Shown here piece by piece: positions 1 through 64,000 of a stretch of DNA of 64,000 bases. The notes beneath the pieces were generated by a model. That model was given only the letters and a program-made list of their open reading frames with translations. It was not told the DNA's origin and ran no database searches. The translations under genes were made by a program, and so were the position numbers. Every line of letters starts with the position of its first letter. Within the stretch, counting starts at the first letter, position 1. This stretch comes from an uncultured Ectothiorhodospiraceae bacterium (GTDB lineage: Bacteria > Pseudomonadota > Gammaproteobacteria > XJ16 > Halofilaceae), in the NCBI GenBank assembly GCA_913055615.1, contig CAJXKK010000003.1, forward strand, positions 1 to 64,000, read 5' to 3'.

Positions 1-568
1 CAAGTACGAACCAGACGACAGCCGGGAGGCCCAACCAGTCGGCACTCATCAGATCGACCAGTACAGCGGGCGGGGACCCGCGGGGGCTTCCACGTGTATA
101 GCCAAGGCAGAGACTGTAAACGGCGAGACCGGTGGCGAGCGTCATAATGAACGGTGGTACGCGTAGCAGGGTCACGCCGATGCCACTGATCAGACCGGCG
201 GCGAAACACACGGCCAGTACCATTGGGATCATGTACCACACCCCATCCCCTGCGCCGATCCAGCTCGTGGTGAGCACACCGCCAAGCGTAATCATCGAGG
301 CGATCGACAGATCCAGGCCACGGACGAGAATCACCAGCCCTTGGCCAAAGGCCACCACAACCAGGAACGAAGCGAGTTCCGTGATAGTGAGGATGTGCGA
401 CCAGGTTCCAAAAGAACTGCTCACGATTCGTGAACCGAATATGAGTGCGAGTGTCAGTCCAAAAATGGTCAGAACAGCCACGGTGTCGGGCGGGATCGTC
501 ACGCTCCCGCGGTTATCGGCCTTGCCAGTGGGGTTTTGCGCCTCGGATGTGATTTCGTGATCCGCCAT
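1..568 (-). CDS. Sugar ABC transporter permease (RbsC family), 3' part missing
   Basis: Inner-membrane permease of a ribose/AI-2/xylose-type importer, cut by the left window edge. Reading from 568, the product starts MADHEITSEAQNP, followed by hydrophobic segments. It contains the family landmarks LVILVRGLDLSIASM and LRVPPFIMTLATG, typical of BPD_transp_2 permeases. Its ATG shares one base with the TAA of the permease before it (TAATG), so the two are translationally coupled. Two different permeases behind one fused ATPase suggest a heterodimeric channel. The periplasmic binding protein is not in the window and may lie further left. The substrate cannot be read from the sequence. Confidence 0.85.
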   Translation of the reverse strand, partial: MADHEITSEAQNPTGKADNRGSVTIPPDTVAVLTIFGLTLALIFGSRIVSSSFGTWSHILTITELASFLVVVAFGQGLVILVRGLDLSIASMITLGGVLTTSWIGAGDGVWYMIPMVLAVCFAAGLISGIGVTLLRVPPFIMTLATGLAVYSLCLGYTRGSPRGSPPAVLVDLMSADWLGLPAVVWFVL

Positions 569-1545
569 TATTCAGTCCCCGCCTGCGCCCGGCTTTTCGC
601 GAGTTTCAGCATGATCGCGGCAAACACGACTGCGATGACCATGACCAGAGCCTGAAAGAGACCCGTGTAAAAGGACGATACGCCGAGAGCAAACAGCATT
701 CGCTGCATAAGCGTGAGCACGAGCGCTCCGATGATCGACCCAATGACGCCGCCCCGACCCCCACCGAATGCCGTTCCACCGATTGCAACCGCCGCGAACG
801 TCAATAACAGCAAGGGTTCTCCCGCATTCGGATCACCGGTCGAGGTCTGAGCTGACAGCATATAACCGGCCATTCCGTAACAGATGCCGGCCACGCAGAA
901 AGCCTTGAATTTCACGCGGCGAGTGTTGACGCCGGAGAGTTCCGCCGCTGTCTCGTCCTCGCCGACCGCGTAGAGACCTGCTCCAAAACGGGTTCGCTTC
1001 AGTGCCAGCCATGCGCAGGCAACAGCCGCCAGGATCAGCGTCGCTACCGGAAGGATTCCGCCGATCACGCTGGTCAATTCATAGACCATCCAGTCGGCAA
1101 CCCAGCCGCCGGGTGCATTCAGCAGCAGAAGAGCGACGCCCTGGCATACGATCATGGTGCCGAGTGTGGCGGCAATTGCCTGAATACGCAGGTAGGCTAC
1201 CAGGATGCCGTTCACGATACCGACCGCCAAGCCGATTCCCATAACAATCAGAAGACTGGCCAATGCCCCCCACGGGCCTTCAATAGGGTAAAGCGCGAGT
1301 ATCACATTCGCGATGGAAATGACCCCGGCGACGGAAAGATCAAACCCCCCGATCAGGATAATCAGCGTCTGTCCAGCAGCCGCGAGCGCTAAGGGAGTAG
1401 CGGCATTCAGAATATTATTGAAACTGTTAATACTGAGTGACGAAATGCTCCCGGCATAGGCGATCAGCATCATCGCGTATACGATGGCGATCATAAGCGC
1501 ACCGTTGGACGCAAATCGGGCGAACAGTGTGCGGAACGCCTTCAT
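568..1545 (-). CDS. Sugar ABC transporter permease (RbsC family)
   Basis: Membrane subunit of the same importer, 325 residues, which is the normal length for RbsC-type permeases. The sequence is almost wholly hydrophobic, with about eight to ten membrane spans. The family motif LIILIGGFDLSVAGVISIANV lies near residues 62-82 and a glycine-rich loop (GGTAFGGGRGGVIGS) near residue 257. Its ATG overlaps the TGA of the ATPase gene (ATGA) and its stop overlaps the start of the second permease, so the three genes form one transcript. It pairs with the partial permease to its left. Substrate unknown; ribose-, rhamnose- and galactofuranose-type importers share this layout. Confidence 0.88.
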   Translation of the reverse strand: MKAFRTLFARFASNGALMIAIVYAMMLIAYAGSISSLSINSFNNILNAATPLALAAAGQTLIILIGGFDLSVAGVISIANVILALYPIEGPWGALASLLIVMGIGLAVGIVNGILVAYLRIQAIAATLGTMIVCQGVALLLLNAPGGWVADWMVYELTSVIGGILPVATLILAAVACAWLALKRTRFGAGLYAVGEDETAAELSGVNTRRVKFKAFCVAGICYGMAGYMLSAQTSTGDPNAGEPLLLLTFAAVAIGGTAFGGGRGGVIGSIIGALVLTLMQRMLFALGVSSFYTGLFQALVMVIAVVFAAIMLKLAKSRAQAGTE

Positions 1546-3080
1546 GACGCCTCCGCCGCAGTCGCGGTTCCGTAAGATCGGTGGCCGACGATCCCGCTGA
1601 TGAGCGTCTGTTCCGTTATCGTATCGCCTGACAACTCATCCGTGATCCGCCCGTCGTACAGAACGAGACACCGGTTGCAGAGTTCGATCAGTTCCGGGAT
1701 TTCGGAGGAGTACAGCAATACCGAGCCACCGGCATCCGCGAAGTCCCGAATCACACGATAAATCGACTGTTTGGTGCCTACGTCGACGCCGCGGGTGGGA
1801 TCGAACAGCACGAGAATTCCAGCGCCGGATGCAAGTGCGCGGGCGATGACGGCCTTTTGCTGATTGCCTCCCGAGAGCGCGTCAATCCGGAAACCCAAAT
1901 ACCGAGGCTGCAGGTCCAGACGCTGCGCTGTTGCCATCGCATGACCTTCCTCGATCCGGTGGCTCAGGAATCCGAACCGCGACATACGAAAGGCCTGCGG
2001 CAATATGATGTTTGCGGCCGTGCGCATATTGCTGAAAATACCCTCGGTCTTGCGCTCTTCGGGGACGAATGCGATGCCCGGCCCCGCACGCAATGCCTGA
2101 CGGGGGGAATGGATGGAGGTGGGTTTGCCGTCCACACGAATCTCACCTGACTTCACATGGGCTAGTCCGGTGAGCGCCCGGAACAGATCACGCTGCCCCT
2201 GACCCTCGAGCGCCGCCACGCCGAGAACCTCGCCCCGGCGCAGGCTCAAGTCAATACCACGAGCTTTACCTGAAGTGAGGCCGCGGGCCTCAAGAATCGC
2301 TTCACCAGCTGGTGCCGGCCACCCAGTTTCGCCGAAAGCCTCTTCGGGGGAGCGGCCGACCATCATCTCGAAGATGCGGTTGTCATCGACCCCTTCGAGG
2401 TCGACGGAATCAATGGATTGCCCATTGCGAAGGACGGTCGCCCGGCTGCAGAGGCTGCGCACCTCGCTGAGTCGATGGGAGATGTACAGCACGGCAAGGC
2501 CTTCATTCGCGAGTCGGCGGATCTGCTCGAAAAGCCACGTTGTATCGGTCAGCGATGCTGAAGGTTCGTCGAGCACCAGAAGGTGACGTGCCCGCCACAG
2601 CGCACGGGTGATTTCCAGCCGTTGTTTCTCGGCGAGTGCGAGTGACTCTACGGATGTCGTTGGATCGAGGTCAGCGACGCCGAATTGCGTGAGGATTTCA
2701 TTAGCGTGGCGCTGGTTTGCGCGACGCGATGTGAGGCCGATCGGGTTGCGGAGCAAATTCGGCAGGAGCAGGTTTTCAGCCACCGACAAATTCGGCAAGA
2801 GGCTCAGTTCCTGAAAAGCGGTCGCGATACCCGCTTTGCGGGCATCAACAATCGAGTGGAACGGCGGCGGTTTCCAGCCATTGACCTTTAAGGTGCCCTG
2901 ATCCGGCTTCACCACGCCGCTGAGAATTTTGACCAGGGTTGATTTAACGGCACCATTTTCGCCCAGAACGGCATGGATTTCACCTGCCTCGATACTCATC
3001 GACGCATCTGCAAGAGCCACCGTTGGCCCGTAATGCTTCCGGAGACTCTCCACTTCGAGAGCCGGTGCCGATTCCCGCAT
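1542..3080 (-). CDS. Sugar ABC transporter ATP-binding protein (RbsA family) with altered Walker A
   Basis: Fused double ATPase subunit (512 residues) that energises the two permeases encoded downstream. Domain 1 has a signature-like SLALAEKQRLEI and Walker B LLVLDEPSASLTD. Domain 2 has LSGGNQQKAVIARAL and LFDPTRGVDVGTK. Domain 2 normally lacks a good Walker A in this family (here LEGQGQRDLF). In domain 1 the Walker A reads GENGAVKST: the glycine before the catalytic lysine is valine (codon GTT at 2946-2948), which should impair ATP binding. The frame stays open further upstream to a TTG at 3152, but that lies inside the operator palindrome. I chose the ATG at 3080 because AGGGGGA sits just before it. 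Confidence 0.85.
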   Translation of the reverse strand: MRESAPALEVESLRKHYGPTVALADASMSIEAGEIHAVLGENGAVKSTLVKILSGVVKPDQGTLKVNGWKPPPFHSIVDARKAGIATAFQELSLLPNLSVAENLLLPNLLRNPIGLTSRRANQRHANEILTQFGVADLDPTTSVESLALAEKQRLEITRALWRARHLLVLDEPSASLTDTTWLFEQIRRLANEGLAVLYISHRLSEVRSLCSRATVLRNGQSIDSVDLEGVDDNRIFEMMVGRSPEEAFGETGWPAPAGEAILEARGLTSGKARGIDLSLRRGEVLGVAALEGQGQRDLFRALTGLAHVKSGEIRVDGKPTSIHSPRQALRAGPGIAFVPEERKTEGIFSNMRTAANIILPQAFRMSRFGFLSHRIEEGHAMATAQRLDLQPRYLGFRIDALSGGNQQKAVIARALASGAGILVLFDPTRGVDVGTKQSIYRVIRDFADAGGSVLLYSSEIPELIELCNRCLVLYDGRITDELSGDTITEQTLISGIVGHRSYGTATAAEAS

Positions 3081-3148
3081 TGATCCCCCTGATGCCTGTC
3101 GGTCTGAGGGGTCGCCCCCTTTTGGTGCGAACGCTGCGCCTGATTGGT

Positions 3149-3160
3149 GCAAACGTTTGC
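3149..3160 (-). promoter_or_regulatory. LacI/GalR-type operator palindrome
   Basis: A perfect 12-bp palindrome, GCAAACGTTTGC, lies 69 bp upstream of the chosen ATG of the sugar ABC operon. A central CpG flanked by AAAC/GTTT-type half sites is the usual form of LacI-family operators (PurR, CcpA, RbsR). No LacI-family gene is in the window; it may lie elsewhere in this operon beyond the left edge. Confidence 0.6.
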
Positions 3161-3547
3161 TTTTTTAGGAATAGATGTTGATAAGGCGCCGTGTCAACCC
3201 TTTTTTTGAACCGCATTACCGACACGAAGTGGAAAATCGCGTTGGGGCGAGGACTTATCGACGAGGCGAAGCGGTAGAAATCTTCGAAACTGGTACAGAT
3301 CCCAAGCGAAGCAAGACGGTCCATGCATTTGCGGATACCGTTGCTGCCGTACCTGCAAAGTTTCCAACGTCAACCTAGCCCAGTGGCGAACGCTGCTGGG
3401 CACCGGCTACGACAAGCGGGGCTTATTGTCCGATTTCCAAGATGTCTCGGAGATTGTGATAGGAACTCTGGCGCGCCACGGACGAAGAGCGTCGGATGCA
3501 GCTGGGGCCTAGTCGACGGCGACTTATGGGACCCATCGCTCAATCCA

Positions 3548-3745
3548 GGGCGGGACACCACAGTCTCGCTACCGTTGGCGGGAGCTCAAAGCGTGTACGC
3601 ACAGACCTACGGAGCACGATACCTGCAGGGGTACATACCCGTAGGGGTATTTCTGGGGGTATCAATATAGCGATAACAAATAATCAACTGTCTTTTCATC
3701 TATTTAGCTCATTTTTGCGACACCCACTCCCGGCAGCAATACAAT
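3548..3745 (+). repeat. Diverged direct repeat, left copy
   Basis: This stretch shares with 15850-16035 the words GCGGGACACCAC, CGCTACCGT, then AAAG followed by TACGGAGCA/TATGGAGCA, and about 120 bp later GACACCCACTCCCGGCA versus GACACCCATTCCTGGCA. The order and spacing are conserved and the orientation is the same. One reading frame is also similar in both copies (RDTT, then TYGA about 20 residues later), so both may be remnants of one mobile element. The family is not recognised. Confidence 0.55.
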
Positions 3746-3803
3746 CAATAAGTTATGCAACAGTGAGCGTGCCGCGTCATATAGATTGAATTCGGAATAA
3801 CCA

Positions 3804-4076
3804 CTAATAAGCAACCGCGCCCCGGCCACACGCCTGCCGCTCGAGATCAATACTGCCGCCTACAGTTGCGCCCGGCCGAACCAGCCCCCGCTCCACCTTG
3901 AGCGTCGGCTCACCGCAAACCGGGCATACGTTATCTTGACGAGTTCGCTCTTGACTCCTGAAGGGCTCTCGAAGGTCCGGTTCACTTGCATCCCGCGCAC
4001 TGCAACTTTCCGTAACGCATCCGCATCGCAGCGTTTTCCGATCTACTGGTTTCTGTCTGGCCGTCCCATCACACAA
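3804..4076 (-). CDS. Possible small Cys-rich protein after the reductase gene
   Basis: A 90-residue frame starting with TTG, 17 bp downstream of the reductase stop and on the same strand. AAGGG lies a few bases before the TTG. It has seven cysteines, including CGCVTESC and a CPVC pair that could bind zinc or iron. No family is recognised, the tail is low in hydrophobic residues, and it lies in a region of decayed sequence, so it may be a chance frame. Confidence 0.22.
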   Translation of the reverse strand: MCDGTARQKPVDRKTLRCGCVTESCSARDASEPDLREPFRSQERTRQDNVCPVCGEPTLKVERGLVRPGATVGGSIDLERQACGRGAVAY

Positions 4077-4093
4077 TCAACGCCCTTGCGCCT

Positions 4094-5212
4094 TCAATCC
4101 GCGTACTCGATGGTGCACCGTCGAGTAAGAGGATACGACTGACAGGTTAGTATCTCGCCGTTGTCTCTTTGTGTACTCGACAATCCCTCTTCGTTGTCCA
4201 TACGGACATCGCCTTCCAACAGAGTCGCAGAACACGCGCCACATAACCCTTCTTCACATCCGCAGGGCGGGTCCAGACCGGCCTGCTGCGCTGCGACTAG
4301 TAGTGTTTTATCGCCGGAACATGAAATCGTTTGCGTTTTACCGTCAATTTTCACGACTACTTCACGATTGGCGTTGTCCTCAGCTTTCCCGCGTGACTCG
4401 GATCGGCGTGCGTTCGTCTCTGACTGCGGATCGGCGGACAGCGATGCAAACCGTTCGCAGTGGATATCTTCGGAGGCTATGCCGCCTGACTCAAGAGAGG
4501 ATTCGCAAAGCGACATAAACGGCGCGGGCCCACACAAGTAATACTGCGCTCCAACCTCTGGCCGCACGAGCGCTTCTATCTTCTCTCCTTGGATGAACCC
4601 CTGCTCAACGTCGTTGTGGTGTACGACGGTCAGTTGGTCCGGATATGTCGCCATCATACGATTGATTTCATCGTAGAATATGGTGGACGGTCGATCACGA
4701 TTCGCATAAAACAGCGTAATTGATTGACTCGATTTCAATAACGCCGTTCGCAAGAGAGAAATGACCGGCGTGATGCCGCTACCGGCCGCCAATAACACCA
4801 GCGGTCGATCTCGTGATTCGAGTACGAACCGCCCGGCGGGAGGACGTGCATAAAGCCTACTGCCCATCCCGAGCGTGTCGTTCATCCAGTTCGAGGCTCG
4901 ACCGTCCTGAATTCTTTTGACCGTGATCGTGGGAAACTCGTGAGTATCTGGCGAACTGGAAAATGAGTAACAGCGGCGCAGAATTTCCCCAGTCACTTCT
5001 AATGAGAAGGTCAGGAATTGGCCCGATTGGTAACCGAAAAACTCCTCGTACTCACTCGGCGCCTTCAGCGAGAAGGACTTTGCCTCGCTGGTTTCTTCGA
5101 TCACATCGATCACCTCGAGCGGGTAATATCCGCTCGGTGTTTCTTTCGAGGCAGGCACGATAATTGTCCCTGATCGGTAGTTTTCGTATTGCGACATGAA
5201 TCGCGCATCCAT
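4094..5212 (-). CDS. Rieske oxygenase reductase (FAD/NAD(P)H flavoprotein with C-terminal 2Fe-2S ferredoxin domain)
   Basis: Electron-transfer partner of the Rieske oxygenase encoded upstream on the same strand. It takes electrons from NAD(P)H through FAD and a plant-type 2Fe-2S cluster. The FNR-fold part shows the FAD motif RCYSFSS (residues 80-86), the pyridine-nucleotide motif GSGITP (144-149) and CGPAPFM (227-233). After a charged linker (about 258-284) comes the ferredoxin domain with ligands C319, C324, C327 and C357. This FNR-then-ferredoxin order is that of GbcB, KshB and PaaE-type reductases. No clear Shine-Dalgarno precedes the ATG at 5212; an ATG at 5197 is an alternative start. 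Confidence 0.9.
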   Translation of the reverse strand: MDARFMSQYENYRSGTIIVPASKETPSGYYPLEVIDVIEETSEAKSFSLKAPSEYEEFFGYQSGQFLTFSLEVTGEILRRCYSFSSSPDTHEFPTITVKRIQDGRASNWMNDTLGMGSRLYARPPAGRFVLESRDRPLVLLAAGSGITPVISLLRTALLKSSQSITLFYANRDRPSTIFYDEINRMMATYPDQLTVVHHNDVEQGFIQGEKIEALVRPEVGAQYYLCGPAPFMSLCESSLESGGIASEDIHCERFASLSADPQSETNARRSESRGKAEDNANREVVVKIDGKTQTISCSGDKTLLVAAQQAGLDPPCGCEEGLCGACSATLLEGDVRMDNEEGLSSTQRDNGEILTCQSYPLTRRCTIEYAD

Positions 5213-5282
5213 GCGCGCTGCGGCCCATACTTGGGCGTATTAGCACCCCATTAATCGGTGCATAGTCATTGTCGCTCTACCG

Positions 5283-6431
5283 TTATACGGCGTCGTAGAT
5301 CTTCCAGTTATGCCAGTGCACGCCGATTTCACCACCAGCCTGGACAGGATCATTGTCGGGGGAATGCACCACTCGACCCTGACTGAAGCCCCGCTGTCGC
5401 ATCCCTTCCTGAACCGACTCGCAAAGTTCCTTGTCCTCGACGCCGGCAACGTGCGCGCCCCAGTGGTTCCTTTGTTCGTTCATATCGCTGTGGTCATCGG
5501 CAAGTCGGAATGTCTGGGTCCAGTTTTCAGTCACCTCTGGACCGGCGGGATCGACGCGGTAGATTGAGATATTCGGCGTTCCCGGAATCGTAGTGAATGA
5601 CAGGTTCGGCCAGATAAACCAGAAGCGTCCGTTTTGTTGCGCCATATCGGGAGTTATCGGATACGCATCATTGTCCCATTTTCCGGTATGCGGAACGGTT
5701 GCGCTCGTGAAATTCACATAACAGGTAGTTCCATAGTTGGCGACATCGAACAGGGTGCACAGGTCTTTGTGCGCCGGCTTGCAGTGGTAGCACTCCTGGA
5801 AGTTCTCGACCAGAACCTTCCAGTTACACGCGACTTTTCCAGGCAGTGCCAGGCCCTCGCTGTCCTCGACCAATACCAAATCCTCGATCTGCACGACATC
5901 AGCCCGTATTTCCTCCTCAAGCCCCGGCGCGTATTCGCAGAAAGTCGGGGCATCCATGTCAAGGTTCACGAAGAGAAAACCCAGCATCGAGTCGACGCGG
6001 ATCGGGGTCAGTCCGTAATCTGTAGGGTCGAAGTCGGGAAGGGTATCGGTGCCATACGCGCTTTTCAGCGAACCGTCCAAGCGGTATGCCCAAGCATGGT
6101 ACGGGCAGGTGATAACGGGTTTTTTCCCGGTGCCTTCCAGAAGTTTGTGTCCCCGGTGTTTGCAGACGTTGTAGAAGCCGCGAATGACCTCGTCGCGTCC
6201 ACGAATGAGGAAGACATTCTGGTCGTATATCTGGCCGGTAATATAACTTCCCGCTTCGGTCAACTGTGATTCGTGCCCGATATAGAGCCAGCTCTTGTAG
6301 AAGATATTCTCGAGTTCAGCCTCGAGAATTTCTGGATCGTTGTAATACCGCCGTGGGAGTGTCCGAGACCGCGTTGGATCGTCACTGATCGCGTGTTCCT
6401 GCTCGCGCGGCTTAGTACTGGTCGTCGCCAT
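5283..6431 (-). CDS. Rieske non-heme iron oxygenase, alpha subunit (quaternary-ammonium/carnitine oxygenase type)
   Basis: Catalytic subunit of a two-component oxygenase, 382 residues. The Rieske 2Fe-2S ligands are C90, H92, C109 and H112 (CKHRGH and CPYH). The mononuclear iron site shows ENFQECYHC with H216 and H221, the form found in GbcA/CntA-like enzymes that demethylate or cleave glycine betaine, carnitine or stachydrine. That points to a methylated ammonium substrate, but this is inference. The ATG at 6431 is preceded by AAGGAGA at good spacing; the longer frame starts inside the operator. The palindrome at 6491-6514 lies 60 bp upstream. The reductase gene follows 70 bp downstream. Confidence 0.9.
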   Translation of the reverse strand: MATTSTKPREQEHAISDDPTRSRTLPRRYYNDPEILEAELENIFYKSWLYIGHESQLTEAGSYITGQIYDQNVFLIRGRDEVIRGFYNVCKHRGHKLLEGTGKKPVITCPYHAWAYRLDGSLKSAYGTDTLPDFDPTDYGLTPIRVDSMLGFLFVNLDMDAPTFCEYAPGLEEEIRADVVQIEDLVLVEDSEGLALPGKVACNWKVLVENFQECYHCKPAHKDLCTLFDVANYGTTCYVNFTSATVPHTGKWDNDAYPITPDMAQQNGRFWFIWPNLSFTTIPGTPNISIYRVDPAGPEVTENWTQTFRLADDHSDMNEQRNHWGAHVAGVEDKELCESVQEGMRQRGFSQGRVVHSPDNDPVQAGGEIGVHWHNWKIYDAV

Positions 6432-6490
6432 GGGTGTCTCCTTCGTTGTGCTGTAGGCGTGGCAAAAACGCGCATTGATCGTACCGCCAG

Positions 6491-6514
6491 AAAATTGGTC
6501 GCGCAACCAATTTT
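6491..6514 (-). promoter_or_regulatory. Operator palindrome 1 (TTGG-N8-CCAA) upstream of the Rieske gene
   Basis: AAAATTGGT and ACCAATTTT form perfect 9-bp arms around CGCGCA. The same site in reverse complement is found before the ABC binding-protein gene (10155-10178), and a weaker form precedes the TetR gene (9191-9208). It is the likely binding site of the BetI-like repressor in this block. Confidence 0.75.
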
Positions 6515-6787
6515 TTTGCGATAGGCTCTGCCAATGACGCTTTGCAGGCGTGATTACGCCTGGCTAGCTGATTGGAGGGGGAGAGGTTTCCCGTGTATTG
6601 AGGCGCGAGGCCGGCCAACAGTTCGGGCAGGACCGACTACGCGGAAGCTTTGGCAAGCGGCGCGGAATGGAGGCCGCAGGGACGGAGCCGGTACCCGCTC
6701 CGGCGGGCCATGCGGTTGACCCGCCTTATGGTGTCTGGGGATATGAGATCCGTTGCCGGAAGGTCGCGGCGCCAGCGATGTAGCCGT
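6515..6787. other. Intergenic region between BisC-like and Rieske genes
   Basis: About 270 bp downstream of the BisC-like stop and upstream of the Rieske operator. The gap plus the operator suggest that the Rieske-reductase pair has its own promoter. I see no gene or strong hairpin here. Confidence 0.5.
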
Positions 6788-9091
6788 TCAACCGGTGGCG
6801 ATGAGGGGGCTCTCGAAGGGTTTCAGGCTGATTTTCGTCGCATCGAAACGTTCGACCTCGACCAGCGTAGTCAGGGGGCTAGGCCCCTGCGAAAGCGGTG
6901 AACAGCCCTGATCGCGCGTCAGCACATTCGGGTTGCCATGGATTTCAAGCCACTGCCCGTCGTCGGACGTTGTCATATCCGGCCAGGCACCGGTTGACAG
7001 TTGTACAACGCCCGGCATGACGTCCTCAGTGAGTTTCGCACCGCAAAGACAGGCACCCCGTGCATTGTATAGGCGGACGATATCACCATCTGCGATTCCC
7101 CGGCTTCCCGCATCCGCGGGGTTAAGGCGTGCCGGTTCATGGCCATGGATTTTGCCGCCGACACTGAATGGGCCGTGGTCGCCCTGGCTGTGCAACCGAC
7201 GCGCGGGCTGATTGGATACAAGGTGTAACGGATATTCTTTGGCTTCAGATCCTCCCAGCCACTCATATGGCTCCGCCCAGGTCGGATGGGGAGGTATTGC
7301 CGGATGCGTCATTCTGGCGATAGTTTGCGAATAGATTTCGATTTTGCCGGTGGGTGTGTCCAAGGGGTGTGCTTCCGGAGCGCGCGCGAACTCTTCCAGC
7401 GGGGTCACGCCTGCATCGTCCATAGGGATGTCGAGTTGGCCCCCATCCCAGAACGTATCAAAATCCGGAAGGGAAACGCCGCAGGCATCCGCCCGAACGC
7501 GGGAGGTCTCGTATAGATGTTTCACCCATTCAAGTTCGTCACGCCCCTCGGAAAAACTCTCACCAAAGCCGAGAGACTCCGCAAGATTCGAAAAAATTTC
7601 GAAGTCTGATCGGGACGCTCCATACGGCTCCAGCGCCTGATGCATTGGCGAAATGAAGCGGTCCTGAGAACCGCAGGATATGTCATTCCGTTCCAGGGCA
7701 GTTGTGACCGGAAACACGATGTCCGCGCGACGAGCCACCGGAGTCCACCAGGGTTCGTTGACGATGATGGTTTCCGGGCGGGACCAGGCCTTCTCCAGTC
7801 GGTTCAGGTCCTGGTGATGGTGGAACGGATTACCACCGGCCCAATAAATCAGGCGTATATCCGGGTAAGTCAACTCGAGACCATTGTAAGAGCACTGCCC
7901 GCCGGGGTTGAGCAGCATATCGGCTACACGGGCTACCGGAATTGGGGGCGAGACCGGGTTATGCCCCTGCGGTAAGGAACCCCACTTGAAGGGCGTCAAT
8001 GGCTCACCAATGCCATTCATACCGGCATAACCGAAACCGATCCCGGCGCCGCGGCGGCCAATCTGGCCCAGCATTGCCGCCAGAACGATCCCCATCCAGT
8101 ACGGCTGCTCGCCGCGATCCGCTCGCTGAAGCGACCAGGCGACGGAGATCATCGTGCGGTGTGTCGCCATTCGCTCGGCGAGCAGCGCAATATTCGCGGC
8201 TGGAATACCGGTAATCGAACTTGCCCAGGCGGGGGATTTCGGGATGCCGTCGCACTCCCCCGTGAGATAGGGACGAAAACGGTCGAATCCGACCGTGCAG
8301 CGCTCGAGAAACGCGTAATCCACCTTGCCGTGCTCCCAGAGGTGGTAGGCCAGACCGAGCATCAGCGCCGTATCCGTGTTGGGCCTGGTCGCCATCCACT
8401 GCGCATCGAGATCCGCAGCTACATCATCCCGCTGCGGGCTGACGTTGACAAAACTCACTCCGGAATCACGGCATGCATCGAGGTGACCGCGGACGCCATG
8501 TCGGCCGACATGGCTTTCGTTGATCTGGCTGTTTTTGAGCGCGAGACCACCGAAAGCCACAAACAGTTCACAACTTTCGGCGACTTGTACCCAGCGAGGG
8601 CTCTGGTGCAGAGCATTGACTCTGTTGCCGATGACGTGGGGCAGGATCACTTCGGCGGCAGCGGTGCTGTAGGTATTTGTTGAGGCCGTATATCCTCCGA
8701 ACCCGTTCATGAAACGGTGCAGTTGACTCAGCGCATGATGGAACCGGCCGGCGCTGGCCCACCCGTATGAGCCGGCATAAATGGACTGGTTGCCCGATTC
8801 TTTCTTGGCCCGTAGCAGCGCGTCCGAGGCCAGCTCGATCGCATATTCCCACGAGACACGAACGAATGGTTCGTAACCGCGTCCAGTGCCGTCAGACTCC
8901 TCGGGCGCCCGTAGGTAACCGGCCCGGACCATCGGGTAGCCGACGCGCAGGGTGTCCTGCACAGCAGCCATAGAAGGGCCAATCGGTGATGGGTCGCGAT
9001 CGCCCTCATCGGCTTCGAGACGAACTTTTCCGTTTTCCGCCGGGTGGACACGGTACGCACCCCAATGCCCCGCCGTTCTCAATATCCCCAT
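6788..9091 (-). CDS. BisC/TorA-like molybdopterin S-/N-oxide reductase, cytoplasmic
   Basis: Bis-MGD molybdenum enzyme of the DMSO-reductase family, 767 residues. The segment GSYGWASAGRFHHA near residue 107 matches the BisC/TorA/DorA region in which serine ligates molybdenum. FMNGFGGYT and STAAAEVILPHVIG follow, as in BisC. There is no Tat signal and no N-terminal Fe-S Cys motif, so it should be cytoplasmic and reduce an S- or N-oxide such as biotin or methionine sulfoxide or an amine N-oxide. Its C-terminal molydopterin-binding domain (TGKIEIYSQ, then SNQPARRLHSQ) is intact. It is divergent from the TetR gene and on the same strand as the Rieske pair. The substrate is unknown; its presence in a Rieske/ABC block is unusual. 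Confidence 0.85.
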   Translation of the reverse strand: MGILRTAGHWGAYRVHPAENGKVRLEADEGDRDPSPIGPSMAAVQDTLRVGYPMVRAGYLRAPEESDGTGRGYEPFVRVSWEYAIELASDALLRAKKESGNQSIYAGSYGWASAGRFHHALSQLHRFMNGFGGYTASTNTYSTAAAEVILPHVIGNRVNALHQSPRWVQVAESCELFVAFGGLALKNSQINESHVGRHGVRGHLDACRDSGVSFVNVSPQRDDVAADLDAQWMATRPNTDTALMLGLAYHLWEHGKVDYAFLERCTVGFDRFRPYLTGECDGIPKSPAWASSITGIPAANIALLAERMATHRTMISVAWSLQRADRGEQPYWMGIVLAAMLGQIGRRGAGIGFGYAGMNGIGEPLTPFKWGSLPQGHNPVSPPIPVARVADMLLNPGGQCSYNGLELTYPDIRLIYWAGGNPFHHHQDLNRLEKAWSRPETIIVNEPWWTPVARRADIVFPVTTALERNDISCGSQDRFISPMHQALEPYGASRSDFEIFSNLAESLGFGESFSEGRDELEWVKHLYETSRVRADACGVSLPDFDTFWDGGQLDIPMDDAGVTPLEEFARAPEAHPLDTPTGKIEIYSQTIARMTHPAIPPHPTWAEPYEWLGGSEAKEYPLHLVSNQPARRLHSQGDHGPFSVGGKIHGHEPARLNPADAGSRGIADGDIVRLYNARGACLCGAKLTEDVMPGVVQLSTGAWPDMTTSDDGQWLEIHGNPNVLTRDQGCSPLSQGPSPLTTLVEVERFDATKISLKPFESPLIATG

Positions 9092-9190
9092 TCACCCGCC
9101 TCCATTACGCCCGCCGGTTTCCGGGATACAATTCTTAATCACGATGTACGCGCAGCCGAAATACGGTAGAATTATATACGCAACCGAGAA

Positions 9191-9208
9191 ATTGGATTAT
9201 AAACCAAT
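9191..9208. promoter_or_regulatory. Operator palindrome 3 (TTGG-N8-CCAA) between BisC-like and TetR genes
   Basis: ATTGG-ATTATAAA-CCAAT keeps the same half-sites and 8-bp spacing as the sites at 6491 and 10155, with an A+T-rich centre instead of CGCGCA. A second overlapping palindrome, CCAATATATTGG, follows at 9204-9215. The location between divergent genes fits autoregulation of the TetR gene and control of the BisC-like gene. Confidence 0.55.
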
Positions 9209-9298
9209 ATATTGGCCCGTACACCCCCGTCTGTACGGAACGTGCGCTATCCGAGCCACAAAGGCCGCCAGTTACCTCCAAATGGAGTTCAAGCACCC

Positions 9299-9889
9299 GT
9301 GAGAACGAGCATCAAGGAGATCCGCCGACAGGATCTTGTCAAAGCCGCCTACCTGACCCTCAAGGAGAACGGGATTCAGGGCCTGACGATCAAGAAGGTC
9401 GCCGAGCGTGCCCAGATGTCACCCGGAATCGTTCACCACTACTTTAAAGACAAGCGTGAATTGACGGAGGCGACAATCCGTTACTCGAATGGCCTGATCA
9501 GCAAACGCGCGACCGAATACCTCAGCACCGCGACAACACCGGGCCAGCGCCTATATGCCGTGATTCAGGCAAATTTCGACCCCGATATCTACGAGCCACG
9601 GCTGGCCCAGACGTGGCTGTCATACTGTGCGGCAGTCGCGGACGAACCCGTATTCGGGCGTATCCAGAGGGCCCTCAGGCGGCGATTGATCAGTAATCTT
9701 TTGAGTCCACTGCGTCAACTTGCCGCCTCTGATGACGTGAGGGCAATTGCCCACCAAGTCGCCGTCATGATTGACGGACTCTGGGTGCAACGCGGAATGG
9801 ATGGCGAGGCGATTTCCCCGGACACCGCCCGAGACTGTGTTCTGGCGTTACTTCGTCGTAGCGGAATCAATGCCACCCCCCCACGCTGA
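9299..9889 (+). CDS. BetI-like TetR-family transcriptional regulator
   Basis: Repressor of 196 residues, the same length as BetI. The N-terminal helix-turn-helix reads LTIKKVAERAQMSPGIVHHYFKDKRELTEAT. The C-terminal part carries the BetI-type stretches LISNLLSPLRQL and MIDGLWVQRGM. BetI proteins respond to choline-type effectors, which supports a quaternary-ammonium ligand. I chose the GTG at 9299 with GGAG upstream, because the longer frame (from a TTG at 9212) adds a non-homologous tail and overlaps the operator. It lies between the BisC-like gene (divergent) and the ABC importer (co-directional, about 400 bp away), and the shared palindromes make it the probable regulator of the whole block. 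Confidence 0.85.
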   Translation: MRTSIKEIRRQDLVKAAYLTLKENGIQGLTIKKVAERAQMSPGIVHHYFKDKRELTEATIRYSNGLISKRATEYLSTATTPGQRLYAVIQANFDPDIYEPRLAQTWLSYCAAVADEPVFGRIQRALRRRLISNLLSPLRQLAASDDVRAIAHQVAVMIDGLWVQRGMDGEAISPDTARDCVLALLRRSGINATPPR

Positions 9890-10286
9890 GGCCGAATCGG
9901 CCCGCGTGCCGTACCGATACCGCCAACCAGCTGTTTCTGCCTTTGGGCAAAGCTCCATGCCTGCCAAAGGCGTGATGAGCCCAGCCAATCCCAGGATCCG
10001 AACATGAGCCCACAGGTGGCGCGATCAGACCATGTTGACTGACGCGCCAAGCCCCCGCGCCGGCGTGCGCTTACCGCCTTCCAAGTTGGGCTTCAACGGT
10101 CTTCCCGCCTTCTCGCTTCCCATAGTAGAGATCGAATACCGGTTTTCTCGCCAAAGTTTTGGTTGCGCGACCAATTTTCACGATATATGGTAGCGCCAGC
10201 CAGTTCCCGGGAAGCCACATTCAGCCGTCGTGCGAAAACGGCCAATCCGGTGACTTGGTATAACTCCCAAAAGCAGGAGAAAACGA
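9890..10286. other. Intergenic region with ABC importer promoter
   Basis: About 400 bp between the TetR gene and the binding-protein gene. It holds the operator at 10155-10178 about 110 bp before the ATG. Apart from that I see no gene or hairpin in it. Confidence 0.5.
10155..10178 (+). promoter_or_regulatory. Operator palindrome 2 (TTGG-N8-CCAA) upstream of the ABC importer
   Basis: AGTTTTGGT-TGCGCG-ACCAATTTT is the reverse complement of the site before the Rieske gene apart from two left-arm changes. It lies 109 bp upstream of the binding-protein ATG and in front of the whole five-domain importer operon. Confidence 0.72.
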
Positions 10287-11870
10287 ATGAAGCGTTCCAA
10301 GGACCAAAACACTGTCATACCACCGAATCTGCGGCGCCGGGGATTCCTCAAAGGCGTCGCCGGCACCGCGGCCCTCGGAACCCTCGCCTCCGCAGGGTGG
10401 CCCGTACGAGCCGCCTGGGCCTCACCGGATTCCGATACGGTGCGTGTGGGTCTGGGACATGGATCCACTGGCGACAGTCTTGACCCGGGAACCTATTTTG
10501 ACGCCTATATGATGTTCGTCGGTTGGGGCCTGCGAAACAACCTGACGGAGATCGGCCAATCCGGTGACTTACTCCCGGAACTGGCCGAATCGTGGGATAT
10601 GTCAACGGACGCCATGAAATGGACATTCAACCTTCGCAAGGGGGTCGAATTCCATGATGGAAAATCCCTTACGGCGCAAGACGTCGTCGCTTCAATCAAT
10701 CATCACCGGGGTGACGATTCGTCCTCCGCCGCGCGACCGCTGCTCTCCGGCGTAAAGGACATTTCAGTCCTGAACAGCCACACCGTACAGATCCGCCTGC
10801 GCACACCGAATGTCGAATTCGCCCACATGCTCAGTGACTTCCATCTCGGAATCATGCCCGCGGTAGATGGCAAGGCGGATTGGCGGTCCGGCAACGGCAC
10901 GGGCGGTTACGTCCTTGAATCGTTCGAACCGGGCGAGCGTACGATGTTGCGGCGAAACCCAAACTATTGGAAGAAGGCAGCCGCGCACTTCGAAGCGGCC
11001 GACATTCGCGTAATCGCCGATCACACGGCCCGGACCAATGCGCTTATGACCGGCGCTGTCGACATCATCGACCGCGCTGACCTGCAGACGATTCATCTCC
11101 TGAAACAGAATCCAGACATACAAGTCGAACAGGTTTCCGGAACCCAGCACTACTCAATCCCGATGCACGCCAACGCAAGTCCATTCAGCGACAACAATGT
11201 CCGCCTGGCCTTGAAACACGGGATCGACCGGCAATCCATTGTCGACAACATTCTACGCGGGCACGGTCGCCCCGGAAACGATCATCCCATCGGTGTATCG
11301 AACCGCCACCACTCCGCTGACCTTGCGCAGACTTCCTACGATCCAGACAAAGCTCAATACTATCTTAAAAAGGCGGACATGAGCGGCCTGGACGTTAATC
11401 TGTCGGCCGCGGATGCCGCTTTCCGTGGAGCTGTCGATACCGCTGTTCTGTATCAGGAGCACGCTAAAAGCGCCGGAATCAATATTAACGTCGAAAAAGA
11501 GCCAAATGATGGATACTGGTCCAACGTCTGGATGAAAAAGCCATTCTCGATGTGCTACTGGGGCGGCCAGCCGACTGAGGGTTGGATGTTCTCCACCTCA
11601 TATTCCGCCAACGCACCGTGGAACGACATGTTTTGGAAACATGAACGGTTCAATACGCTATTGAATAATGCCCTCGCAGAACGTGACGTCGAACAACGCG
11701 GTGAGCTATACGGTGAGCTGCAGCGTATCGTCCGCGACGAGGGAAGCGTGGTAATCCCCGTATTCGCAGACCATGTCTTCGCCACCAGCGCGCGGGTCAA
11801 GCACGGTGAGTTGGCGGCTAACTGGGAGTTGGATGGTCTCAAAGGCCTCGAACGCTGGTGGTTTGCATAA
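10287..11870 (+). CDS. Dpp/Opp-type ABC transporter substrate-binding protein with Tat signal
   Basis: Periplasmic binding protein of the SBP_bac_5 family, 527 residues. The N terminus has a twin-arginine motif (LRRRGFLKG, residues 16-24), a hydrophobic stretch and an Ala-rich cleavage region ending near residue 46, so it is likely exported folded. The mature part shows the family pattern LLPELAESW, WTFNLRKGVEFHDGK and VRLALKHGIDRQSIVD. AGGAG precedes the ATG. It is the first gene of the importer operon, 35 bp before the permease. The family binds peptides but also opines, nickel chelates, glutathione and betaine-like molecules, so the ligand is open. Confidence 0.9.
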   Translation: MKRSKDQNTVIPPNLRRRGFLKGVAGTAALGTLASAGWPVRAAWASPDSDTVRVGLGHGSTGDSLDPGTYFDAYMMFVGWGLRNNLTEIGQSGDLLPELAESWDMSTDAMKWTFNLRKGVEFHDGKSLTAQDVVASINHHRGDDSSSAARPLLSGVKDISVLNSHTVQIRLRTPNVEFAHMLSDFHLGIMPAVDGKADWRSGNGTGGYVLESFEPGERTMLRRNPNYWKKAAAHFEAADIRVIADHTARTNALMTGAVDIIDRADLQTIHLLKQNPDIQVEQVSGTQHYSIPMHANASPFSDNNVRLALKHGIDRQSIVDNILRGHGRPGNDHPIGVSNRHHSADLAQTSYDPDKAQYYLKKADMSGLDVNLSAADAAFRGAVDTAVLYQEHAKSAGININVEKEPNDGYWSNVWMKKPFSMCYWGGQPTEGWMFSTSYSANAPWNDMFWKHERFNTLLNNALAERDVEQRGELYGELQRIVRDEGSVVIPVFADHVFATSARVKHGELAANWELDGLKGLERWWFA

Positions 11871-11904
11871 TTCCGGTAAACCCCGAACCGTACGGGAATA
11901 AATA

Positions 11905-12861
11905 ATGATCCAGATTGTCCGCCTCGTGGCCCAGCGCATTGCGCTGGGCCTCTTTACTCTTCTGATCGTCACGTTGCTTATTTTCCTTGCGGTCGAATTG
12001 TTGCCGGGAGACTTCGTAGACGCCATTCTTCGACAGGGGCGTACACAGGAATCGGTCGAGGTCCTGCGCCGCCAGATTGGTCTCGATCAGCCTGCGTATG
12101 TGCGCTACTTTTCCTGGCTCACAAACGCCGCTCAGGGTGATCTCGGCTATTCGTTCTCCAACGAACGCCCAGTATCAGATCTAATCGGCAACCGTCTCTA
12201 CAACACGTTTTTTCTGGCCGGATACGCAGCTGCAATGGCGGTACCGGTTGCATTAACATTCGGAATTCTGGCCGCGCTATATCGAAACAGCGTCTTCGAT
12301 CGTGTCGTTAATATCACCGCTCTCTCCGCAATATCATCGCCAGAATTTCTTGCCGCTTATATTCTAATTTTTGTTTTCTCGATCCAGCTGGGCTGGCTCC
12401 CGTCACTTGCACATATAGCGATTGACACGAGCCTTTGGGAATCATTGAAACTCCTCTTTTTGCCCGCCGTCACCCTAACGCTGGTTACCGTAGCCCATAT
12501 GATGCGTATGACGCGCGCCGCCATAATCAATCTTATGACAAGTCCGTACATAGAAATGGCCCTCCTCAAGGGTGTTGGACCAAAGCGGTTGATTCTTCGC
12601 CACGCATTACCCAACGCCCTGTCACCGATCGTGAATGTAGTGGCCATGAACCTGGCCTATCTGGTGGTGGGTGTTGTTGTAGTTGAAGTCGTTTTCGTCT
12701 ATCCGGGGTTGGGCCAGCTTTTGGTGGATTCCGTATCGAAACGGGATATGCCCGTCGTACAGGCCGGCTGCCTGGTTTTTGCCGTAACCTATATTGGTCT
12801 CAATCTAGTGGCAGACATCCTCTCAATCATCACGAATCCACGTCTTTTGAACCCGAGTTGA
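11905..12861 (+). CDS. Dpp/Opp-type ABC transporter permease (DppB-like)
   Basis: First permease of the importer, 318 residues. The N terminus has one membrane span followed by the periplasmic region with LPGDFVDAILRQGRTQESVEVLRRQIGLDQP typical of DppB. The cytoplasmic coupling motif for the ATPase appears as RAAIINLMTSPYIEMALLKGVGPKRLILRHALPNAL. About six membrane spans. It follows the binding-protein gene closely and precedes the second permease, so the operon order B-C-DF is standard. Confidence 0.92.
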   Translation: MIQIVRLVAQRIALGLFTLLIVTLLIFLAVELLPGDFVDAILRQGRTQESVEVLRRQIGLDQPAYVRYFSWLTNAAQGDLGYSFSNERPVSDLIGNRLYNTFFLAGYAAAMAVPVALTFGILAALYRNSVFDRVVNITALSAISSPEFLAAYILIFVFSIQLGWLPSLAHIAIDTSLWESLKLLFLPAVTLTLVTVAHMMRMTRAAIINLMTSPYIEMALLKGVGPKRLILRHALPNALSPIVNVVAMNLAYLVVGVVVVEVVFVYPGLGQLLVDSVSKRDMPVVQAGCLVFAVTYIGLNLVADILSIITNPRLLNPS

Positions 12862-12882
12862 GGGGTGTTATCGGAGCTTCTC

Positions 12883-13722
12883 GTGTTGCCTATAATGCAG
12901 AGCAGTCTCAAACTTCTTAAGACCGCGCCGCCGACCGCTTTTTTGGGTCTTACCATCCTCACCGTCGTCTTGTTCGCAGGCGTCTTCGCGCCGTGGATAG
13001 CACCGTACGGCGAAACAGACGTTGTAGGAGCCCCAGGTCTTTCGATCGGGGGGGACTTTCTTTTCGGAACTGATCAGATCGGTCGCGACGTTTTCACGAG
13101 AATTCTCTATGGAGCCCGAAACACGGTCGGAATCGCACTTCTGGTCACCGCCATGGCGTTTTTTATCGGAGTCGTTTTTGGGCTGATATCGGCCGTGTCC
13201 AGCCGATGGGTTGATCAGGTGCTTTCACGTCTAGTCGACATTCTGATGGCGATCCCTCCCCTGATTCTCGCATTACTTATACTCACGATTGCCGGTACAT
13301 CAGTACTGAATATGGTCCTGGTGATCGCAGTGCTCGATTCCACACGCGTTTTCCGACTCACGCGGGCCGTCGGAATGAATGTCGCCGTATTGGAATTTGT
13401 CGAGCTGGCTCGCCTGAGAGGCGAAGGAACATGGTGGATAGTGCGTCATGAGATTCTGCCGAACATCACCGCTCCTTTAGCGGCAGAATTCGGTCTAAGA
13501 TTTTGTTTCGTTTTCCTTTTCATAAGTGCGCTGAGTTTTCTCGGTCTCGGCATCCAGCCGCCGACCGCCGACTGGGGATCGATGGTACGAGAAACATCGA
13601 CATTGATATCGTTTGGTATCGCCACGCCACTGGTGCCCGCCATATGTATTGCGCTGCTTACTGTCGGCGTTAACCTGATCGTAGACTGGTTTCTTTATCA
13701 GTCCGGAATGCGGAAGGAGTAA
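12883..13722 (+). CDS. Dpp/Opp-type ABC transporter permease (DppC-like)
   Basis: Second permease, about 279 residues. It contains the DppC landmarks FGTDQIGRDVFTRILYGARNTV and the coupling region ELARLRGEGTWWIVRHEILPNI. Start is uncertain: the open frame begins at a GTG at 12865, but GGAG lies 6 bp before the GTG at 12883, which I prefer; an ATG at 12895 is a third choice. The gene starts a few bases after the first permease and ends 3 bp before the ATPase gene, so all are one transcript. Confidence 0.9.
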   Translation: MLPIMQSSLKLLKTAPPTAFLGLTILTVVLFAGVFAPWIAPYGETDVVGAPGLSIGGDFLFGTDQIGRDVFTRILYGARNTVGIALLVTAMAFFIGVVFGLISAVSSRWVDQVLSRLVDILMAIPPLILALLILTIAGTSVLNMVLVIAVLDSTRVFRLTRAVGMNVAVLEFVELARLRGEGTWWIVRHEILPNITAPLAAEFGLRFCFVFLFISALSFLGLGIQPPTADWGSMVRETSTLISFGIATPLVPAICIALLTVGVNLIVDWFLYQSGMRKE

Positions 13723-13725
13723 ACT

Positions 13726-15426
13726 ATGCACGGTACTGTGAGTGAGTTCGGGAATCGGGCGCAAGGAAACGGGACGTCTCGCGCAGCGATTCTGGAGATG
13801 AGTGGACTCCGGCTGGAAGCGTGCAGCGTTGATGTCTGGACCCCAATTGTCCACGGAATCAATCTTACCGTGCACAAGGGTGAAGTTCTTGGGCTGATCG
13901 GCGAATCCGGGGCCGGAAAATCGACAATCGGATTGGCGGCGCTTGGTTATGCGCGCGACGGGTGCCGGATCAGCGGCGGGAGCATCTTATTCGATGGGAC
14001 CGATCTGAATGGGTGCACAGACAAGAAATTACGTAATCTGCGCGGAAAGCGGATCGCGTATGTCGCCCAGTCCGCGGCCGCGGCATTCAATCCGGCTCAT
14101 CGCATCATAGATCAGTGCATCGAGGTGCCGGTCCATATGGCCGGCCGGCGCCGGTCCCAGGCAATCAAGGACATCAAAAGGATATTCGGGTTGCTACAGC
14201 TCCCGGATCCCGAATCGATCGGGGATAGGTATCCTCACCAGTTGTCCGGGGGGCAACTGCAACGAGCGATGGTCGCTATGGCAATGGCCGGCCACCCCGA
14301 CTTAATCGTTTTCGATGAGCCGACAACCGCGCTTGATGTAACTACACAGATAGAAGTCATGGCGTCAATTCGCCATGCCGTTGAGCATGCGGGAACGGCC
14401 GCCATCTACGTATCACATGATCTGGCGGTTGTCGCTCAGATGGCACATCGGGTTATGGTATTGCGGCATGGGGCGGTTGTTGAGGAGGGCGAGGTAGGAG
14501 CCATCCTGCATGACCCTCGCCGCGAATATACGAAGGCATTGGTATCAGCACGTCAGACAAGCCACGCCCACCGACCTGTCGACACTGATGATGAAGTGAT
14601 TATTTCAGTCGAAGATGTACGGGCCTCTTACGGGAAATCACCAGTACTTAATGGGATCAATTTCGAAATACCGCGCCAGCGCACCGTTGCCGTGGTTGGA
14701 GAATCTGGCTCCGGGAAAAGCACAGTCGCTCGCGTAATAACGGGGCTCCTCCCACCCGACCGTGGAGTGGTTAGATACGGTAAGGGAATACTTCCTTCCT
14801 TCTACGGAAAGCGTACCAAAGACGAATTACGCCAGATCCAGATGGTCTACCAGATGCCGGACACTGCGTTGAATCCGAAACACAGTGTGAGGGATGTTAT
14901 TGGGCGCCCACTTGAGTTCTATCTGGGGCTAGACAAGGTGCAACGCGAAAAGAGGATACGGGAGCTTCTCTCGCTTATAGAACTTGACCCGGATGAGTTT
15001 ATCGATAGAACAGCAACTGAACTGTCCGGTGGACAAAAGCAACGTATCTGTATCGCCCGGGCGCTGGCAGCCGAGCCATCCGTCATCATCTGTGATGAGG
15101 TAACCAGCGCGCTTGATCAATTGGTCGGTGAGGAAATCATACGGCTTCTTAATGACCTGCAAAGTAGATTGGGGCTGAGCTATCTATTCATTAGCCATGA
15201 TTTAGCCACGGTTCGCGCAGTCGCGGATTATGTCCTCGTTATGCGAAGTGGCGATATTGTGGACTTCGGTTCGACAGACGCAATATTCAATCCACCCTAC
15301 CATGAATATACGGAGTTGCTTCTCTCTTCGGTACCGGAAATGCGGCAAGATTGGCTTTACAAGTTATTGCAAGATCGGGATAACAAGAAAGCAACTGATT
15401 TGCGTAAACGGATTGCTGCAACTTGA
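13726..15426 (+). CDS. Fused Dpp/Opp-type ABC ATPase (DppD-DppF in one chain)
   Basis: A single 566-residue chain carries both ATPase domains of the importer. Domain 1: Walker [10 protein letters not shown] (near residue 63), signature LSGGQLQRA, Walker [13 protein letters not shown]. Domain 2: GESGSGKST (near residue 326), LSGGQKQRI, and [12 protein letters not shown], where valine replaces the usual proline after DE. Both domains look catalytically competent. The canonical oligopeptide C-terminal Cys-containing extension is short or absent. The gene begins 3 bp after the second permease and ends the operon. No terminator hairpin is evident right after it. Confidence 0.92.
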
Positions 15427-16300
15427 TGGTTCCATGATGGTAATGCAGGGAATCGGTCAAAACGCCAAAAGTCGACGACTGAAAGTCGCCCGTAACAATC
15501 AGCACGCGGCCTTCTTGGCGGCGGGGAAAAACGGCCTGCGCTAAACCCTGCACGGTCACCAGTGCGGACAAATTGCACCTTTCGGACGATAAGGACGTGG
15601 AACTGCTGGCGCAGCGAGTCCGCGCGTCTGCACGAAGTCTGTCCGGAATTGACCGGCCCGCGGGACCGACGGCGCCGCACAATGAATCAACGCAAGCCCA
15701 AAGCGCTGGCCAGACTTCTCTGGTCTTCGCCGATGCGTTGCAGGTAGCTACAGCGGTCGAGAAAGCAGACCAGAGCCTATGCCGCGGCCGGTACCGGCTT
15801 CGCCACGCGCCGCCGCCGTGGCCATCCGCCTGCACATGCTGAAAACCGGAGCGGGACACCACGCTCCCGCTACCGTCCCTCAGAGCCCAAAGGTGGCAGG
15901 CGAAAACTTATGGAGCATTGTACTTTCAGAGGACTTTTCGGGTCTCTCCCTAACCGAAAAAGTTTTAAACGTATTCTCTGATACTTACGAAATTTTCTTG
16001 ACACCCATTCCTGGCACCATTTGTCAGTCCCTCGCCGTTGACCGAACTCCAGCAGAACAGGATAACCCGCCGCCGATCGTCCTGACAGCCCTTATCCACG
16101 CCGAGCATATGCCCTTGTTCCGCTGAACCCCGGACCCCGGGGCCTATCGCCTACTGCTTCGGGCCAATGCCTGCAACGCAGCAGCATCTTTTCTGCCACA
16201 ATCCGCCGTGGAACGCCATTTGGGAGACCGAGGATGCCGGTTTGTTCAACCATGGCTTTAGGACGACCGCGACCGGTTGTCGACACCGCACGGAGTGCCA
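15427..16300. other. Long non-coding stretch at the right edge of the accessory block
   Basis: About 870 bp with no gene I can support. Open frames on both strands have no recognisable family. It contains the right copy of the diverged repeat. Composition changes here from the A+T-richer block to the G+C-rich chromosome that follows. It probably contains decayed mobile-element sequence. Confidence 0.55.
15850..16035 (+). repeat. Diverged direct repeat, right copy
   Basis: Counterpart of the repeat at about 3548-3745, same orientation. Shared words in the same order are GCGGGACACCAC, CGCTACCGT, a TATGGAGCA/TACGGAGCA word and GACACCC-TTCCTGGCA. The pair brackets the Rieske/BisC/ABC block. Confidence 0.55.
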
Positions 16301-17353
16301 ATGTCTGTCCGTAAGGACACGGATCCGGTCGTTACCGGCATCGCCGGGAGACTGTCCGCGCTGGGTGGGCGCTCGCCAGAAGAGATCATCATCCTGTGGC
16401 TGTGCTTACTGGGGACTCTTGGAGTCACGCCTTTCCTGATCGCGCGACTGGCTATCGGCGACATCCTGCTGGCCGCGGTCAACAGCCTGACCATACTGGG
16501 TGTAGCCTTGATCGCAGCGCGGGTCTGGGTGACCCGTGAGGTCCGGCCGTACAACGCCATACTCAGCATTTTCTATCCGACCATCATGGTTACCGGCGTG
16601 CATCTCGAGGGGCTCGTTCTCCTGGGTTGGGCGTATCCAACATTGATGGTCCCGTTTTTCCTGCTGAGCCCACACGTGGCCCTGGGCATCGGCCTGGTGG
16701 CGCTCATTTCCCTGTTACCGCCTATCGTCCGCGGTGCCCTTTCGCCCGTTGATGCCGGGACGGTCATCGTGACCCTTTCACTCACGGTCATGTTCGCATG
16801 GGTTTTCGCGGTAGAGACTTCACGCCAGCGGCGGTCTCTGCACACGCAGGCCTACAGTGACCCGCTCACCCGCGCCAGGAATCGCCGCGCGCTGGAGGAC
16901 ACGTTGCGCCACGGCGTTGATCCGGGCCCACTCGCCGGTAAAGCGGCCTCGCTCATTCTGTTCGATCTGGATCATTTCAAGCAGGTCAACGATGAATACG
17001 GTCACGAGACCGGCGACGCGCTGCTGGTCGAACTGGTCGACACGATCAACGAACGTCTGCGCCGCACGGATGTGCTTTTCCGGATCGGCGGCGAGGAATT
17101 CGTTGTTCTTGCGATCGGGGCGGACGCCCGGGAGGCGTATCAGGTGGCCGAGGACCTGCGCGCACTCGTAGAGGGCAAGCGTTTCACGGACCACGAGTTG
17201 GCAATCACCATCTCTCTTGGCTTTGCCGAAGTGCGGGCCAATGACACGGCCTCCGACTGGCTGAAACGCGCCGACCTCGCACTTTATGAGGCCAAAAGAC
17301 AGGGGCGGAACGCCGTTCGATGTCATGACGCGGGATCATTCACATTCCAGTGA
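16301..17353 (+). CDS. Membrane-bound diguanylate cyclase (GGDEF)
   Basis: Predicted c-di-GMP synthase of 350 residues. The N-terminal half has five to six hydrophobic spans, with no known sensor domain seen. The C-terminal half is a GGDEF domain with SDPLTRARNRRALE, FDLDHFKQVND, an active-site GGEEF and ISLGFA. An RxxD product-inhibition site (RRTD) sits five residues before GGEEF, so feedback inhibition by c-di-GMP is likely. The ATG at 16301 has GGAG five bases upstream and is preferred to the TTG at 16277. It is monocistronic, convergent with the gene to its right. Confidence 0.9.
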   Translation: MSVRKDTDPVVTGIAGRLSALGGRSPEEIIILWLCLLGTLGVTPFLIARLAIGDILLAAVNSLTILGVALIAARVWVTREVRPYNAILSIFYPTIMVTGVHLEGLVLLGWAYPTLMVPFFLLSPHVALGIGLVALISLLPPIVRGALSPVDAGTVIVTLSLTVMFAWVFAVETSRQRRSLHTQAYSDPLTRARNRRALEDTLRHGVDPGPLAGKAASLILFDLDHFKQVNDEYGHETGDALLVELVDTINERLRRTDVLFRIGGEEFVVLAIGADAREAYQVAEDLRALVEGKRFTDHELAITISLGFAEVRANDTASDWLKRADLALYEAKRQGRNAVRCHDAGSFTFQ

Positions 17354-17382
17354 ACATGGGCTGGCTGCCCGCGCCGGGCCTG

Positions 17383-18576
17383 TCAGCCGGAGGGAGTGCG
17401 GTTGCGGTACTCCGTGAACATTGTCGCGCGCACCGATGCAATGCCGTCGGAGCCGTCGGTTTCTTCCCAGCGCTCGCCGTCTCGCGGCGCCGCACCCCGG
17501 CCGGTGAACCAGGTCACCAGGTATCGTTCCCCGGCAACGCAGCGCTTCGGCGGATCGTGGGCCTCATCCCGCATGAATATGGTCGGAACAAGGCGCCTTG
17601 CCGGCATGATCCCCTGCAGTCGATTGATATTGAGCAGTTGGTAAAACAGGAAGCGTACCTCCTGAGTCTCGCTGTGCCACTGCTCGGGCGTCAGCTCGAG
17701 ACCGGCGTCCACGAGCCTGTCGAGCCACTGACGCACCTCGCTTTCCTCGACGAAGGTGCAGCTGCAGTTCAGTCGGTCGTTGAGGCGCCGCAGGCGCCGC
17801 TGCAGGCGTTGGCGTTCGTCACGCGAGGGCCCCGGCCGCAGCAGTAGCCAGCCGAGCGCCCGAGCCGGACGATGCAGACGCGCGCGGATTGCCTCCGCCT
17901 GATCGGACAGGTCACGGAACCTGCGGGCCTCGAGTTCGCAATCGGCGTAGCGGCCGCGCATGGCCTGCAGTAACAGCGTGATTTCAAGTCGATGATAATC
18001 TTCGAGCGCAGCGCGGAGATCGGCCGTCAGCCGCGCAACGGATGACTGAGCGGCATTCGCGCGTGCGCGCTGATCATCGCCCACCCACTGCGCCTGTGCC
18101 AGCGTCGTCTCCACGCTCGACAGACCGGCCAGCGCCGCACCGGCGTCGGCGGCCAGGGTTCGCAGCGACTCGAGGTCCTCCGACATTTCCGCCGCCACCG
18201 AATTGTCGAAGCGACTGGCCCGGGAGGCCGCTTTGATACGCTCTATGCGCTCGCGTAGTGCCGATATATCCGCCGGATCGGCCTGCTCCGCGGCGACCAG
18301 CGCCGCCTCCCGCTCCGCTTGTGAAGGCGCGGTTGCCCGGCCGCGATCCGTCGATGCCCGCGCGAGTTCGTCAAGCCGTTGCAGCGCCTCGCGCCTGGCG
18401 CTGTCCCCGATGCGGTCGAGCACCGCCGGCGGCACGACCAGCGGCGGCAGGGCCAGTAGCTGATCCGTACTCAGGCGCCGGACCAGGTTCAGAAGAACGC
18501 CTTCGGTCGATTCCACGATCTCGATCGATTCTTCGATATACATGGATTCCTCGATCATCTGGAGATTTGCTGCCAT
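17383..18576 (-). CDS. Unknown protein with coiled-coil centre
   Basis: Not recognised. From the ATG at 18576 the product is 397 residues. The N terminus is acidic (MIEESMYIEESIEIVEST). The middle (about residues 45-260) is Ala/Arg/Glu/Leu-rich with heptad-like spacing, probably a long coiled coil. The C-terminal 100 residues are globular with aromatic stretches (RFLFYQLLNINRLQG, RYLVTWFTG). There is no signal peptide or obvious membrane span. The frame stays open upstream; an ATG at 18627 is possible, but the palindrome CACTATATAGTG at 18598-18609, which looks promoter-like, argues for the shorter form. Standing alone, its neighbours give no clue to function. Confidence 0.6.
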   Translation of the reverse strand: MAANLQMIEESMYIEESIEIVESTEGVLLNLVRRLSTDQLLALPPLVVPPAVLDRIGDSARREALQRLDELARASTDRGRATAPSQAEREAALVAAEQADPADISALRERIERIKAASRASRFDNSVAAEMSEDLESLRTLAADAGAALAGLSSVETTLAQAQWVGDDQRARANAAQSSVARLTADLRAALEDYHRLEITLLLQAMRGRYADCELEARRFRDLSDQAEAIRARLHRPARALGWLLLRPGPSRDERQRLQRRLRRLNDRLNCSCTFVEESEVRQWLDRLVDAGLELTPEQWHSETQEVRFLFYQLLNINRLQGIMPARRLVPTIFMRDEAHDPPKRCVAGERYLVTWFTGRGAAPRDGERWEETDGSDGIASVRATMFTEYRNRTPSG

Positions 18577-18978
18577 CGCACTTGCGTTGAATCGGTTCAC
18601 TATATAGTGCGCATTAGCAGATTCCATGCCAAGGGGAGCTCCACTGCTAGCTACGGGAGGCCCTCCCACGCCCTCTTCCCTGGACTGGCGGGCAACGGAC
18701 GAGGCCGTCAAGAGGCCATGAGAACGGCAACTGCCGGCGGCTGCTTTCGGGGCGGGTGGGAGCCGAATGTACCGGTTGCACCGGATTGCTCGCCGGTGCG
18801 AAATCGGGGAATAAGATTGCGCGCGCTCCGCAGCGGCATGTGGCAACGGTGTAATGGAGCGGGATTCAGGTCGGCCGCTCAGCCGAGGTTGTGCGTCGGA
18901 CTACAGGGAGCGTGTAAAAACGTCTGCGGATTCTGTGAACATGAGGGCGGGGCTCGGTGGCCCCGCCCGTGTTTTCGC
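18577..18978. other. Intergenic region with promoter-like palindrome and terminator-like hairpin
   Basis: About 400 bp. Near its left end is CACTATATAGTG (18598-18609), and near its right end a G+C hairpin (18945-18968). I see no supported gene between them. Confidence 0.5.
18945..18968 (-). terminator. Terminator-like hairpin after the ComEA-like gene
   Basis: Perfect 9-bp stem GGGCGGGGC/GCCCCGCCC with a 6-base loop, 10 bp downstream of the ComEA-like stop. There is no clear U-tract in the minus-strand transcript, so termination is likely but not certain. Confidence 0.5.
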
Positions 18979-19248
18979 CTACTCGGCCGCGCCGACCGTC
19001 AGGCGGTCGCGGTTGCTTTCGAGCGTGGCCGGGCCGATGCCGGTAACGCTGGTCAGTGCGGCGACGCTCGGGAAATCCCCGTTGCTCTGGCGGTATTCGA
19101 CAATCGCCTGCGCGCGGACTTCGCCGACACCGTCGAGCGCGGCGGCGAGGCGTTCGGCGTCAGCCGTGTTGATGTCGACCTTCTCCTGGGCGACTACGGC
19201 ACCCGCGGCGAGCGCCAGCACCATGGCCAGTACGATCTTCCGGATCAT
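18979..19248 (-). CDS. Secreted helix-hairpin-helix protein (ComEA-like)
   Basis: Small DNA-binding-type protein, 89 residues. Residues 1-20 form a signal peptide (MIRKIVLAMVLALAAGAVVA) cut before QEKVDIN. The remainder is a ComEA-type HhH repeat: VDINTADAERLAAALDGVGEVRAQAIVEYR, then TGIGPATLE. Such proteins bind double-stranded DNA in the periplasm during natural transformation, but short stand-alone versions are common and their role is often untested. No other competence gene is nearby. It is a single-gene unit with a hairpin just after it. Confidence 0.85.
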   Translation of the reverse strand: MIRKIVLAMVLALAAGAVVAQEKVDINTADAERLAAALDGVGEVRAQAIVEYRQSNGDFPSVAALTSVTGIGPATLESNRDRLTVGAAE

Positions 19249-19501
19249 GTCGGATTCTCCCTGTTGTTGTCGGATACGCGTACCGGAGGCTCCGGCGACG
19301 CGCCTGCACAGTGTTTGCTCTCAGCCTGTGTCATGACAATTGGCGCTCGGCCGGCTGCGCTGTCGGCGGTCAACGATCTGACGTGTAGGGCTCGACCTAC
19401 AGGGATCGGCGGCACGACACCTACACTTCATGGCCCGCCGGGGCTGTGTCATCATCGATCGCCTCGCCGCCACCGGCGAGGCCCGGAACCGAAAGCACGC
19501 G

Positions 19502-20308
19502 ATGATGCACACCCTGATCGGTCTGCTCGCGGCCGCACTCTATGCCAGCGCGACGCTTATGCTCGTGCGCGACCTGCGCGCCGGTACCGCCCGCCGCCCG
19601 CTGATCCTTGGCCTCACGGCCGTGGCTCTGCTGCTGCATTTATTCCTGCTGCAGTCCGCGGTGCCGGGAGCGAGCGGCCTCGACCTGGGTTTCTTCAATG
19701 CGCTGTCGCTGATGGGCTGGGTAGCTGTCCTGCTGCTGCTGTTGCTGGCGATCGGCCAGCCGGTCATCAGCCTCGGGCTCGGCCTGCTGCCGTTCGCGGC
19801 GATCACCATGCTCGCGGCGCTGGCGTTCTCCAACGGACGCACGGGCCCGCTGCTCCCGCCGCAGCCGTCCGGCATCGATGTACACGTGCTCCTGTCGATC
19901 TGCGCCTACGCCGTACTCACGCTCGCGGCGATGCAGTCCATCCTGCTCGGTATCCAGCACCGCCAGCTCCACGAGCACCGTCCGACGCGCGTGATGCACG
20001 TGCTGCCGCCGCTGTACGTGATGGAGACGTTGCTGTTCCGGATGGCCGCGATCGGTTTCGTGCTCCTGACCCTGGCGCTCGCCTCCGGCTTCATGTTCCT
20101 GGACGACATGTTCGCCCAGCATCTGGTCCACAAGACCGTGCTGTCTCTGGTCGCCTGGGCCGTATTCGGCACTCTGCTGGCGGGCCACCACTTCGCGGGC
20201 TGGCGCGGGCCGACCGCGGTGAAATTCACGCTCGGCGGATTCTTGCTGCTGGTGCTCGGCTATTTCGGCAGCAAGTTCGTGCTCGAACTGATCCTCGGTC
20301 GCGCCTGA
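19502..20308 (+). CDS. ypjD: CcsA/YpjD-family inner-membrane protein
   Basis: Membrane protein of the cytochrome-c-assembly (CcsA/CcmC) superfamily, 268 residues and about eight spans. The sequence DVHVLLSICAYAVLTLAAMQSILL and LASGFMFLDDMF followed by HLVHKTVLSLVAWAVF match the YpjD pattern, with conserved His candidates for haem handling. It is next to a corB-like gene, as in many Proteobacteria where ypjD and corB-like genes lie near ffh. ATG at 19502 or 19505; the longer frame from 19430 adds a non-homologous arginine-rich tail. Its precise function is not established. Confidence 0.82.
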   Translation: MMHTLIGLLAAALYASATLMLVRDLRAGTARRPLILGLTAVALLLHLFLLQSAVPGASGLDLGFFNALSLMGWVAVLLLLLLAIGQPVISLGLGLLPFAAITMLAALAFSNGRTGPLLPPQPSGIDVHVLLSICAYAVLTLAAMQSILLGIQHRQLHEHRPTRVMHVLPPLYVMETLLFRMAAIGFVLLTLALASGFMFLDDMFAQHLVHKTVLSLVAWAVFGTLLAGHHFAGWRGPTAVKFTLGGFLLLVLGYFGSKFVLELILGRA

Positions 20309-20351
20309 AGCGCCGCCGAAAACCTCTCCACGCGAACCGATACCTGATCCC

Positions 20352-21692
20352 TTGAACGAATTCCCGCTCTATATGCAGATCAGCGCCCTGGCGATCCTGC
20401 TCGTGCTCTCGGGCTGTTTCTCCGGCTCCGAGACGGCGCTGATGACCGTCAACCGCTACCGGCTCCGTCACCGGGCACGGGAAGGCCACCGCGGGTCCCG
20501 GCTCGCGCTGCGGCTGCTCGACCGCACGGACCGCCTGATCGGCCTGATCCTGCTGGGCAACAACTTCGTCAACGTGCTGGCCTCCATGCTGGCGACGATC
20601 GTGGCGATCCGGCTCTGGGGCGAAGGCGAAGGCGTGCTGGGTTTCACGGCGATCGGCCTGACGGTGATCGTCCTGATCTTCGGCGAGACGGCCCCCAAGA
20701 CGTTCGCCGCGCTGCATCCGGAGCGCGTCGCCATCCCCGCGGCCTTCGTCTACACGCCGATGCTGCGCCTGCTGTATCCGATCGTGTGGATGGTCAATCT
20801 GCTCGCCAACGGTGTCCTGTGGCTGCTGGGCATGCGACGGGACGACGCCAGCGGCGATCGCCTGAGCGCGGAAGAGTTGCGCACGGTCGTCAACGAGACC
20901 GGGCACATGATCCCGAAGAACCATCAGGAGATGCTGGTCAACATCCTCGATCTGGCAAAGGTCTCGGTGAACGACATCATGGTGCCGCGCAGCGAGATCC
21001 AGGGCGTGGACCTCGACGAGGACTGGGACGAGGTGGCGGAGCAATTGGCCAACGCATCGAACAGCCGGTTGCCGGTCTACCACGAGAGCATCGATCAGGT
21101 GGTCGGTTTCGTATTCCTGCGCGACCTGATCGGGCGCGATCTGCGCGAGATTGAGTTCGACGGCTTCCGCGCCCTGCTGCGTGAGCCCTACTTCGTGCCC
21201 GAAGGCACCGCGCTCACGCGCCAGCTCGTGAATTTCCAGCATCATCGCCGCCGCATCGGCCTGGTGGTGGATGAATACGGCGACATCCTCGGGCTGATCA
21301 CGCTCGAGGACATCCTCGAGGAGATCGTCGGCGAATTCACGACGGACCGGATCCCGGCGAGCCGCGACATCCACCCGCAGGCGGACGGCAGCTACATCTG
21401 CACGGGCGGCACGCATCTGCGCGATCTCGGCCGGCTGCTCGGCTGGCGGCCGCCGACCGATGGTCCGAAGACGCTCAACGGCCTGATCCTGGAATACATG
21501 GAGATGATCCCCGAGCCGGGGACGACCTTCCTGATCGCGGATCACCCGGTGGAGATCATCCAGACACGCGACAACGCCGTCCGCTCCGCCCGGATCTGGC
21601 CCCGCATCGAGCGCAGCGAGCGGCTCGCCCGCGGCGTGGCCGAGATCCCTATGCCACTGCGCGCGACCGACTCCGACGACGGGGAAACCTGA
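20352..21692 (+). CDS. CNNM/CBS-domain transporter, CorB/YfjD type
   Basis: Inner-membrane protein linked to magnesium/cobalt efflux, 446 residues. Domain order: DUF21/CNNM membrane part with SGCFSGSETALMTVNRYRLRH at the N terminus, then two CBS domains (about 200-320; VPRSEIQGVD and LEDILEEIVGE) and a C-terminal CorC_HlyC domain. The start is a TTG at 20352, supported because the family begins a few residues before the SGSETA motif; an ATG at 20373 is possible. The last base of the stop is the first base of radA (TGATG), suggesting coupling. Confidence 0.9.
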   Translation: MNEFPLYMQISALAILLVLSGCFSGSETALMTVNRYRLRHRAREGHRGSRLALRLLDRTDRLIGLILLGNNFVNVLASMLATIVAIRLWGEGEGVLGFTAIGLTVIVLIFGETAPKTFAALHPERVAIPAAFVYTPMLRLLYPIVWMVNLLANGVLWLLGMRRDDASGDRLSAEELRTVVNETGHMIPKNHQEMLVNILDLAKVSVNDIMVPRSEIQGVDLDEDWDEVAEQLANASNSRLPVYHESIDQVVGFVFLRDLIGRDLREIEFDGFRALLREPYFVPEGTALTRQLVNFQHHRRRIGLVVDEYGDILGLITLEDILEEIVGEFTTDRIPASRDIHPQADGSYICTGGTHLRDLGRLLGWRPPTDGPKTLNGLILEYMEMIPEPGTTFLIADHPVEIIQTRDNAVRSARIWPRIERSERLARGVAEIPMPLRATDSDDGET

Positions 21693-23053
21693 TGGCACGG
21701 CAGCCAAAGAGCCTGTTCCGCTGCGAGTCCTGCGGCGCGGAGGCACCCAAGTGGTCGGGCCAGTGCGCCGACTGCGGGGCGTGGAACACGCTCGTCGAGG
21801 TCCCGACCACCGCGGCCTCGGGCCCGGGCCGTAGCGCCCGGCGCTCGCCCGGTGCCGCCCCGCGCACCTGGCGGCTGCAGGAGGTCTCCACGGCGGAGGA
21901 TCCGCGCCACCCGACCGGACTGGATGAACTCGATCGCGTGCTCGGCGGCGGCCTGGTGCCGGGCTCGGTGATCCTGCTGGGCGGCGATCCGGGCATCGGC
22001 AAGTCCACCCTGTTGCTGCAGACACTGGCGTCGCTGGCGGCAAACCACCGGGTCCTCTACGTGACCGGCGAGGAGTCGCTCTCCCAGGTCACGCTGCGCG
22101 CGCGGCGACTCGGCGTTGAAGGCCAGGACGTACGGCTGCTGGCCGAGACCGGCGTCGAGCGGATTCTGGACGCGGCGGCGTCCGAAACCCCCGGCGTTCT
22201 GGTCATCGACTCCATCCAGACGATGATGAGCGAGGAGGTCCAGTCGGCGCCGGGCGGCGTCGCCCAGGTGCGCGAGAGCGCCTCGCGCCTCGTGCGCTAT
22301 GCCAAGGACCATGACGTCGCCCTGTTCCTGGTCGGCCATGTCACCAAAGAGGGCACTCTGGCCGGTCCACGCGTGCTCGAGCATATGGTCGATACGGTCG
22401 TCTACTTCGAGGGCGACGGCAGCAGTCGCTGGCGCATGGTACGCGCGATCAAGAACCGCTTCGGGGCCGTCAATGAGCTGGGCGTGTTCGCCATGGGCGA
22501 TCGCGGCCTCAAGCCGGTGGCGAACCCGTCAGCGATCTTCCTGTCACGGCACGAGGAACCGGTTGCCGGCAGCATTATCCTGGTTACCCGCGAGGGCACG
22601 CGGCCGTTGCTGGTCGAAATCCAGGCGCTGGTGGACGACAGCGCCCTGTCGAATCCGCGGCGGGTCGCCCTGGGCCTCGAGCAGAACCGCCTGTCGATGC
22701 TGCTGGCGGTCCTGCACCGCCACGCCGGGGTGGCGATGCAGGACCAGGATGTCTACGTGAACGCGGTCGGCGGTGTGCGCATCGCCGAGACCGCGGCCGA
22801 TCTGGCGGTGCTCGGGGCCTGTATCTCGTCGTTCCGCGATCGCCCGCTGCCGACCGACCTGGTCGTGTTCGGCGAGGTCGGGCTGGCCGGCGAGATCCGG
22901 CCGGTGCCGAACGGCGAGGAGCGCCTCAATGAGGCCGCGAAGCACGGCTTCACGCGGGCCATCGTGCCGCGCGCGAACGCGCCGCGCCGTGCCATCGAGG
23001 GCATGACGGTCGAGCCGGTGGGGCGGCTGGCGGAGGTGCTCGATCTGCTTTGA
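21692..23053 (+). CDS. radA: DNA repair protein RadA
   Basis: RecA-related ATPase that promotes branch migration in recombination, 453 residues, the usual length. An N-terminal zinc finger (C11/C14/C25/C28: CESC and CADC) is followed by Walker A GGDPGIGKST (near residue 98), the RadA-specific KNRFG motif (near residue 253) and a Lon-protease-like C-terminal domain (LPTDLVVFGEVGLAGEIR). All key motifs are intact. The start overlaps the end of the corB-like gene. Confidence 0.97.
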   Translation: MARQPKSLFRCESCGAEAPKWSGQCADCGAWNTLVEVPTTAASGPGRSARRSPGAAPRTWRLQEVSTAEDPRHPTGLDELDRVLGGGLVPGSVILLGGDPGIGKSTLLLQTLASLAANHRVLYVTGEESLSQVTLRARRLGVEGQDVRLLAETGVERILDAAASETPGVLVIDSIQTMMSEEVQSAPGGVAQVRESASRLVRYAKDHDVALFLVGHVTKEGTLAGPRVLEHMVDTVVYFEGDGSSRWRMVRAIKNRFGAVNELGVFAMGDRGLKPVANPSAIFLSRHEEPVAGSIILVTREGTRPLLVEIQALVDDSALSNPRRVALGLEQNRLSMLLAVLHRHAGVAMQDQDVYVNAVGGVRIAETAADLAVLGACISSFRDRPLPTDLVVFGEVGLAGEIRPVPNGEERLNEAAKHGFTRAIVPRANAPRRAIEGMTVEPVGRLAEVLDLL

Positions 23054-23230
23054 CGCGGGACTCCAGCGTCTGGCTCCAGCGCCCTGGACAAAAAACCGGT
23101 TCTCGCAGCGGCGCGGAGGTCGCTGAGAAAAGGTGTGATAGAACAAAACCCTCTGCGGCACGGACGCGGGTCGTCAATTGACCACCTCCAGCCCCTCGGC
23201 TACCGTAACGCCACCCTGCAGGATGGCTTC

Positions 23231-23542
23231 ATGAGCGAAGAAAACCCCACCGACACCGATAAGACACCGGCATCCGCTGAAAGCGAGCCATCGCCGGCGC
23301 GGTTCGACGAGGCGCTGGGCGAGCTCGAAACCCTGGTCGAGACGCTGGAACAGGGCGATCTGTCACTGGATGAGTCGCTCGCGCATTTCGAGCGCGGCGT
23401 CGGCCTCGCGCGGGAATGCCGGGCCTCGCTCCAGTCCGCGGAGCAGAAGGTGCAGATCCTGCTCGAGCACGACGCCGAGGAGGCCGGACAGGCCGGCGAC
23501 GGTAGCCTGGATGACTTCGAGCCGGACCGCGACGAATCGTGA
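23231..23542 (+). CDS. xseB: Exodeoxyribonuclease VII small subunit
   Basis: Small subunit of exonuclease VII, 103 residues, slightly longer than usual because of an acidic N-terminal extension and tail. The core [34 protein letters not shown] is the XseB signature. The ATG at 23231 removes a non-homologous upstream stretch. Its TGA overlaps the GTG of ispA. The xseB-ispA-dxs order is conserved in Gammaproteobacteria; xseA is not in the window. Confidence 0.95.
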
Positions 23543-24432
23543 GCGATGCCGGGACCACGCTTGAGCGCGGACGCGAGCGCGTCAACGCGGCGCTGGAACG
23601 CTGGCTACCCGCGGCCGATCAGGCACCCGAGCGCCTGCACAGCGCCATGCGCTATGCGGTGCTGGGCACTGGCAAGCGACTGCGCCCGGCGCTGGTCTAT
23701 GCCACCGGTGACGCCCTGGGGGCCGCGCCGGAAGCGCTCGACCCGCCCGCATGTGCCGTTGAGCTGATACACGCCTACTCGCTGGTCCACGATGACCTGC
23801 CGGCGATGGACGACGATGATCTGCGCCGCGGTTCACCGACCTGCCACCGCCAGTTCGACGAGGCGACCGCCATTCTCGCCGGTGACGCGCTCCAGGCGCA
23901 CGCCTTCGGCCTGATCACGGACGACGCGTACGCCGGCTCGATCGAGCCCGGGCTGCGAGCCCGCATGGCCGCGACGCTGGCTGAGGCGGCCGGTGCCGAG
24001 GGTATGGCCGGCGGCCAGGCATTCGACCTGTTTGCCTGCGGTCATGCACCGGGACTGACGGAACTCGAGCGGATGCACCGTTACAAGACCGGCGCGCTGA
24101 TCCGCTCCAGCGTGCTGCTCGGCGCCCTCGCGGCTGCTGCCGACGATCGCCTGCGCGAGCGCCTGGCGCGCTATGGCGCAGCAGTCGGTCTGGCCTTCCA
24201 GATCGTGGACGACATCCTCGACGTCACGGCGGATACGGCCACGCTGGGCAAGACCCAGGGCGCCGATATCGAACGCAATAAGCCGACGTACCCGGCCCTG
24301 CTCGGCCTCGATGGCGCCCGGGATCATGCGGCGAACATGCGCGACGAGGCACTGGCCGCACTGGACGGTGAGGGCGCTCGATTCGAATCCCTGCGCGCGC
24401 TGGCGCGTTTTGTCGTCGAGCGCTCCTGGTGA
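23539..24432 (+). CDS. ispA: Farnesyl diphosphate synthase
   Basis: Short-chain (2E,6E)-prenyl diphosphate synthase that condenses IPP with DMAPP/GPP to make FPP. It has 297 residues. The first aspartate-rich motif reads [14 protein letters not shown] (near residue 93), with the two-residue insertion between Asp pairs that marks bacterial FPP synthases; the second is DDILD (near 223). GKRLRP and the GQAFDL stretch are also present. The GTG start overlaps the xseB stop, and dxs follows, so isoprenoid genes form one unit. Confidence 0.96.
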
Positions 24433-24527
24433 GGAAGCCCGTTGCCGCGATCAGTCGCGTGCAATCTCCTTGCACCCCCCGGCGGCGCCTCCGATAATGG
24501 CGGCTCCACCCATTGCCGGGCATGCCC

Positions 24528-26423
24528 ATGGCTGAGCCCTCCCGCTATCCGCTGCTCGACGGTCTGCGTTCGACCGCCGATCTGCATGAGATGGATATCG
24601 AGACGCTGCAGCGCCTCAACGACGAGGTGCGCGCGTTCCACATCGAGTCGGTCGCTGCGACCGGCGGTCACCTCGCCGCCGGACTCGGCGCGGTCGAGCT
24701 CACGACCGCGCTGCACGCCGTGTACCGGACCCCGGAAGATCGCCTGGTCTGGGATGTCGGTCACCAGACCTATCCCCACAAGATCCTGACCGGCCGCCGC
24801 GAGCGCATGGATACGATGCGCATGTGGGGCGGTCTGAGCGGCTTCACCAGTCGCGACGAGAGCCAGTACGACACCTTCGGGGTGGGCCACTCCTCCACCT
24901 CGATCAGCGCCGCTGTGGGCATGGCGATCGCCGCGAAGCAGCGCGGCGACGACCGGCGCGTGGTCGCGGTCATCGGCGACGGCGCCATGACGGCGGGAAT
25001 GGCCTTCGAGGCGCTCAACCACGCGGGCGATATCGGCGCCAACCTGTTGATCATCCTCAACGACAACGATATGTCGATCTCGCCGAATGTCGGTGCCCTG
25101 AACAAGTACCTGACCCGGCTGCTGTCGGGCAAGCTGTACTCGCAGGCGCGCGCGGGTGGCAAAAAGGTGCTGCGGGCGATGCCGCCGATGTGGGAGCTGG
25201 CCCGCCGCACGGAGGAGCACTTCAAGGGCATGGTCGTGCCGGGGACGATGTTCGAGGAGTTCGGGATCAATTACTACGGCCCGGTCGACGGCCACGATCT
25301 CCCGAACCTGATCAAGACACTCGGCAACCTGCGCGACCTCGAGGGGCCGCGGCTGCTGCACATCGTCACCGAGAAGGGCAAGGGCTACAAACTCGCCGAG
25401 GACAACCCGGTCACCTATCACGGTGTGAAGCCGTTCGATCCGGCCACCGGCAAAAAACTCGGTGGCCCTTCGGGCCCCACGGCACCGGCCTATACGGAGG
25501 TCTTCGGCCAGTGGCTGTGCGACATGGCGGCGCGCGACGAACGCGTAGTCGGCATCACGCCGGCGATGCGCGAGGGCTCGGGACTGGTCGAGTTCGAGCA
25601 GCAGTTCCCGCAGCGCTATTTCGATGTCGGCATCGCCGAGCAGCACGCCGTGACGCTGGCCGCGGGCCTCGCCTGCGAGGGCCAGAAGCCGGTCGTGGCG
25701 ATCTACTCCACCTTCCTGCAGCGCGGTTACGACCAGCTCGTCCATGACGTGTCCGTTCAGGGCCTGCCCGTACTGTTCGCGCTCGACCGCGCCGGCTTCG
25801 TCGGCGAGGACGGGCCGACCCACTTCGGCAGTTTCGATTTCGCCTACATGCGCTGCCTGCCGGGCATGACCGTGATGGCGCCGGCGGACGAGAATGAGTG
25901 CCGCCAGATGCTGTATACCGGGCTCCAGCTGGATGGCCCCGCCTCGGTCCGCTATCCCAAGGGGCCGGGCCCCGGCGTGGCGATCAAGGAGACCATGCAG
26001 GCACTGGAGGTCGGCCGCGCCGAGAAGCGTCGCAGCGGCCAGCGCATCGCCCTGCTCGCGTTCGGCAGCATGGTGTCCCCGGCCAGCGAAGTCGCGCAGG
26101 CGCTGGACGCCTCGCTGTACAACATGCGCTTCGTGAAACCGCTGGATGAACAAGCCGTGCTGGAGGCCGCGGAACATCACGACCTGCTGGTCACGCTGGA
26201 GGAAGCGGCGCTGCCGGGCGGTGCCGGCGAGGCCGTCAACAGCTGCCTGATGGCCCACCGCGTGCGGGTCGATGTGCACAACATCGGCATCCCGGATCGA
26301 TTCGTCGGTCACGGGTCCCGCAGCGATCAATTGCGCGACGCCGGCCTCGACGCGGCCTCGCTCCAGCGGCGCATCGAGGCCCTGCCGGCCCCCTTGACCG
26401 GAGACCGACAGCGGCAGGCCTGA
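24528..26423 (+). CDS. dxs: 1-deoxy-D-xylulose-5-phosphate synthase
   Basis: Thiamine-diphosphate enzyme that starts the MEP pathway from pyruvate and glyceraldehyde-3-phosphate. About 631 residues. Seen: [30 protein letters not shown], the ThDP motif [18 protein letters not shown]...[12 protein letters not shown], and in the C-terminal transketolase part [21 protein letters not shown] at 24528 ([11 protein letters not shown]) is chosen; 24522 is also possible. It follows ispA by about 95 bp. Confidence 0.97.
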
Positions 26424-26516
26424 CGGTGACAGACCGCGGTGCGCCGGGCAGTCGCGGGTTGCACGGCACGCCAGGGTCCTCTAATATCTTACCGCTTTGG
26501 TCGGGTACCCTCCCGT

Positions 26517-26900
26517 ATGGCCACCTACGAACTCCGCGTCCAGACCGAATTCGCGGCCGCGCACAGCCTGCGCGGCTATCCGGGTTCGTGCAGCCGGCTG
26601 CACGGGCACAACTGGAAAGTCGAAATCGAAATCCGGGCCGGCGAGTTGGACGAAACGGGTATGGGCATGGACTTCCGGGAGATCCGGAGGATCGCCCGCG
26701 AGGTAACGGATCGGCTCGATCACCGCTACCTCAACGAACTGGAACCGTTCACCGAGATCAATCCGACAGCCGAAAACATAGCCGCGCACTGTTTCCATGA
26801 GATCGGCGCGCGAATCGACCGATCGGCCGTATCCGTACAGGCCGTGACCGTTTGGGAAAACGACCGCGCCTGCGTGCGATATACTGAAGGGGAGGCTTGA
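26517..26900 (+). CDS. queD: 6-carboxytetrahydropterin synthase (QueD family)
   Basis: Enzyme of the 6-pyruvoyltetrahydropterin-synthase fold that acts in preQ0/queuosine synthesis on the GTP cyclohydrolase product. 127 residues. The zinc ligands are in AAHSLRG and HGHNW, with the catalytic Cys in CSRLHGH. The motif LDHRYLNEL and PTAENIA follow. A longer frame from 26439 adds a non-homologous stretch, so the ATG at 26517 is used. It stands 7 bp before folE2, which supplies its substrate. Confidence 0.93.
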   Translation: MATYELRVQTEFAAAHSLRGYPGSCSRLHGHNWKVEIEIRAGELDETGMGMDFREIRRIAREVTDRLDHRYLNELEPFTEINPTAENIAAHCFHEIGARIDRSAVSVQAVTVWENDRACVRYTEGEA

Positions 26901-26907
26901 TACCACG

Positions 26908-27717
26908 ATGGTGGCCAACATCAACGACATTCCGGACATCCAGGGCACTGCCGACACCCGCCGAATCGCGATCGACCAGGTCGGGATCAAGGATATCCGC
27001 TACCCGATTACCGTCCGTGACCGCGCCGGCGAGGCCCTGCCGACGGTGGCGCACGCGACCATGACCGTGCAGTTGCCCGAGCAGTACAAGGGCACGCACA
27101 TGTCGCGCTTCATCGAGATCCTGCACAACCACAAGGAGCCGATCTCCGCCGACACATTCGGCGCTCTGCTGGAATCCATGCTCGTGCGCCTGGAGGCCGA
27201 GGCCGGGCGCATCGTGCTCGCATTCCCGTACTTCGCCCGCAAGGCAGCGCCGGTGACCGGCACCGAGAGCCTGCTCGATTACGAGGTTACCCTGACCGGC
27301 GAGCGCGATCTCAAAGGCGATCGCAGCTTCCATATCGGCGTCCAGATCCCGGTGACGAGCCTCTGCCCCTGCTCCAAGGAGATCTCGGAGTATGGCGCGC
27401 ACAACCAGCGGGCCCACGTCACCGTGAACGCACGTGTCGACGGCCCAATCTGGATCCAGGACATCATCGACCTGGTCGAAGCGGCCGCTTCCTGTCAGCT
27501 CTACGCGATCCTGAAACGCCCGGACGAGAAGTACGTGACCGAGCGTGCCTACGACAACCCGAAGTTCGTCGAGGACATGATCCGGGATATGGCCGGCGCC
27601 CTCGATCGCGAAGACCGGATCCGCGGCTATACGCTACAGGCCGAGAATTTCGAGGCCATCCACAACCACCAGGCGTACGCGATCATCAACCGGGTCAAGG
27701 ACGCCGATCCGGCCTGA
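26908..27717 (+). CDS. folE2: GTP cyclohydrolase FolE2 (type IB)
   Basis: Metal-flexible GTP cyclohydrolase that makes 7,8-dihydroneopterin triphosphate for folate and queuosine. 269 residues, typical length. Hallmarks: DQVGIKDIRYPI near the start, YKGTHMSRF, and SLCPCSKEIS with the metal-binding Cys (near residue 152), then GAHNQRAHV. Elsewhere folE2 is often a Zur-controlled backup for zinc-dependent FolE; I see no Zur-type operator here, and pairing with queD suggests constitutive use. Confidence 0.95.
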   Translation: MVANINDIPDIQGTADTRRIAIDQVGIKDIRYPITVRDRAGEALPTVAHATMTVQLPEQYKGTHMSRFIEILHNHKEPISADTFGALLESMLVRLEAEAGRIVLAFPYFARKAAPVTGTESLLDYEVTLTGERDLKGDRSFHIGVQIPVTSLCPCSKEISEYGAHNQRAHVTVNARVDGPIWIQDIIDLVEAAASCQLYAILKRPDEKYVTERAYDNPKFVEDMIRDMAGALDREDRIRGYTLQAENFEAIHNHQAYAIINRVKDADPA

Positions 27718-27750
27718 CGCACCCGCGTAATCCGCCCGGCACCGCCCGAA

Positions 27751-27770
27751 GCCCCGGCCTGTGCCGGGGC
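27751..27770 (+). terminator. Hairpin after folE2
   Basis: Perfect 8-bp stem GCCCCGGC/GCCGGGGC with loop CTGT, 34 bp downstream of the folE2 stop. No U-tract follows, so it is a probable but weak terminator. Confidence 0.45.
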
Positions 27771-27901
27771 GCACCACTGCGTCCGCCGACTCTCGCCTGT
27801 CGATGGAGAAGGTGTAAGCAGGGCGATCCGGGCAGAAGGGGGCCACACACCCCGGACGACGGACCCCGTACGCCGGTTCCGCGGTCGTGCGGCTGCCGCG
27901 G

Positions 27902-29170
27902 CTACGTACAACCCCACTGCCGCTCGAACGAGGCCGGCGGCTCGCCGAGACGCCCGGCGTGCGCACGCCTTCGTGCACCGCGGGCTTCACGCACCAGGAA
28001 CGACAGGGACTGTTCGCGCGCGAGTCCCTCGATGCGCAGGCGCGGCGTCGCCGGTGTCGGCAGGCCCGCGGCGCGCATCCCGGCATAGCGAGCCCAGACG
28101 GCGTTCTTCTTCGTTACCTGGTGGGGCTGGAAGTCGTCCATCTCGCGGAATGAACTGGTGCGGTCGACAACGATGTCACCGCGCGATACCGCTGCATCGA
28201 ACAGCTCACGGCCACGGGCGGTGCGCACCAGCACGGCGTTGAAGCCGGCATCCTCACCGCTCGGCCCGCCGCCCGGCCAGCAGTCGGCGGCGGCGATGTC
28301 GGCGACCTCACCGATCGCATCCGGGCATATCTTGCAGCGCGGCTGCAGCGCCCAGCCGACCTCGTCGCCCCAAAGGGCGTTGTACTCCTCCTCGTGGGCG
28401 CGCCCGTCGACCGTCTCGGCCCGCAGCGGCCCCGGGTTGCCGTGTCCACGATAACGAAAAAGCCCCAGCTCGGATTCCTTCATGCCAGCATCGTCGAGCA
28501 CGCCCTGGCTTTTGGTGAGATCGGACATGCCGCCGCAGACCAGCGCGAGGCAATAGCGCACGAGTGTGCGCGCGCGCTCGTCGCTACGCATGACGTTGCG
28601 TACGGCCGTGATATCGCAGGGCTTGCCCACCACGGCGAACGGTCGGCCGCGGTCAAGCAAAGCATGGAAATCGTGCAGCGGCGTCGACGGGCCGTAGCGT
28701 GAACTGGCGCCTGCGAGCAGGCTCGCACGGTCGAAGCTGACGCGTGCCTCCGAACGCATGGGGGCTTCGCGCGAAGCGCCCACGTGGAGCACGAACTCCA
28801 CCTCGCCCGTTTCGACCAGGTGTTGACCGAGCGCAGTGAGGATCCCACCCGTAGCGGCCTTATAGCGTACCTCTTCGTCGCCCGCGTGGGCGATGACGAC
28901 CCCGTCCGCGGGTCCCCAGACAGGGTCGAGCTCGGCCTCTGGCGCCGCGCGTGCGGGCTCCGGCCCTTCGACACGGACCCCCGGGCAGACCGCGTTGATC
29001 GCGGCGTTGGTGGACTCGTCGAGCGCTTCGCGGGCGACCGGTCGCAGACGCCCCTCGGGCGTCATTACGAAGCCGATGCGGTCGCCACCCGCAACGCCGT
29101 GACACAGGCCGCAGCCCATGCAGAGGCCAGCTTCGACGATCTCCGGGACGCTAAGAGGCGCTTTTGACAA
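27902..29170 (-). CDS. FrhB-like (coenzyme F420 hydrogenase beta family) iron-sulfur flavoprotein
   Basis: Protein of 422 residues in the FrhB_FdhB family. An N-terminal Fe-S motif CMGCGLC (near residue 17) is followed at a distance by AVCPG. The N domain has ATGGILTALG; the C domain has GKPCDITAVRN and a cluster motif PRCKICPDAIGEVADIAAADCW. Such proteins move electrons between ferredoxin-like partners, flavin and a substrate. The start is TTG with GGAG 8 bp upstream. It lies 42 bp after tmpA on the same strand, so it is probably co-transcribed with it; a role in electron supply to the dioxygenase pathway is only a guess. Confidence 0.8.
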   Translation of the reverse strand: MSKAPLSVPEIVEAGLCMGCGLCHGVAGGDRIGFVMTPEGRLRPVAREALDESTNAAINAVCPGVRVEGPEPARAAPEAELDPVWGPADGVVIAHAGDEEVRYKAATGGILTALGQHLVETGEVEFVLHVGASREAPMRSEARVSFDRASLLAGASSRYGPSTPLHDFHALLDRGRPFAVVGKPCDITAVRNVMRSDERARTLVRYCLALVCGGMSDLTKSQGVLDDAGMKESELGLFRYRGHGNPGPLRAETVDGRAHEEEYNALWGDEVGWALQPRCKICPDAIGEVADIAAADCWPGGGPSGEDAGFNAVLVRTARGRELFDAAVSRGDIVVDRTSSFREMDDFQPHQVTKKNAVWARYAGMRAAGLPTPATPRLRIEGLAREQSLSFLVREARGARRRAHAGRLGEPPASFERQWGCT

Positions 29171-29212
29171 GGCAATGGCTCCGGTGCGGGTGACCGGCTG
29201 TCGGAACCGGAT

Positions 29213-30316
29213 TCATCGACCGCGGCATGTGCGATACAGGCTGCGCGGCCCGTCCAGGTCAATGTAGCAACCCTGCAGGTGGCGGTAGCCCTCGCGCGGA
29301 TCATACGCCGTGCGCCCATGCAGTACGCGGCTGTTGTCGAACATCATCAGTTCACCGGCCGCGAGGCCGAAGCGCTGCTCGAAGCGCGGGTCGGCGAACA
29401 GTTCCCCGAGGCGTCGCCGCGCGCGCTGGAAACGGCGAGTCTTGTCGGCATCCATTACCGGCAGATAATCCAGCCGCGGGCTGTAGTGTACCCCCGTCAT
29501 CCGGCCCGTGGCATCGCGCTGCACGATCGGCCGTCGCTCGATCAGCTCTTCGTGATCATCGACAAAGCGGAAGCGTACCGGGGTAGTCGCGAGCAGCTCC
29601 AGGCCCTCCGGGTCTTCGCGCTCGAGCGTCTCCGCGACTGCGAGGCTGTCGACGAGCGTCGATTCACCGCCGGTGGTCTCGTTGACCAGGCAGTGCAGCA
29701 ACTGGATACCGGGTACCGGCTCGCGATACGGGTTGTCGGTGTGCGCGCCGAGACCCACCGGCCGATAGGCGAGGTCGTTGGAATGCGGCCGCGAATAAAC
29801 CTCGAAGTAACGGCCGAAGTTGGTCTCGCGCGGGTGCCCGAATGTGCGTGCAACCTCGAGGATCCGCTCCGAATCGGTCGGAACGTTGTGGAGCACGATG
29901 AATCCATAGGCGAGAAAGATCCCGACGGCGTGCCGGAGAGCGGTCGGATCCCCCAGGGTCGCCCAGTCCACGCGGACCGAATCCACCGCCAGATCCGCAT
30001 CCCATGCCACGGCCGCGGGGAGACCGTCGGCCGGGTCAAAATCCGGCGCCAGTCCACGCGGATCGTACCGGCCCTCATAACCATCGCTGAACGCCAGTTG
30101 CAGATGCCCCTCGCCGTCCTCATCCGCGGCTGTCAGTTCGAGATCGTCCGGCAGGCGATGCGGATCGAACAGGCGCTGGGCCGTGTCGGGATCGACGTGG
30201 TCCGGGTCCTGGCAACGCTCGCGCAACCAGAGTGCCGGCAGTTCGAACTCGCCCTGCGGGGTCCGCGCCCATACACGCGGTGGTTCGGACTGAACGTGGA
30301 AACGCACGGCCTGCAT
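29213..30316 (-). CDS. tmpA: Fe(II)/2-oxoglutarate dioxygenase, TmpA-type (gamma-butyrobetaine hydroxylase fold)
   Basis: Oxygenase of the BBOX family, 367 residues. It has the N-terminal DUF971-like part (LWLRERCQDPDHVD) and the facial triad H192/D194 (GAHTDNPY) plus H333 (LHGRTAY). Family members hydroxylate gamma-butyrobetaine to carnitine, but an HD-domain TmpB homologue 2.6 kb away makes TmpA more likely: hydroxylation of 2-(trimethylammonio)ethylphosphonate at C1. The ATG at 30316 has GGAG 6 bp before it; the frame also reaches a GTG at 30328. It is divergent from a LysR gene, the usual arrangement for a LysR-controlled target. Confidence 0.75.
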   Translation of the reverse strand: MQAVRFHVQSEPPRVWARTPQGEFELPALWLRERCQDPDHVDPDTAQRLFDPHRLPDDLELTAADEDGEGHLQLAFSDGYEGRYDPRGLAPDFDPADGLPAAVAWDADLAVDSVRVDWATLGDPTALRHAVGIFLAYGFIVLHNVPTDSERILEVARTFGHPRETNFGRYFEVYSRPHSNDLAYRPVGLGAHTDNPYREPVPGIQLLHCLVNETTGGESTLVDSLAVAETLEREDPEGLELLATTPVRFRFVDDHEELIERRPIVQRDATGRMTGVHYSPRLDYLPVMDADKTRRFQRARRRLGELFADPRFEQRFGLAAGELMMFDNSRVLHGRTAYDPREGYRHLQGCYIDLDGPRSLYRTCRGR

Positions 30317-30413
30317 CGTTTTCTCCACTGCGATTTATGTGGGATCGATTATGCGTTGGGCTCCAACTGCCCGTAAACTCGTCATATCGTGATGTAAAAC
30401 ATAATGATTCTTT
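30317..30413. promoter_or_regulatory. Divergent tmpA/lysR promoter region
   Basis: A 97-bp gap between the divergent genes, much richer in A+T than either. It contains ATCGTGATGTAAAACATAATGATT, with ATCGTGAT and partly mirrored ATAATGAT elements that could be a LysR site. No Shine-Dalgarno precedes the lysR ATG, so that transcript may be nearly leaderless. Confidence 0.5.
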
Positions 30414-31322
30414 ATGAATACTGACGATCCGCCACTGAAATGCCTGACCGCGTTCGACGCCACCGTGCGTCTGGAATCGATGACGGCGGCGGCGCGCGAA
30501 CTCGCCACCTCCCAGCCGGCGATCTCGCAGCGGATCCGCCAACTGGAGGACGCCCTCGGGCTGCCCCTGTTCGATCGCACCCAACGCCGCCCCCGGTTGA
30601 CCGCCGATGGCCGTTCGTATCACGAGGAGATCGCTGGCGCGCTGCGGCGAATCCACGGTGCGACCCGACGCCTGCAGGCGCGCGCAAGTGCGCGCAACCG
30701 GGAACTGAGCATCGCCGTGCACTTCGGTTTCGCGCATCTGTGGCTATTGCCCAGGCTGCCCCGGCTTGAGGCGGCATTTCCCGGCACGGAATTCGAGGTG
30801 CTTCCGGTCGATCAGCTCTGGGGTGAGGAAATGGCCGGCGCCGACCTGACGGTCCGTTTCGGGCGCTTCGCGGAACGCGGCGTGCACGAACGCCCCTTGA
30901 TCGCCGAATCCGTATACCCGGTCTGCAGCCCCGCGTTCGCCGCGACGCACGGCATCGAGGGGCAACTCGACCGTGACGCGATCGCCCGCCTGCCGCTGCT
31001 GCACATGGATGATCGCGACCCGCGCTGGCTCGACTGGCCACGCTGGTGCCAACTCGCCGGCCTGAGTGCGCCGCCACGATCGGCACGCTTTCATTACAAC
31101 AACTATCCGCTGCTGCTGAACGCCGCCATCGAGGGCAACGGCCTCGCGCTCGGCTGGCATGGGCTGATCGGTCCGCTGCTGGAAGAAGGCACGCTGGTCG
31201 CGCTGTCGCCGGTGGTCGAGCGCACCGGCCAGGGCTATCTCCTGGGTTCACCGCACGAAGACAGCGCCGTGATCGCACCGATCGTGGATTGGTTCGTGCG
31301 GGAGTGCGGAGGGCGCGCATGA
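30414..31322 (+). CDS. LysR-family transcriptional regulator
   Basis: Activator/repressor of 302 residues. The N-terminal winged helix has FDATVRLESMTAAARELATSQPAISQRIRQLEDALGLPLFDR; the rest is a LysR substrate domain of the GcvA/AmpR-like type (PLLHMDDRDPRWLDWPRW, ALGWHGL). It is divergent from tmpA and is the likely regulator of the phosphonate genes. Sequence resembles regulators of choline-sulfate and betaine genes, but the effector cannot be read. Confidence 0.88.
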   Translation: MNTDDPPLKCLTAFDATVRLESMTAAARELATSQPAISQRIRQLEDALGLPLFDRTQRRPRLTADGRSYHEEIAGALRRIHGATRRLQARASARNRELSIAVHFGFAHLWLLPRLPRLEAAFPGTEFEVLPVDQLWGEEMAGADLTVRFGRFAERGVHERPLIAESVYPVCSPAFAATHGIEGQLDRDAIARLPLLHMDDRDPRWLDWPRWCQLAGLSAPPRSARFHYNNYPLLLNAAIEGNGLALGWHGLIGPLLEEGTLVALSPVVERTGQGYLLGSPHEDSAVIAPIVDWFVRECGGRA

Positions 31323-31365
31323 AGCTTGGAGGCAAAGCGCCGGTCCGACGCATTTACCGGACACC

Positions 31366-31445
31366 GATCGCGAGCAAGCTCGCTGCTACAGGGCACTTTG
31401 CAGCCGGCCGAGAATTTTCCTGTAGGAGCGAGCTTGCTCGCGATC
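31366..31445. repeat. REP-type inverted pair
   Basis: Two 27-bp copies in opposite orientation (31366-31392 and 31419-31445) differ at one base: the core is TGTAGGAGCGAGCTTGCTCGCGATC. The same core recurs at 45963, 46089, 49224 and 49345. This is a bacterial interspersed mosaic element located just after the lysR stop. Confidence 0.85.
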
Positions 31446-31482
31446 ATCCGGTCAGCGCGACATCCGGCCCAGGGACGACCCC

Positions 31483-32211
31483 CTAATCCCGGTAGCCAGG
31501 ACTCTCCTCGTCGAGGATCGCGCGGATTTCGGCGAAGTGGTTTTCGGGGCCGTCAGGGTAGGCCTCCCACTGGTCGCGGGTCAGGCGGGCGGTGGCTGGA
31601 TCCACGCGGCGCAGTTCGCGCCCGGTGGACATCGCCAGCACCTGGGCTTCGCATGCCTTCTCCAGGAAGTAGAGCCGGTCGAAAGCCTCGGCCACGTCAC
31701 GCCCTGCCACCGTCACGCCGTGATTGCCCATGAACAGGACCGGTTTGTCGGCGAGCGCGCGGGCAAGACGCGCACCTTCGTCATCATCCAGCGCCATGCC
31801 GCCAAAGTCCTCGTCCCATGCAACGCGCTCGTAAAAGCGGAGCGCGTTCTGGCTGATCGGCTCCAGATCCACGCCCTGCAGGCAGGTCAGCGCGGTCGCG
31901 TAGGGCATGTGGGTATGGAGCACACAACGCGCCGCCGGCACGCCGCGATGGATCGAGCCGTGGATATGCAGCGCCGTAGGATCCGGTTGACCATCACCCG
32001 CGAGCACTCCCCCTTCCGGGCCGATCTTCAGCAGTTCACTTGCACGCACCCTCGAGAAGTGGCGGCCGCTCGGCTGGATCAGGAAGGGCGCCTCGGGCCC
32101 ATCGCACAGGGCCAGGCTGAAATGATTCGAGACCGCTTCATTCAGGCCAAGCCGCGCCGCCCAGCGGAAGGCGGCGGCGAGATCCTCGCGCGCACGGGTC
32201 TCATCGCCCAT
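31483..32211 (-). CDS. Class II aldolase/adducin-family protein
   Basis: Zinc-dependent aldolase-fold protein, 242 residues. Motifs: NEAVSNHFSLAL, IQPSGRHFSRV, LHIHGSIH, CVLHTHMPYAT (the HTH zinc ligands, near residue 117) and GNHGVTVAG. The family includes fuculose-phosphate aldolase, ribulose-phosphate epimerase and decarboxylases; the substrate here is unknown. The ATG at 32211 lies inside the end of the GntR gene (11-bp overlap), so both belong to one transcript running tmpB-gntR-aldolase. How an aldolase would fit betaine-phosphonate breakdown is not clear. Confidence 0.85.
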   Translation of the reverse strand: MGDETRAREDLAAAFRWAARLGLNEAVSNHFSLALCDGPEAPFLIQPSGRHFSRVRASELLKIGPEGGVLAGDGQPDPTALHIHGSIHRGVPAARCVLHTHMPYATALTCLQGVDLEPISQNALRFYERVAWDEDFGGMALDDDEGARLARALADKPVLFMGNHGVTVAGRDVAEAFDRLYFLEKACEAQVLAMSTGRELRRVDPATARLTRDQWEAYPDGPENHFAEIRAILDEESPGYRD

Positions 32212-32884
32212 CGGTTTGCCCCGCATCGGCGTTACCCGGGGACGCTGACTCCGATAAAAACGTGACATTGGCTTCGGCCAGCCGCCCTGCCCGCTCTGTG
32301 TCGCCGGCACAGATGCTCTCCACCAGTTCACGATGGGACTCGCAGATTTCATGCGAATCGACCGTTCGGTTCGCCAGCGAGATATACGCACGGACCTGGT
32401 TTTCGACGCGCGCGTAGTGCTGCACCAGGCGTTCATTGCCGGACAGGCGGATGATCAGCAGGTGCAGTTCATGATCGCACCGGTTCGCCTCGGCCTGGTC
32501 GTCGGTGCTGGCCGCCGCGGACAGGGCCTCGAAGGCCGCCCGCAGCTGCTCGCGGCCCTCGGTGGTGATCCAGCCGGCCGTCAGGCGTGCGCCGAGCGCT
32601 TCGAGTGCTCCACGCAGCGTGTAGAGTTCCCGCAGATCGTGCTCACTGAAATCGACCACCCGGTAACCGGCGTACGGGACCTGACACACCAGGCCCTCGT
32701 CGACCAGGCGCCGCAGGGCGGCCCGGATCGTGCCGCGGGATAGACCGTAGCGTTCGGCCAAAGCGGTCTCCACCAGTCGCTCCCCGAGGCCGAGATCCCC
32801 GGACACGATCCGCCGCCGCACCAGATCGGTTGCCTGTGCCTCGAGGCTGCGCTTCGTGATCGTATCGACGTCGCCGCTCGTCAT
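32201..32884 (-). CDS. GntR-family regulator (FCD/FadR subfamily)
   Basis: Transcription factor of 227 residues. N-terminal GntR helix-turn-helix: GLGERLVETALAERYGLSRGTIRAALRRLVDEGLV. C-terminal FCD all-helical domain (LYTLRGALEALGARL, CDHELHLLIIRLSGN, SHRELVESICAGD) with metal-binding His candidates. AAGGGAT precedes the ATG at 32884. It lies between tmpB and the aldolase gene in one minus-strand operon. A FadR-type site (TTGTCAACAA) lies before tmpB and is its probable target. Confidence 0.9.
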   Translation of the reverse strand: MTSGDVDTITKRSLEAQATDLVRRRIVSGDLGLGERLVETALAERYGLSRGTIRAALRRLVDEGLVCQVPYAGYRVVDFSEHDLRELYTLRGALEALGARLTAGWITTEGREQLRAAFEALSAAASTDDQAEANRCDHELHLLIIRLSGNERLVQHYARVENQVRAYISLANRTVDSHEICESHRELVESICAGDTERAGRLAEANVTFLSESASPGNADAGQTDGR

Positions 32885-32906
32885 ATCCCTTCGCCTTCTG
32901 GCGCCA

Positions 32907-33503
32907 CTACGCCGCGGAGGCGGCAAGCGCATCGGTGCGGTTCATAACGGCGGGATCGAACGCTTCGCGCGCGAACATCCGACGCACGAGGGGCTCGAAG
33001 TACTCGAGCGGCTGCGTGGGATAATCCGGATCGAAGGCCGCCTGGTCCCAGCGCTCGCAGAAACGCACGCAGGAATCGTAATACGGGTGATCCCTGTAGA
33101 TATCGCGCTCATTTGGATCTTCGCCGAAGTGATGCGCGAAATAGACTTTCTGGAACAGCCCGTGGTGCTGGACCACCCAGGTCACCTCGGGGCGCACATA
33201 GGGCTGGATGATCGACGCGGCATACCGCGAGTGGTTCTCCGGTGCCAGGTCGTCACCGAGGTCGTGCAGCAGTGCACCCAACACCATTTCCTCGTCGGCA
33301 CCGTCGGCCTCGGCCCGGGTGGCGGCCTGCAACGAATGCTCGAGGCGTGTGACCTGGTAACCGCTGAGGGTATCGTCGAGCGCCTTCAGGGCCCCGAGTA
33401 TGCGATCGGGCAGCTCGTCGATGAATTGCTGCTCGAGCCGGCCGAGCAGTTCGTAATCCGCCTTCGTCCCGTCCTTCATCTGGCGGAAACTGACCGTCTC
33501 CAT
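32907..33503 (-). CDS. tmpB: HD-domain mixed-valent diiron oxygenase, TmpB/PhnZ-type
   Basis: 198 residues of the HD superfamily but with oxygenase rather than phosphohydrolase features. TRLEHSLQAATRA, LLHDLGDDLAPENH, QHHGLFQKVYFAHHFG and DHPYYDSC match the TmpB/PhnZ group. Candidate metal ligands are H56, H80, D81 and further His at 113-114 and 124-125. In known TmpB the reaction is oxidative C-P cleavage of 1-hydroxy-2-(trimethylammonio)ethylphosphonate to glycine betaine and phosphate. AGGAGG precedes the ATG. It heads an operon with the GntR and aldolase genes and is divergent from the binding-protein gene. Confidence 0.82.
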   Translation of the reverse strand: METVSFRQMKDGTKADYELLGRLEQQFIDELPDRILGALKALDDTLSGYQVTRLEHSLQAATRAEADGADEEMVLGALLHDLGDDLAPENHSRYAASIIQPYVRPEVTWVVQHHGLFQKVYFAHHFGEDPNERDIYRDHPYYDSCVRFCERWDQAAFDPDYPTQPLEYFEPLVRRMFAREAFDPAVMNRTDALAASAA

Positions 33504-33583
33504 AAAACCTCCTGACTGAAACCTTGAGCGCGAGCAAGTGATGGCCTGATAACGGATAGATCAGCGTAGTGCTTATCGACAAA

Positions 33584-33597
33584 GATTGTCAACAATC
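33584..33597. promoter_or_regulatory. FadR/GntR-type operator before tmpB
   Basis: Palindrome GATTGT-CA-ACAATC between the divergent tmpB and binding-protein genes. Its core TTGTCAACAA fits the TNGTNNACNA consensus of FCD-subfamily GntR regulators. A second half-site pair, CAACTGACTGTTG, follows at about 33599-33611. Confidence 0.65.
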
Positions 33598-33735
33598 AAC
33601 AACTGACTGTTGACACTCGGACGGCACGTACCCAGGGTAAGTGCCTCCGTGGTACGGACAAAGGGCCGCAGCGTGTATCCCTGCGGACACCGCCACGCAC
33701 AACCGATAACGCGAACACCCATGGAGGTGCACCAT

Positions 33736-34716
33736 ATGAAACACTCCCGACTGGCAACGCTCGCGGCCGCCGTGACCCTGTCACTGGGCTCCGCGACCAG
33801 CGCTGCCGAGACCGATCACGATTTCAACTGCGACAGCGTCCATTTCGGCCAGCCGAACTGGACCGGCGTGTCGATCAAGACCGATACCGCCACCTGGATG
33901 CTCGAGCAGATTGGTTATGAAACCGAGACCACGAAGGGGTCGCTGCCGATCGTCTACCAGACGATGGCGGACCGGGAGATCGACGTACTGCTGGCGCAGT
34001 GGATGCCATCCCAGCGTGAGCAGTACCGCGAATTCGGTATCAAAGGCTCGCTGGATATCATCTCACCGAATCTCGTCGGTGGCCGTTACACCGTCGCGGT
34101 ACCCGACTACGTCTATGAGGCGGGCGTGAAGAGCATCGCAGACCTCGATGAGCACAAAGAGAAATTCGGGGGCGAGATCTACGGTATCGAACCGGGCAGC
34201 GGCGGCAACGGCACGATCAAGAAGATGATCGAAGACGACTATGCCGGCCTCGGTGACTGGGAGCTGGTTGCATCGAGCGAACCGGGCATGCTGTCCGAGG
34301 TGAGCAACCGTGAGCGCGACGAGGAATGGATCGCGTTCCTCGGCTGGGCGCCGCACCCGATGAACATCAACCATGACCTGGAATATCTCGCTGGTGGCGA
34401 AGACTACTGGGGGCCGAACAAAGGCGAGGTGATCGTGAACACCGTCACGCCAACCGGTTTCGCCTGGGCCTGCCAGAACGCCGGTCAGTTCCTCGACAAT
34501 TATGACTGGACCGTCGAGGAACAGAGCCTCGCGATGGGGTACGTCAACAACGACGACATGGAACCGCTCGAGGCTGGCAAGAAGGTCATCCGCGAGAACC
34601 CCGAGATGGTCGAGCGCTGGTTCGGCCGGAGCGGGGTCTACCAGACCGGCGGGGTCAAGACCGCCGACGGCGAGAATAACGCCGAAGATGAGGTTACGGA
34701 GGCGCTCGGACTGTAA
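33736..34716 (+). CDS. Glycine betaine/choline-type ABC substrate-binding protein (OpuAC family), orphan
   Basis: Periplasmic binding protein, 326 residues, with a signal peptide (MKHSRLATLAAAVTLSLGSATSAA). OpuAC-type features: VHFGQPNWTGVSIKT, AQWMPSQREQY, GIEPGSGGNG, WIAFLGWAPHPM; the tryptophans are candidates for the aromatic box that holds a trimethylammonium group. GGAGG lies 8 bp before the ATG at 33736. It is divergent from tmpB and shares the GntR-type operator, so its ligand may be the trimethylammonio-phosphonate. No permease or ATPase gene is next to it; a terminator follows. It must borrow a transporter encoded elsewhere. Confidence 0.88.
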   Translation: MKHSRLATLAAAVTLSLGSATSAAETDHDFNCDSVHFGQPNWTGVSIKTDTATWMLEQIGYETETTKGSLPIVYQTMADREIDVLLAQWMPSQREQYREFGIKGSLDIISPNLVGGRYTVAVPDYVYEAGVKSIADLDEHKEKFGGEIYGIEPGSGGNGTIKKMIEDDYAGLGDWELVASSEPGMLSEVSNRERDEEWIAFLGWAPHPMNINHDLEYLAGGEDYWGPNKGEVIVNTVTPTGFAWACQNAGQFLDNYDWTVEEQSLAMGYVNNDDMEPLEAGKKVIRENPEMVERWFGRSGVYQTGGVKTADGENNAEDEVTEALGL

Positions 34717-34743
34717 ATAGCCAACAGTCCAGCCCCATGACCG

Positions 34744-34774
34744 AAAAGCCCCGGCTCTCGCCGGGGCTTTTTTT
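34744..34774 (+). terminator. Rho-independent terminator after the binding-protein gene
   Basis: AAAAGCCCCGGC-TCTC-GCCGGGGCTTTTTTT: a long perfect stem with a 4-base loop followed by seven T residues, 27 bp after the stop. It shows that the binding-protein transcript ends here and is not joined to the EamA gene. Confidence 0.93.
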
Positions 34775-34881
34775 ATTCATGGGGGCTACTGACCCGGACA
34801 GTGGTCCGCCAGAATCGCGGCTTGGCGATCGCCCACGCCCCCCGTACGATGCCGCCCTCCCCCGACCAGAAGGAATCCGCC

Positions 34882-35814
34882 GTGGCTCCCAGCGATAAGA
34901 TCGGATCAGCCGGCGGACGCGGCAGCGCGGAAACCGGCATGGCACTGATGGCGGCAGCCATGCTCCTCGTGCCCGGGCTCGACGCGATCGCGAAGAGCCT
35001 GACGTCGACGCTGGCGCCGGCGCAGATTGCGTGGGGCCGATTCCTGTTCCAGACGCTGGCGATCCTGCCGGTGCTCTGGCTCTCCGGCCGGGTGATCCGC
35101 ACGCGCCGGCCACTCCTGCACGCCGCGCGCGGGCTGCTGCTGGCGGGCGCGCTGCTGCTGATCATCTGGGCGTTCCAGTATCTGCCGCTGGCCAACGCGA
35201 TCGCCATCTTCTTCGTCGAGCCACTGATACTGACCCTGCTGTCGGCCGCCTTCCTGGGCGAAAGAATCGGTCCGCGGCGGCTGGCGGCCGTCGCGGTGGG
35301 GATGATCGGCGCATTGATCGTGATCCGGCCCAACTGGGAGATCTTTGGCTGGGCGGCGGTCCTGCCGCTCGGGGCGGCGGTTTGTTTCGCCGGCTACCTC
35401 GCGCTGACGCGCCATTCGGGTGACGCGGAGCATCCACTGGCCATGCAGTTATGGGCGGGTGCGGCGGCGACGCTCGGGCTCACGATGGTCATCGGGCTGG
35501 GCGACGGCACGGGCATCGGGCCCATCGACCCGGTGTGGCCCGCGCCGGATGAGTGGGCGCTGCTGGTCGGCCTCGGTGCATTCTCCGCGACGACGCACGT
35601 GATGCTCGCGTTCGCGTTCCGTTTCGCGGAGGCCGGTATTCTCGCGCCGTTCCAGTACCTGGAGATCATCAGCGCGACGCTGCTGGGGCTGATGTTCTTC
35701 GGGGACTTTCCCGACGCCATGACATGGGCGGGCACGGCATTGATCGTCGCTGCGGGACTCTACGTCTTCGTAAACGAACGCGGCCAGCCACCGGAATCGC
35801 GTCCCGCATCGTGA
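34882..35814 (+). CDS. EamA/DMT-family transporter
   Basis: Inner-membrane transporter of the drug/metabolite superfamily, about 310 residues with ten hydrophobic spans in two EamA repeats (first: YLPLANAIAIFFVEPLILTLLSAAFLGERIG; second: ILAPFQYLEIISATLLGLMFFGDFPD). Substrate unknown. The GTG at 34882 has AAGGA at good spacing and is preferred; an ATG at 34849 lacks one. It stands alone after the strong terminator. Confidence 0.85.
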   Translation: MAPSDKIGSAGGRGSAETGMALMAAAMLLVPGLDAIAKSLTSTLAPAQIAWGRFLFQTLAILPVLWLSGRVIRTRRPLLHAARGLLLAGALLLIIWAFQYLPLANAIAIFFVEPLILTLLSAAFLGERIGPRRLAAVAVGMIGALIVIRPNWEIFGWAAVLPLGAAVCFAGYLALTRHSGDAEHPLAMQLWAGAAATLGLTMVIGLGDGTGIGPIDPVWPAPDEWALLVGLGAFSATTHVMLAFAFRFAEAGILAPFQYLEIISATLLGLMFFGDFPDAMTWAGTALIVAAGLYVFVNERGQPPESRPAS

Positions 35815-35889
35815 CTGCAGCGCGGGATGGTCCCGAGACCCGGTGGAGTCATTCGGGACCGGATCTCCCCCGCGCCCAGGGATTCCGGA

Positions 35890-37113
35890 TCACAATTGCG
35901 GACCATCCGGGGCAGTATAGTCGCCATCATCCGGGGAATCGGGTGCGTCATCGTCGACGGCGCGAACACGGTCCTCGTCGGCCCCCATGGCGAGCGCGAC
36001 TTCACGCAGCAATGCCCGGTGGACGTCACCGCTGCGCGGATCACCGCCTTCGTCCGCGGCCAGGATCTCGATGCCATCGGACTCTCGATACAAACGCAGT
36101 TCGAGGCTTCTCGATTCGGGCTCACCGCCACCGAAGAGGCCGAAAAAGCCGCCACCGCTATCCATGGAGCCTTCGGGCGGCCGCCAGTCGAGTTGATAGA
36201 CGCCGCGTTCGCGATCAGAGTCACGGACCTCGGCGCCGATCCGCACCAGGGCATCGCCGACTCGCACGAACACACGGCGGGCATCCCGATCGGCGACCCT
36301 GATCCGGGCAGCCCCCGAGTCGACTTCGTAGTCAACGGCACCGTCACCCGTGACACCGTCTTGCGCTACGATCGTATCCGAACGCTCCTCGGACACGCCG
36401 AGGTAGACCAGCAGACGGCGTGCCATCTCGGCCTCGATGCTCGGATCACCACGCCGGCGCACCCATTCGAAATCGGCTTCCATGCGCGTGTCGCTCTGGG
36501 CATCGATCTCCTGGGCCATCTGGTGGGCTACAAAGACGCGCGTACCCCCGTCTTCCATTCGCTCCAGGCGAAGATTGTAGCGGTCACGCAGATTATCCGA
36601 TGTCAGCCCGCCGAGCGCGCTGTTGAAGAATCCGGTCAGACCACCGGACTCGGGCCCGTCCTGGCGATCGGCCCAGCCCGTCTCGATAATACCGAGCGCG
36701 GGCTCCCGGCGTTCGACGGGAAGCCCCCTCGACTCAAGAAAACGGTCAACGCGCGGCCAGATATCATCCGGCGGCGCATCCTCGACCTCGAGCCAGGAAC
36801 TGGCGCCCGCCCGGACGAAGCGCACGTTGTCGAACTCGGGCAGCAGGCCGCTGTTTCCCGAGCCGCCGCCGTCGACGCCGGAACCGCTCGTGGAGGCCGT
36901 TGTCGCGCCGCCCGAGCCGCTGCCGCCGATCGTCAGCCCGGACCGCGATTCGGGCCGGGTCAGATCGGGCGGCACCTCAAGCGATTTCGCGTTCTCCGCG
37001 TTGCGGTAGTCGACGGTCGGTCCTTTGTCCGCAGTGAGACTGCAGCCACCCAGCAAAAGGGTGACTGCCAGCAGCGACCCGGCCGGCAGCCGGGTCAGAC
37101 GATTACAGCGCAT
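35890..37113 (-). CDS. bamC: Outer-membrane assembly lipoprotein BamC
   Basis: Lipoprotein of the BAM complex, 407 residues. The signal peptide ends in the lipobox LLLGGC (Cys near residue 24). The N-terminal [21 protein letters not shown] matches the unstructured BamC segment that contacts BamD. A Gly/Ser-rich linker (about 62-90) is followed by two helix-grip domains. It is longer than E. coli BamC (344 residues) because of the linker and acidic C terminus. Its ATG overlaps the end of dapA; dapA-bamC is the conserved order. Confidence 0.92.
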
Positions 37114-37978
37114 CAATGGCTCGCAGTGCCTCACGGACGGTTTCGTGGTAGCGCTCCTCGAGCGGAACCAGCGGCAGCCGGATGCCCGGCTCCATGAGCC
37201 CCATCTCGGCCAGTGCCCATTTCACGGGGATCGGGCTCGTCTGACAGAACAGGGCCGCGTGCAGCGGACGCAGGCGATCATCGATCGCCTGGGCGGCTTC
37301 CCGATCCCCCTGGATCCCCAGCATGCACATCTCGTGCATCAGGCGCGGTGCGACATTGGCCGTCACCGAGATATCGCCGTGCCCGCCCTCCAGTATGAGC
37401 GCCAGCGCGGTCGGATCCTCACCGCTGTAGACGGCCATGCGGTCGCCGCAACGGTCTATGATGTCGCGGCCACGCGCAGGATCACCGGTCGCCTCCTTGA
37501 TGCCGACAATGTTGTCGATGACCGCCAGGCGCTCGACCGTCTCCGGGAGCATATCCACGGAGGTACGGCCGGGCACATTATAGAGGATATGCGGGCAGGA
37601 AACGGCCTCGGCAATCGCCGCAAAGTGCTGGTACAGACCTTCCTGGGTCGGCTTGTTGTAATACGGGGTGACCTGCAGCGTCGCCTCGGCGCCGACATCG
37701 ACCGCGGCGCGCGCGAGTTCGATCGCCTCGCTGGTCGCATTGCCACCTGCCCCGGCCAGCACGGGGATCCGACCCGCGACCAGCTCGACGGTGCGTCGGA
37801 TAACATCGATATGCTCGCCCGGGCTCAGCGTCGGCGACTCGCCGGTCGTGCCGACGGAGACGATCGCATCCGTCCCGTTCTCGATGTGGAATTCGACCAC
37901 ACGCGCGAGCGCGGCATCGTCGAGCGTGCCATCCCCATGCATCGGGGTGACGAGCGCGACCATACTCCCTTGATACAT
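37103..37978 (-). CDS. dapA: 4-hydroxy-tetrahydrodipicolinate synthase
   Basis: Lysine/diaminopimelate pathway enzyme condensing pyruvate with aspartate semialdehyde. 291 residues. Schiff-base lysine in VGIKEATGD (near 161), GTTGESPTL (Thr pair for pyruvate), [14 protein letters not shown] and [11 protein letters not shown] with the catalytic Tyr. The ATG at 37978 ([13 protein letters not shown]) removes a long non-homologous upstream frame. Confidence 0.97.
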
Positions 37979-38260
37979 GAGGGGATTTCCCGCAGATACG
38001 AAAACGGGGATGGTACTGCCCGCGGGCACGACTGACAAGCTGCCGCACCCGACACCGAATCGCGCGGGAGGCCGCGCACAGCTCCCGCGTGCAGCCCGCT
38101 CCGGCGCGTTTTCAGCCCCATGACGCCCGTGTACACTCGACCGCGCCGGCGCCGCGTCCACGGGGCCGGCGCGAGATCATGACGCGACCGGCAACGAGCG
38201 CACCAGTGCCCGGACCCGGTAAGCGGACCACCACCCGCCATGCTGCCTTGAGGGCCTCCG
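37979..38260. other. Intergenic region between dapA and the PhoH-like gene
   Basis: About 280 bp of G+C-rich sequence between divergent genes. It should hold both promoters; I see no gene and no clear regulatory palindrome. Confidence 0.45.
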
Positions 38261-39691
38261 ATGACGGACGCAGACCGCCGCCTGTTCATCCTCGATACCA
38301 ACGTGCTGATGCACGACCCGTCCGCCCTGTTCCGCTTCAATGAACACGACGTCTATCTGCCGATGGTCGTCCTCGAAGAACTCGATGCCGGCAAGAAGGG
38401 CATGTCGGAGACGGCGCGCAACGCACGCCAGTCGAGCCGTTTCATCGACGAGCTGATGGTCAATCACCCCGATGAACCGATCCAGCGCGGACTGCCACTG
38501 GCGGAGGTCCCCTTCCTCGCGGTCAACGGCAACGGCCATGACCTGCAGAAAACACCGGCCGGCCGGCTGTTCTTCGAGATGCAGAGCCACCGTTCGGCCC
38601 TGCCCGAGTCGCTGCCCGGCAGCCGACCGGACAATTCGATCCTGGGAACCGCGCTGGCGCTGATGTCGGAGCACCCGGAATACCGGGTTACGCTCGTCTC
38701 CAAGGACATAAACCTGCGGATCAAGGCGAATGTCGTCGGCATCCACGCGGAGGATTACTACAACGACCAGGTACTGGAAGACGCGAGCCTCCTGTACAGC
38801 GGCGTGCAGTCACTACCAACCGATTTCTGGGAGAGCCACGGCAAGCAGATGGAGTCGTGGCAGGAAGAGGGCCGCACGTTCTATCGCCTGACGGGCCCCG
38901 AGACTGCGGACTGGGTGCCCAACGAGTGCCTGTACCTCGAGGACGAGGATGCGTTCGAGGCCCTGGTCCGGCGCGCGGACGGCGACGGCGCGATCATCGA
39001 ACACGCGCGCCGATTCTATGGCGAGAAGCAGTCGGTCTGGGGCATCACGGCGCTCAACCGCGAGCAGAACTTCGCGCTCAATCTGCTTATGGACCCGGAG
39101 ATCGAGTTCGTGACGCTGGTCGGCATGGCCGGCACCGGCAAAACGCTGCTGACGCTGGCGGCCGGACTGGAACAGACCCTCGACGACCGCACCTACAACG
39201 AGATCATCATGACGCGCGTCACCGTCCCGGTCGGCGACGACATCGGCTTCCTCCCCGGCACTGAGGAGGAGAAGATGACGCCGTGGATGGGCGCGCTCAT
39301 GGACAACCTCGAATTCCTCACCCAGACCGGTGACGCCGAAGGCGGCAGCTGGGAACGCCAGGCCACGAACGATCTGCTGTCCAGCCGCATCAAGGTCCGT
39401 TCCGTCAACTTCATGCGCGGGCGCACTTTCCTCAATCGCTTCCTGATTATCGACGAGGCGCAGAACCTCACGCCGAAACAGATGAAGACCCTGATCACGC
39501 GCGCCGGCCCGGGCACCAAGATCGTCTGCCTGGGCAACATCGCCCAGATCGACACGCCCTACCTCAGCGAGACCAACTGCGGCCTCACCTACGTCGTCGA
39601 CCGCTTCAAGGGCTGGCAGCACTCGGGCCACATCATCCTCACCCGCGGCGAACGCTCACGGCTGGCGGACTATGCTTCCGAGGTGCTGTAA
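38261..39691 (+). CDS. PIN-PhoH family RNase/ATPase (PhoH2-like)
   Basis: 476-residue protein with an N-terminal PIN nuclease domain (FILDTNVLMHDPS, VVLEELDAGKKG, NSILGTALALM, VTLVSKDINLRIKA) and a C-terminal PhoH ATPase domain (Walker A GMAGTGKTLL near residue 290, FLIIDEAQNLTPKQMKTLITR Walker B). Members couple RNA unwinding to cleavage; in actinobacteria PhoH2 has a small antitoxin partner, but no such gene is next to it here. Start has GAGG 8 bp upstream. An IS110-type transposase follows 80 bp later. Confidence 0.93.
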   Translation: MTDADRRLFILDTNVLMHDPSALFRFNEHDVYLPMVVLEELDAGKKGMSETARNARQSSRFIDELMVNHPDEPIQRGLPLAEVPFLAVNGNGHDLQKTPAGRLFFEMQSHRSALPESLPGSRPDNSILGTALALMSEHPEYRVTLVSKDINLRIKANVVGIHAEDYYNDQVLEDASLLYSGVQSLPTDFWESHGKQMESWQEEGRTFYRLTGPETADWVPNECLYLEDEDAFEALVRRADGDGAIIEHARRFYGEKQSVWGITALNREQNFALNLLMDPEIEFVTLVGMAGTGKTLLTLAAGLEQTLDDRTYNEIIMTRVTVPVGDDIGFLPGTEEEKMTPWMGALMDNLEFLTQTGDAEGGSWERQATNDLLSSRIKVRSVNFMRGRTFLNRFLIIDEAQNLTPKQMKTLITRAGPGTKIVCLGNIAQIDTPYLSETNCGLTYVVDRFKGWQHSGHIILTRGERSRLADYASEVL

Positions 39692-39770
39692 CTAATGGAA
39701 TGGACCGCCGCCTCCCTTCTACCATCGGCGATCGATGAAGAAGGGCCAAGGCGAAAGGAGGAAGCGATCC

Positions 39771-40799
39771 ATGACCATTACAACCATCGGCATCGATCTC
39801 GGCAAGAACAAAATGCACATGATCGGCCTCGATGAAGGCGGCCACGTCGTCGAGCGCCGCGTGTTCGCAAGCCGGACCGCGCTGATCCGGTATCTCAGTC
39901 GCCAGACTCCGGCACGCGTGGCGATGGAGGCCTGCGCCGGCGCGCACTACGTCGGGCGCAAGGCCGAGGCCCTGGGCCATGACGCCCGGCTTCTTCCCGG
40001 TCAGTACGTTCGCGGCTACGTGAAGTCGCAGAAGAACGACTATGCCGACGCGGAGGCGATCGCGGAAGCGGCGACCCGCCCAACGATGCGGCACGTGCCG
40101 ATCAAGGAGGTCAGCCAGCAGGAACTGCAGCTCCTCCATCGCCAGCGTCAGGGCTGGGTCGGCCAGCGCACCGAGACCGCGAACCGCATCCGCGCCGTGC
40201 TGCTCGAGTTCGGCATCACGATCCCCAAGGGGCTCCACCAGCTACGCCGCGAGTTGCCGTTCGTGCTCGAGGATCACGACAACGGTCTGCCGGACCGGAC
40301 GCGGCAGCTGCTCTACACCCTCTGGCGGGACCTGCTCGAACTTCACGAGCGCGTCGACTGGATCACGGCCGAGTTCCAGCGCACCGCCGAGCAGGACCCG
40401 CGGGCGCGATCGCTGCTCGGTATCCCGGGGATCGGGCCGGTCATCGCGACCGCCCTCGTCGCGGCGGTCGGCGATGCCCGCGCATTCCGGCGTGGCCGCG
40501 ACCTGGCGGCCTGGCTCGGCATCGTTCCCAGGCAACACTCGACGGGCGGCAAGACACGCCTGCTGGGCATCTCCAAGCAGGGCAACAGCTACCTGCGTTC
40601 GCTGTTGATCCACGGTGCCCGGGCTCTCGTGCGTCATGCCGCGCGTCGAACCGACGCGCTGGGCTGCTGGATCGCCCGGCTGCAGGAGCGCAAGCCGATC
40701 AATGTCGTGACCGTCGCGCTCGCCAACAAACTCGCGCGGGCAGCCTGCGTGGTGCTCCATCGCCAGGAGCCCTTCCGCGCCGAGGCACTGGTGAACTGA
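39771..40799 (+). CDS. IS110-family transposase (IS1111 group-like)
   Basis: DEDD transposase, 342 residues, full length. N-terminal RuvC-like catalytic part: TIGIDLGKNKMHM (Asp), MEACAGAHY (Glu), KNDYADAEAI (Asp pair). C-terminal Transposase_20 domain: LLGIPGIGPVIATALVA, LAAWLGIVPRQHSTGGKTRLLGISKQGNSYLRSLLIHGAR with the conserved serine. GGAGG precedes the ATG at 39771. There is no frameshift, so the element may be active. I could not define exact ends; IS110 elements usually lack clear terminal repeats and duplications. Confidence 0.93.
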   Translation: MTITTIGIDLGKNKMHMIGLDEGGHVVERRVFASRTALIRYLSRQTPARVAMEACAGAHYVGRKAEALGHDARLLPGQYVRGYVKSQKNDYADAEAIAEAATRPTMRHVPIKEVSQQELQLLHRQRQGWVGQRTETANRIRAVLLEFGITIPKGLHQLRRELPFVLEDHDNGLPDRTRQLLYTLWRDLLELHERVDWITAEFQRTAEQDPRARSLLGIPGIGPVIATALVAAVGDARAFRRGRDLAAWLGIVPRQHSTGGKTRLLGISKQGNSYLRSLLIHGARALVRHAARRTDALGCWIARLQERKPINVVTVALANKLARAACVVLHRQEPFRAEALVN

Positions 40800-41000
40800 A
40801 GCCGAACGATCACGACCGAGGAAGCGACGTTCAACCCGCGTCAGTCAATGAGGTGACATCACCGAGTGAGCGCAAGCGCTGATCGAGATGGCGGCGACCG
40901 GCGGTTCGGCACGCCCCAAGGCCGGTAAAAAAAGCGGCTCCATCGGAAGCCTCTAAGCTATTTGGCCCGGGCGTGCGCGATTCTCCATCCTGGCCCGAGG
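40800..41000 (+). mobile_element. Non-coding tail of the IS110/IS1111 element
   Basis: About 200 bp after the transposase stop, with a small hairpin (AGCG-CAAG-CGCT at about 40870-40885), a poly-A run and no open frame of note. In IS1111-group elements the long downstream flank encodes the bridge RNA that pairs with target and donor DNA. Boundaries are approximate. Confidence 0.4.
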
Positions 41001-41097
41001 CGAAACGCCTGCAATTCGAGGCCGAATACATTGGCGTAGCCGGCTCCCTCCAATCGACGGTCGGTGCTTGCATCACGGCGGCGGTCCATACATTTTT

Positions 41098-41516
41098 TTG
41101 AACCACGAATGAACACGAATCGACACGAATGGGCTCCTGGATGGATTACTCGTTCCGGGAGCTTCGCTGTTGTGCGCCCGTAGCGCCATCCGCTGCTTGA
41201 ACCACAGATGGACACAGATAAACACAGATGAAAAAAAGAACGTAAAACACCGGTTCGTTCTAATCACCGCAAGTTACCGCACCACCGGCTCTGTTAGCTC
41301 CAACCGGTTTTGACTTATATCCGTGTTCATCTGTGTTCATCCGTGGTTCTGCCTTTATCGATCGTTCTCGACGCGGATTCAGCGCAGCTCCCGGAACGAG
41401 TAACCCATCCAGGAGCCCATTCGTGTTCATTGCTCGGCGCGTCCATGCACCTTGCCCCTTCGGGGCTAGCGCGAAGATTCGCTCCCGGCGAATCATTCGT
41501 GGTTCCCGCCTTTACG
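41098..41516. repeat. Nested inverted-repeat region made of ACCAC-GAT-ACAC-GAT words
   Basis: The outer arm at about 41124-41163 (CGAATGGGCTCCTGGATGG to CGGGAGCT) recurs inverted at 41386-41423 with one mismatch. Inside it, GAACCACAGATGGACACAGATAAACACAGAT (about 41198-41228) is mirrored by ATCCGTGTTCATCTGTGTTCATCCGTGGTTC (about 41318-41348). Further GAACCACGAATGAACACGAAT words sit at the outer ends (41098 and about 41500). No gene is supported inside; the frames that spell FICVHLWF come from the repeat word itself. Confidence 0.8.
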
Positions 41517-41590
41517 CCCGGTTTGCCCTCCTCGCCACATGTCAATAGACTCATCGGGTCGCCGTTGGCGTGTTTCTCAGGGAGTGGTTT

Positions 41591-42187
41591 ATGTCGACCG
41601 GTATGATTATTTTTCTCGTGGTGCTGGCCGTGGCCATCGGTTATGCGATCGTTATCTACAACCGCATGGTCGAGTTCCGGAATCGCGTCAAGAACGGCTT
41701 CGCGCAGATCGACGTCCAGCTGCAGCGCCGCTACGAGCTCATCCCCAATCTCGTCGAGACGGCCAAAAACTACATCCAGCACGAGCGCGAGACGCTCACG
41801 CAGGTGATCGAGGCGCGCAATCAGGCCAAGGCGGCGGAGGAGAAGGCCGCGCAGCAACCGGAGAACGCCGAGGCCATGCGCCAGCTCTCGCAGTCCGAGG
41901 GCGGTCTCTCGGCGGCGCTCGGCAAACTGTTCGCACTGAACGAGAGCTACCCGGACCTCAAAGCCGACGGCACCATGCGCGACCTGATGGAGGAACTCAC
42001 CTCCACCGAGAACAAGGTCTCGTTCGCGCGCCAGCACTTCAACGACGCGGTGATGTACTACAACACCTTCCGCGAGCAGTTCCCCAACAACATGATCGCG
42101 GGGCCCACCGGTTTCCAGCCGGCCGAACAGCTCGAACTGGATAACCCCGAGGAGGTGCGCAAGCCGGTGCAGGTGTCCTTCGGCTGA
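41591..42187 (+). CDS. lemA: LemA-family protein
   Basis: Membrane-anchored coiled-coil protein, 198 residues. One N-terminal membrane span (residues 4-24), then the LemA signature YNRMVEFRNRVKNGFAQIDVQLQRRYELIPNLVETAKNY and a C-terminal SFARQHFNDAVMYYNTFREQFP. GGGAG lies 6 bp before the ATG at 41591. A membrane M48 protease gene follows 36 bp downstream, a conserved pairing; the function of LemA is not established. Confidence 0.93.
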   Translation: MSTGMIIFLVVLAVAIGYAIVIYNRMVEFRNRVKNGFAQIDVQLQRRYELIPNLVETAKNYIQHERETLTQVIEARNQAKAAEEKAAQQPENAEAMRQLSQSEGGLSAALGKLFALNESYPDLKADGTMRDLMEELTSTENKVSFARQHFNDAVMYYNTFREQFPNNMIAGPTGFQPAEQLELDNPEEVRKPVQVSFG

Positions 42188-42223
42188 CGCCACGCGGGAA
42201 CGCAACGGACAAGGCTGGGCCCC

Positions 42224-44242
42224 ATGGACTTTTTCGAACGCCAGGATCGAGCGCGCAGATCGACCGCCGTGCTGGTGCTCGCGTTCGTGGTGGCCATCCT
42301 GCTGGTCGCTGTCGCGGTCGACGCCGTGGTCTGGGGCGTGCTGCGCGTGCTCGATCGCACCGCGCTCGATTTCCTCGCCTGGATGGCCACGCCGCGCGCC
42401 TGGATCATCACCACCGTCCTGCTCCTGACCATCGTCACCACCAGCTTCTGGCGCTCGGCGCAGCTCTACAGGGGCGGCGGCGGCCGCGTGGCCCTCATGC
42501 TCGGCGGCCGGATCGTTGACCCGGATACGGAGGACGAGGATGAGTCGCGCCTGATCAATGTCGTCGAGGAGATGGCGATCGCCGCCGGCATCACCGTGCC
42601 CGATGTCTACGTGCTCGACAACGAGGACGCGATCAACGCTTTCGCCGCCGGCGACAGCCCTGCCAACGCCGTAATCGCCGTCACGCGCGGTCTGCTCGAA
42701 AGCCTCGACCGGGATGCGTTGCAGGGCGTGATCGCACACGAGTTCAGTCACATCCTGAACGGCGACATGCGGATCAACATCCGCATGATCGGCCTGCTGG
42801 CCGGAATGACCATGCTCAGCGAGATCGGCATCCGGCCGTGGCGTTCGATGGGAACGTTTCGCGGTCGCCGGTACGGTCACCGCCGCTCGCTCATCGGCGT
42901 AAGTGGCCGGGGCGGACAGGCCTATATCGTCATCCTCGTCGCCGGGCTCGTGGTGGCGGCGATCGGCTGGATCGGCGTCCTCGGCGGGCGCCTTATCAAG
43001 GCCGCGGTCTCACGCCAGCGGGAATTCCTGGCAGACGCCGCGGCGGTGCAGTTCACGCGCAACCCCGAGGGGCTCGCCCACGCACTGCTCGAAATCCACG
43101 AGGGATCGGGCGGCGGCAGCCGCCTGCACAACCACCACGCGGAGGAGATCAGCCATATGGGTTTCGGGCGCACCGTCAGCGGTATCACCGGGCTGACGGC
43201 CACGCACCCGCCGATCAAGGACCGCATGGTCGCCCTCGGCCCCAAGTACGAATACTGGTACAACCATGGCGAGCGCATCCGGCGCAGGGAACAGCGCGAG
43301 GCCGAGGCCGAGGAGGGCGCGGCGCGCAAGGAGGAGCAGCGCAGCGCCGCGGCCAGCGCCAGCGAGGGTGCCGTTCTGGTCGGCCTCGGCGGCGCGGACG
43401 CGGTCGGCGCGGGGCTCTCGGCGGCCACGCTCGCGGGGATCGCCGGATCGCTGGACGGCGGATCGCTCCAGCGCGCCCACGAGCTGTTGCGCCGCCTCCC
43501 CGAGGAGATCCTGCAGGCAGTGCACACCCCGAACGGCGCAGAGGATGCGGTGTCCGCGCTGCTGCTGCACGGGCCGGACACCCGCGAGCGCGACCTGGCC
43601 GTCCTGCCCGAGGGGCGGCGCGAGCAGGTCGGACGCCTGCGCCTCGCGCTGGAGTGCAACTGGCCCGGCAAGAGCGCCGACCGCCTCGATCCGCGTATCC
43701 GGCTGCCGCTGCTCGAGCTCGCATTGCGCTCGCTGCGCAGGCTCGACGCCGAGGCGCGCGCGTCCTTTGTGAAGCGCCTCGATGCGCAGATCCGCGTCAA
43801 CGGTCGCATGTCGATGTTCGAGTACGCCGCGCGGACCCTGCTGCGGCGCGAACTCGATATCGAGCGCGTATCCCGTTACGGCACGGCCAAACTCAAGCGC
43901 CATCGCGACGAAGCCGAGGCCGTGCTGTCACTGCTGGCCCATGCCGGCGGCGGCAACCGGCAGCAGCGCGCCACCGCATATGCCCGCGGGGTGGAGGGCC
44001 TGCCGGGCGCCCCCTCGGACACTGCACTCCTGCCAACGAGTGAGTGCGGCCCAAAGGTCGTCACCCGGGCACTGACCACGCTCGAGGCCGTACAGCCCGG
44101 GGACAAGCGCGCACTGCTGGAGGCCTGCACCCGCACGATCGCGGCCGACGACTACATCCGCGCGAGCGAGGCGGAACTGCTGCGCATGTTCGCCGCCCTT
44201 CTGGACACACCCGTCCCAGCCATCTTCGCCGACTGCGACTGA
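42224..44242 (+). CDS. M48-family membrane metalloprotease (HtpX-like) with long C-terminal extension
   Basis: Zinc protease of 672 residues. Two N-terminal spans (about 14-40 and 58-75), the HEFSH zinc motif at 172-176 with the downstream glutamate in SRQREFLADAAAVQFTRNP, and two more spans between. HtpX is about 290 residues; here the catalytic part ends near 350 and is followed by an acidic linker and a 300-residue helical, Arg/Leu-rich domain that I do not recognise. Probably co-transcribed with lemA and involved in envelope protein quality control. Confidence 0.9.
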   Translation: MDFFERQDRARRSTAVLVLAFVVAILLVAVAVDAVVWGVLRVLDRTALDFLAWMATPRAWIITTVLLLTIVTTSFWRSAQLYRGGGGRVALMLGGRIVDPDTEDEDESRLINVVEEMAIAAGITVPDVYVLDNEDAINAFAAGDSPANAVIAVTRGLLESLDRDALQGVIAHEFSHILNGDMRINIRMIGLLAGMTMLSEIGIRPWRSMGTFRGRRYGHRRSLIGVSGRGGQAYIVILVAGLVVAAIGWIGVLGGRLIKAAVSRQREFLADAAAVQFTRNPEGLAHALLEIHEGSGGGSRLHNHHAEEISHMGFGRTVSGITGLTATHPPIKDRMVALGPKYEYWYNHGERIRRREQREAEAEEGAARKEEQRSAAASASEGAVLVGLGGADAVGAGLSAATLAGIAGSLDGGSLQRAHELLRRLPEEILQAVHTPNGAEDAVSALLLHGPDTRERDLAVLPEGRREQVGRLRLALECNWPGKSADRLDPRIRLPLLELALRSLRRLDAEARASFVKRLDAQIRVNGRMSMFEYAARTLLRRELDIERVSRYGTAKLKRHRDEAEAVLSLLAHAGGGNRQQRATAYARGVEGLPGAPSDTALLPTSECGPKVVTRALTTLEAVQPGDKRALLEACTRTIAADDYIRASEAELLRMFAALLDTPVPAIFADCD

Positions 44243-44335
44243 GCCTGCCCCGACGGACCCTGCCCCCCCGGGCTCGGTCGACCCCGTCCGGATGCGCTAT
44301 CCTGCTGGTCACATTCAACGGTCGCCGGAGATCCC

Positions 44336-45796
44336 ATGAAACTTGAAGACCCGTCCCTGCTGCGCGATGCCTGCTTCATCGATGGCGAGTGGGTAAAAGG
44401 CAGCGAAAGCCTGCCGATCCTCAACCCGGCCACCGGCGACACGGTTGGCGAGGTCCCGCGCCTCGGCGAGATGGAGACGCGGCAGGCCATCGACGCGGCC
44501 AACCGCGCGTTCCCGGAATGGCGCGGCAAGACGGCTGCCCAGCGCAGCGCGATCCTGCGCCGCTGGTACGAGCTCATGCATGACAACGTCGAGGACCTGG
44601 GCCGGATCATGACGTCCGAGCAGGGCAAGCCGTTCACCGAGGCCAAGGGCGAGGTCGCCTATGCCGCCTCTTTCCTCGAGTGGTTCGCCGAGGAAGGCAA
44701 GCGCGCCTACGGCGACATCATCCCCGAACACACCGCCGACGCGCGGATCGTCGTGACGAAGGAGCCGATCGGCGTATGCGCCGCGGTCACGCCCTGGAAC
44801 TTCCCGCTGGCGATGATTACCCGCAAGGCCGGCGCGGCGCTGGCGGCCGGCTGCCCCATGGTGGTCAAACCAGCGGAACAGACGCCGCTCTCGGCCCTCG
44901 CGCTGGCGGAACTCGGTACCCGGGCCGGTATCCCGGCCGGTGTATTCAGCGTCATTACCGGCAGGGCGAGTGCGATCGGCGGCGAATTCACGAGCAATCC
45001 GACCGTGCGCAAGCTCACCTTCACCGGCTCCACCGCGGTCGGCAAGATGCTGATGGAACAGTGCGCCGCCACGGTCAAGAAGGTCTCACTGGAGCTCGGC
45101 GGCAACGCGCCGTTCATCGTGTTCGATGACGCCGACCTGGACGCGGCGATCGAGGGCACGATCGCATCGAAGTACCGCAACACCGGCCAGACCTGCGTGT
45201 GCGCGAACCGCATCCTCGTGCAGGACAGCGTCTACGACGCGTTCGCGGAAAAGCTCGCGGAGCGTGTGGCCGGACTGAAGGTCGGTGAAGGATTCACCGA
45301 CGGTGTCGTCCAGGGCCCGCTGATCGATGACAATGCACTGGCCAAGGTGGAGGAGCACGTCGGCAATGCGCTCGAGCACGGCGCGAAGGTGCTGACCGGC
45401 GGACAGCGCCATGCACTCGGCGGCACGTTCTACGAACCGACGGTACTCACCGGCGTGACGCCGAATATGCAGATCGCCGGCGAAGAGACCTTCGGCCCGG
45501 TGGCGCCGCTGTTCCGGTTCAGCACCGAACGTGAGGCTGTCGAGATGGCCAACGACACCGAGGTGGGACTCGCCTCCTACTTCTACACGCGCGACATCGG
45601 GCGCGCCTGGCGCGTCGGCCGCGAACTCGAGTACGGCATCGTCGGCATCAACACTGGCCTGATCTCGACCGCGGTCGCCCCCTTCGGCGGGGTGAAGGAA
45701 TCCGGTATGGGGCGCGAGGGCTCGAAATACGGGATCGAGGATTTCCTCGAGGTGAAGTACATGTGCATGGGCGGGATCGAGCCCGAACTGCAGTAA
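44336..45796 (+). CDS. gabD: NAD(P)-dependent succinate-semialdehyde dehydrogenase-type enzyme
   Basis: Aldehyde dehydrogenase of 486 residues. It has TPWNFPLAMITRKAGAALAAGCPMVVKPA, the catalytic Glu in LELGGNAP and Cys in GQTCVCANR, and the GabD-like C terminus FGGVKESGMGREGSKYGIEDFLEVKY. GabD oxidises succinate semialdehyde from GABA or other breakdown routes. No GABA transaminase is nearby. The start ATG at 44336 (MKLEDPSLLRDACFIDGEW) fits the family. A hairpin follows. Confidence 0.92.
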   Translation: MKLEDPSLLRDACFIDGEWVKGSESLPILNPATGDTVGEVPRLGEMETRQAIDAANRAFPEWRGKTAAQRSAILRRWYELMHDNVEDLGRIMTSEQGKPFTEAKGEVAYAASFLEWFAEEGKRAYGDIIPEHTADARIVVTKEPIGVCAAVTPWNFPLAMITRKAGAALAAGCPMVVKPAEQTPLSALALAELGTRAGIPAGVFSVITGRASAIGGEFTSNPTVRKLTFTGSTAVGKMLMEQCAATVKKVSLELGGNAPFIVFDDADLDAAIEGTIASKYRNTGQTCVCANRILVQDSVYDAFAEKLAERVAGLKVGEGFTDGVVQGPLIDDNALAKVEEHVGNALEHGAKVLTGGQRHALGGTFYEPTVLTGVTPNMQIAGEETFGPVAPLFRFSTEREAVEMANDTEVGLASYFYTRDIGRAWRVGRELEYGIVGINTGLISTAVAPFGGVKESGMGREGSKYGIEDFLEVKYMCMGGIEPELQ

Positions 45797-45824
45797 CGCG
45801 GCCTCCCTGCACTGGAAACTCAGG

Positions 45825-45855
45825 GCCCGGAGAACGTCAAGGGCGGTCTCCGGGC
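45825..45855 (+). terminator. Hairpin after the gabD-like gene
   Basis: Stem GCCCGGAGA/TCTCCGGGC (9 bp, 13-base loop) 29 bp after the stop. It has only a short T run afterwards, so termination is probable rather than sure. Confidence 0.5.
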
Positions 45856-45889
45856 TTGGTCACCGGACCGGATTTCCTTCTCTCAGGGT

Positions 45890-46117
45890 TTCGATCAGCG
45901 CCGTGCAATGCGGTTCTCGCCAAGGGGCGAAGGGCGCCAGGGAGCGCGAAGAAGGCAGAACATTGTAGAAGCGAGCTTGCTCGCGAACCGGTGTCTGCTG
46001 CCGCGAGGCTCGGGTCAATCGATCCGGTGACTGGCTTGGCTGGCTGCATTGTGCCGCTCAGCCAATGAGAACCATGAAGGCCCCGAAACCGGTTCGCGGC
46101 CAAGGCCGCTCCTACAG
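45890..46117 (-). repeat. Composite REP-ended intergenic repeat, copy 1
   Basis: Read on the minus strand, this block runs TGTAGGAGCGGCC (REP at 46089-46117), then a middle with CACAATGC and GGATCGATTGA, then a second inverted REP (45963-45991), then a tail with CTTCGCGC and TTGGCGAGAACC. The same order is found on the plus strand at 49224-49440. The two diverged copies lie about 3.1 kb apart in inverted orientation. Confidence 0.8.
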
Positions 46118-46223
46118 TCTTTCTTTGGGGCCCCTGGCGCCCTCCGCGCCTTGGCGGGAACCCGTATTGCAGGGCGCGATGGTCATGTGACCCCGCAACA
46201 CGGAGTCCAAAACACCGCTGGCG

Positions 46224-46898
46224 CTACTGATCCGACCAGTGGAAACGCTGCATTTCCTGCAGCCGCTTGTGCTGTTCTTCCGTGAGCACCTCGCGCATCC
46301 GGTTCTGCATCCGGACCTGCTGCTCGATCATGCCGCGCCGGGTTTCCATCATGCGCGAGAAGGCCTCGCCGACCGCCTCCGGATCCGCCGCCTCCTGGCC
46401 GTAGGCCTCCATCATGTTGCGGCGATGCTGCTGCATTTCCTGCATCATCTGCCAGTGCTCGCCGGCATTCTCGCGCTGGATTTCCTCCAGTTCTTCACGC
46501 TGTTCCGCCGAGAGGCCCAGCACGCCGCTCATGTACGGGCCCATCATGCCCTGACCGCCCATCATGCCCTGGCCGCCCATCATGCCTTGTCCGCCCATCA
46601 TGCCCTGACCGCCCATCATGCCCTGGCCGCCCATCATGCCCTGGCCGCCCATCATGCCGCGGCCCTGGCCGCCCATCATGCCGCGGCCCTGACCGCCCAT
46701 CATGCCTTGGCCTTGACCACCCATCATGCCCTGACCCTGCCTCATCTCGCTCTGGCCGCTTTGCCCGGAGCCCATCATGCCCTGACCGCCGCCCATGCCG
46801 GATCCACTGCCGCCATGCGCAACGACGCCACCGCTTACCAGGGCGGCCGACAACGCGGTTGCAAGCACTGACCATTTGTTGCTGATCTGTTCATACAT
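46224..46898 (-). CDS. Methionine-rich Spy/CpxP-like periplasmic protein
   Basis: Secreted protein, about 224 residues, with an N-terminal signal (WSVLATALSAALVSGGVVAHG). The first half of the mature chain is a tandem repeat of the hexapeptide GMMGGQ, some with an inserted GQ or GR, about ten copies. The second half is a helical Spy/CpxP-type domain (LGLSAEQREELEEIQ, then LTEEQHKRLQEM, the LTxxQ-like motif). Met-rich repeats suggest copper or silver binding; Spy-type domains act as chaperone or metal sensor. ATG at 46898 chosen; 46910 is possible. An FNR-type box lies about 90 bp upstream. Confidence 0.8.
   Translation of the reverse strand: MYEQISNKWSVLATALSAALVSGGVVAHGGSGSGMGGGQGMMGSGQSGQSEMRQGQGMMGGQGQGMMGGQGRGMMGGQGRGMMGGQGMMGGQGMMGGQGMMGGQGMMGGQGMMGGQGMMGPYMSGVLGLSAEQREELEEIQRENAGEHWQMMQEMQQHRRNMMEAYGQEAADPEAVGEAFSRMMETRRGMIEQQVRMQNRMREVLTEEQHKRLQEMQRFHWSDQ
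46540..46740 (-). repeat. 18-bp tandem repeat encoding GMMGGQ
   Basis: Imperfect 18-bp units (CATGCCCTGGCCGCCCAT and variants with A/G and C/T changes) in tandem within the Spy-like gene, with two longer 24-bp units toward the N-terminal side. Synonymous differences between units show that it is not a very recent expansion. All units keep the frame. Confidence 0.9.
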
Positions 46899-46984
46899 TA
46901 CGTAACCCATCCCGTCGTTGATCAAAATTCCCGCGCATATCGGCGCGCACGATCTCCACAATAGACGTTCATGGCAATCAGGCC

Positions 46985-46998
46985 TTGATCCGCATCAA
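46985..46998. promoter_or_regulatory. FNR/Anr-type box between the Spy-like and MATE genes
   Basis: Perfect TTGAT-CCGC-ATCAA, matching the FNR consensus TTGATNNNNATCAA. It lies 87 bp upstream of the Spy-like ATG (minus) and about 150 bp upstream of the MATE ATG (plus). The closer spacing favours control of the Spy-like gene. Confidence 0.65.
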
Positions 46999-47150
46999 CC
47001 CGAGCCGAAAAAAACACCGCGGATGACACGCCGCGGGCCTGCCGTGGTTGTTGAACGGACACTGCCCCAGCCTCACCGCGCGGAATCGCCGAGTGTGGCT
47101 TTACCAGCATCCAGCTTAGTAGTATGCGCCCTTTTCCCGAAGGCCCCCCG

Positions 47151-48488
47151 ATGCAGACCACCGAAGCCCCGGGCTACCGCCGTACCTGGCAACTCGCCTG
47201 GCCGATCATCCTCGCGAATTCGTCGATCCCGCTGGTGGGCGCGGTGGACACCGCGGTCATGGGCCATCTGCCCGATGCCGCCTATATCGGCGCGGTGGCG
47301 CTGGGCGCCAACCTGTTCTCGATCATCTACTGGGCCTTCGGCTTCCTGCGCATGGGAACGACGGGCTTTGTCGCGCAGGCCTTCGGCGCAGGTGACGGCG
47401 GCGAGGCGGCGGCGGCACTGCAGCGGGCCCTGCTGATCGCGGGGGCTCTGGCCCTCGCGGTGTGGTCACTGCAGGTCCCCATCGGGCTGATCGCCTTCTA
47501 CATGGTCGATGGCAGCGAGCGCGTAGAGGAGCTTGCGCAGGTCTACTTCGGGTGGCGTATCTGGTCGGCACCCGCGGTGTTCGCCAACTATGCGATTGTC
47601 GGGACGCTGATCGGTCTGCAGCGCACGCGCGATGTCCTGATCGTGCAGTTGCTGCTGAACGGCACCAACGTGGGCCTCGATCTGCTGTTCGTTCCGGTCC
47701 TCGGCCTCGGTGTCGAGGGCGTCGCCCTCGCCTCGGTGATCGCGGAATTCACGGCCATCGGCGTGGGGCTCTGGCTGGTCGCGCGCCGGCTGCGGCAACT
47801 GCCGCGCCCGGGGCACCCGATCACGCTGCTCGAGCCCACCGCGCTGCGCGCGCTGATCCGGGTCAACGGCAATATCTTCGTACGCACGCTCTGTCTGGTT
47901 CTGTCGCTGTTCTATTTCACCGCCGTGGGAACCGGCCTCGGCGAGGTCGTGGTGGCGGCCAACGCAATCCTGTTGCAGTTGCTGTTTTTCCTTTCCTACG
48001 GGCTCGACGGGTTCGCCCACGCGGTGGAGGGGCTGGCGGGATCGTCCCGCGGCGCCGGGCGACGCGACCACTTCCGTGCAGCCGTGCGTACCAGCACGGT
48101 CTGCGCCCTGGTCGTGGCACTCGGCTACGCCGCCGTGTACGCGCTGTTCGGCGGCGTCTTCATCGGCTGGATGACGGACCTGCCCGAAGTCCGCGAACTG
48201 GCGGCGACGTATCTGCCCTGGATGCTGCTGGCGCCGATCATCGCCGTCTGGAGCTTCCAGCTGGACGGCGTGTTCATCGGCACGACGCATACGGTGGAGA
48301 TGCGCAATGGCATGCTGATCGCGGCGGGTGCGTTCTGGGGCACGACCGAGCTGCTGGTACCGGAGCTCGGCAACCACGGCCTGTGGCTGGCGTTCATGGG
48401 CTTTTTCGCCCTGCGCGCCCTGCTCCTCGCGCTATGGCTGCCCCGGATCGACCGCTCGATCGCGCCCGTGGGGCAGACGCACAGGTGA
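47151..48488 (+). CDS. MATE-family efflux transporter (DinF-like)
   Basis: Multidrug/toxin exporter driven by Na+ or H+, 445 residues and twelve spans in two MatE repeats. LAWPIILANSSIPLVGAVDTAVMGHL at the N terminus and FGFLRMGTTGFVAQAFGAGD are typical of the DinF branch. GAAGG precedes the ATG at 47151. It ends 6 bp before the convergent DUF2845 gene. Substrate unknown. Confidence 0.9.
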   Translation: MQTTEAPGYRRTWQLAWPIILANSSIPLVGAVDTAVMGHLPDAAYIGAVALGANLFSIIYWAFGFLRMGTTGFVAQAFGAGDGGEAAAALQRALLIAGALALAVWSLQVPIGLIAFYMVDGSERVEELAQVYFGWRIWSAPAVFANYAIVGTLIGLQRTRDVLIVQLLLNGTNVGLDLLFVPVLGLGVEGVALASVIAEFTAIGVGLWLVARRLRQLPRPGHPITLLEPTALRALIRVNGNIFVRTLCLVLSLFYFTAVGTGLGEVVVAANAILLQLLFFLSYGLDGFAHAVEGLAGSSRGAGRRDHFRAAVRTSTVCALVVALGYAAVYALFGGVFIGWMTDLPEVRELAATYLPWMLLAPIIAVWSFQLDGVFIGTTHTVEMRNGMLIAAGAFWGTTELLVPELGNHGLWLAFMGFFALRALLLALWLPRIDRSIAPVGQTHR

Positions 48489-48494
48489 TGCCGC

Positions 48495-49061
48495 TCAGTC
48501 GGGCGTATCGACGTCGGTGACGCGACCATCGGTCAGACGCACGCGCCGATCGAGGTATTGATCACCGAACGGGTAGTACCAGTCCTCGATCCAGACCCGG
48601 CGGTGGCCGTAATCGATGCCGCCGCGATGGTCGCGCCGGAGCAGGCTCCGCGCTTCGCGCTGCACCGGCTCGCCACAGCGGGCCAGCAGCTCATAGGCCG
48701 TCATGCCGGTGGCGATATCGAGCGGCACGCAGTCACCGGCGCGATCGCGTTCGCGAAATCCGCGCCCGGGGGTCCGGATGTGCTGGAGCCGGCCGGAACT
48801 GAACCGCAGTTCGCGCATCAGCCGCTGCGGGCCGAAGTTGTAGTACCACAGTTCCTCGGCGATATACCCGCTGCCGTGACCGTGCGTATAAAGCGGCTGG
48901 ACGTAATCCGGAGCCCCGCAGGCCTCGCGTACCTCGAATGCGCGATCGCCCTCGTCGACGAGGCTGCCGTCGCAGCGCAGCGCCTCGGCGCGCGCCGGTA
49001 GCAGCAGCCCCATGGCGACCAGCACGAGAGCGGACAGCTGCAAACGATCGCGCTCTTGCAT
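48495..49061 (-). CDS. Secreted DUF2845-type protein
   Basis: 188 residues with a signal peptide (LQLSALVLVAMGLLLPARAEA). The mature part has two similar halves: each has a CG(A/E)P pattern (EACGAPDYVQ; ARCGEPVQRE), a tyrosine-tryptophan strand (EELWYYNFGPQ; IEDWYYPFGDQ) and a closing strand (LRFSSGRLQHI; VRLTDGRVTDV). This is the DUF2845 pattern. Function unknown. GGGAG lies 4 bp before the ATG. Convergent with the MATE gene. Confidence 0.82.
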   Translation of the reverse strand: MQERDRLQLSALVLVAMGLLLPARAEALRCDGSLVDEGDRAFEVREACGAPDYVQPLYTHGHGSGYIAEELWYYNFGPQRLMRELRFSSGRLQHIRTPGRGFRERDRAGDCVPLDIATGMTAYELLARCGEPVQREARSLLRRDHRGGIDYGHRRVWIEDWYYPFGDQYLDRRVRLTDGRVTDVDTPD

Positions 49062-49223
49062 CAGACTCCCATCCCATCGCGGCGTGTGGTCAGTATGACA
49101 GCCCGCTCCGATCAGAGTGCCCATAAGCCCCGGACGCTCCTCCAGGTCCCCATCAGGCCTCGCACATGACACCCGCCGGGGCTGCTCCCCCCCCCGGTGG
49201 GTCATAACGGAACGCAAAGAAGG

Positions 49224-49440
49224 CCTGTAGGAGCGGCCTTGCCGCGAACCGGCCTCGGGATCGGTGGGGCTTTCAAGGATTCAGCGACACAATGCCACCG
49301 GCGACGGGCATCACGGGATCGATTGAACCTGGTCAGCGCGGACGCCGGTTCGCGGGCAAGCTCGCTCCTACAATGCCTTGCACTCTTCGCGCCTCTTGGC
49401 GGCCATCGCGCGTTGGCGAGAACCCGAATTCGAGAGCGCC
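49224..49440 (+). repeat. Composite REP-ended intergenic repeat, copy 2
   Basis: Plus-strand copy of the block at 45890-46117: REP (49224-49252), middle with ACACAATGCC and GGGATCGATTGA, inverted REP (49345-49372), then CTTCGCGCCTCTTGGCGG and TTGGCGAGAACC. The similarity runs beyond the REP ends, so the whole ~220 bp is the repeated unit. Confidence 0.8.
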
Positions 49441-49453
49441 CGGGATCGCGGTA

Positions 49454-49804
49454 TCACGGCTGCTCGGCCTTGCTGGCGCAGTGGATGCAGTAGAGGACAG
49501 TGGGGTCGAATTCCAGCCGTTTGGGATTGATCGGTTCGTCGCAGGACTGGCAGAGGCCGTAGTCGCCGTCTTCGATCCGCCGCAGTGCCGCCTCCGTGCG
49601 GCGCAGCGTTTGTTGGCGGCGGCGCTGGGCCGCGAGGCTCATCTGCTGTGCCCCCAACGCATCCATGCGCGACAGGCGCCCCTGACGCTGCTGGTCGAGT
49701 TCAACCGTATTGGCGTCCGTGTTGCCGGTCGCGGCCGTCAGTTCCGCGCGCAGTTCGAGCAGCCGGTCGCGGAACCAGTCCGTATCGATATCGCCGTCGC
49801 TCAC
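49454..49804 (-). CDS. DksA/TraR-family zinc-finger protein
   Basis: 116 residues. The N-terminal half is a helical region (LLELRAELTA, then SLAAQRRRQQTLRRTEAALRRIEDGDYGLC); the C-terminal zinc finger is CQSC-x17-CIHC. DksA proteins bind the RNA polymerase secondary channel with ppGpp, but this one is shorter than DksA (151 residues) and lacks the coiled-coil DxxDxA tip pair, so it is more like the TraR/YbiI group. The start is GTG; an upstream AGGAG is some distance away. Confidence 0.85.
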   Translation of the reverse strand: MSDGDIDTDWFRDRLLELRAELTAATGNTDANTVELDQQRQGRLSRMDALGAQQMSLAAQRRRQQTLRRTEAALRRIEDGDYGLCQSCDEPINPKRLEFDPTVLYCIHCASKAEQP

Positions 49805-49889
49805 CCTGTTCCCGCTCCTTCCTGCCGGGCGCCCGCATGGGCGCTTTGGCGCGATTGTCCCACACGCCCGCCGGGTCGGGCAGGGGCGA

Positions 49890-51137
49890 TCAGTCGTCCA
49901 CGGGAGTGCGCACGCGCAGCAGCAACAGGGCGCCGCCCCCGAACAGCAGCAGCAGTGACAGGATGCCGGTCCGCGGATCGTCGGCCAGCCAGCCGACCCA
50001 GCCGACCAGGACGGGTCCCAGCACGGCGGCGAATTTGCCCATCATGTTGTAGAAACCGAAGAATTCGGCGGCGCAGTCGGCCGGGACGAGGCGCGCGAAG
50101 AACGAGCGCGACAGGGCCTGTACCCCGCCCTGGACCAGTCCGATCGTCACGGCCAACCCGTAGAACTCCCAGGTCGAGGTCATGTTGGACGCCCAGATCG
50201 TCGCTCCCGCGTATAGTGCCAGGCCGAAGAGGATACCGCCGCGTGCGCCCAGCGGCCGCGCCAGGCGCCCGAACAGGAGCGTGGCCGGGAAGCCGACGAA
50301 CTGGACGAGCAGCAGGGCGGCGATGAGATCGTTGGTGCCGAAACCGATCGACATGCCGTAATCGACCGCCATGCGCACGACCGTGTCGACGCCATCGATG
50401 TAGAGGAAATAGCCGGCCAGAAACAGCGCGACCTGCCGGTGCCGGCGGATGTCGCGGAGGGTCTGCAGCAGTTGGCCGACGCCCTCGACAAAGGCCTGTC
50501 CGAACGGCAGCCGCAGCCCGTCGCGTTCGCCCACCGTGCGCAGCAGCGGGATCGAAAAAACGGCCCACCAGATTGCGGTGAGCAGGAACGAAAGCCGCAC
50601 GGCGGCCGCGCGATCGGCCAGGCCGAAGGTCTCCGGTATCAGGGCGAGGGCCACGCAGGCGGCGAACAGGACGCCACCGCCCAGATAGCCGAGGCCGTAG
50701 CCGAGCGCCGAGACGCGGTCCCCCTCGCCCGGCGGCGCGACCTCCACGAGCAGCGCGTCGTAGAAGACGTTGGCGCCCATGAAGCCCACCGTCGCCACGG
50801 CGAACGCCCCGGCTGCGAGCCCCCAGTGACCGGCGCCGATCAATGCCAGCGTGGCGGTCGCGAGGATCCCCAGCAGGGCGAAGCGGATCAGGAAACGCCG
50901 ACGCATACCGGCGCGGTCGGCGACCGCCCCCAGCAACGGCGCGAGCAGCACGATCAGCAGGCTCGAAGTGGAATTCGCCGCGCCGAGCCAGAATGTGCGC
51001 TCGGCCTGTTCCAGACCCGATCCCCAGTACTCGCGGAAGAACAGCGGGAAGAATCCGGCGATGACAACGGTCGCGTAGGCCGAATTGGCCCAGTCGTAGA
51101 ACGCCCAGGCCCAGATCCGGCGGCGGGCCGGCGTCAT
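49890..51137 (-). CDS. MFS transporter, UMF1 family
   Basis: Inner-membrane transporter of 415 residues with about twelve spans. The N-terminal WAWAFYDWANSAYATVVIAGFFPLFF and FYLYIDGVDT-like segment (YFLYIDGVDTVVRMAVDYG) are typical of the UMF1/Atg22-like group; VQGGVQALSRSFFARLVP follows. Substrate unknown (amino acids in yeast Atg22). The ATG at 51137 fits the family start. It is divergent from the cbb3 operon. Confidence 0.88.
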   Translation of the reverse strand: MTPARRRIWAWAFYDWANSAYATVVIAGFFPLFFREYWGSGLEQAERTFWLGAANSTSSLLIVLLAPLLGAVADRAGMRRRFLIRFALLGILATATLALIGAGHWGLAAGAFAVATVGFMGANVFYDALLVEVAPPGEGDRVSALGYGLGYLGGGVLFAACVALALIPETFGLADRAAAVRLSFLLTAIWWAVFSIPLLRTVGERDGLRLPFGQAFVEGVGQLLQTLRDIRRHRQVALFLAGYFLYIDGVDTVVRMAVDYGMSIGFGTNDLIAALLLVQFVGFPATLLFGRLARPLGARGGILFGLALYAGATIWASNMTSTWEFYGLAVTIGLVQGGVQALSRSFFARLVPADCAAEFFGFYNMMGKFAAVLGPVLVGWVGWLADDPRTGILSLLLLFGGGALLLLRVRTPVDD

Positions 51138-51620
51138 TGCCGACACTGCCGGTGGCTGTCCGGGTATGCGCGCTGCATGATTCGCATCCGACCGTCCACG
51201 ACCCTGAGAGCGCGTCACTATAGGCGACACCCGGCCGCGGCAAAAGCCGTGGCGCCACTGAGCGGATCCTTCACGCCGGCGAGCCGGCCCTCAAATCCTC
51301 TCCTGACCCGGCGGCCCCCGTCATGCCCCTGCAGACGCGGCGCATGCCGTTCGGTGCCTCGATGTGCATGCGGCCAGCGGGCGGACCCCGGTCGCGGCGA
51401 ATCCGCGCGGCATTGGCCTGGCAGTGATCATGGAACAGACATCGACTTGGAATGAACGGCTGTTTAGAATCCGCTATTCGGGAAACAGGGCCTGCTTGAT
51501 CTGAATCAAGTCCGGCCCGCCTCCCCGCAAGTACGATTAGCGCTCGGTTCGCGGCTCACGCCGCGTCCGCGACGACAGTCCTGCGCGACCCGCAAAACAA
51601 CCGGACGGATACAGGCCCTT
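51138..51620. other. Divergent promoter region before the cbb3 operon
   Basis: About 480 bp between the MFS gene and ccoN. It holds the FNR-type box at 51496-51509. I see no gene in the remainder, though the length leaves room for a small RNA. Confidence 0.5.
51496..51509 (+). promoter_or_regulatory. FNR/Anr-type box upstream of ccoN
   Basis: Perfect TTGAT-CTGA-ATCAA, 111 bp before the ccoN ATG. cbb3 oxidase operons are commonly activated by FNR/Anr under low oxygen, so this is the expected control site. Confidence 0.85.
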
Positions 51621-53048
51621 ATGGACACCACCGCCCAATACAACGAAAAAGTCGTCCGCCAGTTCACGATCATGACGATCGTCTGGGGCGTGATCGGCAT
51701 GCTCGTCGGCGTTCTGCTCGCGGCCCAGTTACTCTGGCCCGCGCTCAACGGCGGGGTTCCATGGCTGAGCTTCGGTCGTCTGCGGCCGCTGCACACGAAC
51801 GCCGTGATCTTCGCCTTCGGCGGTTCCGGCCTGTTCGCGACCTCCTACTACATCGTCCAGCGCACCTGCCACACGCCGCTTTTCGGCGAGCGCTGGAAAC
51901 TGCCCGCGTTCACCTTCTGGGGCTGGCAGGCGGTGATCGTCGGTGCGGTGATCACGCTCCCGCTCGGCCTCACGCAAAGCAAGGAATACGCCGAGCTGAT
52001 CTGGCCGCTCGACATACTCATTACGATCGTCTGGGTCGTCTACGCCATCGTATTCTTCGGGACCATCGCGCAGCGGAAAATGAAACATATTTTCGTCGCG
52101 AACTGGTTCTTCGGCGCCTATGTCATCACGATCGCCGTCCTGCACATCGTCAACAATCTGGCGATCCCGGTGGGCCTGACGAAGTCGTATCCGATCTATT
52201 CGGGCGCGATCGACGCGATGGTCCAGTGGTGGTACGGCCACAACGCCGTGGGCTTCTTCCTGACCGCCGGCTTCCTCGGCATGATGTACTACTTCGTGCC
52301 GAAACAGGCCGGGCGCCCGATCTATTCGTATCGCCTGTCCGTCGTGCACTTCTGGGCCCTGATCTCGATCTACATGTGGGCCGGACCGCATCACCTGCAC
52401 TGGACCTCGCTGCCCGAGTGGGCCCAGTCGCTCGGCATGGTGTTCTCGCTGATCCTGCTCGCGCCCTCCTGGGGCGGAATGATCAATGGCATCATGACGC
52501 TGTCCGGCGCCTGGCATAAGCTGCGGGACGATCCGATCATCCGCTTCCTGATCGTCAGCCTGTCGTTCTACGGCATGTCGACGTTCGAAGGGCCGATGAT
52601 GTCGATCAAGACCGTCAACGCGCTCTCACACTACACCGACTGGACCATCGGCCACGTCCACGCCGGTGCGCTCGGCTGGGTCGCTTTCATCACCATCGGC
52701 TCGCTCTACGCGCTGATCCCCAAGCTCTGGGGCCGCGAGCAGATGTACTCGATCCCGGCGATCAACCTTCACTTCTGGATCTCGACGATCGGCGTTGTGC
52801 TGTATATCGCGGCCATGTGGATCGCCGGCGTCATGCAGGGGCTGATGTGGCGGGCGACCAATGCCGACGGCACGCTCACCTACAGCTTCGTCGAATCGGT
52901 GGAGGCGACCTATCCGTACTATGCGGTTCGCCTGCTGGGCGGAATCCTGTTCTTCGCCGGCATGCTGGTCATGGCATGGAATACCTGGATGACGGTCAAG
53001 CCACAGCGTGAACCGGCGGACGAGACCGCCGCGACCGCGACCGCCTGA
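51621..53048 (+). CDS. ccoN: cbb3-type cytochrome c oxidase subunit I
   Basis: Catalytic subunit with low-spin haem b and the haem b3-CuB site, 475 residues, twelve spans. Histidine ligands appear in [30 protein letters not shown] (CuB His and the cross-linking Tyr nearby), [14 protein letters not shown], and [10 protein letters not shown]. It is the first gene of the ccoNOQP operon and lies behind an FNR-type box. High oxygen affinity suits microaerobic growth. Confidence 0.97.
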
Positions 53049-53061
53049 GGAGAGGCACGCA

Positions 53062-53679
53062 ATGACGCATGAAGTCGTTGAAAAGAACGTTGGCCTGATG
53101 GCCGTGCTCATCGCGATCGTGATCAGTATCGGCGGCCTCGTCGAGATCGTGCCCCTGTTCTTCCAGGCCAAAACCACGGAACCGGTCGAAGGTCTGGAGC
53201 CCTACGGCGCGCTGGAATTCGCGGGCCGCGACGTCTACGTGAGCGAGGGCTGTTACAACTGCCATTCGCAGCAGATTCGACCCTTCCGGGCGGAAACCGA
53301 ACGCTACGGTCACTACTCGGTCGCCGGCGAATACGTCTATGACCGACCGTTCCAGTGGGGCTCCAAGCGGACCGGCCCGGATCTGGCCCGCGTGGGCGGT
53401 CGCTACTCGGACAGCTGGCACTATGTGCACCTGATGAACCCGCGCGACGTGGTGCCACAGTCGAACATGCCGGCATTCCCGTGGCTTGACGAGAACGAAC
53501 TCGATCCGCGTGAGGTCGTCTCGCGCATGCGCACCCAGAAGGAGTGGTTCGACGTCCCCTACTCCGAGGACCAGCTCGAGACCGCACCGGAGAAACTCGA
53601 GGGCAAGACCGAGATGGACGCCGTCATCGCCTATCTCCAGAGCCTTGGCACGGCCGTCGGGCAGGGGCCGCGCCGATAA
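53062..53679 (+). CDS. ccoO: cbb3-type cytochrome c oxidase subunit II (mono-haem cytochrome c)
   Basis: Membrane-anchored cytochrome c, 205 residues, with one N-terminal span ([23 protein letters not shown]) and a CYNCH haem site in [48 protein letters not shown] is highly typical of CcoO. GAGGAGAGG precedes the ATG at 53062. Its TAA overlaps the ATG of ccoQ. Confidence 0.97.
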
Positions 53680-53858
53680 TGGACAGCGGAACCGCAAGCG
53701 GCGTGATGACCGGGATACTGATCCTCGTGTTTATCGGTATCGTGATCTGGGCCTACAGCGGCCGACGGCGGCGCGACTTCGAAGAGGCCGCGCGAATACC
53801 GCTCGAGGATGAAACCCCGAGCACAGACAACGACGACTCAAAAGGTAATACGCAATGA
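53679..53858 (+). CDS. ccoQ: cbb3-type oxidase small subunit
   Basis: 59-residue single-span protein (VMTGILILVFIGIVIWAYS) with a basic then acidic tail, as in CcoQ/FixQ, which stabilises the oxidase complex. It overlaps ccoO (TAATG) and ccoP (ATGA). Confidence 0.92.
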   Translation: MDSGTASGVMTGILILVFIGIVIWAYSGRRRRDFEEAARIPLEDETPSTDNDDSKGNTQ

Positions 53859-54778
53859 GCGCCTTCTGGACCGTGTTCATCGTCGTCCTGACCCTGGGGA
53901 ACATCGCCGCCTGTTTCTGGCTCATCCGGTGGACGGCCAAGCCCCGGCCGAACGAGAGCGCCAGCACCGAGACCACCGGCCATGTCTGGGATGAAGACCT
54001 CACCGAATACAACCAGCCGATGCCGCGCTGGTGGCTCAACCTGTTCTACATCACCATCTTCTTCGCGCTGGTCTATCTCGTACTGTATCCGGGGCTCGGC
54101 AGCTACGCGGGCGTGCTTGGCTGGAGCCAGTACGGCGAATACGAGGCCGAGGTCGCGGCGTTTGAAGAGCGCGTCGAGCCGCTGTACGCGGGCTACGCGG
54201 AACAGAGCATCCCGGAGCTGGCCGGAAACGAGTCGGCGATGCAGACCGGGCAGCGCATTTTTGCGAACAATTGTGCCGTCTGTCACGGCTCCGATGGGCG
54301 GGGCGCGTCCGGCTTCCCCAACCTCGCGGACGATGTCTGGAACTACGGCGGCGAGCCGGATCAGATCAAGCATTCCGTGCTGCAGGGTCGCCAGGGCGTA
54401 ATGCCCGCGTTCGGCGACCAGCTCGGTGAAGACGGCGTGCGGGCCGTCGCGGCCTACGTCTACACCCTCAATGGCCGTGATTGGCCGCGCCAGGACCTCG
54501 TCGAGCAGGGCAAAGAACAGTACCAGACGCTCTGCGTTGCCTGCCACGGTCCCGAGGGCAAAGGCAACCAGCAACTGGGCGCACCCAACCTGACCGACGA
54601 GACGTGGCTGTACGGGGGCAATATGGCCTCGCTGCGGGAGACGCTTACCGGCGGCCGCAATGGCAATATGCCTGCCCAGCAGGAACTGCTCGGGGAGGAC
54701 CGCGTGCACGTCGTGTCGGCTTACGTATACAGCCTTTCTCAGGACAGGCAGGGAATGACCGGTGGTGACGACAACTGA
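53855..54778 (+). CDS. ccoP: cbb3-type oxidase subunit III (di-haem cytochrome c)
   Basis: Membrane-anchored di-haem cytochrome c that delivers electrons to CcoN, 307 residues. Two N-terminal spans (VFIVVLTLGNIAACFWLIRW, LFYITIFFALVYLVLYPGLG) with WDEDLTEYNQPMPRWW between, and two haem sites CAVCHG (near 146) and CVACHG (near 228). Starts inside ccoQ and its stop overlaps the next small gene. Confidence 0.97.
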   Translation: MSAFWTVFIVVLTLGNIAACFWLIRWTAKPRPNESASTETTGHVWDEDLTEYNQPMPRWWLNLFYITIFFALVYLVLYPGLGSYAGVLGWSQYGEYEAEVAAFEERVEPLYAGYAEQSIPELAGNESAMQTGQRIFANNCAVCHGSDGRGASGFPNLADDVWNYGGEPDQIKHSVLQGRQGVMPAFGDQLGEDGVRAVAAYVYTLNGRDWPRQDLVEQGKEQYQTLCVACHGPEGKGNQQLGAPNLTDETWLYGGNMASLRETLTGGRNGNMPAQQELLGEDRVHVVSAYVYSLSQDRQGMTGGDDN

Positions 54779-55064
54779 GGTCGATGATGAGCGGCCACGC
54801 ACCCGGCGGTGGGCGCGGCTGCTGGGGCCGGTGCTGTGGCCTTCGTTTCTGGTGGCGGCCATCGCAACGGCGATCTTCTTCGCCCACATCGATCCGCTGA
54901 CCCTGCAGGCCCAGACCCTCACGGATTGGCAGATCAGCCGCCAGGCCGGCTACACGGTGGGTTTCCTGATGTTCTGGGCCGTCTGCGCCGGCTCCAGCGC
55001 CCTGACGATGTATCTGGGCGCGACGCCCGTGCCGGATTCACCGGGGCCGCGCAGCGAGCGCTAG
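54762..55064 (+). CDS. Small two-span membrane protein between ccoP and ccoG
   Basis: 100 residues: a charged N terminus (TTTEVDDERPRTRRW), span 1 (LLGPVLWPSFLVAAIATAIFFAHI), span 2 (GYTVGFLMFWAVCAGSSALTMYLG). GTG start overlapping ccoP by 17 bp. Not recognised by family; similar small genes are seen at this position in some cbb3 loci, so it may assist assembly. Conserved position is my only clue. Confidence 0.7.
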   Translation: MVTTTEVDDERPRTRRWARLLGPVLWPSFLVAAIATAIFFAHIDPLTLQAQTLTDWQISRQAGYTVGFLMFWAVCAGSSALTMYLGATPVPDSPGPRSER

Positions 55065-55195
55065 TGGCCCACCTGGCAGTCGGTCACCCGCCCTGCAGCG
55101 CTCCCGCGATGCGGGCTGGCGGTGCGCCGGGATGGATGCGCCCTGTTTTCACACGCCGCGGACCACCGTAACGTGACCGCACCGGAACGATACCG

Positions 55196-56638
55196 ATGAA
55201 CACTGAACCCAAAACCGGCCCGCGTCGCAGAGCGGAGCGCCAACAGGCCGATGCGTCCAGCGGCATGGAGTCCATGTACCAGTCGCGCGAGAAGATCTAC
55301 CCGCGCGAGGTCCACGGCTTATTCCAGAATCTGCGCACGTTCGCGGTTTTCGCGCTGCTCGGGTTATTCTATCTGCTGCCATGGGTCCCCTGGAACGGGC
55401 GTCAGGCCGTGCTGTTCGATCTGCCGGCCCGCCAATTCCACCTGTTCGGCATCACTTTCTGGCCGCAGGATTTCATCTACCTGACCCTGTTGCTGATCAT
55501 CTGCGCCCTCGGCCTGTTCTTCGTGACCGCGGTCGCCGGTCGCGTCTGGTGCGGCTACGCGTGTCCGCAAACCGTTTGGACCGAGGTGTTCATGTGGGTC
55601 GAGCGCGTGATCGAGGGCGACCGTGCGAAGCGCATGAAGCTCGACAAGGCCCCCTGGACGTTCGACAAGATCCGCAAGAAGACGGCCAAGCATGGGCTCT
55701 GGATCGCGCTCGGATTATGGACGGGCTTCACCTTCGTCGGCTTTTTCACGCCGATCACCGACCTTGGTGCGCGCGTGATGACCGCCGAACTCGGTGGCTG
55801 GGAGACCTTCTGGCTACTGTTCTACGGCTTTGCGACCTGGGGCAACGCCGGCTTCCTGCGCGAGAACGTATGCCTGTACATGTGTCCGTACGCGCGCTTC
55901 CAGAGCGCGATGTTCGATCGTGACACGCTGATAATCTCTTACGACGAATCCCGCGGCGAGCCCCGCGGACCACGTCGACGCGGCACGGACTACAATTCGC
56001 AGGGCCTCGGCGACTGCATCGACTGCCACATGTGTGTGCAGGCATGCCCGACCGGCATCGATATCCGCGACGGCCTGCAGTACGAGTGCATCGCGTGCGG
56101 TGCCTGCATCGACGCCTGTGACAGCGTCATGGACAAGATGAACTACCCGCGCGGCCTCATCCGCTACACCACCGAGAACGCGCTCGAGGGCAAACCGGCG
56201 AAACTCCTGCGCCCCCGGGTCGTCATCTACGGCCTCCTGCTGCTGGCGCTCTCGGCATTGTTCGTGACCGGCATCGCGATGCGCACGCCGCTGCGCATGG
56301 ATATCATTCCGGACCGCAACACGATGTACCGCGAGGCCGATGGCGGTATGATCGAGAATGTCTACACGCTCAAGCTCATGAACATGGACCAGTCGCCGCA
56401 CACCTACAAGCTGTCGGCGAGCGGCCTGGAAGGCCTCGAGATTCTGACGCGCCCCGATAGCATCGAGATCGCACCCGGTGAAGTGCGGACCCTGCCGGCT
56501 CGTATCCGCGTGGATCCATCGGACGTGCGGGGCGGGGGCCACGACATCCGTCTGACCCTGAGCGCGACCGATGCGAGCGGCCTGACGGTGACGGAAGAGA
56601 CGCGATTCCATCTCCCGGTGGAGGGAGGCGTTCGATGA
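55196..56638 (+). CDS. ccoG: cbb3 oxidase assembly protein CcoG (FixG), 4Fe-4S membrane protein
   Basis: 480 residues, with five spans and a cytoplasmic di-cluster ferredoxin part. It has the conserved WCGYACPQTVWTEVFMWVER segment (CxxxCP, near residue 120), then CIDCHMCVQACPTGID and CIACGACIDACDSVMDKM, and a C-terminal Ig-like periplasmic domain. CcoG is a copper reductase needed for CuB insertion in cbb3 oxidase. It opens the second cbb3 operon, ccoGHIS. Confidence 0.96.
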   Translation: MNTEPKTGPRRRAERQQADASSGMESMYQSREKIYPREVHGLFQNLRTFAVFALLGLFYLLPWVPWNGRQAVLFDLPARQFHLFGITFWPQDFIYLTLLLIICALGLFFVTAVAGRVWCGYACPQTVWTEVFMWVERVIEGDRAKRMKLDKAPWTFDKIRKKTAKHGLWIALGLWTGFTFVGFFTPITDLGARVMTAELGGWETFWLLFYGFATWGNAGFLRENVCLYMCPYARFQSAMFDRDTLIISYDESRGEPRGPRRRGTDYNSQGLGDCIDCHMCVQACPTGIDIRDGLQYECIACGACIDACDSVMDKMNYPRGLIRYTTENALEGKPAKLLRPRVVIYGLLLLALSALFVTGIAMRTPLRMDIIPDRNTMYREADGGMIENVYTLKLMNMDQSPHTYKLSASGLEGLEILTRPDSIEIAPGEVRTLPARIRVDPSDVRGGGHDIRLTLSATDASGLTVTEETRFHLPVEGGVR

Positions 56639-57147
56639 CCGCCGAGCAGCTCGAGCGTCCCTGGTACAAGCACTTCTGGGTCTGGTTCCTGATCGCGCCG
56701 GTGGCTGCCACGGTGATCTTCTGGACGGTGATCCTGACGACCATGGCCAGTCCGCCGTCGCTCGTCGTCGATGACTACGCCAAGATCGGCCTCGCCTACG
56801 AGGATAAGCAGGCACGCGATGCGGCCGCGCAGGACCTCGGTGTCACCGGCCGTCTGGATGTCCGACGCGAGCGCGGCGCAGCGACCGTCGCCCTGGTCGG
56901 GCTGGATGACCCGCCGCAACGGCTGCAGTTGACGCTCGCGCACCCAACCGACGCCGCACGGGACAGGAGCGCTACACTCGAGCGCACCGGCGGCGGGCTG
57001 TATCGGGGGGAACTCGGTGGGGCGACACCCGGCCGCCGTTACGTAACCCTGCTCCCGGACGACGGCGGATGGCGGCTCGCGGGCGAGCTGTTGGCAAACC
57101 GTACCGACATGTCGCTGAAGCCGCCCGAAAGCCCCGCGAAGCGCTGA
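56635..57147 (+). CDS. ccoH: CcoH/FixH assembly protein
   Basis: 170 residues with one N-terminal span (FWVWFLIAPVAATVIFWTVILTTM), the family segment VVDDYAKIGLAYEDKQARD and a periplasmic beta domain. CcoH binds CcoN during cbb3 maturation. It starts inside ccoG (ATGA) and its TGA overlaps the ATG of ccoI. Confidence 0.92.
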   Translation: MTAEQLERPWYKHFWVWFLIAPVAATVIFWTVILTTMASPPSLVVDDYAKIGLAYEDKQARDAAAQDLGVTGRLDVRRERGAATVALVGLDDPPQRLQLTLAHPTDAARDRSATLERTGGGLYRGELGGATPGRRYVTLLPDDGGWRLAGELLANRTDMSLKPPESPAKR

Positions 57148-59594
57148 TGACCCCACAAGGGTCCTGCTTCCACTGCGGAGAGCCCTTGCCGCCGGGCTCT
57201 GTCCGCACCGTCCGGATCGACGACGAGGATCAACCCGTCTGCTGTCCGGGTTGCGCCGCCGTCGCCACGCTCATCGCGGAGAGCGGCCTGAGCGGTTTCT
57301 ACCGTTATCGAAGCGGGCCAGCGCCTACACCGACCGGTGATGCCCCGGACGAGTGGAGCGCCTACGATCGCGACGCCGTCCAGAGTGCCTTCGTGCAGGA
57401 CGCGGACAACGGGCAGCGCGAAGCCGTCCTGCTCATCGAGGGGCTGTACTGTGCCGCATGCGCGTGGCTCATCGAGCATATCCTGACACCGATCGACGGC
57501 GTTCAGTCTGTAGAGGTCAACCCGGCGACCGGGCGCGCGCTGCTGCGCTGGGACCCGGAGCGCGTGGCGCTCTCGACCCTGTTCCGGCGCATGAGCGAAA
57601 TCGGTTACCGGCCCCACCCCGTCGACGAGGAAGGCGCGGAACCGCTGGCAATACGCGAGCGGCGCGCCGCTTTGCGGCGCCTCGGCGTCGCCGGCCTCGG
57701 CATGATGCAGGTGATGATGTACGCCGTCGGGCTGTATGCCGGCGCCATCCATGCGGACATGGACCCCGCGATCGCCCGCCTGCTCCGGCTTGTCAGCCTG
57801 CTCGTGGCCACACCGGTCGTGCTGTATGCGGGCGCACCATTCTTCCGCGCGGCCTGGCGCGATCTGCGCGCCGGTCGGCCCGGCATGGATGTCCCGGTAT
57901 CTCTGGCGATCGGGGCCGCTTTCACGGCCAGCGTCTGGAATACGTTGATCGCCCACGGCGAGGTGTATTTCGATTCGGTCACGATGTTCGTGTTCTTCCT
58001 CTCGGTGGCGCGCTTCTTCGAGATGAGCGCGCGCCACCGGGCCTCACGCTCGACCGGAGCGCTGGCGCGGATGCTGCCGGCCACCGCGCTGCGCATCACC
58101 AACGGCCAGGAGGAGCACGTCGCGTTGCGCGAACTCGCGGTGGGCGACCGGGTCCGCGTGCGCGCCGGTGAACCGGTGCCGGCCGACGGTCGCATCCACG
58201 CAGGCGAGAGTCGTTTCGATGAATCGCTGCTCACCGGCGAGTTCCAGCCCGTTACACGCGGCGTCGGCGCCGAGGTGATCGGCGGCAGCATGAACACGGA
58301 CACCCCGGTCGACATCGAAGTCACCCGAATCGGCCAGGACACCCTGGTCGCCGGCATCGTCAGGCTGCTCGACCGAGCCCAGTCCCAGCGCCCGCCGATC
58401 GCCCAGACGGCGGACCGCGTCGCGCGCTGGTTCGTAGTCGGGATCCTGAGCGCTGCAACCGGGACGGCGGCGTGGTGGTGGACGGTCGCGCCGGGCGAGG
58501 CCTTCGGGATTACCCTGGCGGTGCTGGTCGTCACCTGCCCCTGCGCGCTGTCGCTCGCCACCCCCACCGCACTCGTCGCCGCGACTTCACGCCTGGCGCG
58601 CGGCGGCCTGCTGATTACACGGGCGCGCGCGCTGGAGAACCTGGCGCGCGCCGATCACATCGTCTTCGACAAGACCGGCACCCTGACCCGTGGCGTGCTG
58701 ACGATCACGCGCACGGAGACGATGGACCGCATCGATGCGGGGGAGGCGCACGCGCTCGCGGCGGCGCTCGAGGCCCATTCCGAGCACCCGATCGCGCGCG
58801 CCTTCGCGCCCTGGCACGACGGGCGCGAGGCCGCGCGCATCCATGTCGAGCGCGGTCGCGGCATCGAGGGCATGGTCGGCGACCGTCGGCTGCGCCTCGG
58901 GCGGCCCGACTGGGTTACCGGTCTGGCCGGTGGCGGCGACACGAGCGACGCCGAGACGATCGTGTCGCTGGGCGATGGCGACGGCCTGCTCGCGCGCTTT
59001 CACCTTGCCGACAGTCCGCGTGCCGGCACCGCCGAAGCGCTGGGCGCGATCGCCCGGCTCGGGCTGACGTTCGAGATCGCGAGTGGCGATGCGGAGGGTC
59101 CGGTCGCGGCCCTCGCACGCGATCTCGATATCGAACAGTGGCAGGCCCGACAGACTCCGGACGACAAGCTGGCCCGGCTGGAGAGTCTGCGCGCAGCGGG
59201 CCATCGCGTCGTCATGGTCGGAGATGGCATCAACGATGCCCCGGTACTGGCGGCCGCCGACGTCTCAGTGGCCATGGGCGGCGGCTCCGGCCTTGCCGGC
59301 AACAACGCCGACATGCTGCTCTCCGCGCAACGCCCCGGCGACCTCGCGGCCGGCATCGCCCATGCGCGCCGTACGCTGTCCATCATCCGCCAGAACCTGG
59401 CCTGGGCCGCGGGCTACAATCTGATCGCGCTGCCCCTGGCGGCTGCCGGCTTCGTCGCGCCCTGGATGGCGGCACTCGGCATGTCGGCGAGTTCGCTGAT
59501 CGTGGTCGGCAATGCGATGCGACTCGGGCGCGGCGGTGGCGAAGCGCCACCAGACCGCTCCGCGCCCTTCGAAGCGACGGTGGAGCCGAGCTGA
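57147..59594 (+). CDS. ccoI: Copper-exporting P-type ATPase CcoI (FixI/CopA2)
   Basis: P1B-ATPase supplying copper for cbb3 assembly, 815 residues. N-terminal Cys region (CFHCGEPLP, CCPGCAAV), an HMA domain with CAACAW, the transmembrane metal site TCPCALSLATP, phosphorylation site DKTGTLT, SEHPIA (HP motif) and GDGINDAPVL. All catalytic residues are present. ATG at 57147 overlaps the ccoH stop; ccoS begins inside its stop codon. Confidence 0.97.
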   Translation: MTPQGSCFHCGEPLPPGSVRTVRIDDEDQPVCCPGCAAVATLIAESGLSGFYRYRSGPAPTPTGDAPDEWSAYDRDAVQSAFVQDADNGQREAVLLIEGLYCAACAWLIEHILTPIDGVQSVEVNPATGRALLRWDPERVALSTLFRRMSEIGYRPHPVDEEGAEPLAIRERRAALRRLGVAGLGMMQVMMYAVGLYAGAIHADMDPAIARLLRLVSLLVATPVVLYAGAPFFRAAWRDLRAGRPGMDVPVSLAIGAAFTASVWNTLIAHGEVYFDSVTMFVFFLSVARFFEMSARHRASRSTGALARMLPATALRITNGQEEHVALRELAVGDRVRVRAGEPVPADGRIHAGESRFDESLLTGEFQPVTRGVGAEVIGGSMNTDTPVDIEVTRIGQDTLVAGIVRLLDRAQSQRPPIAQTADRVARWFVVGILSAATGTAAWWWTVAPGEAFGITLAVLVVTCPCALSLATPTALVAATSRLARGGLLITRARALENLARADHIVFDKTGTLTRGVLTITRTETMDRIDAGEAHALAAALEAHSEHPIARAFAPWHDGREAARIHVERGRGIEGMVGDRRLRLGRPDWVTGLAGGGDTSDAETIVSLGDGDGLLARFHLADSPRAGTAEALGAIARLGLTFEIASGDAEGPVAALARDLDIEQWQARQTPDDKLARLESLRAAGHRVVMVGDGINDAPVLAAADVSVAMGGGSGLAGNNADMLLSAQRPGDLAAGIAHARRTLSIIRQNLAWAAGYNLIALPLAAAGFVAPWMAALGMSASSLIVVGNAMRLGRGGGEAPPDRSAPFEATVEPS

Positions 59595-59821
59595 TGGAGA
59601 TCCTGTTTGTCCTCATCCCCCTGTCACTGATCCTGCTGGGGATCGCAGTCTGGGCCTTTTTCTGGGCTGTGCGCAGCGGGCAGTTCGACGACCTCGACAG
59701 CCCCGCCTACCGCATCCTGCTCGACGACGACGAAGATCCCTGCGATGACCGGCAGCGAGCGGATCATCAAGGATCGCCCGAACAGCAGACCGACAGCGAT
59801 CAGCGATCGAACGATCGATGA
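59594..59821 (+). CDS. ccoS: cbb3 oxidase maturation protein CcoS
   Basis: 75 residues with one N-terminal span (LFVLIPLSLILLGIAVWAFFWAV) followed by the CcoS signature RSGQFDDLDSPAYRILLDDD, then a polar tail longer than usual. It begins at the ATG overlapping the ccoI stop and ends overlapping the next gene. CcoS is needed for haem and copper insertion into CcoN. Confidence 0.95.
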   Translation: MEILFVLIPLSLILLGIAVWAFFWAVRSGQFDDLDSPAYRILLDDDEDPCDDRQRADHQGSPEQQTDSDQRSNDR

Positions 59822-60534
59822 TGGGTCCGGACCCCACGACACTGACCGCCGCGTTCATCGCCGGCCTCGCCGGCAGCGCGCACTGCATGGGCATGTGTGG
59901 CGGCATCGTCGCCTCGCTCGGACTCGGAACCGCCGGCGAGCGAGCCGGACCACTGCGGAGCCTGGGCTATGCATTGCTGTACAACGGCGGCCGGATCGCC
60001 AGCTACACGGTCGCCGGCGTCCTTGTCGGCTCCGTCGGCCTGCTGGCGGGCGGCAGTCTGCAGGCACCCGGTACGGGCATCGTGCTGCGGGCCATCACGG
60101 GACTGGTACTGGTGGCGATCGGTCTACAGGTGGCGTTCGGCCTGCGAATGCTGCAGCCGATTGAACGGGTCGGCTTTCGACTCTGGGCGCGGATCGCGCC
60201 ACTCGCCCGCGGCCTGATGGTGCACCGCGGCCCCTGGGCCGCGCTTGGTCTCGGGGCACTCTGGGGCTGGCTCCCCTGCGGACTCGTCTACGCCATGCTG
60301 TTCGCCGCCCTCGCGACCGCCAATCCAGTCGAGTCCGGGGGCCTGATGGCCGCATTCGGCCTCGGCACGGCGCCCGCGATGGTCGCGACCGGTGCGTTCG
60401 CGGCCCGGTTCCGGCACTACACCCATCACCCGCATTTCCGACGCGTCGCCGGTATCGTGGTGATCGGCCTGGGTCTATGGACCGCGCTCGCGCCGGTCGT
60501 GATGTTCATGGGCGCCGGACACACTATGCCTTGA
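59818..60534 (+). CDS. SafE/TauE-DsbD-like membrane protein in cbb3 operon
   Basis: 238 residues and about six spans. GLAGSAHCMGMCGG at the N terminus and WGWLPCGLVYAMLFAALAT in the middle are the paired Cys motifs of this family, which is regularly encoded after ccoGHIS. It is thought to act in copper or thiol handling during oxidase maturation, but this is not proven. The ATG overlaps the end of ccoS. Confidence 0.85.
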   Translation: MMGPDPTTLTAAFIAGLAGSAHCMGMCGGIVASLGLGTAGERAGPLRSLGYALLYNGGRIASYTVAGVLVGSVGLLAGGSLQAPGTGIVLRAITGLVLVAIGLQVAFGLRMLQPIERVGFRLWARIAPLARGLMVHRGPWAALGLGALWGWLPCGLVYAMLFAALATANPVESGGLMAAFGLGTAPAMVATGAFAARFRHYTHHPHFRRVAGIVVIGLGLWTALAPVVMFMGAGHTMP

Positions 60535-60731
60535 TGCGCTGCGGCCCCGGCCGGCGGTCGCCTGCAGAGGACCACTCTTACCGTAGCCTGGGAACCCGGT
60601 TGGACAATTACACCCGATCCCGCGAGACTGCGAGCCATGCGATTGGATTCATCAACGGACCACCGTGGTGGCCCGATCCGTAAGTGGTCAGCCACGGGCG
60701 CCGCCCCCGACGACGGCATCACAGACACGAG

Positions 60732-61709
60732 ATGAGAGCCATCGCGAAACTGAATGATCCCGGAGTACGCCGGGCCCTGCTGCTCGCGCAGGTGGTCGTC
60801 GCACCCGTCGGCCTCGTGACATTGCTCTACCTGCTGATCGAGGAACTGCCGCTCGTCGCCCTGCGCGAATCGGTCATCGCCGTCACCGCCTCGTTCGGGG
60901 TCGCGCTGCTCGGATACGGCCTGTTCGCGCTCCGCCTTGCGTCGATTCTGGAGGCATTCTCGATCCGACTGCGGCGGACCAGCCTGTGGCGGATCCACCT
61001 GACCTCGCTGTTCTATTACTTCTTCCTCCCCGCCGGCATCGGCTACGATCTTTTCAAGGTCGCGAAGATCACGCTACGAGCGCACGACACGGGGACCTGG
61101 CGCGTAACGGCGGCCGTTGCCGCGGAGCGCGTGGCCGGGGGCGCGGGCATCTATCTCCTGTTACTCGCCACGCTGCCGTTTACGCAACTCGCGCCAGGCA
61201 GCCGCTTCGCATGGCTGACGGCGCCGGCGTGGGTCTGGTTATTACTCCTGCTTGCCGCTGGCGCCCTGATCTGGTTCATCGGCTTCGTTGCCCGCCGCAC
61301 CGGTGCCTACCAGATCGCCCCGCTCGTTCCTGCGGTGCTCATATCGGCGGTCGGGCACCTCCTCGTCGCGATGGCAATCTGGGTCGTGAGCCAGGCCCTG
61401 GGGATACCGGCCACCTTTGCCGAAATCGTCGTGGCGCTCGCCGCCACACTCCTGCTCCAGCTCGTGCCGGTCAACCTCTTCGGTGTCACGCTCGGTGAAG
61501 TCGCGGCGGTTACGGTCTATCTCGCGTACGGCCTCGATCGCCCGGAGGCCCTTCTGCTGGCGACCGTCGCCTATTCCCATCGGCTGTTGCCGGCCATGGT
61601 CGGCGGCCTCATAGAGGGCGGCAACGCCCTCCGGGAGCTGCGCTATTCGCCGGCGTCGGGCCTCGATCCGGAGGACACGACGAAAACTTTGGGGGGCGAA
61701 TCGCCATGA
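60732..61709 (+). CDS. LPG-synthase-TM/UPF0104-family membrane protein
   Basis: 325 residues with about eight spans. Features: FYYFFLPAGIGYDLFKVAKI near residue 95 (the conserved PAG-GxD pattern of this flippase-like family), AAVAAERVAGGAG, and a C-terminal LVPVNLFGVTLGEVAAVTVYL. The family includes flippases and glycolipid transport proteins, often next to sugar-transferase genes; none are here. ATG at 60732 is chosen for its position just before the first span. Function unproven. Confidence 0.78.
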   Translation: MRAIAKLNDPGVRRALLLAQVVVAPVGLVTLLYLLIEELPLVALRESVIAVTASFGVALLGYGLFALRLASILEAFSIRLRRTSLWRIHLTSLFYYFFLPAGIGYDLFKVAKITLRAHDTGTWRVTAAVAAERVAGGAGIYLLLLATLPFTQLAPGSRFAWLTAPAWVWLLLLLAAGALIWFIGFVARRTGAYQIAPLVPAVLISAVGHLLVAMAIWVVSQALGIPATFAEIVVALAATLLLQLVPVNLFGVTLGEVAAVTVYLAYGLDRPEALLLATVAYSHRLLPAMVGGLIEGGNALRELRYSPASGLDPEDTTKTLGGESP

Positions 61710-61787
61710 ATCAGGCAGTGACTCGAGGGTGGCTGTCCCGGCCGATACTGCACTCACTCCGGGCCGATGTCGGTAAAGGGGACCGGG

Positions 61788-63377
61788 ATGGCGAATGAGC
61801 AATATCCAGCCTGGATCCGCGCGTTGCTGGATGCGCGGCGCTACCCGCAGCCGGTGGATCGGGTCGAGGTCGTGGAGACGCATATCTCGTGGGTACTCCT
61901 CGCGGGCGACCACGCCTACAAATTCAAGAAACCGGTCGATTTCGGTTTCGTCGATTTCACGACCCTGGACCGCCGACGCTATTACTGCCGCGAGGAACTG
62001 CGGCGCAATCAGCCACTCGCCGGGGAACTCTATGAAACCGTGATCGCCGTCTGCGGCTCCTCCGAGCGCCCGACGCTGCATGAAGACGGCGAAGAGACCG
62101 GCGAGGCATTCGAATACGGCGTGCGAATGCTGCGTTTCGACAGCACCGACCAACTCGACCACCGGCTCGCCGCCGGCCGCGTGACTGGCACGGAAATGGG
62201 CGATTTCGCGCGTCGGCTGGCGCTGTTCCACGCCGACGCCGCACGGGTCGATCCGCAATCCGAATGGGGGACCCCCGCGGCGGTGGTGGGACCGGCAAGG
62301 GAGAACATCCGCCAGCTCGAGTCATTGCTGGAGCGGCAGCCGGAACTCGCACCGCGGCTGGCGTCCACTCTGCGCAAGGTCGCCGAATGGACGGAAAGGA
62401 CCGGAGCACGGCTTGAACCGATATTCGCCGGGCGCCGCGCCGACGGCTTCGTCCGCGAATGCCACGGTGATCTCCATCTCGGCAATCTCGTACGACATCA
62501 CGGCCGCGTTATCGCGTTCGACTGCATCGAATTCAATCCGGACTTCTACTGGATCGATACGATCAATGAACTCGCGTTTCTGGTCATGGACACCTCCGAT
62601 CGCGGGCACCCGGGACTCGGCCGGCACATCCTGAACCGGTACCTGGAGTGGAGCGGTGACTACGACGGTGTGCCGGTACTGGATTTCTACCGCGTGTACC
62701 GGGCCATGGTGCGCGCCAAGGTGACGGGGCTGCGCGCCCGGCAGATGCAGACGCACGACACCGGAGCAACCGCCACGGAGATCGGGGGCTATCTCGACCT
62801 CGCAGAGCGCATGATGGCGCCGCGGGACACCTGGCTGGCGATCACGCACGGGCTATCCGGATCAGGCAAGAGTCGGGTCAGTGGCGAACTGATCGAGGCG
62901 GGCGACGCGATCCGCCTGCGCTCGGATGTCGAGCGCAAGCGCCTGTATGGCCTGACGCCGGACGACAGCAGCGATTCCGGCGTGGCCGCCGGGATCTACA
63001 CGCCCGAAGCAGGACAGCGCACCTATGACCGGCTGCTGGATCAGGCGCGCCGGCTGCTGGACGCGGGCTGGCCCGTGATCGTCGATGCCGCTTTCCTGAC
63101 GCGAGAGCAGCGCGAGCCGTTTCTCACGCTGGCTCGCGAGCGCGGTATCGCGGGCGTGATCCTCGACATCACGGCCCCCGAAGCGGTCCTTCATGAACGC
63201 GTACGGGCGCGCTCACAACGCCGCGATGACGCCTCGGAGGCCGACGAAAACGTACTCGAGCGCCAGATCGGTCTGCGCGAACCGGTGACCGCGGATGAAG
63301 CGGAGCGGGTAGTGACCGTGGACACGACCCGCACACACGATCCCACCACCCTGTGGGCCCGCGTCACGGGTCACTGA
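61788..63377 (+). CDS. Fused aminoglycoside-phosphotransferase-like/AAA kinase protein
   Basis: 529 residues, two domains. The N-terminal APH-type part has AYKFKKPVDFGFVDF and the catalytic loop CHGDLHLGNLV (Asp near residue 227) and FDCIEFNPDFYWIDTINE. The C-terminal part is a P-loop kinase with GLSGSGKSRVSGEL (near 363) and VIVDAAFLTREQR. This fusion is widespread in Proteobacteria and of unknown substrate; it is not an antibiotic-resistance gene by any direct evidence. AAGGGG precedes the ATG at 61788; an ATG at 61767 is possible. It converges with the kinase gene to its right. Confidence 0.85.
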   Translation: MANEQYPAWIRALLDARRYPQPVDRVEVVETHISWVLLAGDHAYKFKKPVDFGFVDFTTLDRRRYYCREELRRNQPLAGELYETVIAVCGSSERPTLHEDGEETGEAFEYGVRMLRFDSTDQLDHRLAAGRVTGTEMGDFARRLALFHADAARVDPQSEWGTPAAVVGPARENIRQLESLLERQPELAPRLASTLRKVAEWTERTGARLEPIFAGRRADGFVRECHGDLHLGNLVRHHGRVIAFDCIEFNPDFYWIDTINELAFLVMDTSDRGHPGLGRHILNRYLEWSGDYDGVPVLDFYRVYRAMVRAKVTGLRARQMQTHDTGATATEIGGYLDLAERMMAPRDTWLAITHGLSGSGKSRVSGELIEAGDAIRLRSDVERKRLYGLTPDDSSDSGVAAGIYTPEAGQRTYDRLLDQARRLLDAGWPVIVDAAFLTREQREPFLTLARERGIAGVILDITAPEAVLHERVRARSQRRDDASEADENVLERQIGLREPVTADEAERVVTVDTTRTHDPTTLWARVTGH

Positions 63378-64000
63378 TCAGGCGGCGCCCACCATCGCGT
63401 CGCGCACGCCCAGCGCGCGATCCCGGGTCAGGCGCGGACCATAGGTGGTGATGATGTCGGCCGACGCGCTGATCGCGAACTGCGCGGCGCGCTCGTGGCT
63501 CCAGCCCTGCGTCAGGCCATAGAGGAACGCCCCGGCGAACATATCACCTGCACCAACGGTATCGATCGCATCGACCCGGCGGGCATCCACGGAGAACTCG
63601 CGCTCGCCGTCGAACACGATTGCGCCCCTCGGGCCGCGCGTAACGACGAATTCCCGCGCGCTCGATTTGAGCGCGGCGATGGCGTCCTCGATCGTCGCCG
63701 TCCCCGTGAGTTGTTTCGCTTCATCCTCGTTGGCGAACAGCAGGTCGACGCCGTCACCGATCATCCCGCGCAGCTGGTCACCAAAGTGGCTGACGATGTT
63801 CGGGTCCGACAGCGAGATCGCCGTGCGGACCCCGGCATCGCTCGCGACCCGGCGGGCCTCGGCGACCGCCTCGCGGGCCGTCTCCGAAGTCGCCAGATAG
63901 CCTTCGAGATACAGATACTCCGATTCGCGGATGGCCTGGGGCACGAGTTCCGGCTTGCCGAGACTCCCGGTGATCCCGAGATAGGTGCACATCGTGCGAT
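63378..64000 (-). CDS. PfkB-family sugar/nucleoside kinase, 5' part missing
   Basis: C-terminal two thirds of a PfkB kinase, cut by the right edge. Seen: RTMCTYLGITGSL at the window end, SDPNIVSHF, LFANEDEAKQLTG, VTRGPRGAIVFDG, and the catalytic signature DTVGAGDMFAGAFLYGL with the base Asp. The pattern resembles adenosine kinase/ribokinase-like proteins of Proteobacteria. The true start lies beyond 64000; the ATG at 63992 is internal because the family motif begins before it. Confidence 0.88.
   Translation of the reverse strand, partial: RTMCTYLGITGSLGKPELVPQAIRESEYLYLEGYLATSETAREAVAEARRVASDAGVRTAISLSDPNIVSHFGDQLRGMIGDGVDLLFANEDEAKQLTGTATIEDAIAALKSSAREFVVTRGPRGAIVFDGEREFSVDARRVDAIDTVGAGDMFAGAFLYGLTQGWSHERAAQFAISASADIITTYGPRLTRDRALGVRDAMVGAA

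Follow-up and report, generated by a model that had tools for sequence, protein, structure and literature searches.

Paired short-word arrays around GxxExxY genes probably mark an undescribed class of small selfish DNA elements

Paired arrays of a short word around GxxExxY genes probably represent an undescribed class of small selfish DNA elements, to which a large nested inverted repeat in the 64,000-nucleotide stretch of bacterial DNA analysed here (the window) would belong. Our preferred reading, to which we give a probability of roughly 0.55, is that this repeat is a non-autonomous composite, a pair of type A words within a pair of type G words, from a family of small elements whose ends are inverted arrays of an 8-10-bp word, that the autonomous form of the family consists of a GxxExxY gene with those arrays on either side, and that the encoded nuclease drives the spread. 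A broader proposition, on which we could be argued either way, is that GxxExxY genes with inverted arrays constitute an undescribed mobile or selfish class in bacteria and archaea, in which one small nuclease recognises an evolving 8-10-bp word, environmental word-pair repeats including the window palindrome are non-autonomous offspring, word and enzyme specificity change together, and the same sites are re-colonised by a new word. The two word types, their nesting and the gene to which the words belong go beyond the initial annotation of this DNA.

The nested inverted repeat spans 41100-41505 of the window, with PhoH and a LemA-family gene (right flank, 41570-42187, plus strand) as neighbours rather than within an rRNA gene, and at each end three 10-bp units follow one another as an array. 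The left outer word (41100-41131, plus strand; units GAACCACGAAT, GAACACGAAT and CGACACGAATG) forms the left element end and runs into the left outer arm (41132-41169, plus strand), which terminates in the family motif GGGAGCTTCGCTG and pairs with its complement, the right outer arm (41380-41417, minus strand). Inside the arms lie a left spacer (41170-41198, plus strand), which has no complementarity to the right spacer (41350-41379, plus strand), and then the inner words at 41199-41230 (plus strand; units GAACCACAGAT, GGACACAGAT and AAACACAGATG) and 41319-41349 (minus strand; minus-strand units GAACCACGGAT, GAACACAGAT and GAACACGGAT), which enclose a core (41231-41318, plus strand) not common to the orthologous copy in a sister species, G002. 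The right outer word comprises an inner part (41418-41431, minus strand; plus-strand sequence CATTCGTGTTCATT), an inserted hairpin module, about 65 bp long (minus strand, 41432-41494 or about 41432-41496), and a terminal unit that forms the right element end (41495-41505, minus strand; ATTCGTGGTTC), its junction being identical in G002. Each unit of the outer pair contains GAAT, which defines type G, and the inner units have AGAT or GGAT, which define type A. The repeat in the window accordingly nests an A pair within a G pair and has the 65-bp module in its right G word.

The near-identity of the outer arms proposed in the initial annotation is borne out, with one mismatch over the 41 bp of 41123-41163 and complementarity at 48 of the 52 positions of the longer arms 41118-41169 and 41380-41431. 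The mirrored inner pair that it placed between them is likewise present (90% match between 41213-41232 and 41326-41345 in an inverted-repeat search), both pairs being nested on one common dyad. Its suggestion of a long hairpin agrees with the minimum free energy of 41090-41515, which is -206.5 kcal/mol as RNA, against -123.2 +/- 7.3 for shuffled sequences (z -11.5), and -120.1 as DNA, against -58.1 +/- 4.9 (z -12.8); none of 100 shuffles reached the native stability in either form. Such a very stable RNA fold would also suit an explanation that we consider unlikely, in which the element acts at the RNA level like an intervening sequence (IVS): the inverted words would form a transcript stem cut by RNase III, insertions would be tolerated, and the protein would act on RNA or be a passenger. 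The window site is not rRNA, which speaks against this explanation, and an Rfam search of the window matched no family.

An IS110-family transposase gene (39735-40799, plus strand) lies between PhoH and the element, 300 bp from the latter, and the initial annotation had thought that this neighbouring IS tail might be meaningful. G002 carries an element at the equivalent site with no IS, on which ground we rejected the link; the IS110 beside the element is incidental. The same comparison makes it unlikely that the repeat is a misassembly, since a separate genome has an element with the same right junction at the PhoH/LemA site. That ordinary MITEs or REPINs are being moved by a host IS transposase (IS110, Y1/RAYT or another) is an explanation that we hold to be very unlikely: beyond the proximity of IS110 it can draw on the presence of Y1 genes in the genus, yet the G/A word, allowing up to 3 mismatches and about 1.5 kb around each locus, was found at none of the 11 Y1 (PF01797) loci in the window's genome (G000) and its two sister species of the same genus (G001, G002). 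Y1/RAYT was accordingly rejected as the partner, and the lack of target duplication described below also tells against a host transposase.

The word is dispersed and not single-copy, as had been surmised. Searching the 3.0 Mb of G000 for ACCACRRATGRACACRRAT with up to 2 mismatches returned 143 forward and 141 reverse matches, against 0 for the reversed pattern used as control; G002 has 158 and 146, G001 0 and 1, and the other 34 relatives searched have stray matches only (at most 7 and 2). A lone degenerate minus-strand copy lies in the window itself at 12692-12711, far from the nested element. In the stretches examined, those around the first approximately 100 matches listed per genome, the words occur in inverted pairs, alone or nested, together with some single words, so that the expectation of inverted pairing holds for most copies and fails for these singles. 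The paired copies consist of three-unit 10-bp arrays that are again either of type G (GAAT) or of type A (AGAT), conservation starts abruptly at GAACCAC (84 elements, 44 in G000 and 40 in G002), and the arms of nested elements mostly measure 90-100 bp on each side of the dyad. Anatomy, copy number, pairing and nesting are in this sense direct observations. Copies of the composite type share about 70-86% identity between many sites, which indicates that the composite was copied as a unit. Un-nested copies differ by species: type A in 12 of 13 in G000, where the remaining one has one unclear arm and none is G, and type G in 13 of 13 in G002, with none A.

In being short, non-coding, present in high copy and nested in one another, with terminal inverted repeats in the word-pair elements, the family resembles MITEs; it differs from them in that many copies have unrelated interiors and that no transposase with these word ends was found. 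No target-site duplication was seen among the 84 elements at offsets of -6 to +6 with k of 3-9, but neither was a clean empty site that would fix the junction. The 65-bp hairpin module was present in 19 distinct copies in word-selected loci, every one of them inside a word, while further short matches to it may lie outside such loci; copies elsewhere in G000 and G002 are 88-93% identical. It is possible that this module, which sits within G words and between their units (L047, L058, L104, L128 and others), is a second-order parasite that targets the word. As a side observation, two G000 contig ends (L057 and L060) map to either side of a single G002 element site, from which we suppose that word repeats may break the assembly.

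Comparison of G000 with G002 gave 34 flank-matched rows with both flanks, which, with cross rows left out, make 30 distinct sites by our own count; the window site comes in addition. At these common sites the flanks are 84-93% identical, and among the 8 site pairs aligned in full the interiors could not be aligned in 7, the eighth enclosing a gene. By our own reading, where the outermost word in G000 is A or GGAT (16 two-flank sites), the outermost word in G002 is G in 14 and A in 2. Lineage-specific insertion at hot spots would mimic replacement, since the interiors of simple elements differ between the species. One G002 element site has no element in G000, where a stump, GAACCACGA, abuts the next start codon; as the break falls at an ATGA present at both ends (4-bp microhomology), this looks like a deletion. 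When the own-word loci of G001 were compared for orthologous sites, only L162 matched, away from the element. The sister species thus offer, as different words at the same sites, natural swaps for studying the co-evolution of nuclease and target word.

The sharing of sites between sister species, together with intergenic position and stable hairpins, could also be taken to mean that the host maintains these repeats for regulation or structure, as terminators, nucleoid or gyrase sites, or BIME-like units, and that GxxExxY, a nuclease of the host, came to reside among them. We think this quite improbable: G001, though of the same genus, is essentially without these words, interiors turn over while the flanks keep their similarity, and, as set out next, the word differs together with the gene and the association holds across phyla.

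The search for an associated protein, which had been advised from the outset, led to the gene enclosed at the eighth aligned site. It encodes a GxxExxY protein (PF13366, TIGR04256; above the curated cut-off), 59% identical between G000 and G002, and at this one common site it is bracketed by A words in G000 and by G words in G002, the same difference as that between the un-nested copies. That the word differs between the two sister species, both at the gene and in un-nested copies, is an observation independent of any mechanism. This gene clearly belongs to the GxxExxY family, which is named after a motif only and which the literature that we found links to no element, word or function. Two observations count against the preferred reading: a genome has few GxxExxY genes, and although G words abound in G000, we found no gene there that they bracket. 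The gene supplies a partner protein, and with it a testable mechanism, for a widespread class of unexplained intergenic repeats.

Across the relatives set, PF13366 gave 12 matches in 8 of 37 genomes. We aligned the upstream flank of each gene to the reverse complement of the downstream flank and judged the score by shuffling: inverted arrays flank the gene at p<=0.01 in all 11 testable loci, L149 being left out as its contig ends within the gene, with the upstream array visible. The words at these loci vary (CACGGAG, CACGAAA, CGCCAAG, CGCAAAG, CGCAGAG, CGCAGATT and others), and the gene word of G001, CACGAAA, occurs 8 times forward and 10 times reverse in its own genome but in none of six other genomes searched. 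One copy (L140, L143, L146, L149), flanked by CGCCAAG or CGCAAAG words, lies in what appears by eye to be the trpE-trpG gap in three species of the window's genus and in another family, and looks inherited rather than mobile. A search of viral contigs with the G002 protein returned no relative.

The GxxExxY protein is, according to structure prediction, of RecB/Cas4-like PD-(D/E)XK fold and therefore a predicted nuclease. Its conserved residues in the alignment include D, E/D-x-K and Q-x3-Y, and a model built from 40 sequences has a mean pLDDT of 92. Foldseek placed it nearest to Cas4-like SSO0001, LHK-Exo, the Cas4-family ACE1 and lambda exonuclease (best E 0.0035), and VIA-align gave as nearest solved fold SSO0001, which we take to be a Cas4 protein (Z 9.9, rmsd 3.4 over 98 residues; next rows 7.0). 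A PDB sequence search with the alignment returned one insignificant match (E 0.64). The nearness of the fold to DNA nucleases is a further argument against the RNA-level, IVS-like explanation. For this broadly distributed nuclease family, known by its motif only, the association with words provides a first functional hypothesis.

The initial annotation held that the style of the word recurs in diverse environmental bacteria, and a broad set of loci agrees with this, arrays flanking the GxxExxY genes in it. A contig scan yielded 580 confirmed relatives; we retained the best 80, whose hosts belong to many bacterial phyla, to Methanosarcinales and to Methanoperedens. The flank test was passed by 62 of these 80, compared with 3 of 80 for control windows in the same loci; in direct orientation 22 of 80 passed, which we ascribe to loci with several pairs. 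Several of the 18 loci that fail the test have, by eye, words on one side or further out, yet they remain among the failures in this count. Under a strict word rule, 45 of 80 loci carry the words in the expected orientation and 9 of 80 in the opposite one, while none of the 80 control windows and none of the 1600 shuffles satisfied the rule. A first null, pairing the flanks of different loci, put 28 of 80 above the 99% line (11 of 80 in direct orientation) and was dropped because words are alike between loci and inflate the null. Within the window's phylum, PF13366 is present in 64 of 398 genomes, and 27 of 29 loci pass the flank test (controls 0 of 29), these being from the 30 best-scoring loci rather than a random draw, with L258 left out for its short flank. 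The association of gene and word across phyla is thus established. In Bacteroidales, GxxExxY recurs in one gap with differing words (L181, L185, L196, L213, L219, L241), a gap that by eye adjoins methylmalonyl-CoA mutase genes.

To relate the word at the gene to the word in the genome, we counted two words, forward plus reverse, in 18 genomes with a PF13366 gene, the gene word being read by eye, and in 8 without one. CACAGAG occurs 89, 48, 63, 54, 31, 7 and 7 times in the seven genomes with a CACAGAG gene, 34, 0, 28, 9 and 9 times in the five with a CACGGAG gene, 0, 1, 10, 0, 5 and 0 times in the six with other words, and 0, 0, 0, 0, 2, 0, 0 and 0 times in the gene-less genomes. For CACGGAG the counts, in the same order of groups, are 11, 45, 0, 3, 0, 0 and 0; 23, 24, 172, 10 and 2; 0, 0, 11, 1, 0 and 2; and 0, 0, 8 (all on one strand), 0, 0, 0, 0 and 0. 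Reversed-pattern controls were mostly 0, with up to 15 in G046. The gene word clearly matches the genome word, if not exclusively, and genomes may hold several such genes. Similarity of words also correlates with similarity of proteins (Mantel r 0.25, p 0.0002, n 60, shared ancestry not removed; L212 and L225 left out). The observed match of gene and genome words, like that in the sister species, exceeds what a transcript stem alone would need, and an IVS-like explanation does not by itself account for dispersal.

On the preferred reading of nuclease-driven spread, the GxxExxY nuclease would recognise its own word array, as duplex or as hairpin or single strand, and cut there. Such cuts could allow segments with words at their ends to spread, to enter one another at the dyad and to take each other's place at fixed sites, in the manner proposed for RAYT and REPINs. 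Nesting at the dyad would then record the arrival of one element in another's loop; if the older outer arms were lost, an old site would end up with a new word. What we infer from the patterns described above is that the protein binds and cuts, that the elements move, and in what order these events took place. Simple transposition is disfavoured by the missing target duplications and clean empty sites and by the fixed gene copy in two families.

In our view the system resembles REPIN-RAYT but is served by an unrelated nuclease. Organisation is closest to REPIN-RAYT: the window's family has a dispersed word in inverted pairs, and in REPIN-RAYT, too, a short word is dispersed as inverted pairs, flanks a gene present in few copies, and exists in several classes that each have a gene of their own (PMC3116915). 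The enzyme here is a PD-(D/E)XK protein whereas RAYT is a Y1/HUH transposase, and the word is an iterated 8-10-bp array whereas a REPIN is a single palindrome.

Our tests started from the idea that repeats of this kind go together with GxxExxY and S23 genes. In the open-licence literature, where a subscription paper could be missed, we found no description of the gene-word association; GxxExxY is mentioned there only in passing, once each in two papers, PF13366 or PDDEXK_3 appears in one, and the word strings return unrelated papers only.

Anatomy, by comparison, is closest to the intervening sequences of 23S rRNA with S23p (PF05635), which are small elements with one short ORF, a very stable stem and inverted tandem short-repeat arrays at their ends (PMC4990558). 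There the protein is a four-helix bundle and the repeats are 7 bp long, often with rRNA as their location; by contrast, those GxxExxY elements that we saw are intergenic, have 8-10-bp words and encode a nuclease fold. G000 has no PF05635 gene. For Coxiella, RNase III is reported to remove the IVS and heptameric repeats to lie upstream of the S23 ORF, with mention of older ideas of IVS mobility (PMC4990558), and the removal by RNase III together with the repeats lends the RNA-level explanation some of its appeal. So does the layout of S23/IVP genes: in the relatives set all four S23/IVP loci (L168, L169, L170, L171) are bracketed by inverted arrays of units of about 7 bp. This parallel suggests that rRNA intervening sequences and word repeats follow one design. 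One of the four, L170, is located within a 23S rRNA gene and has stops in its open frame.
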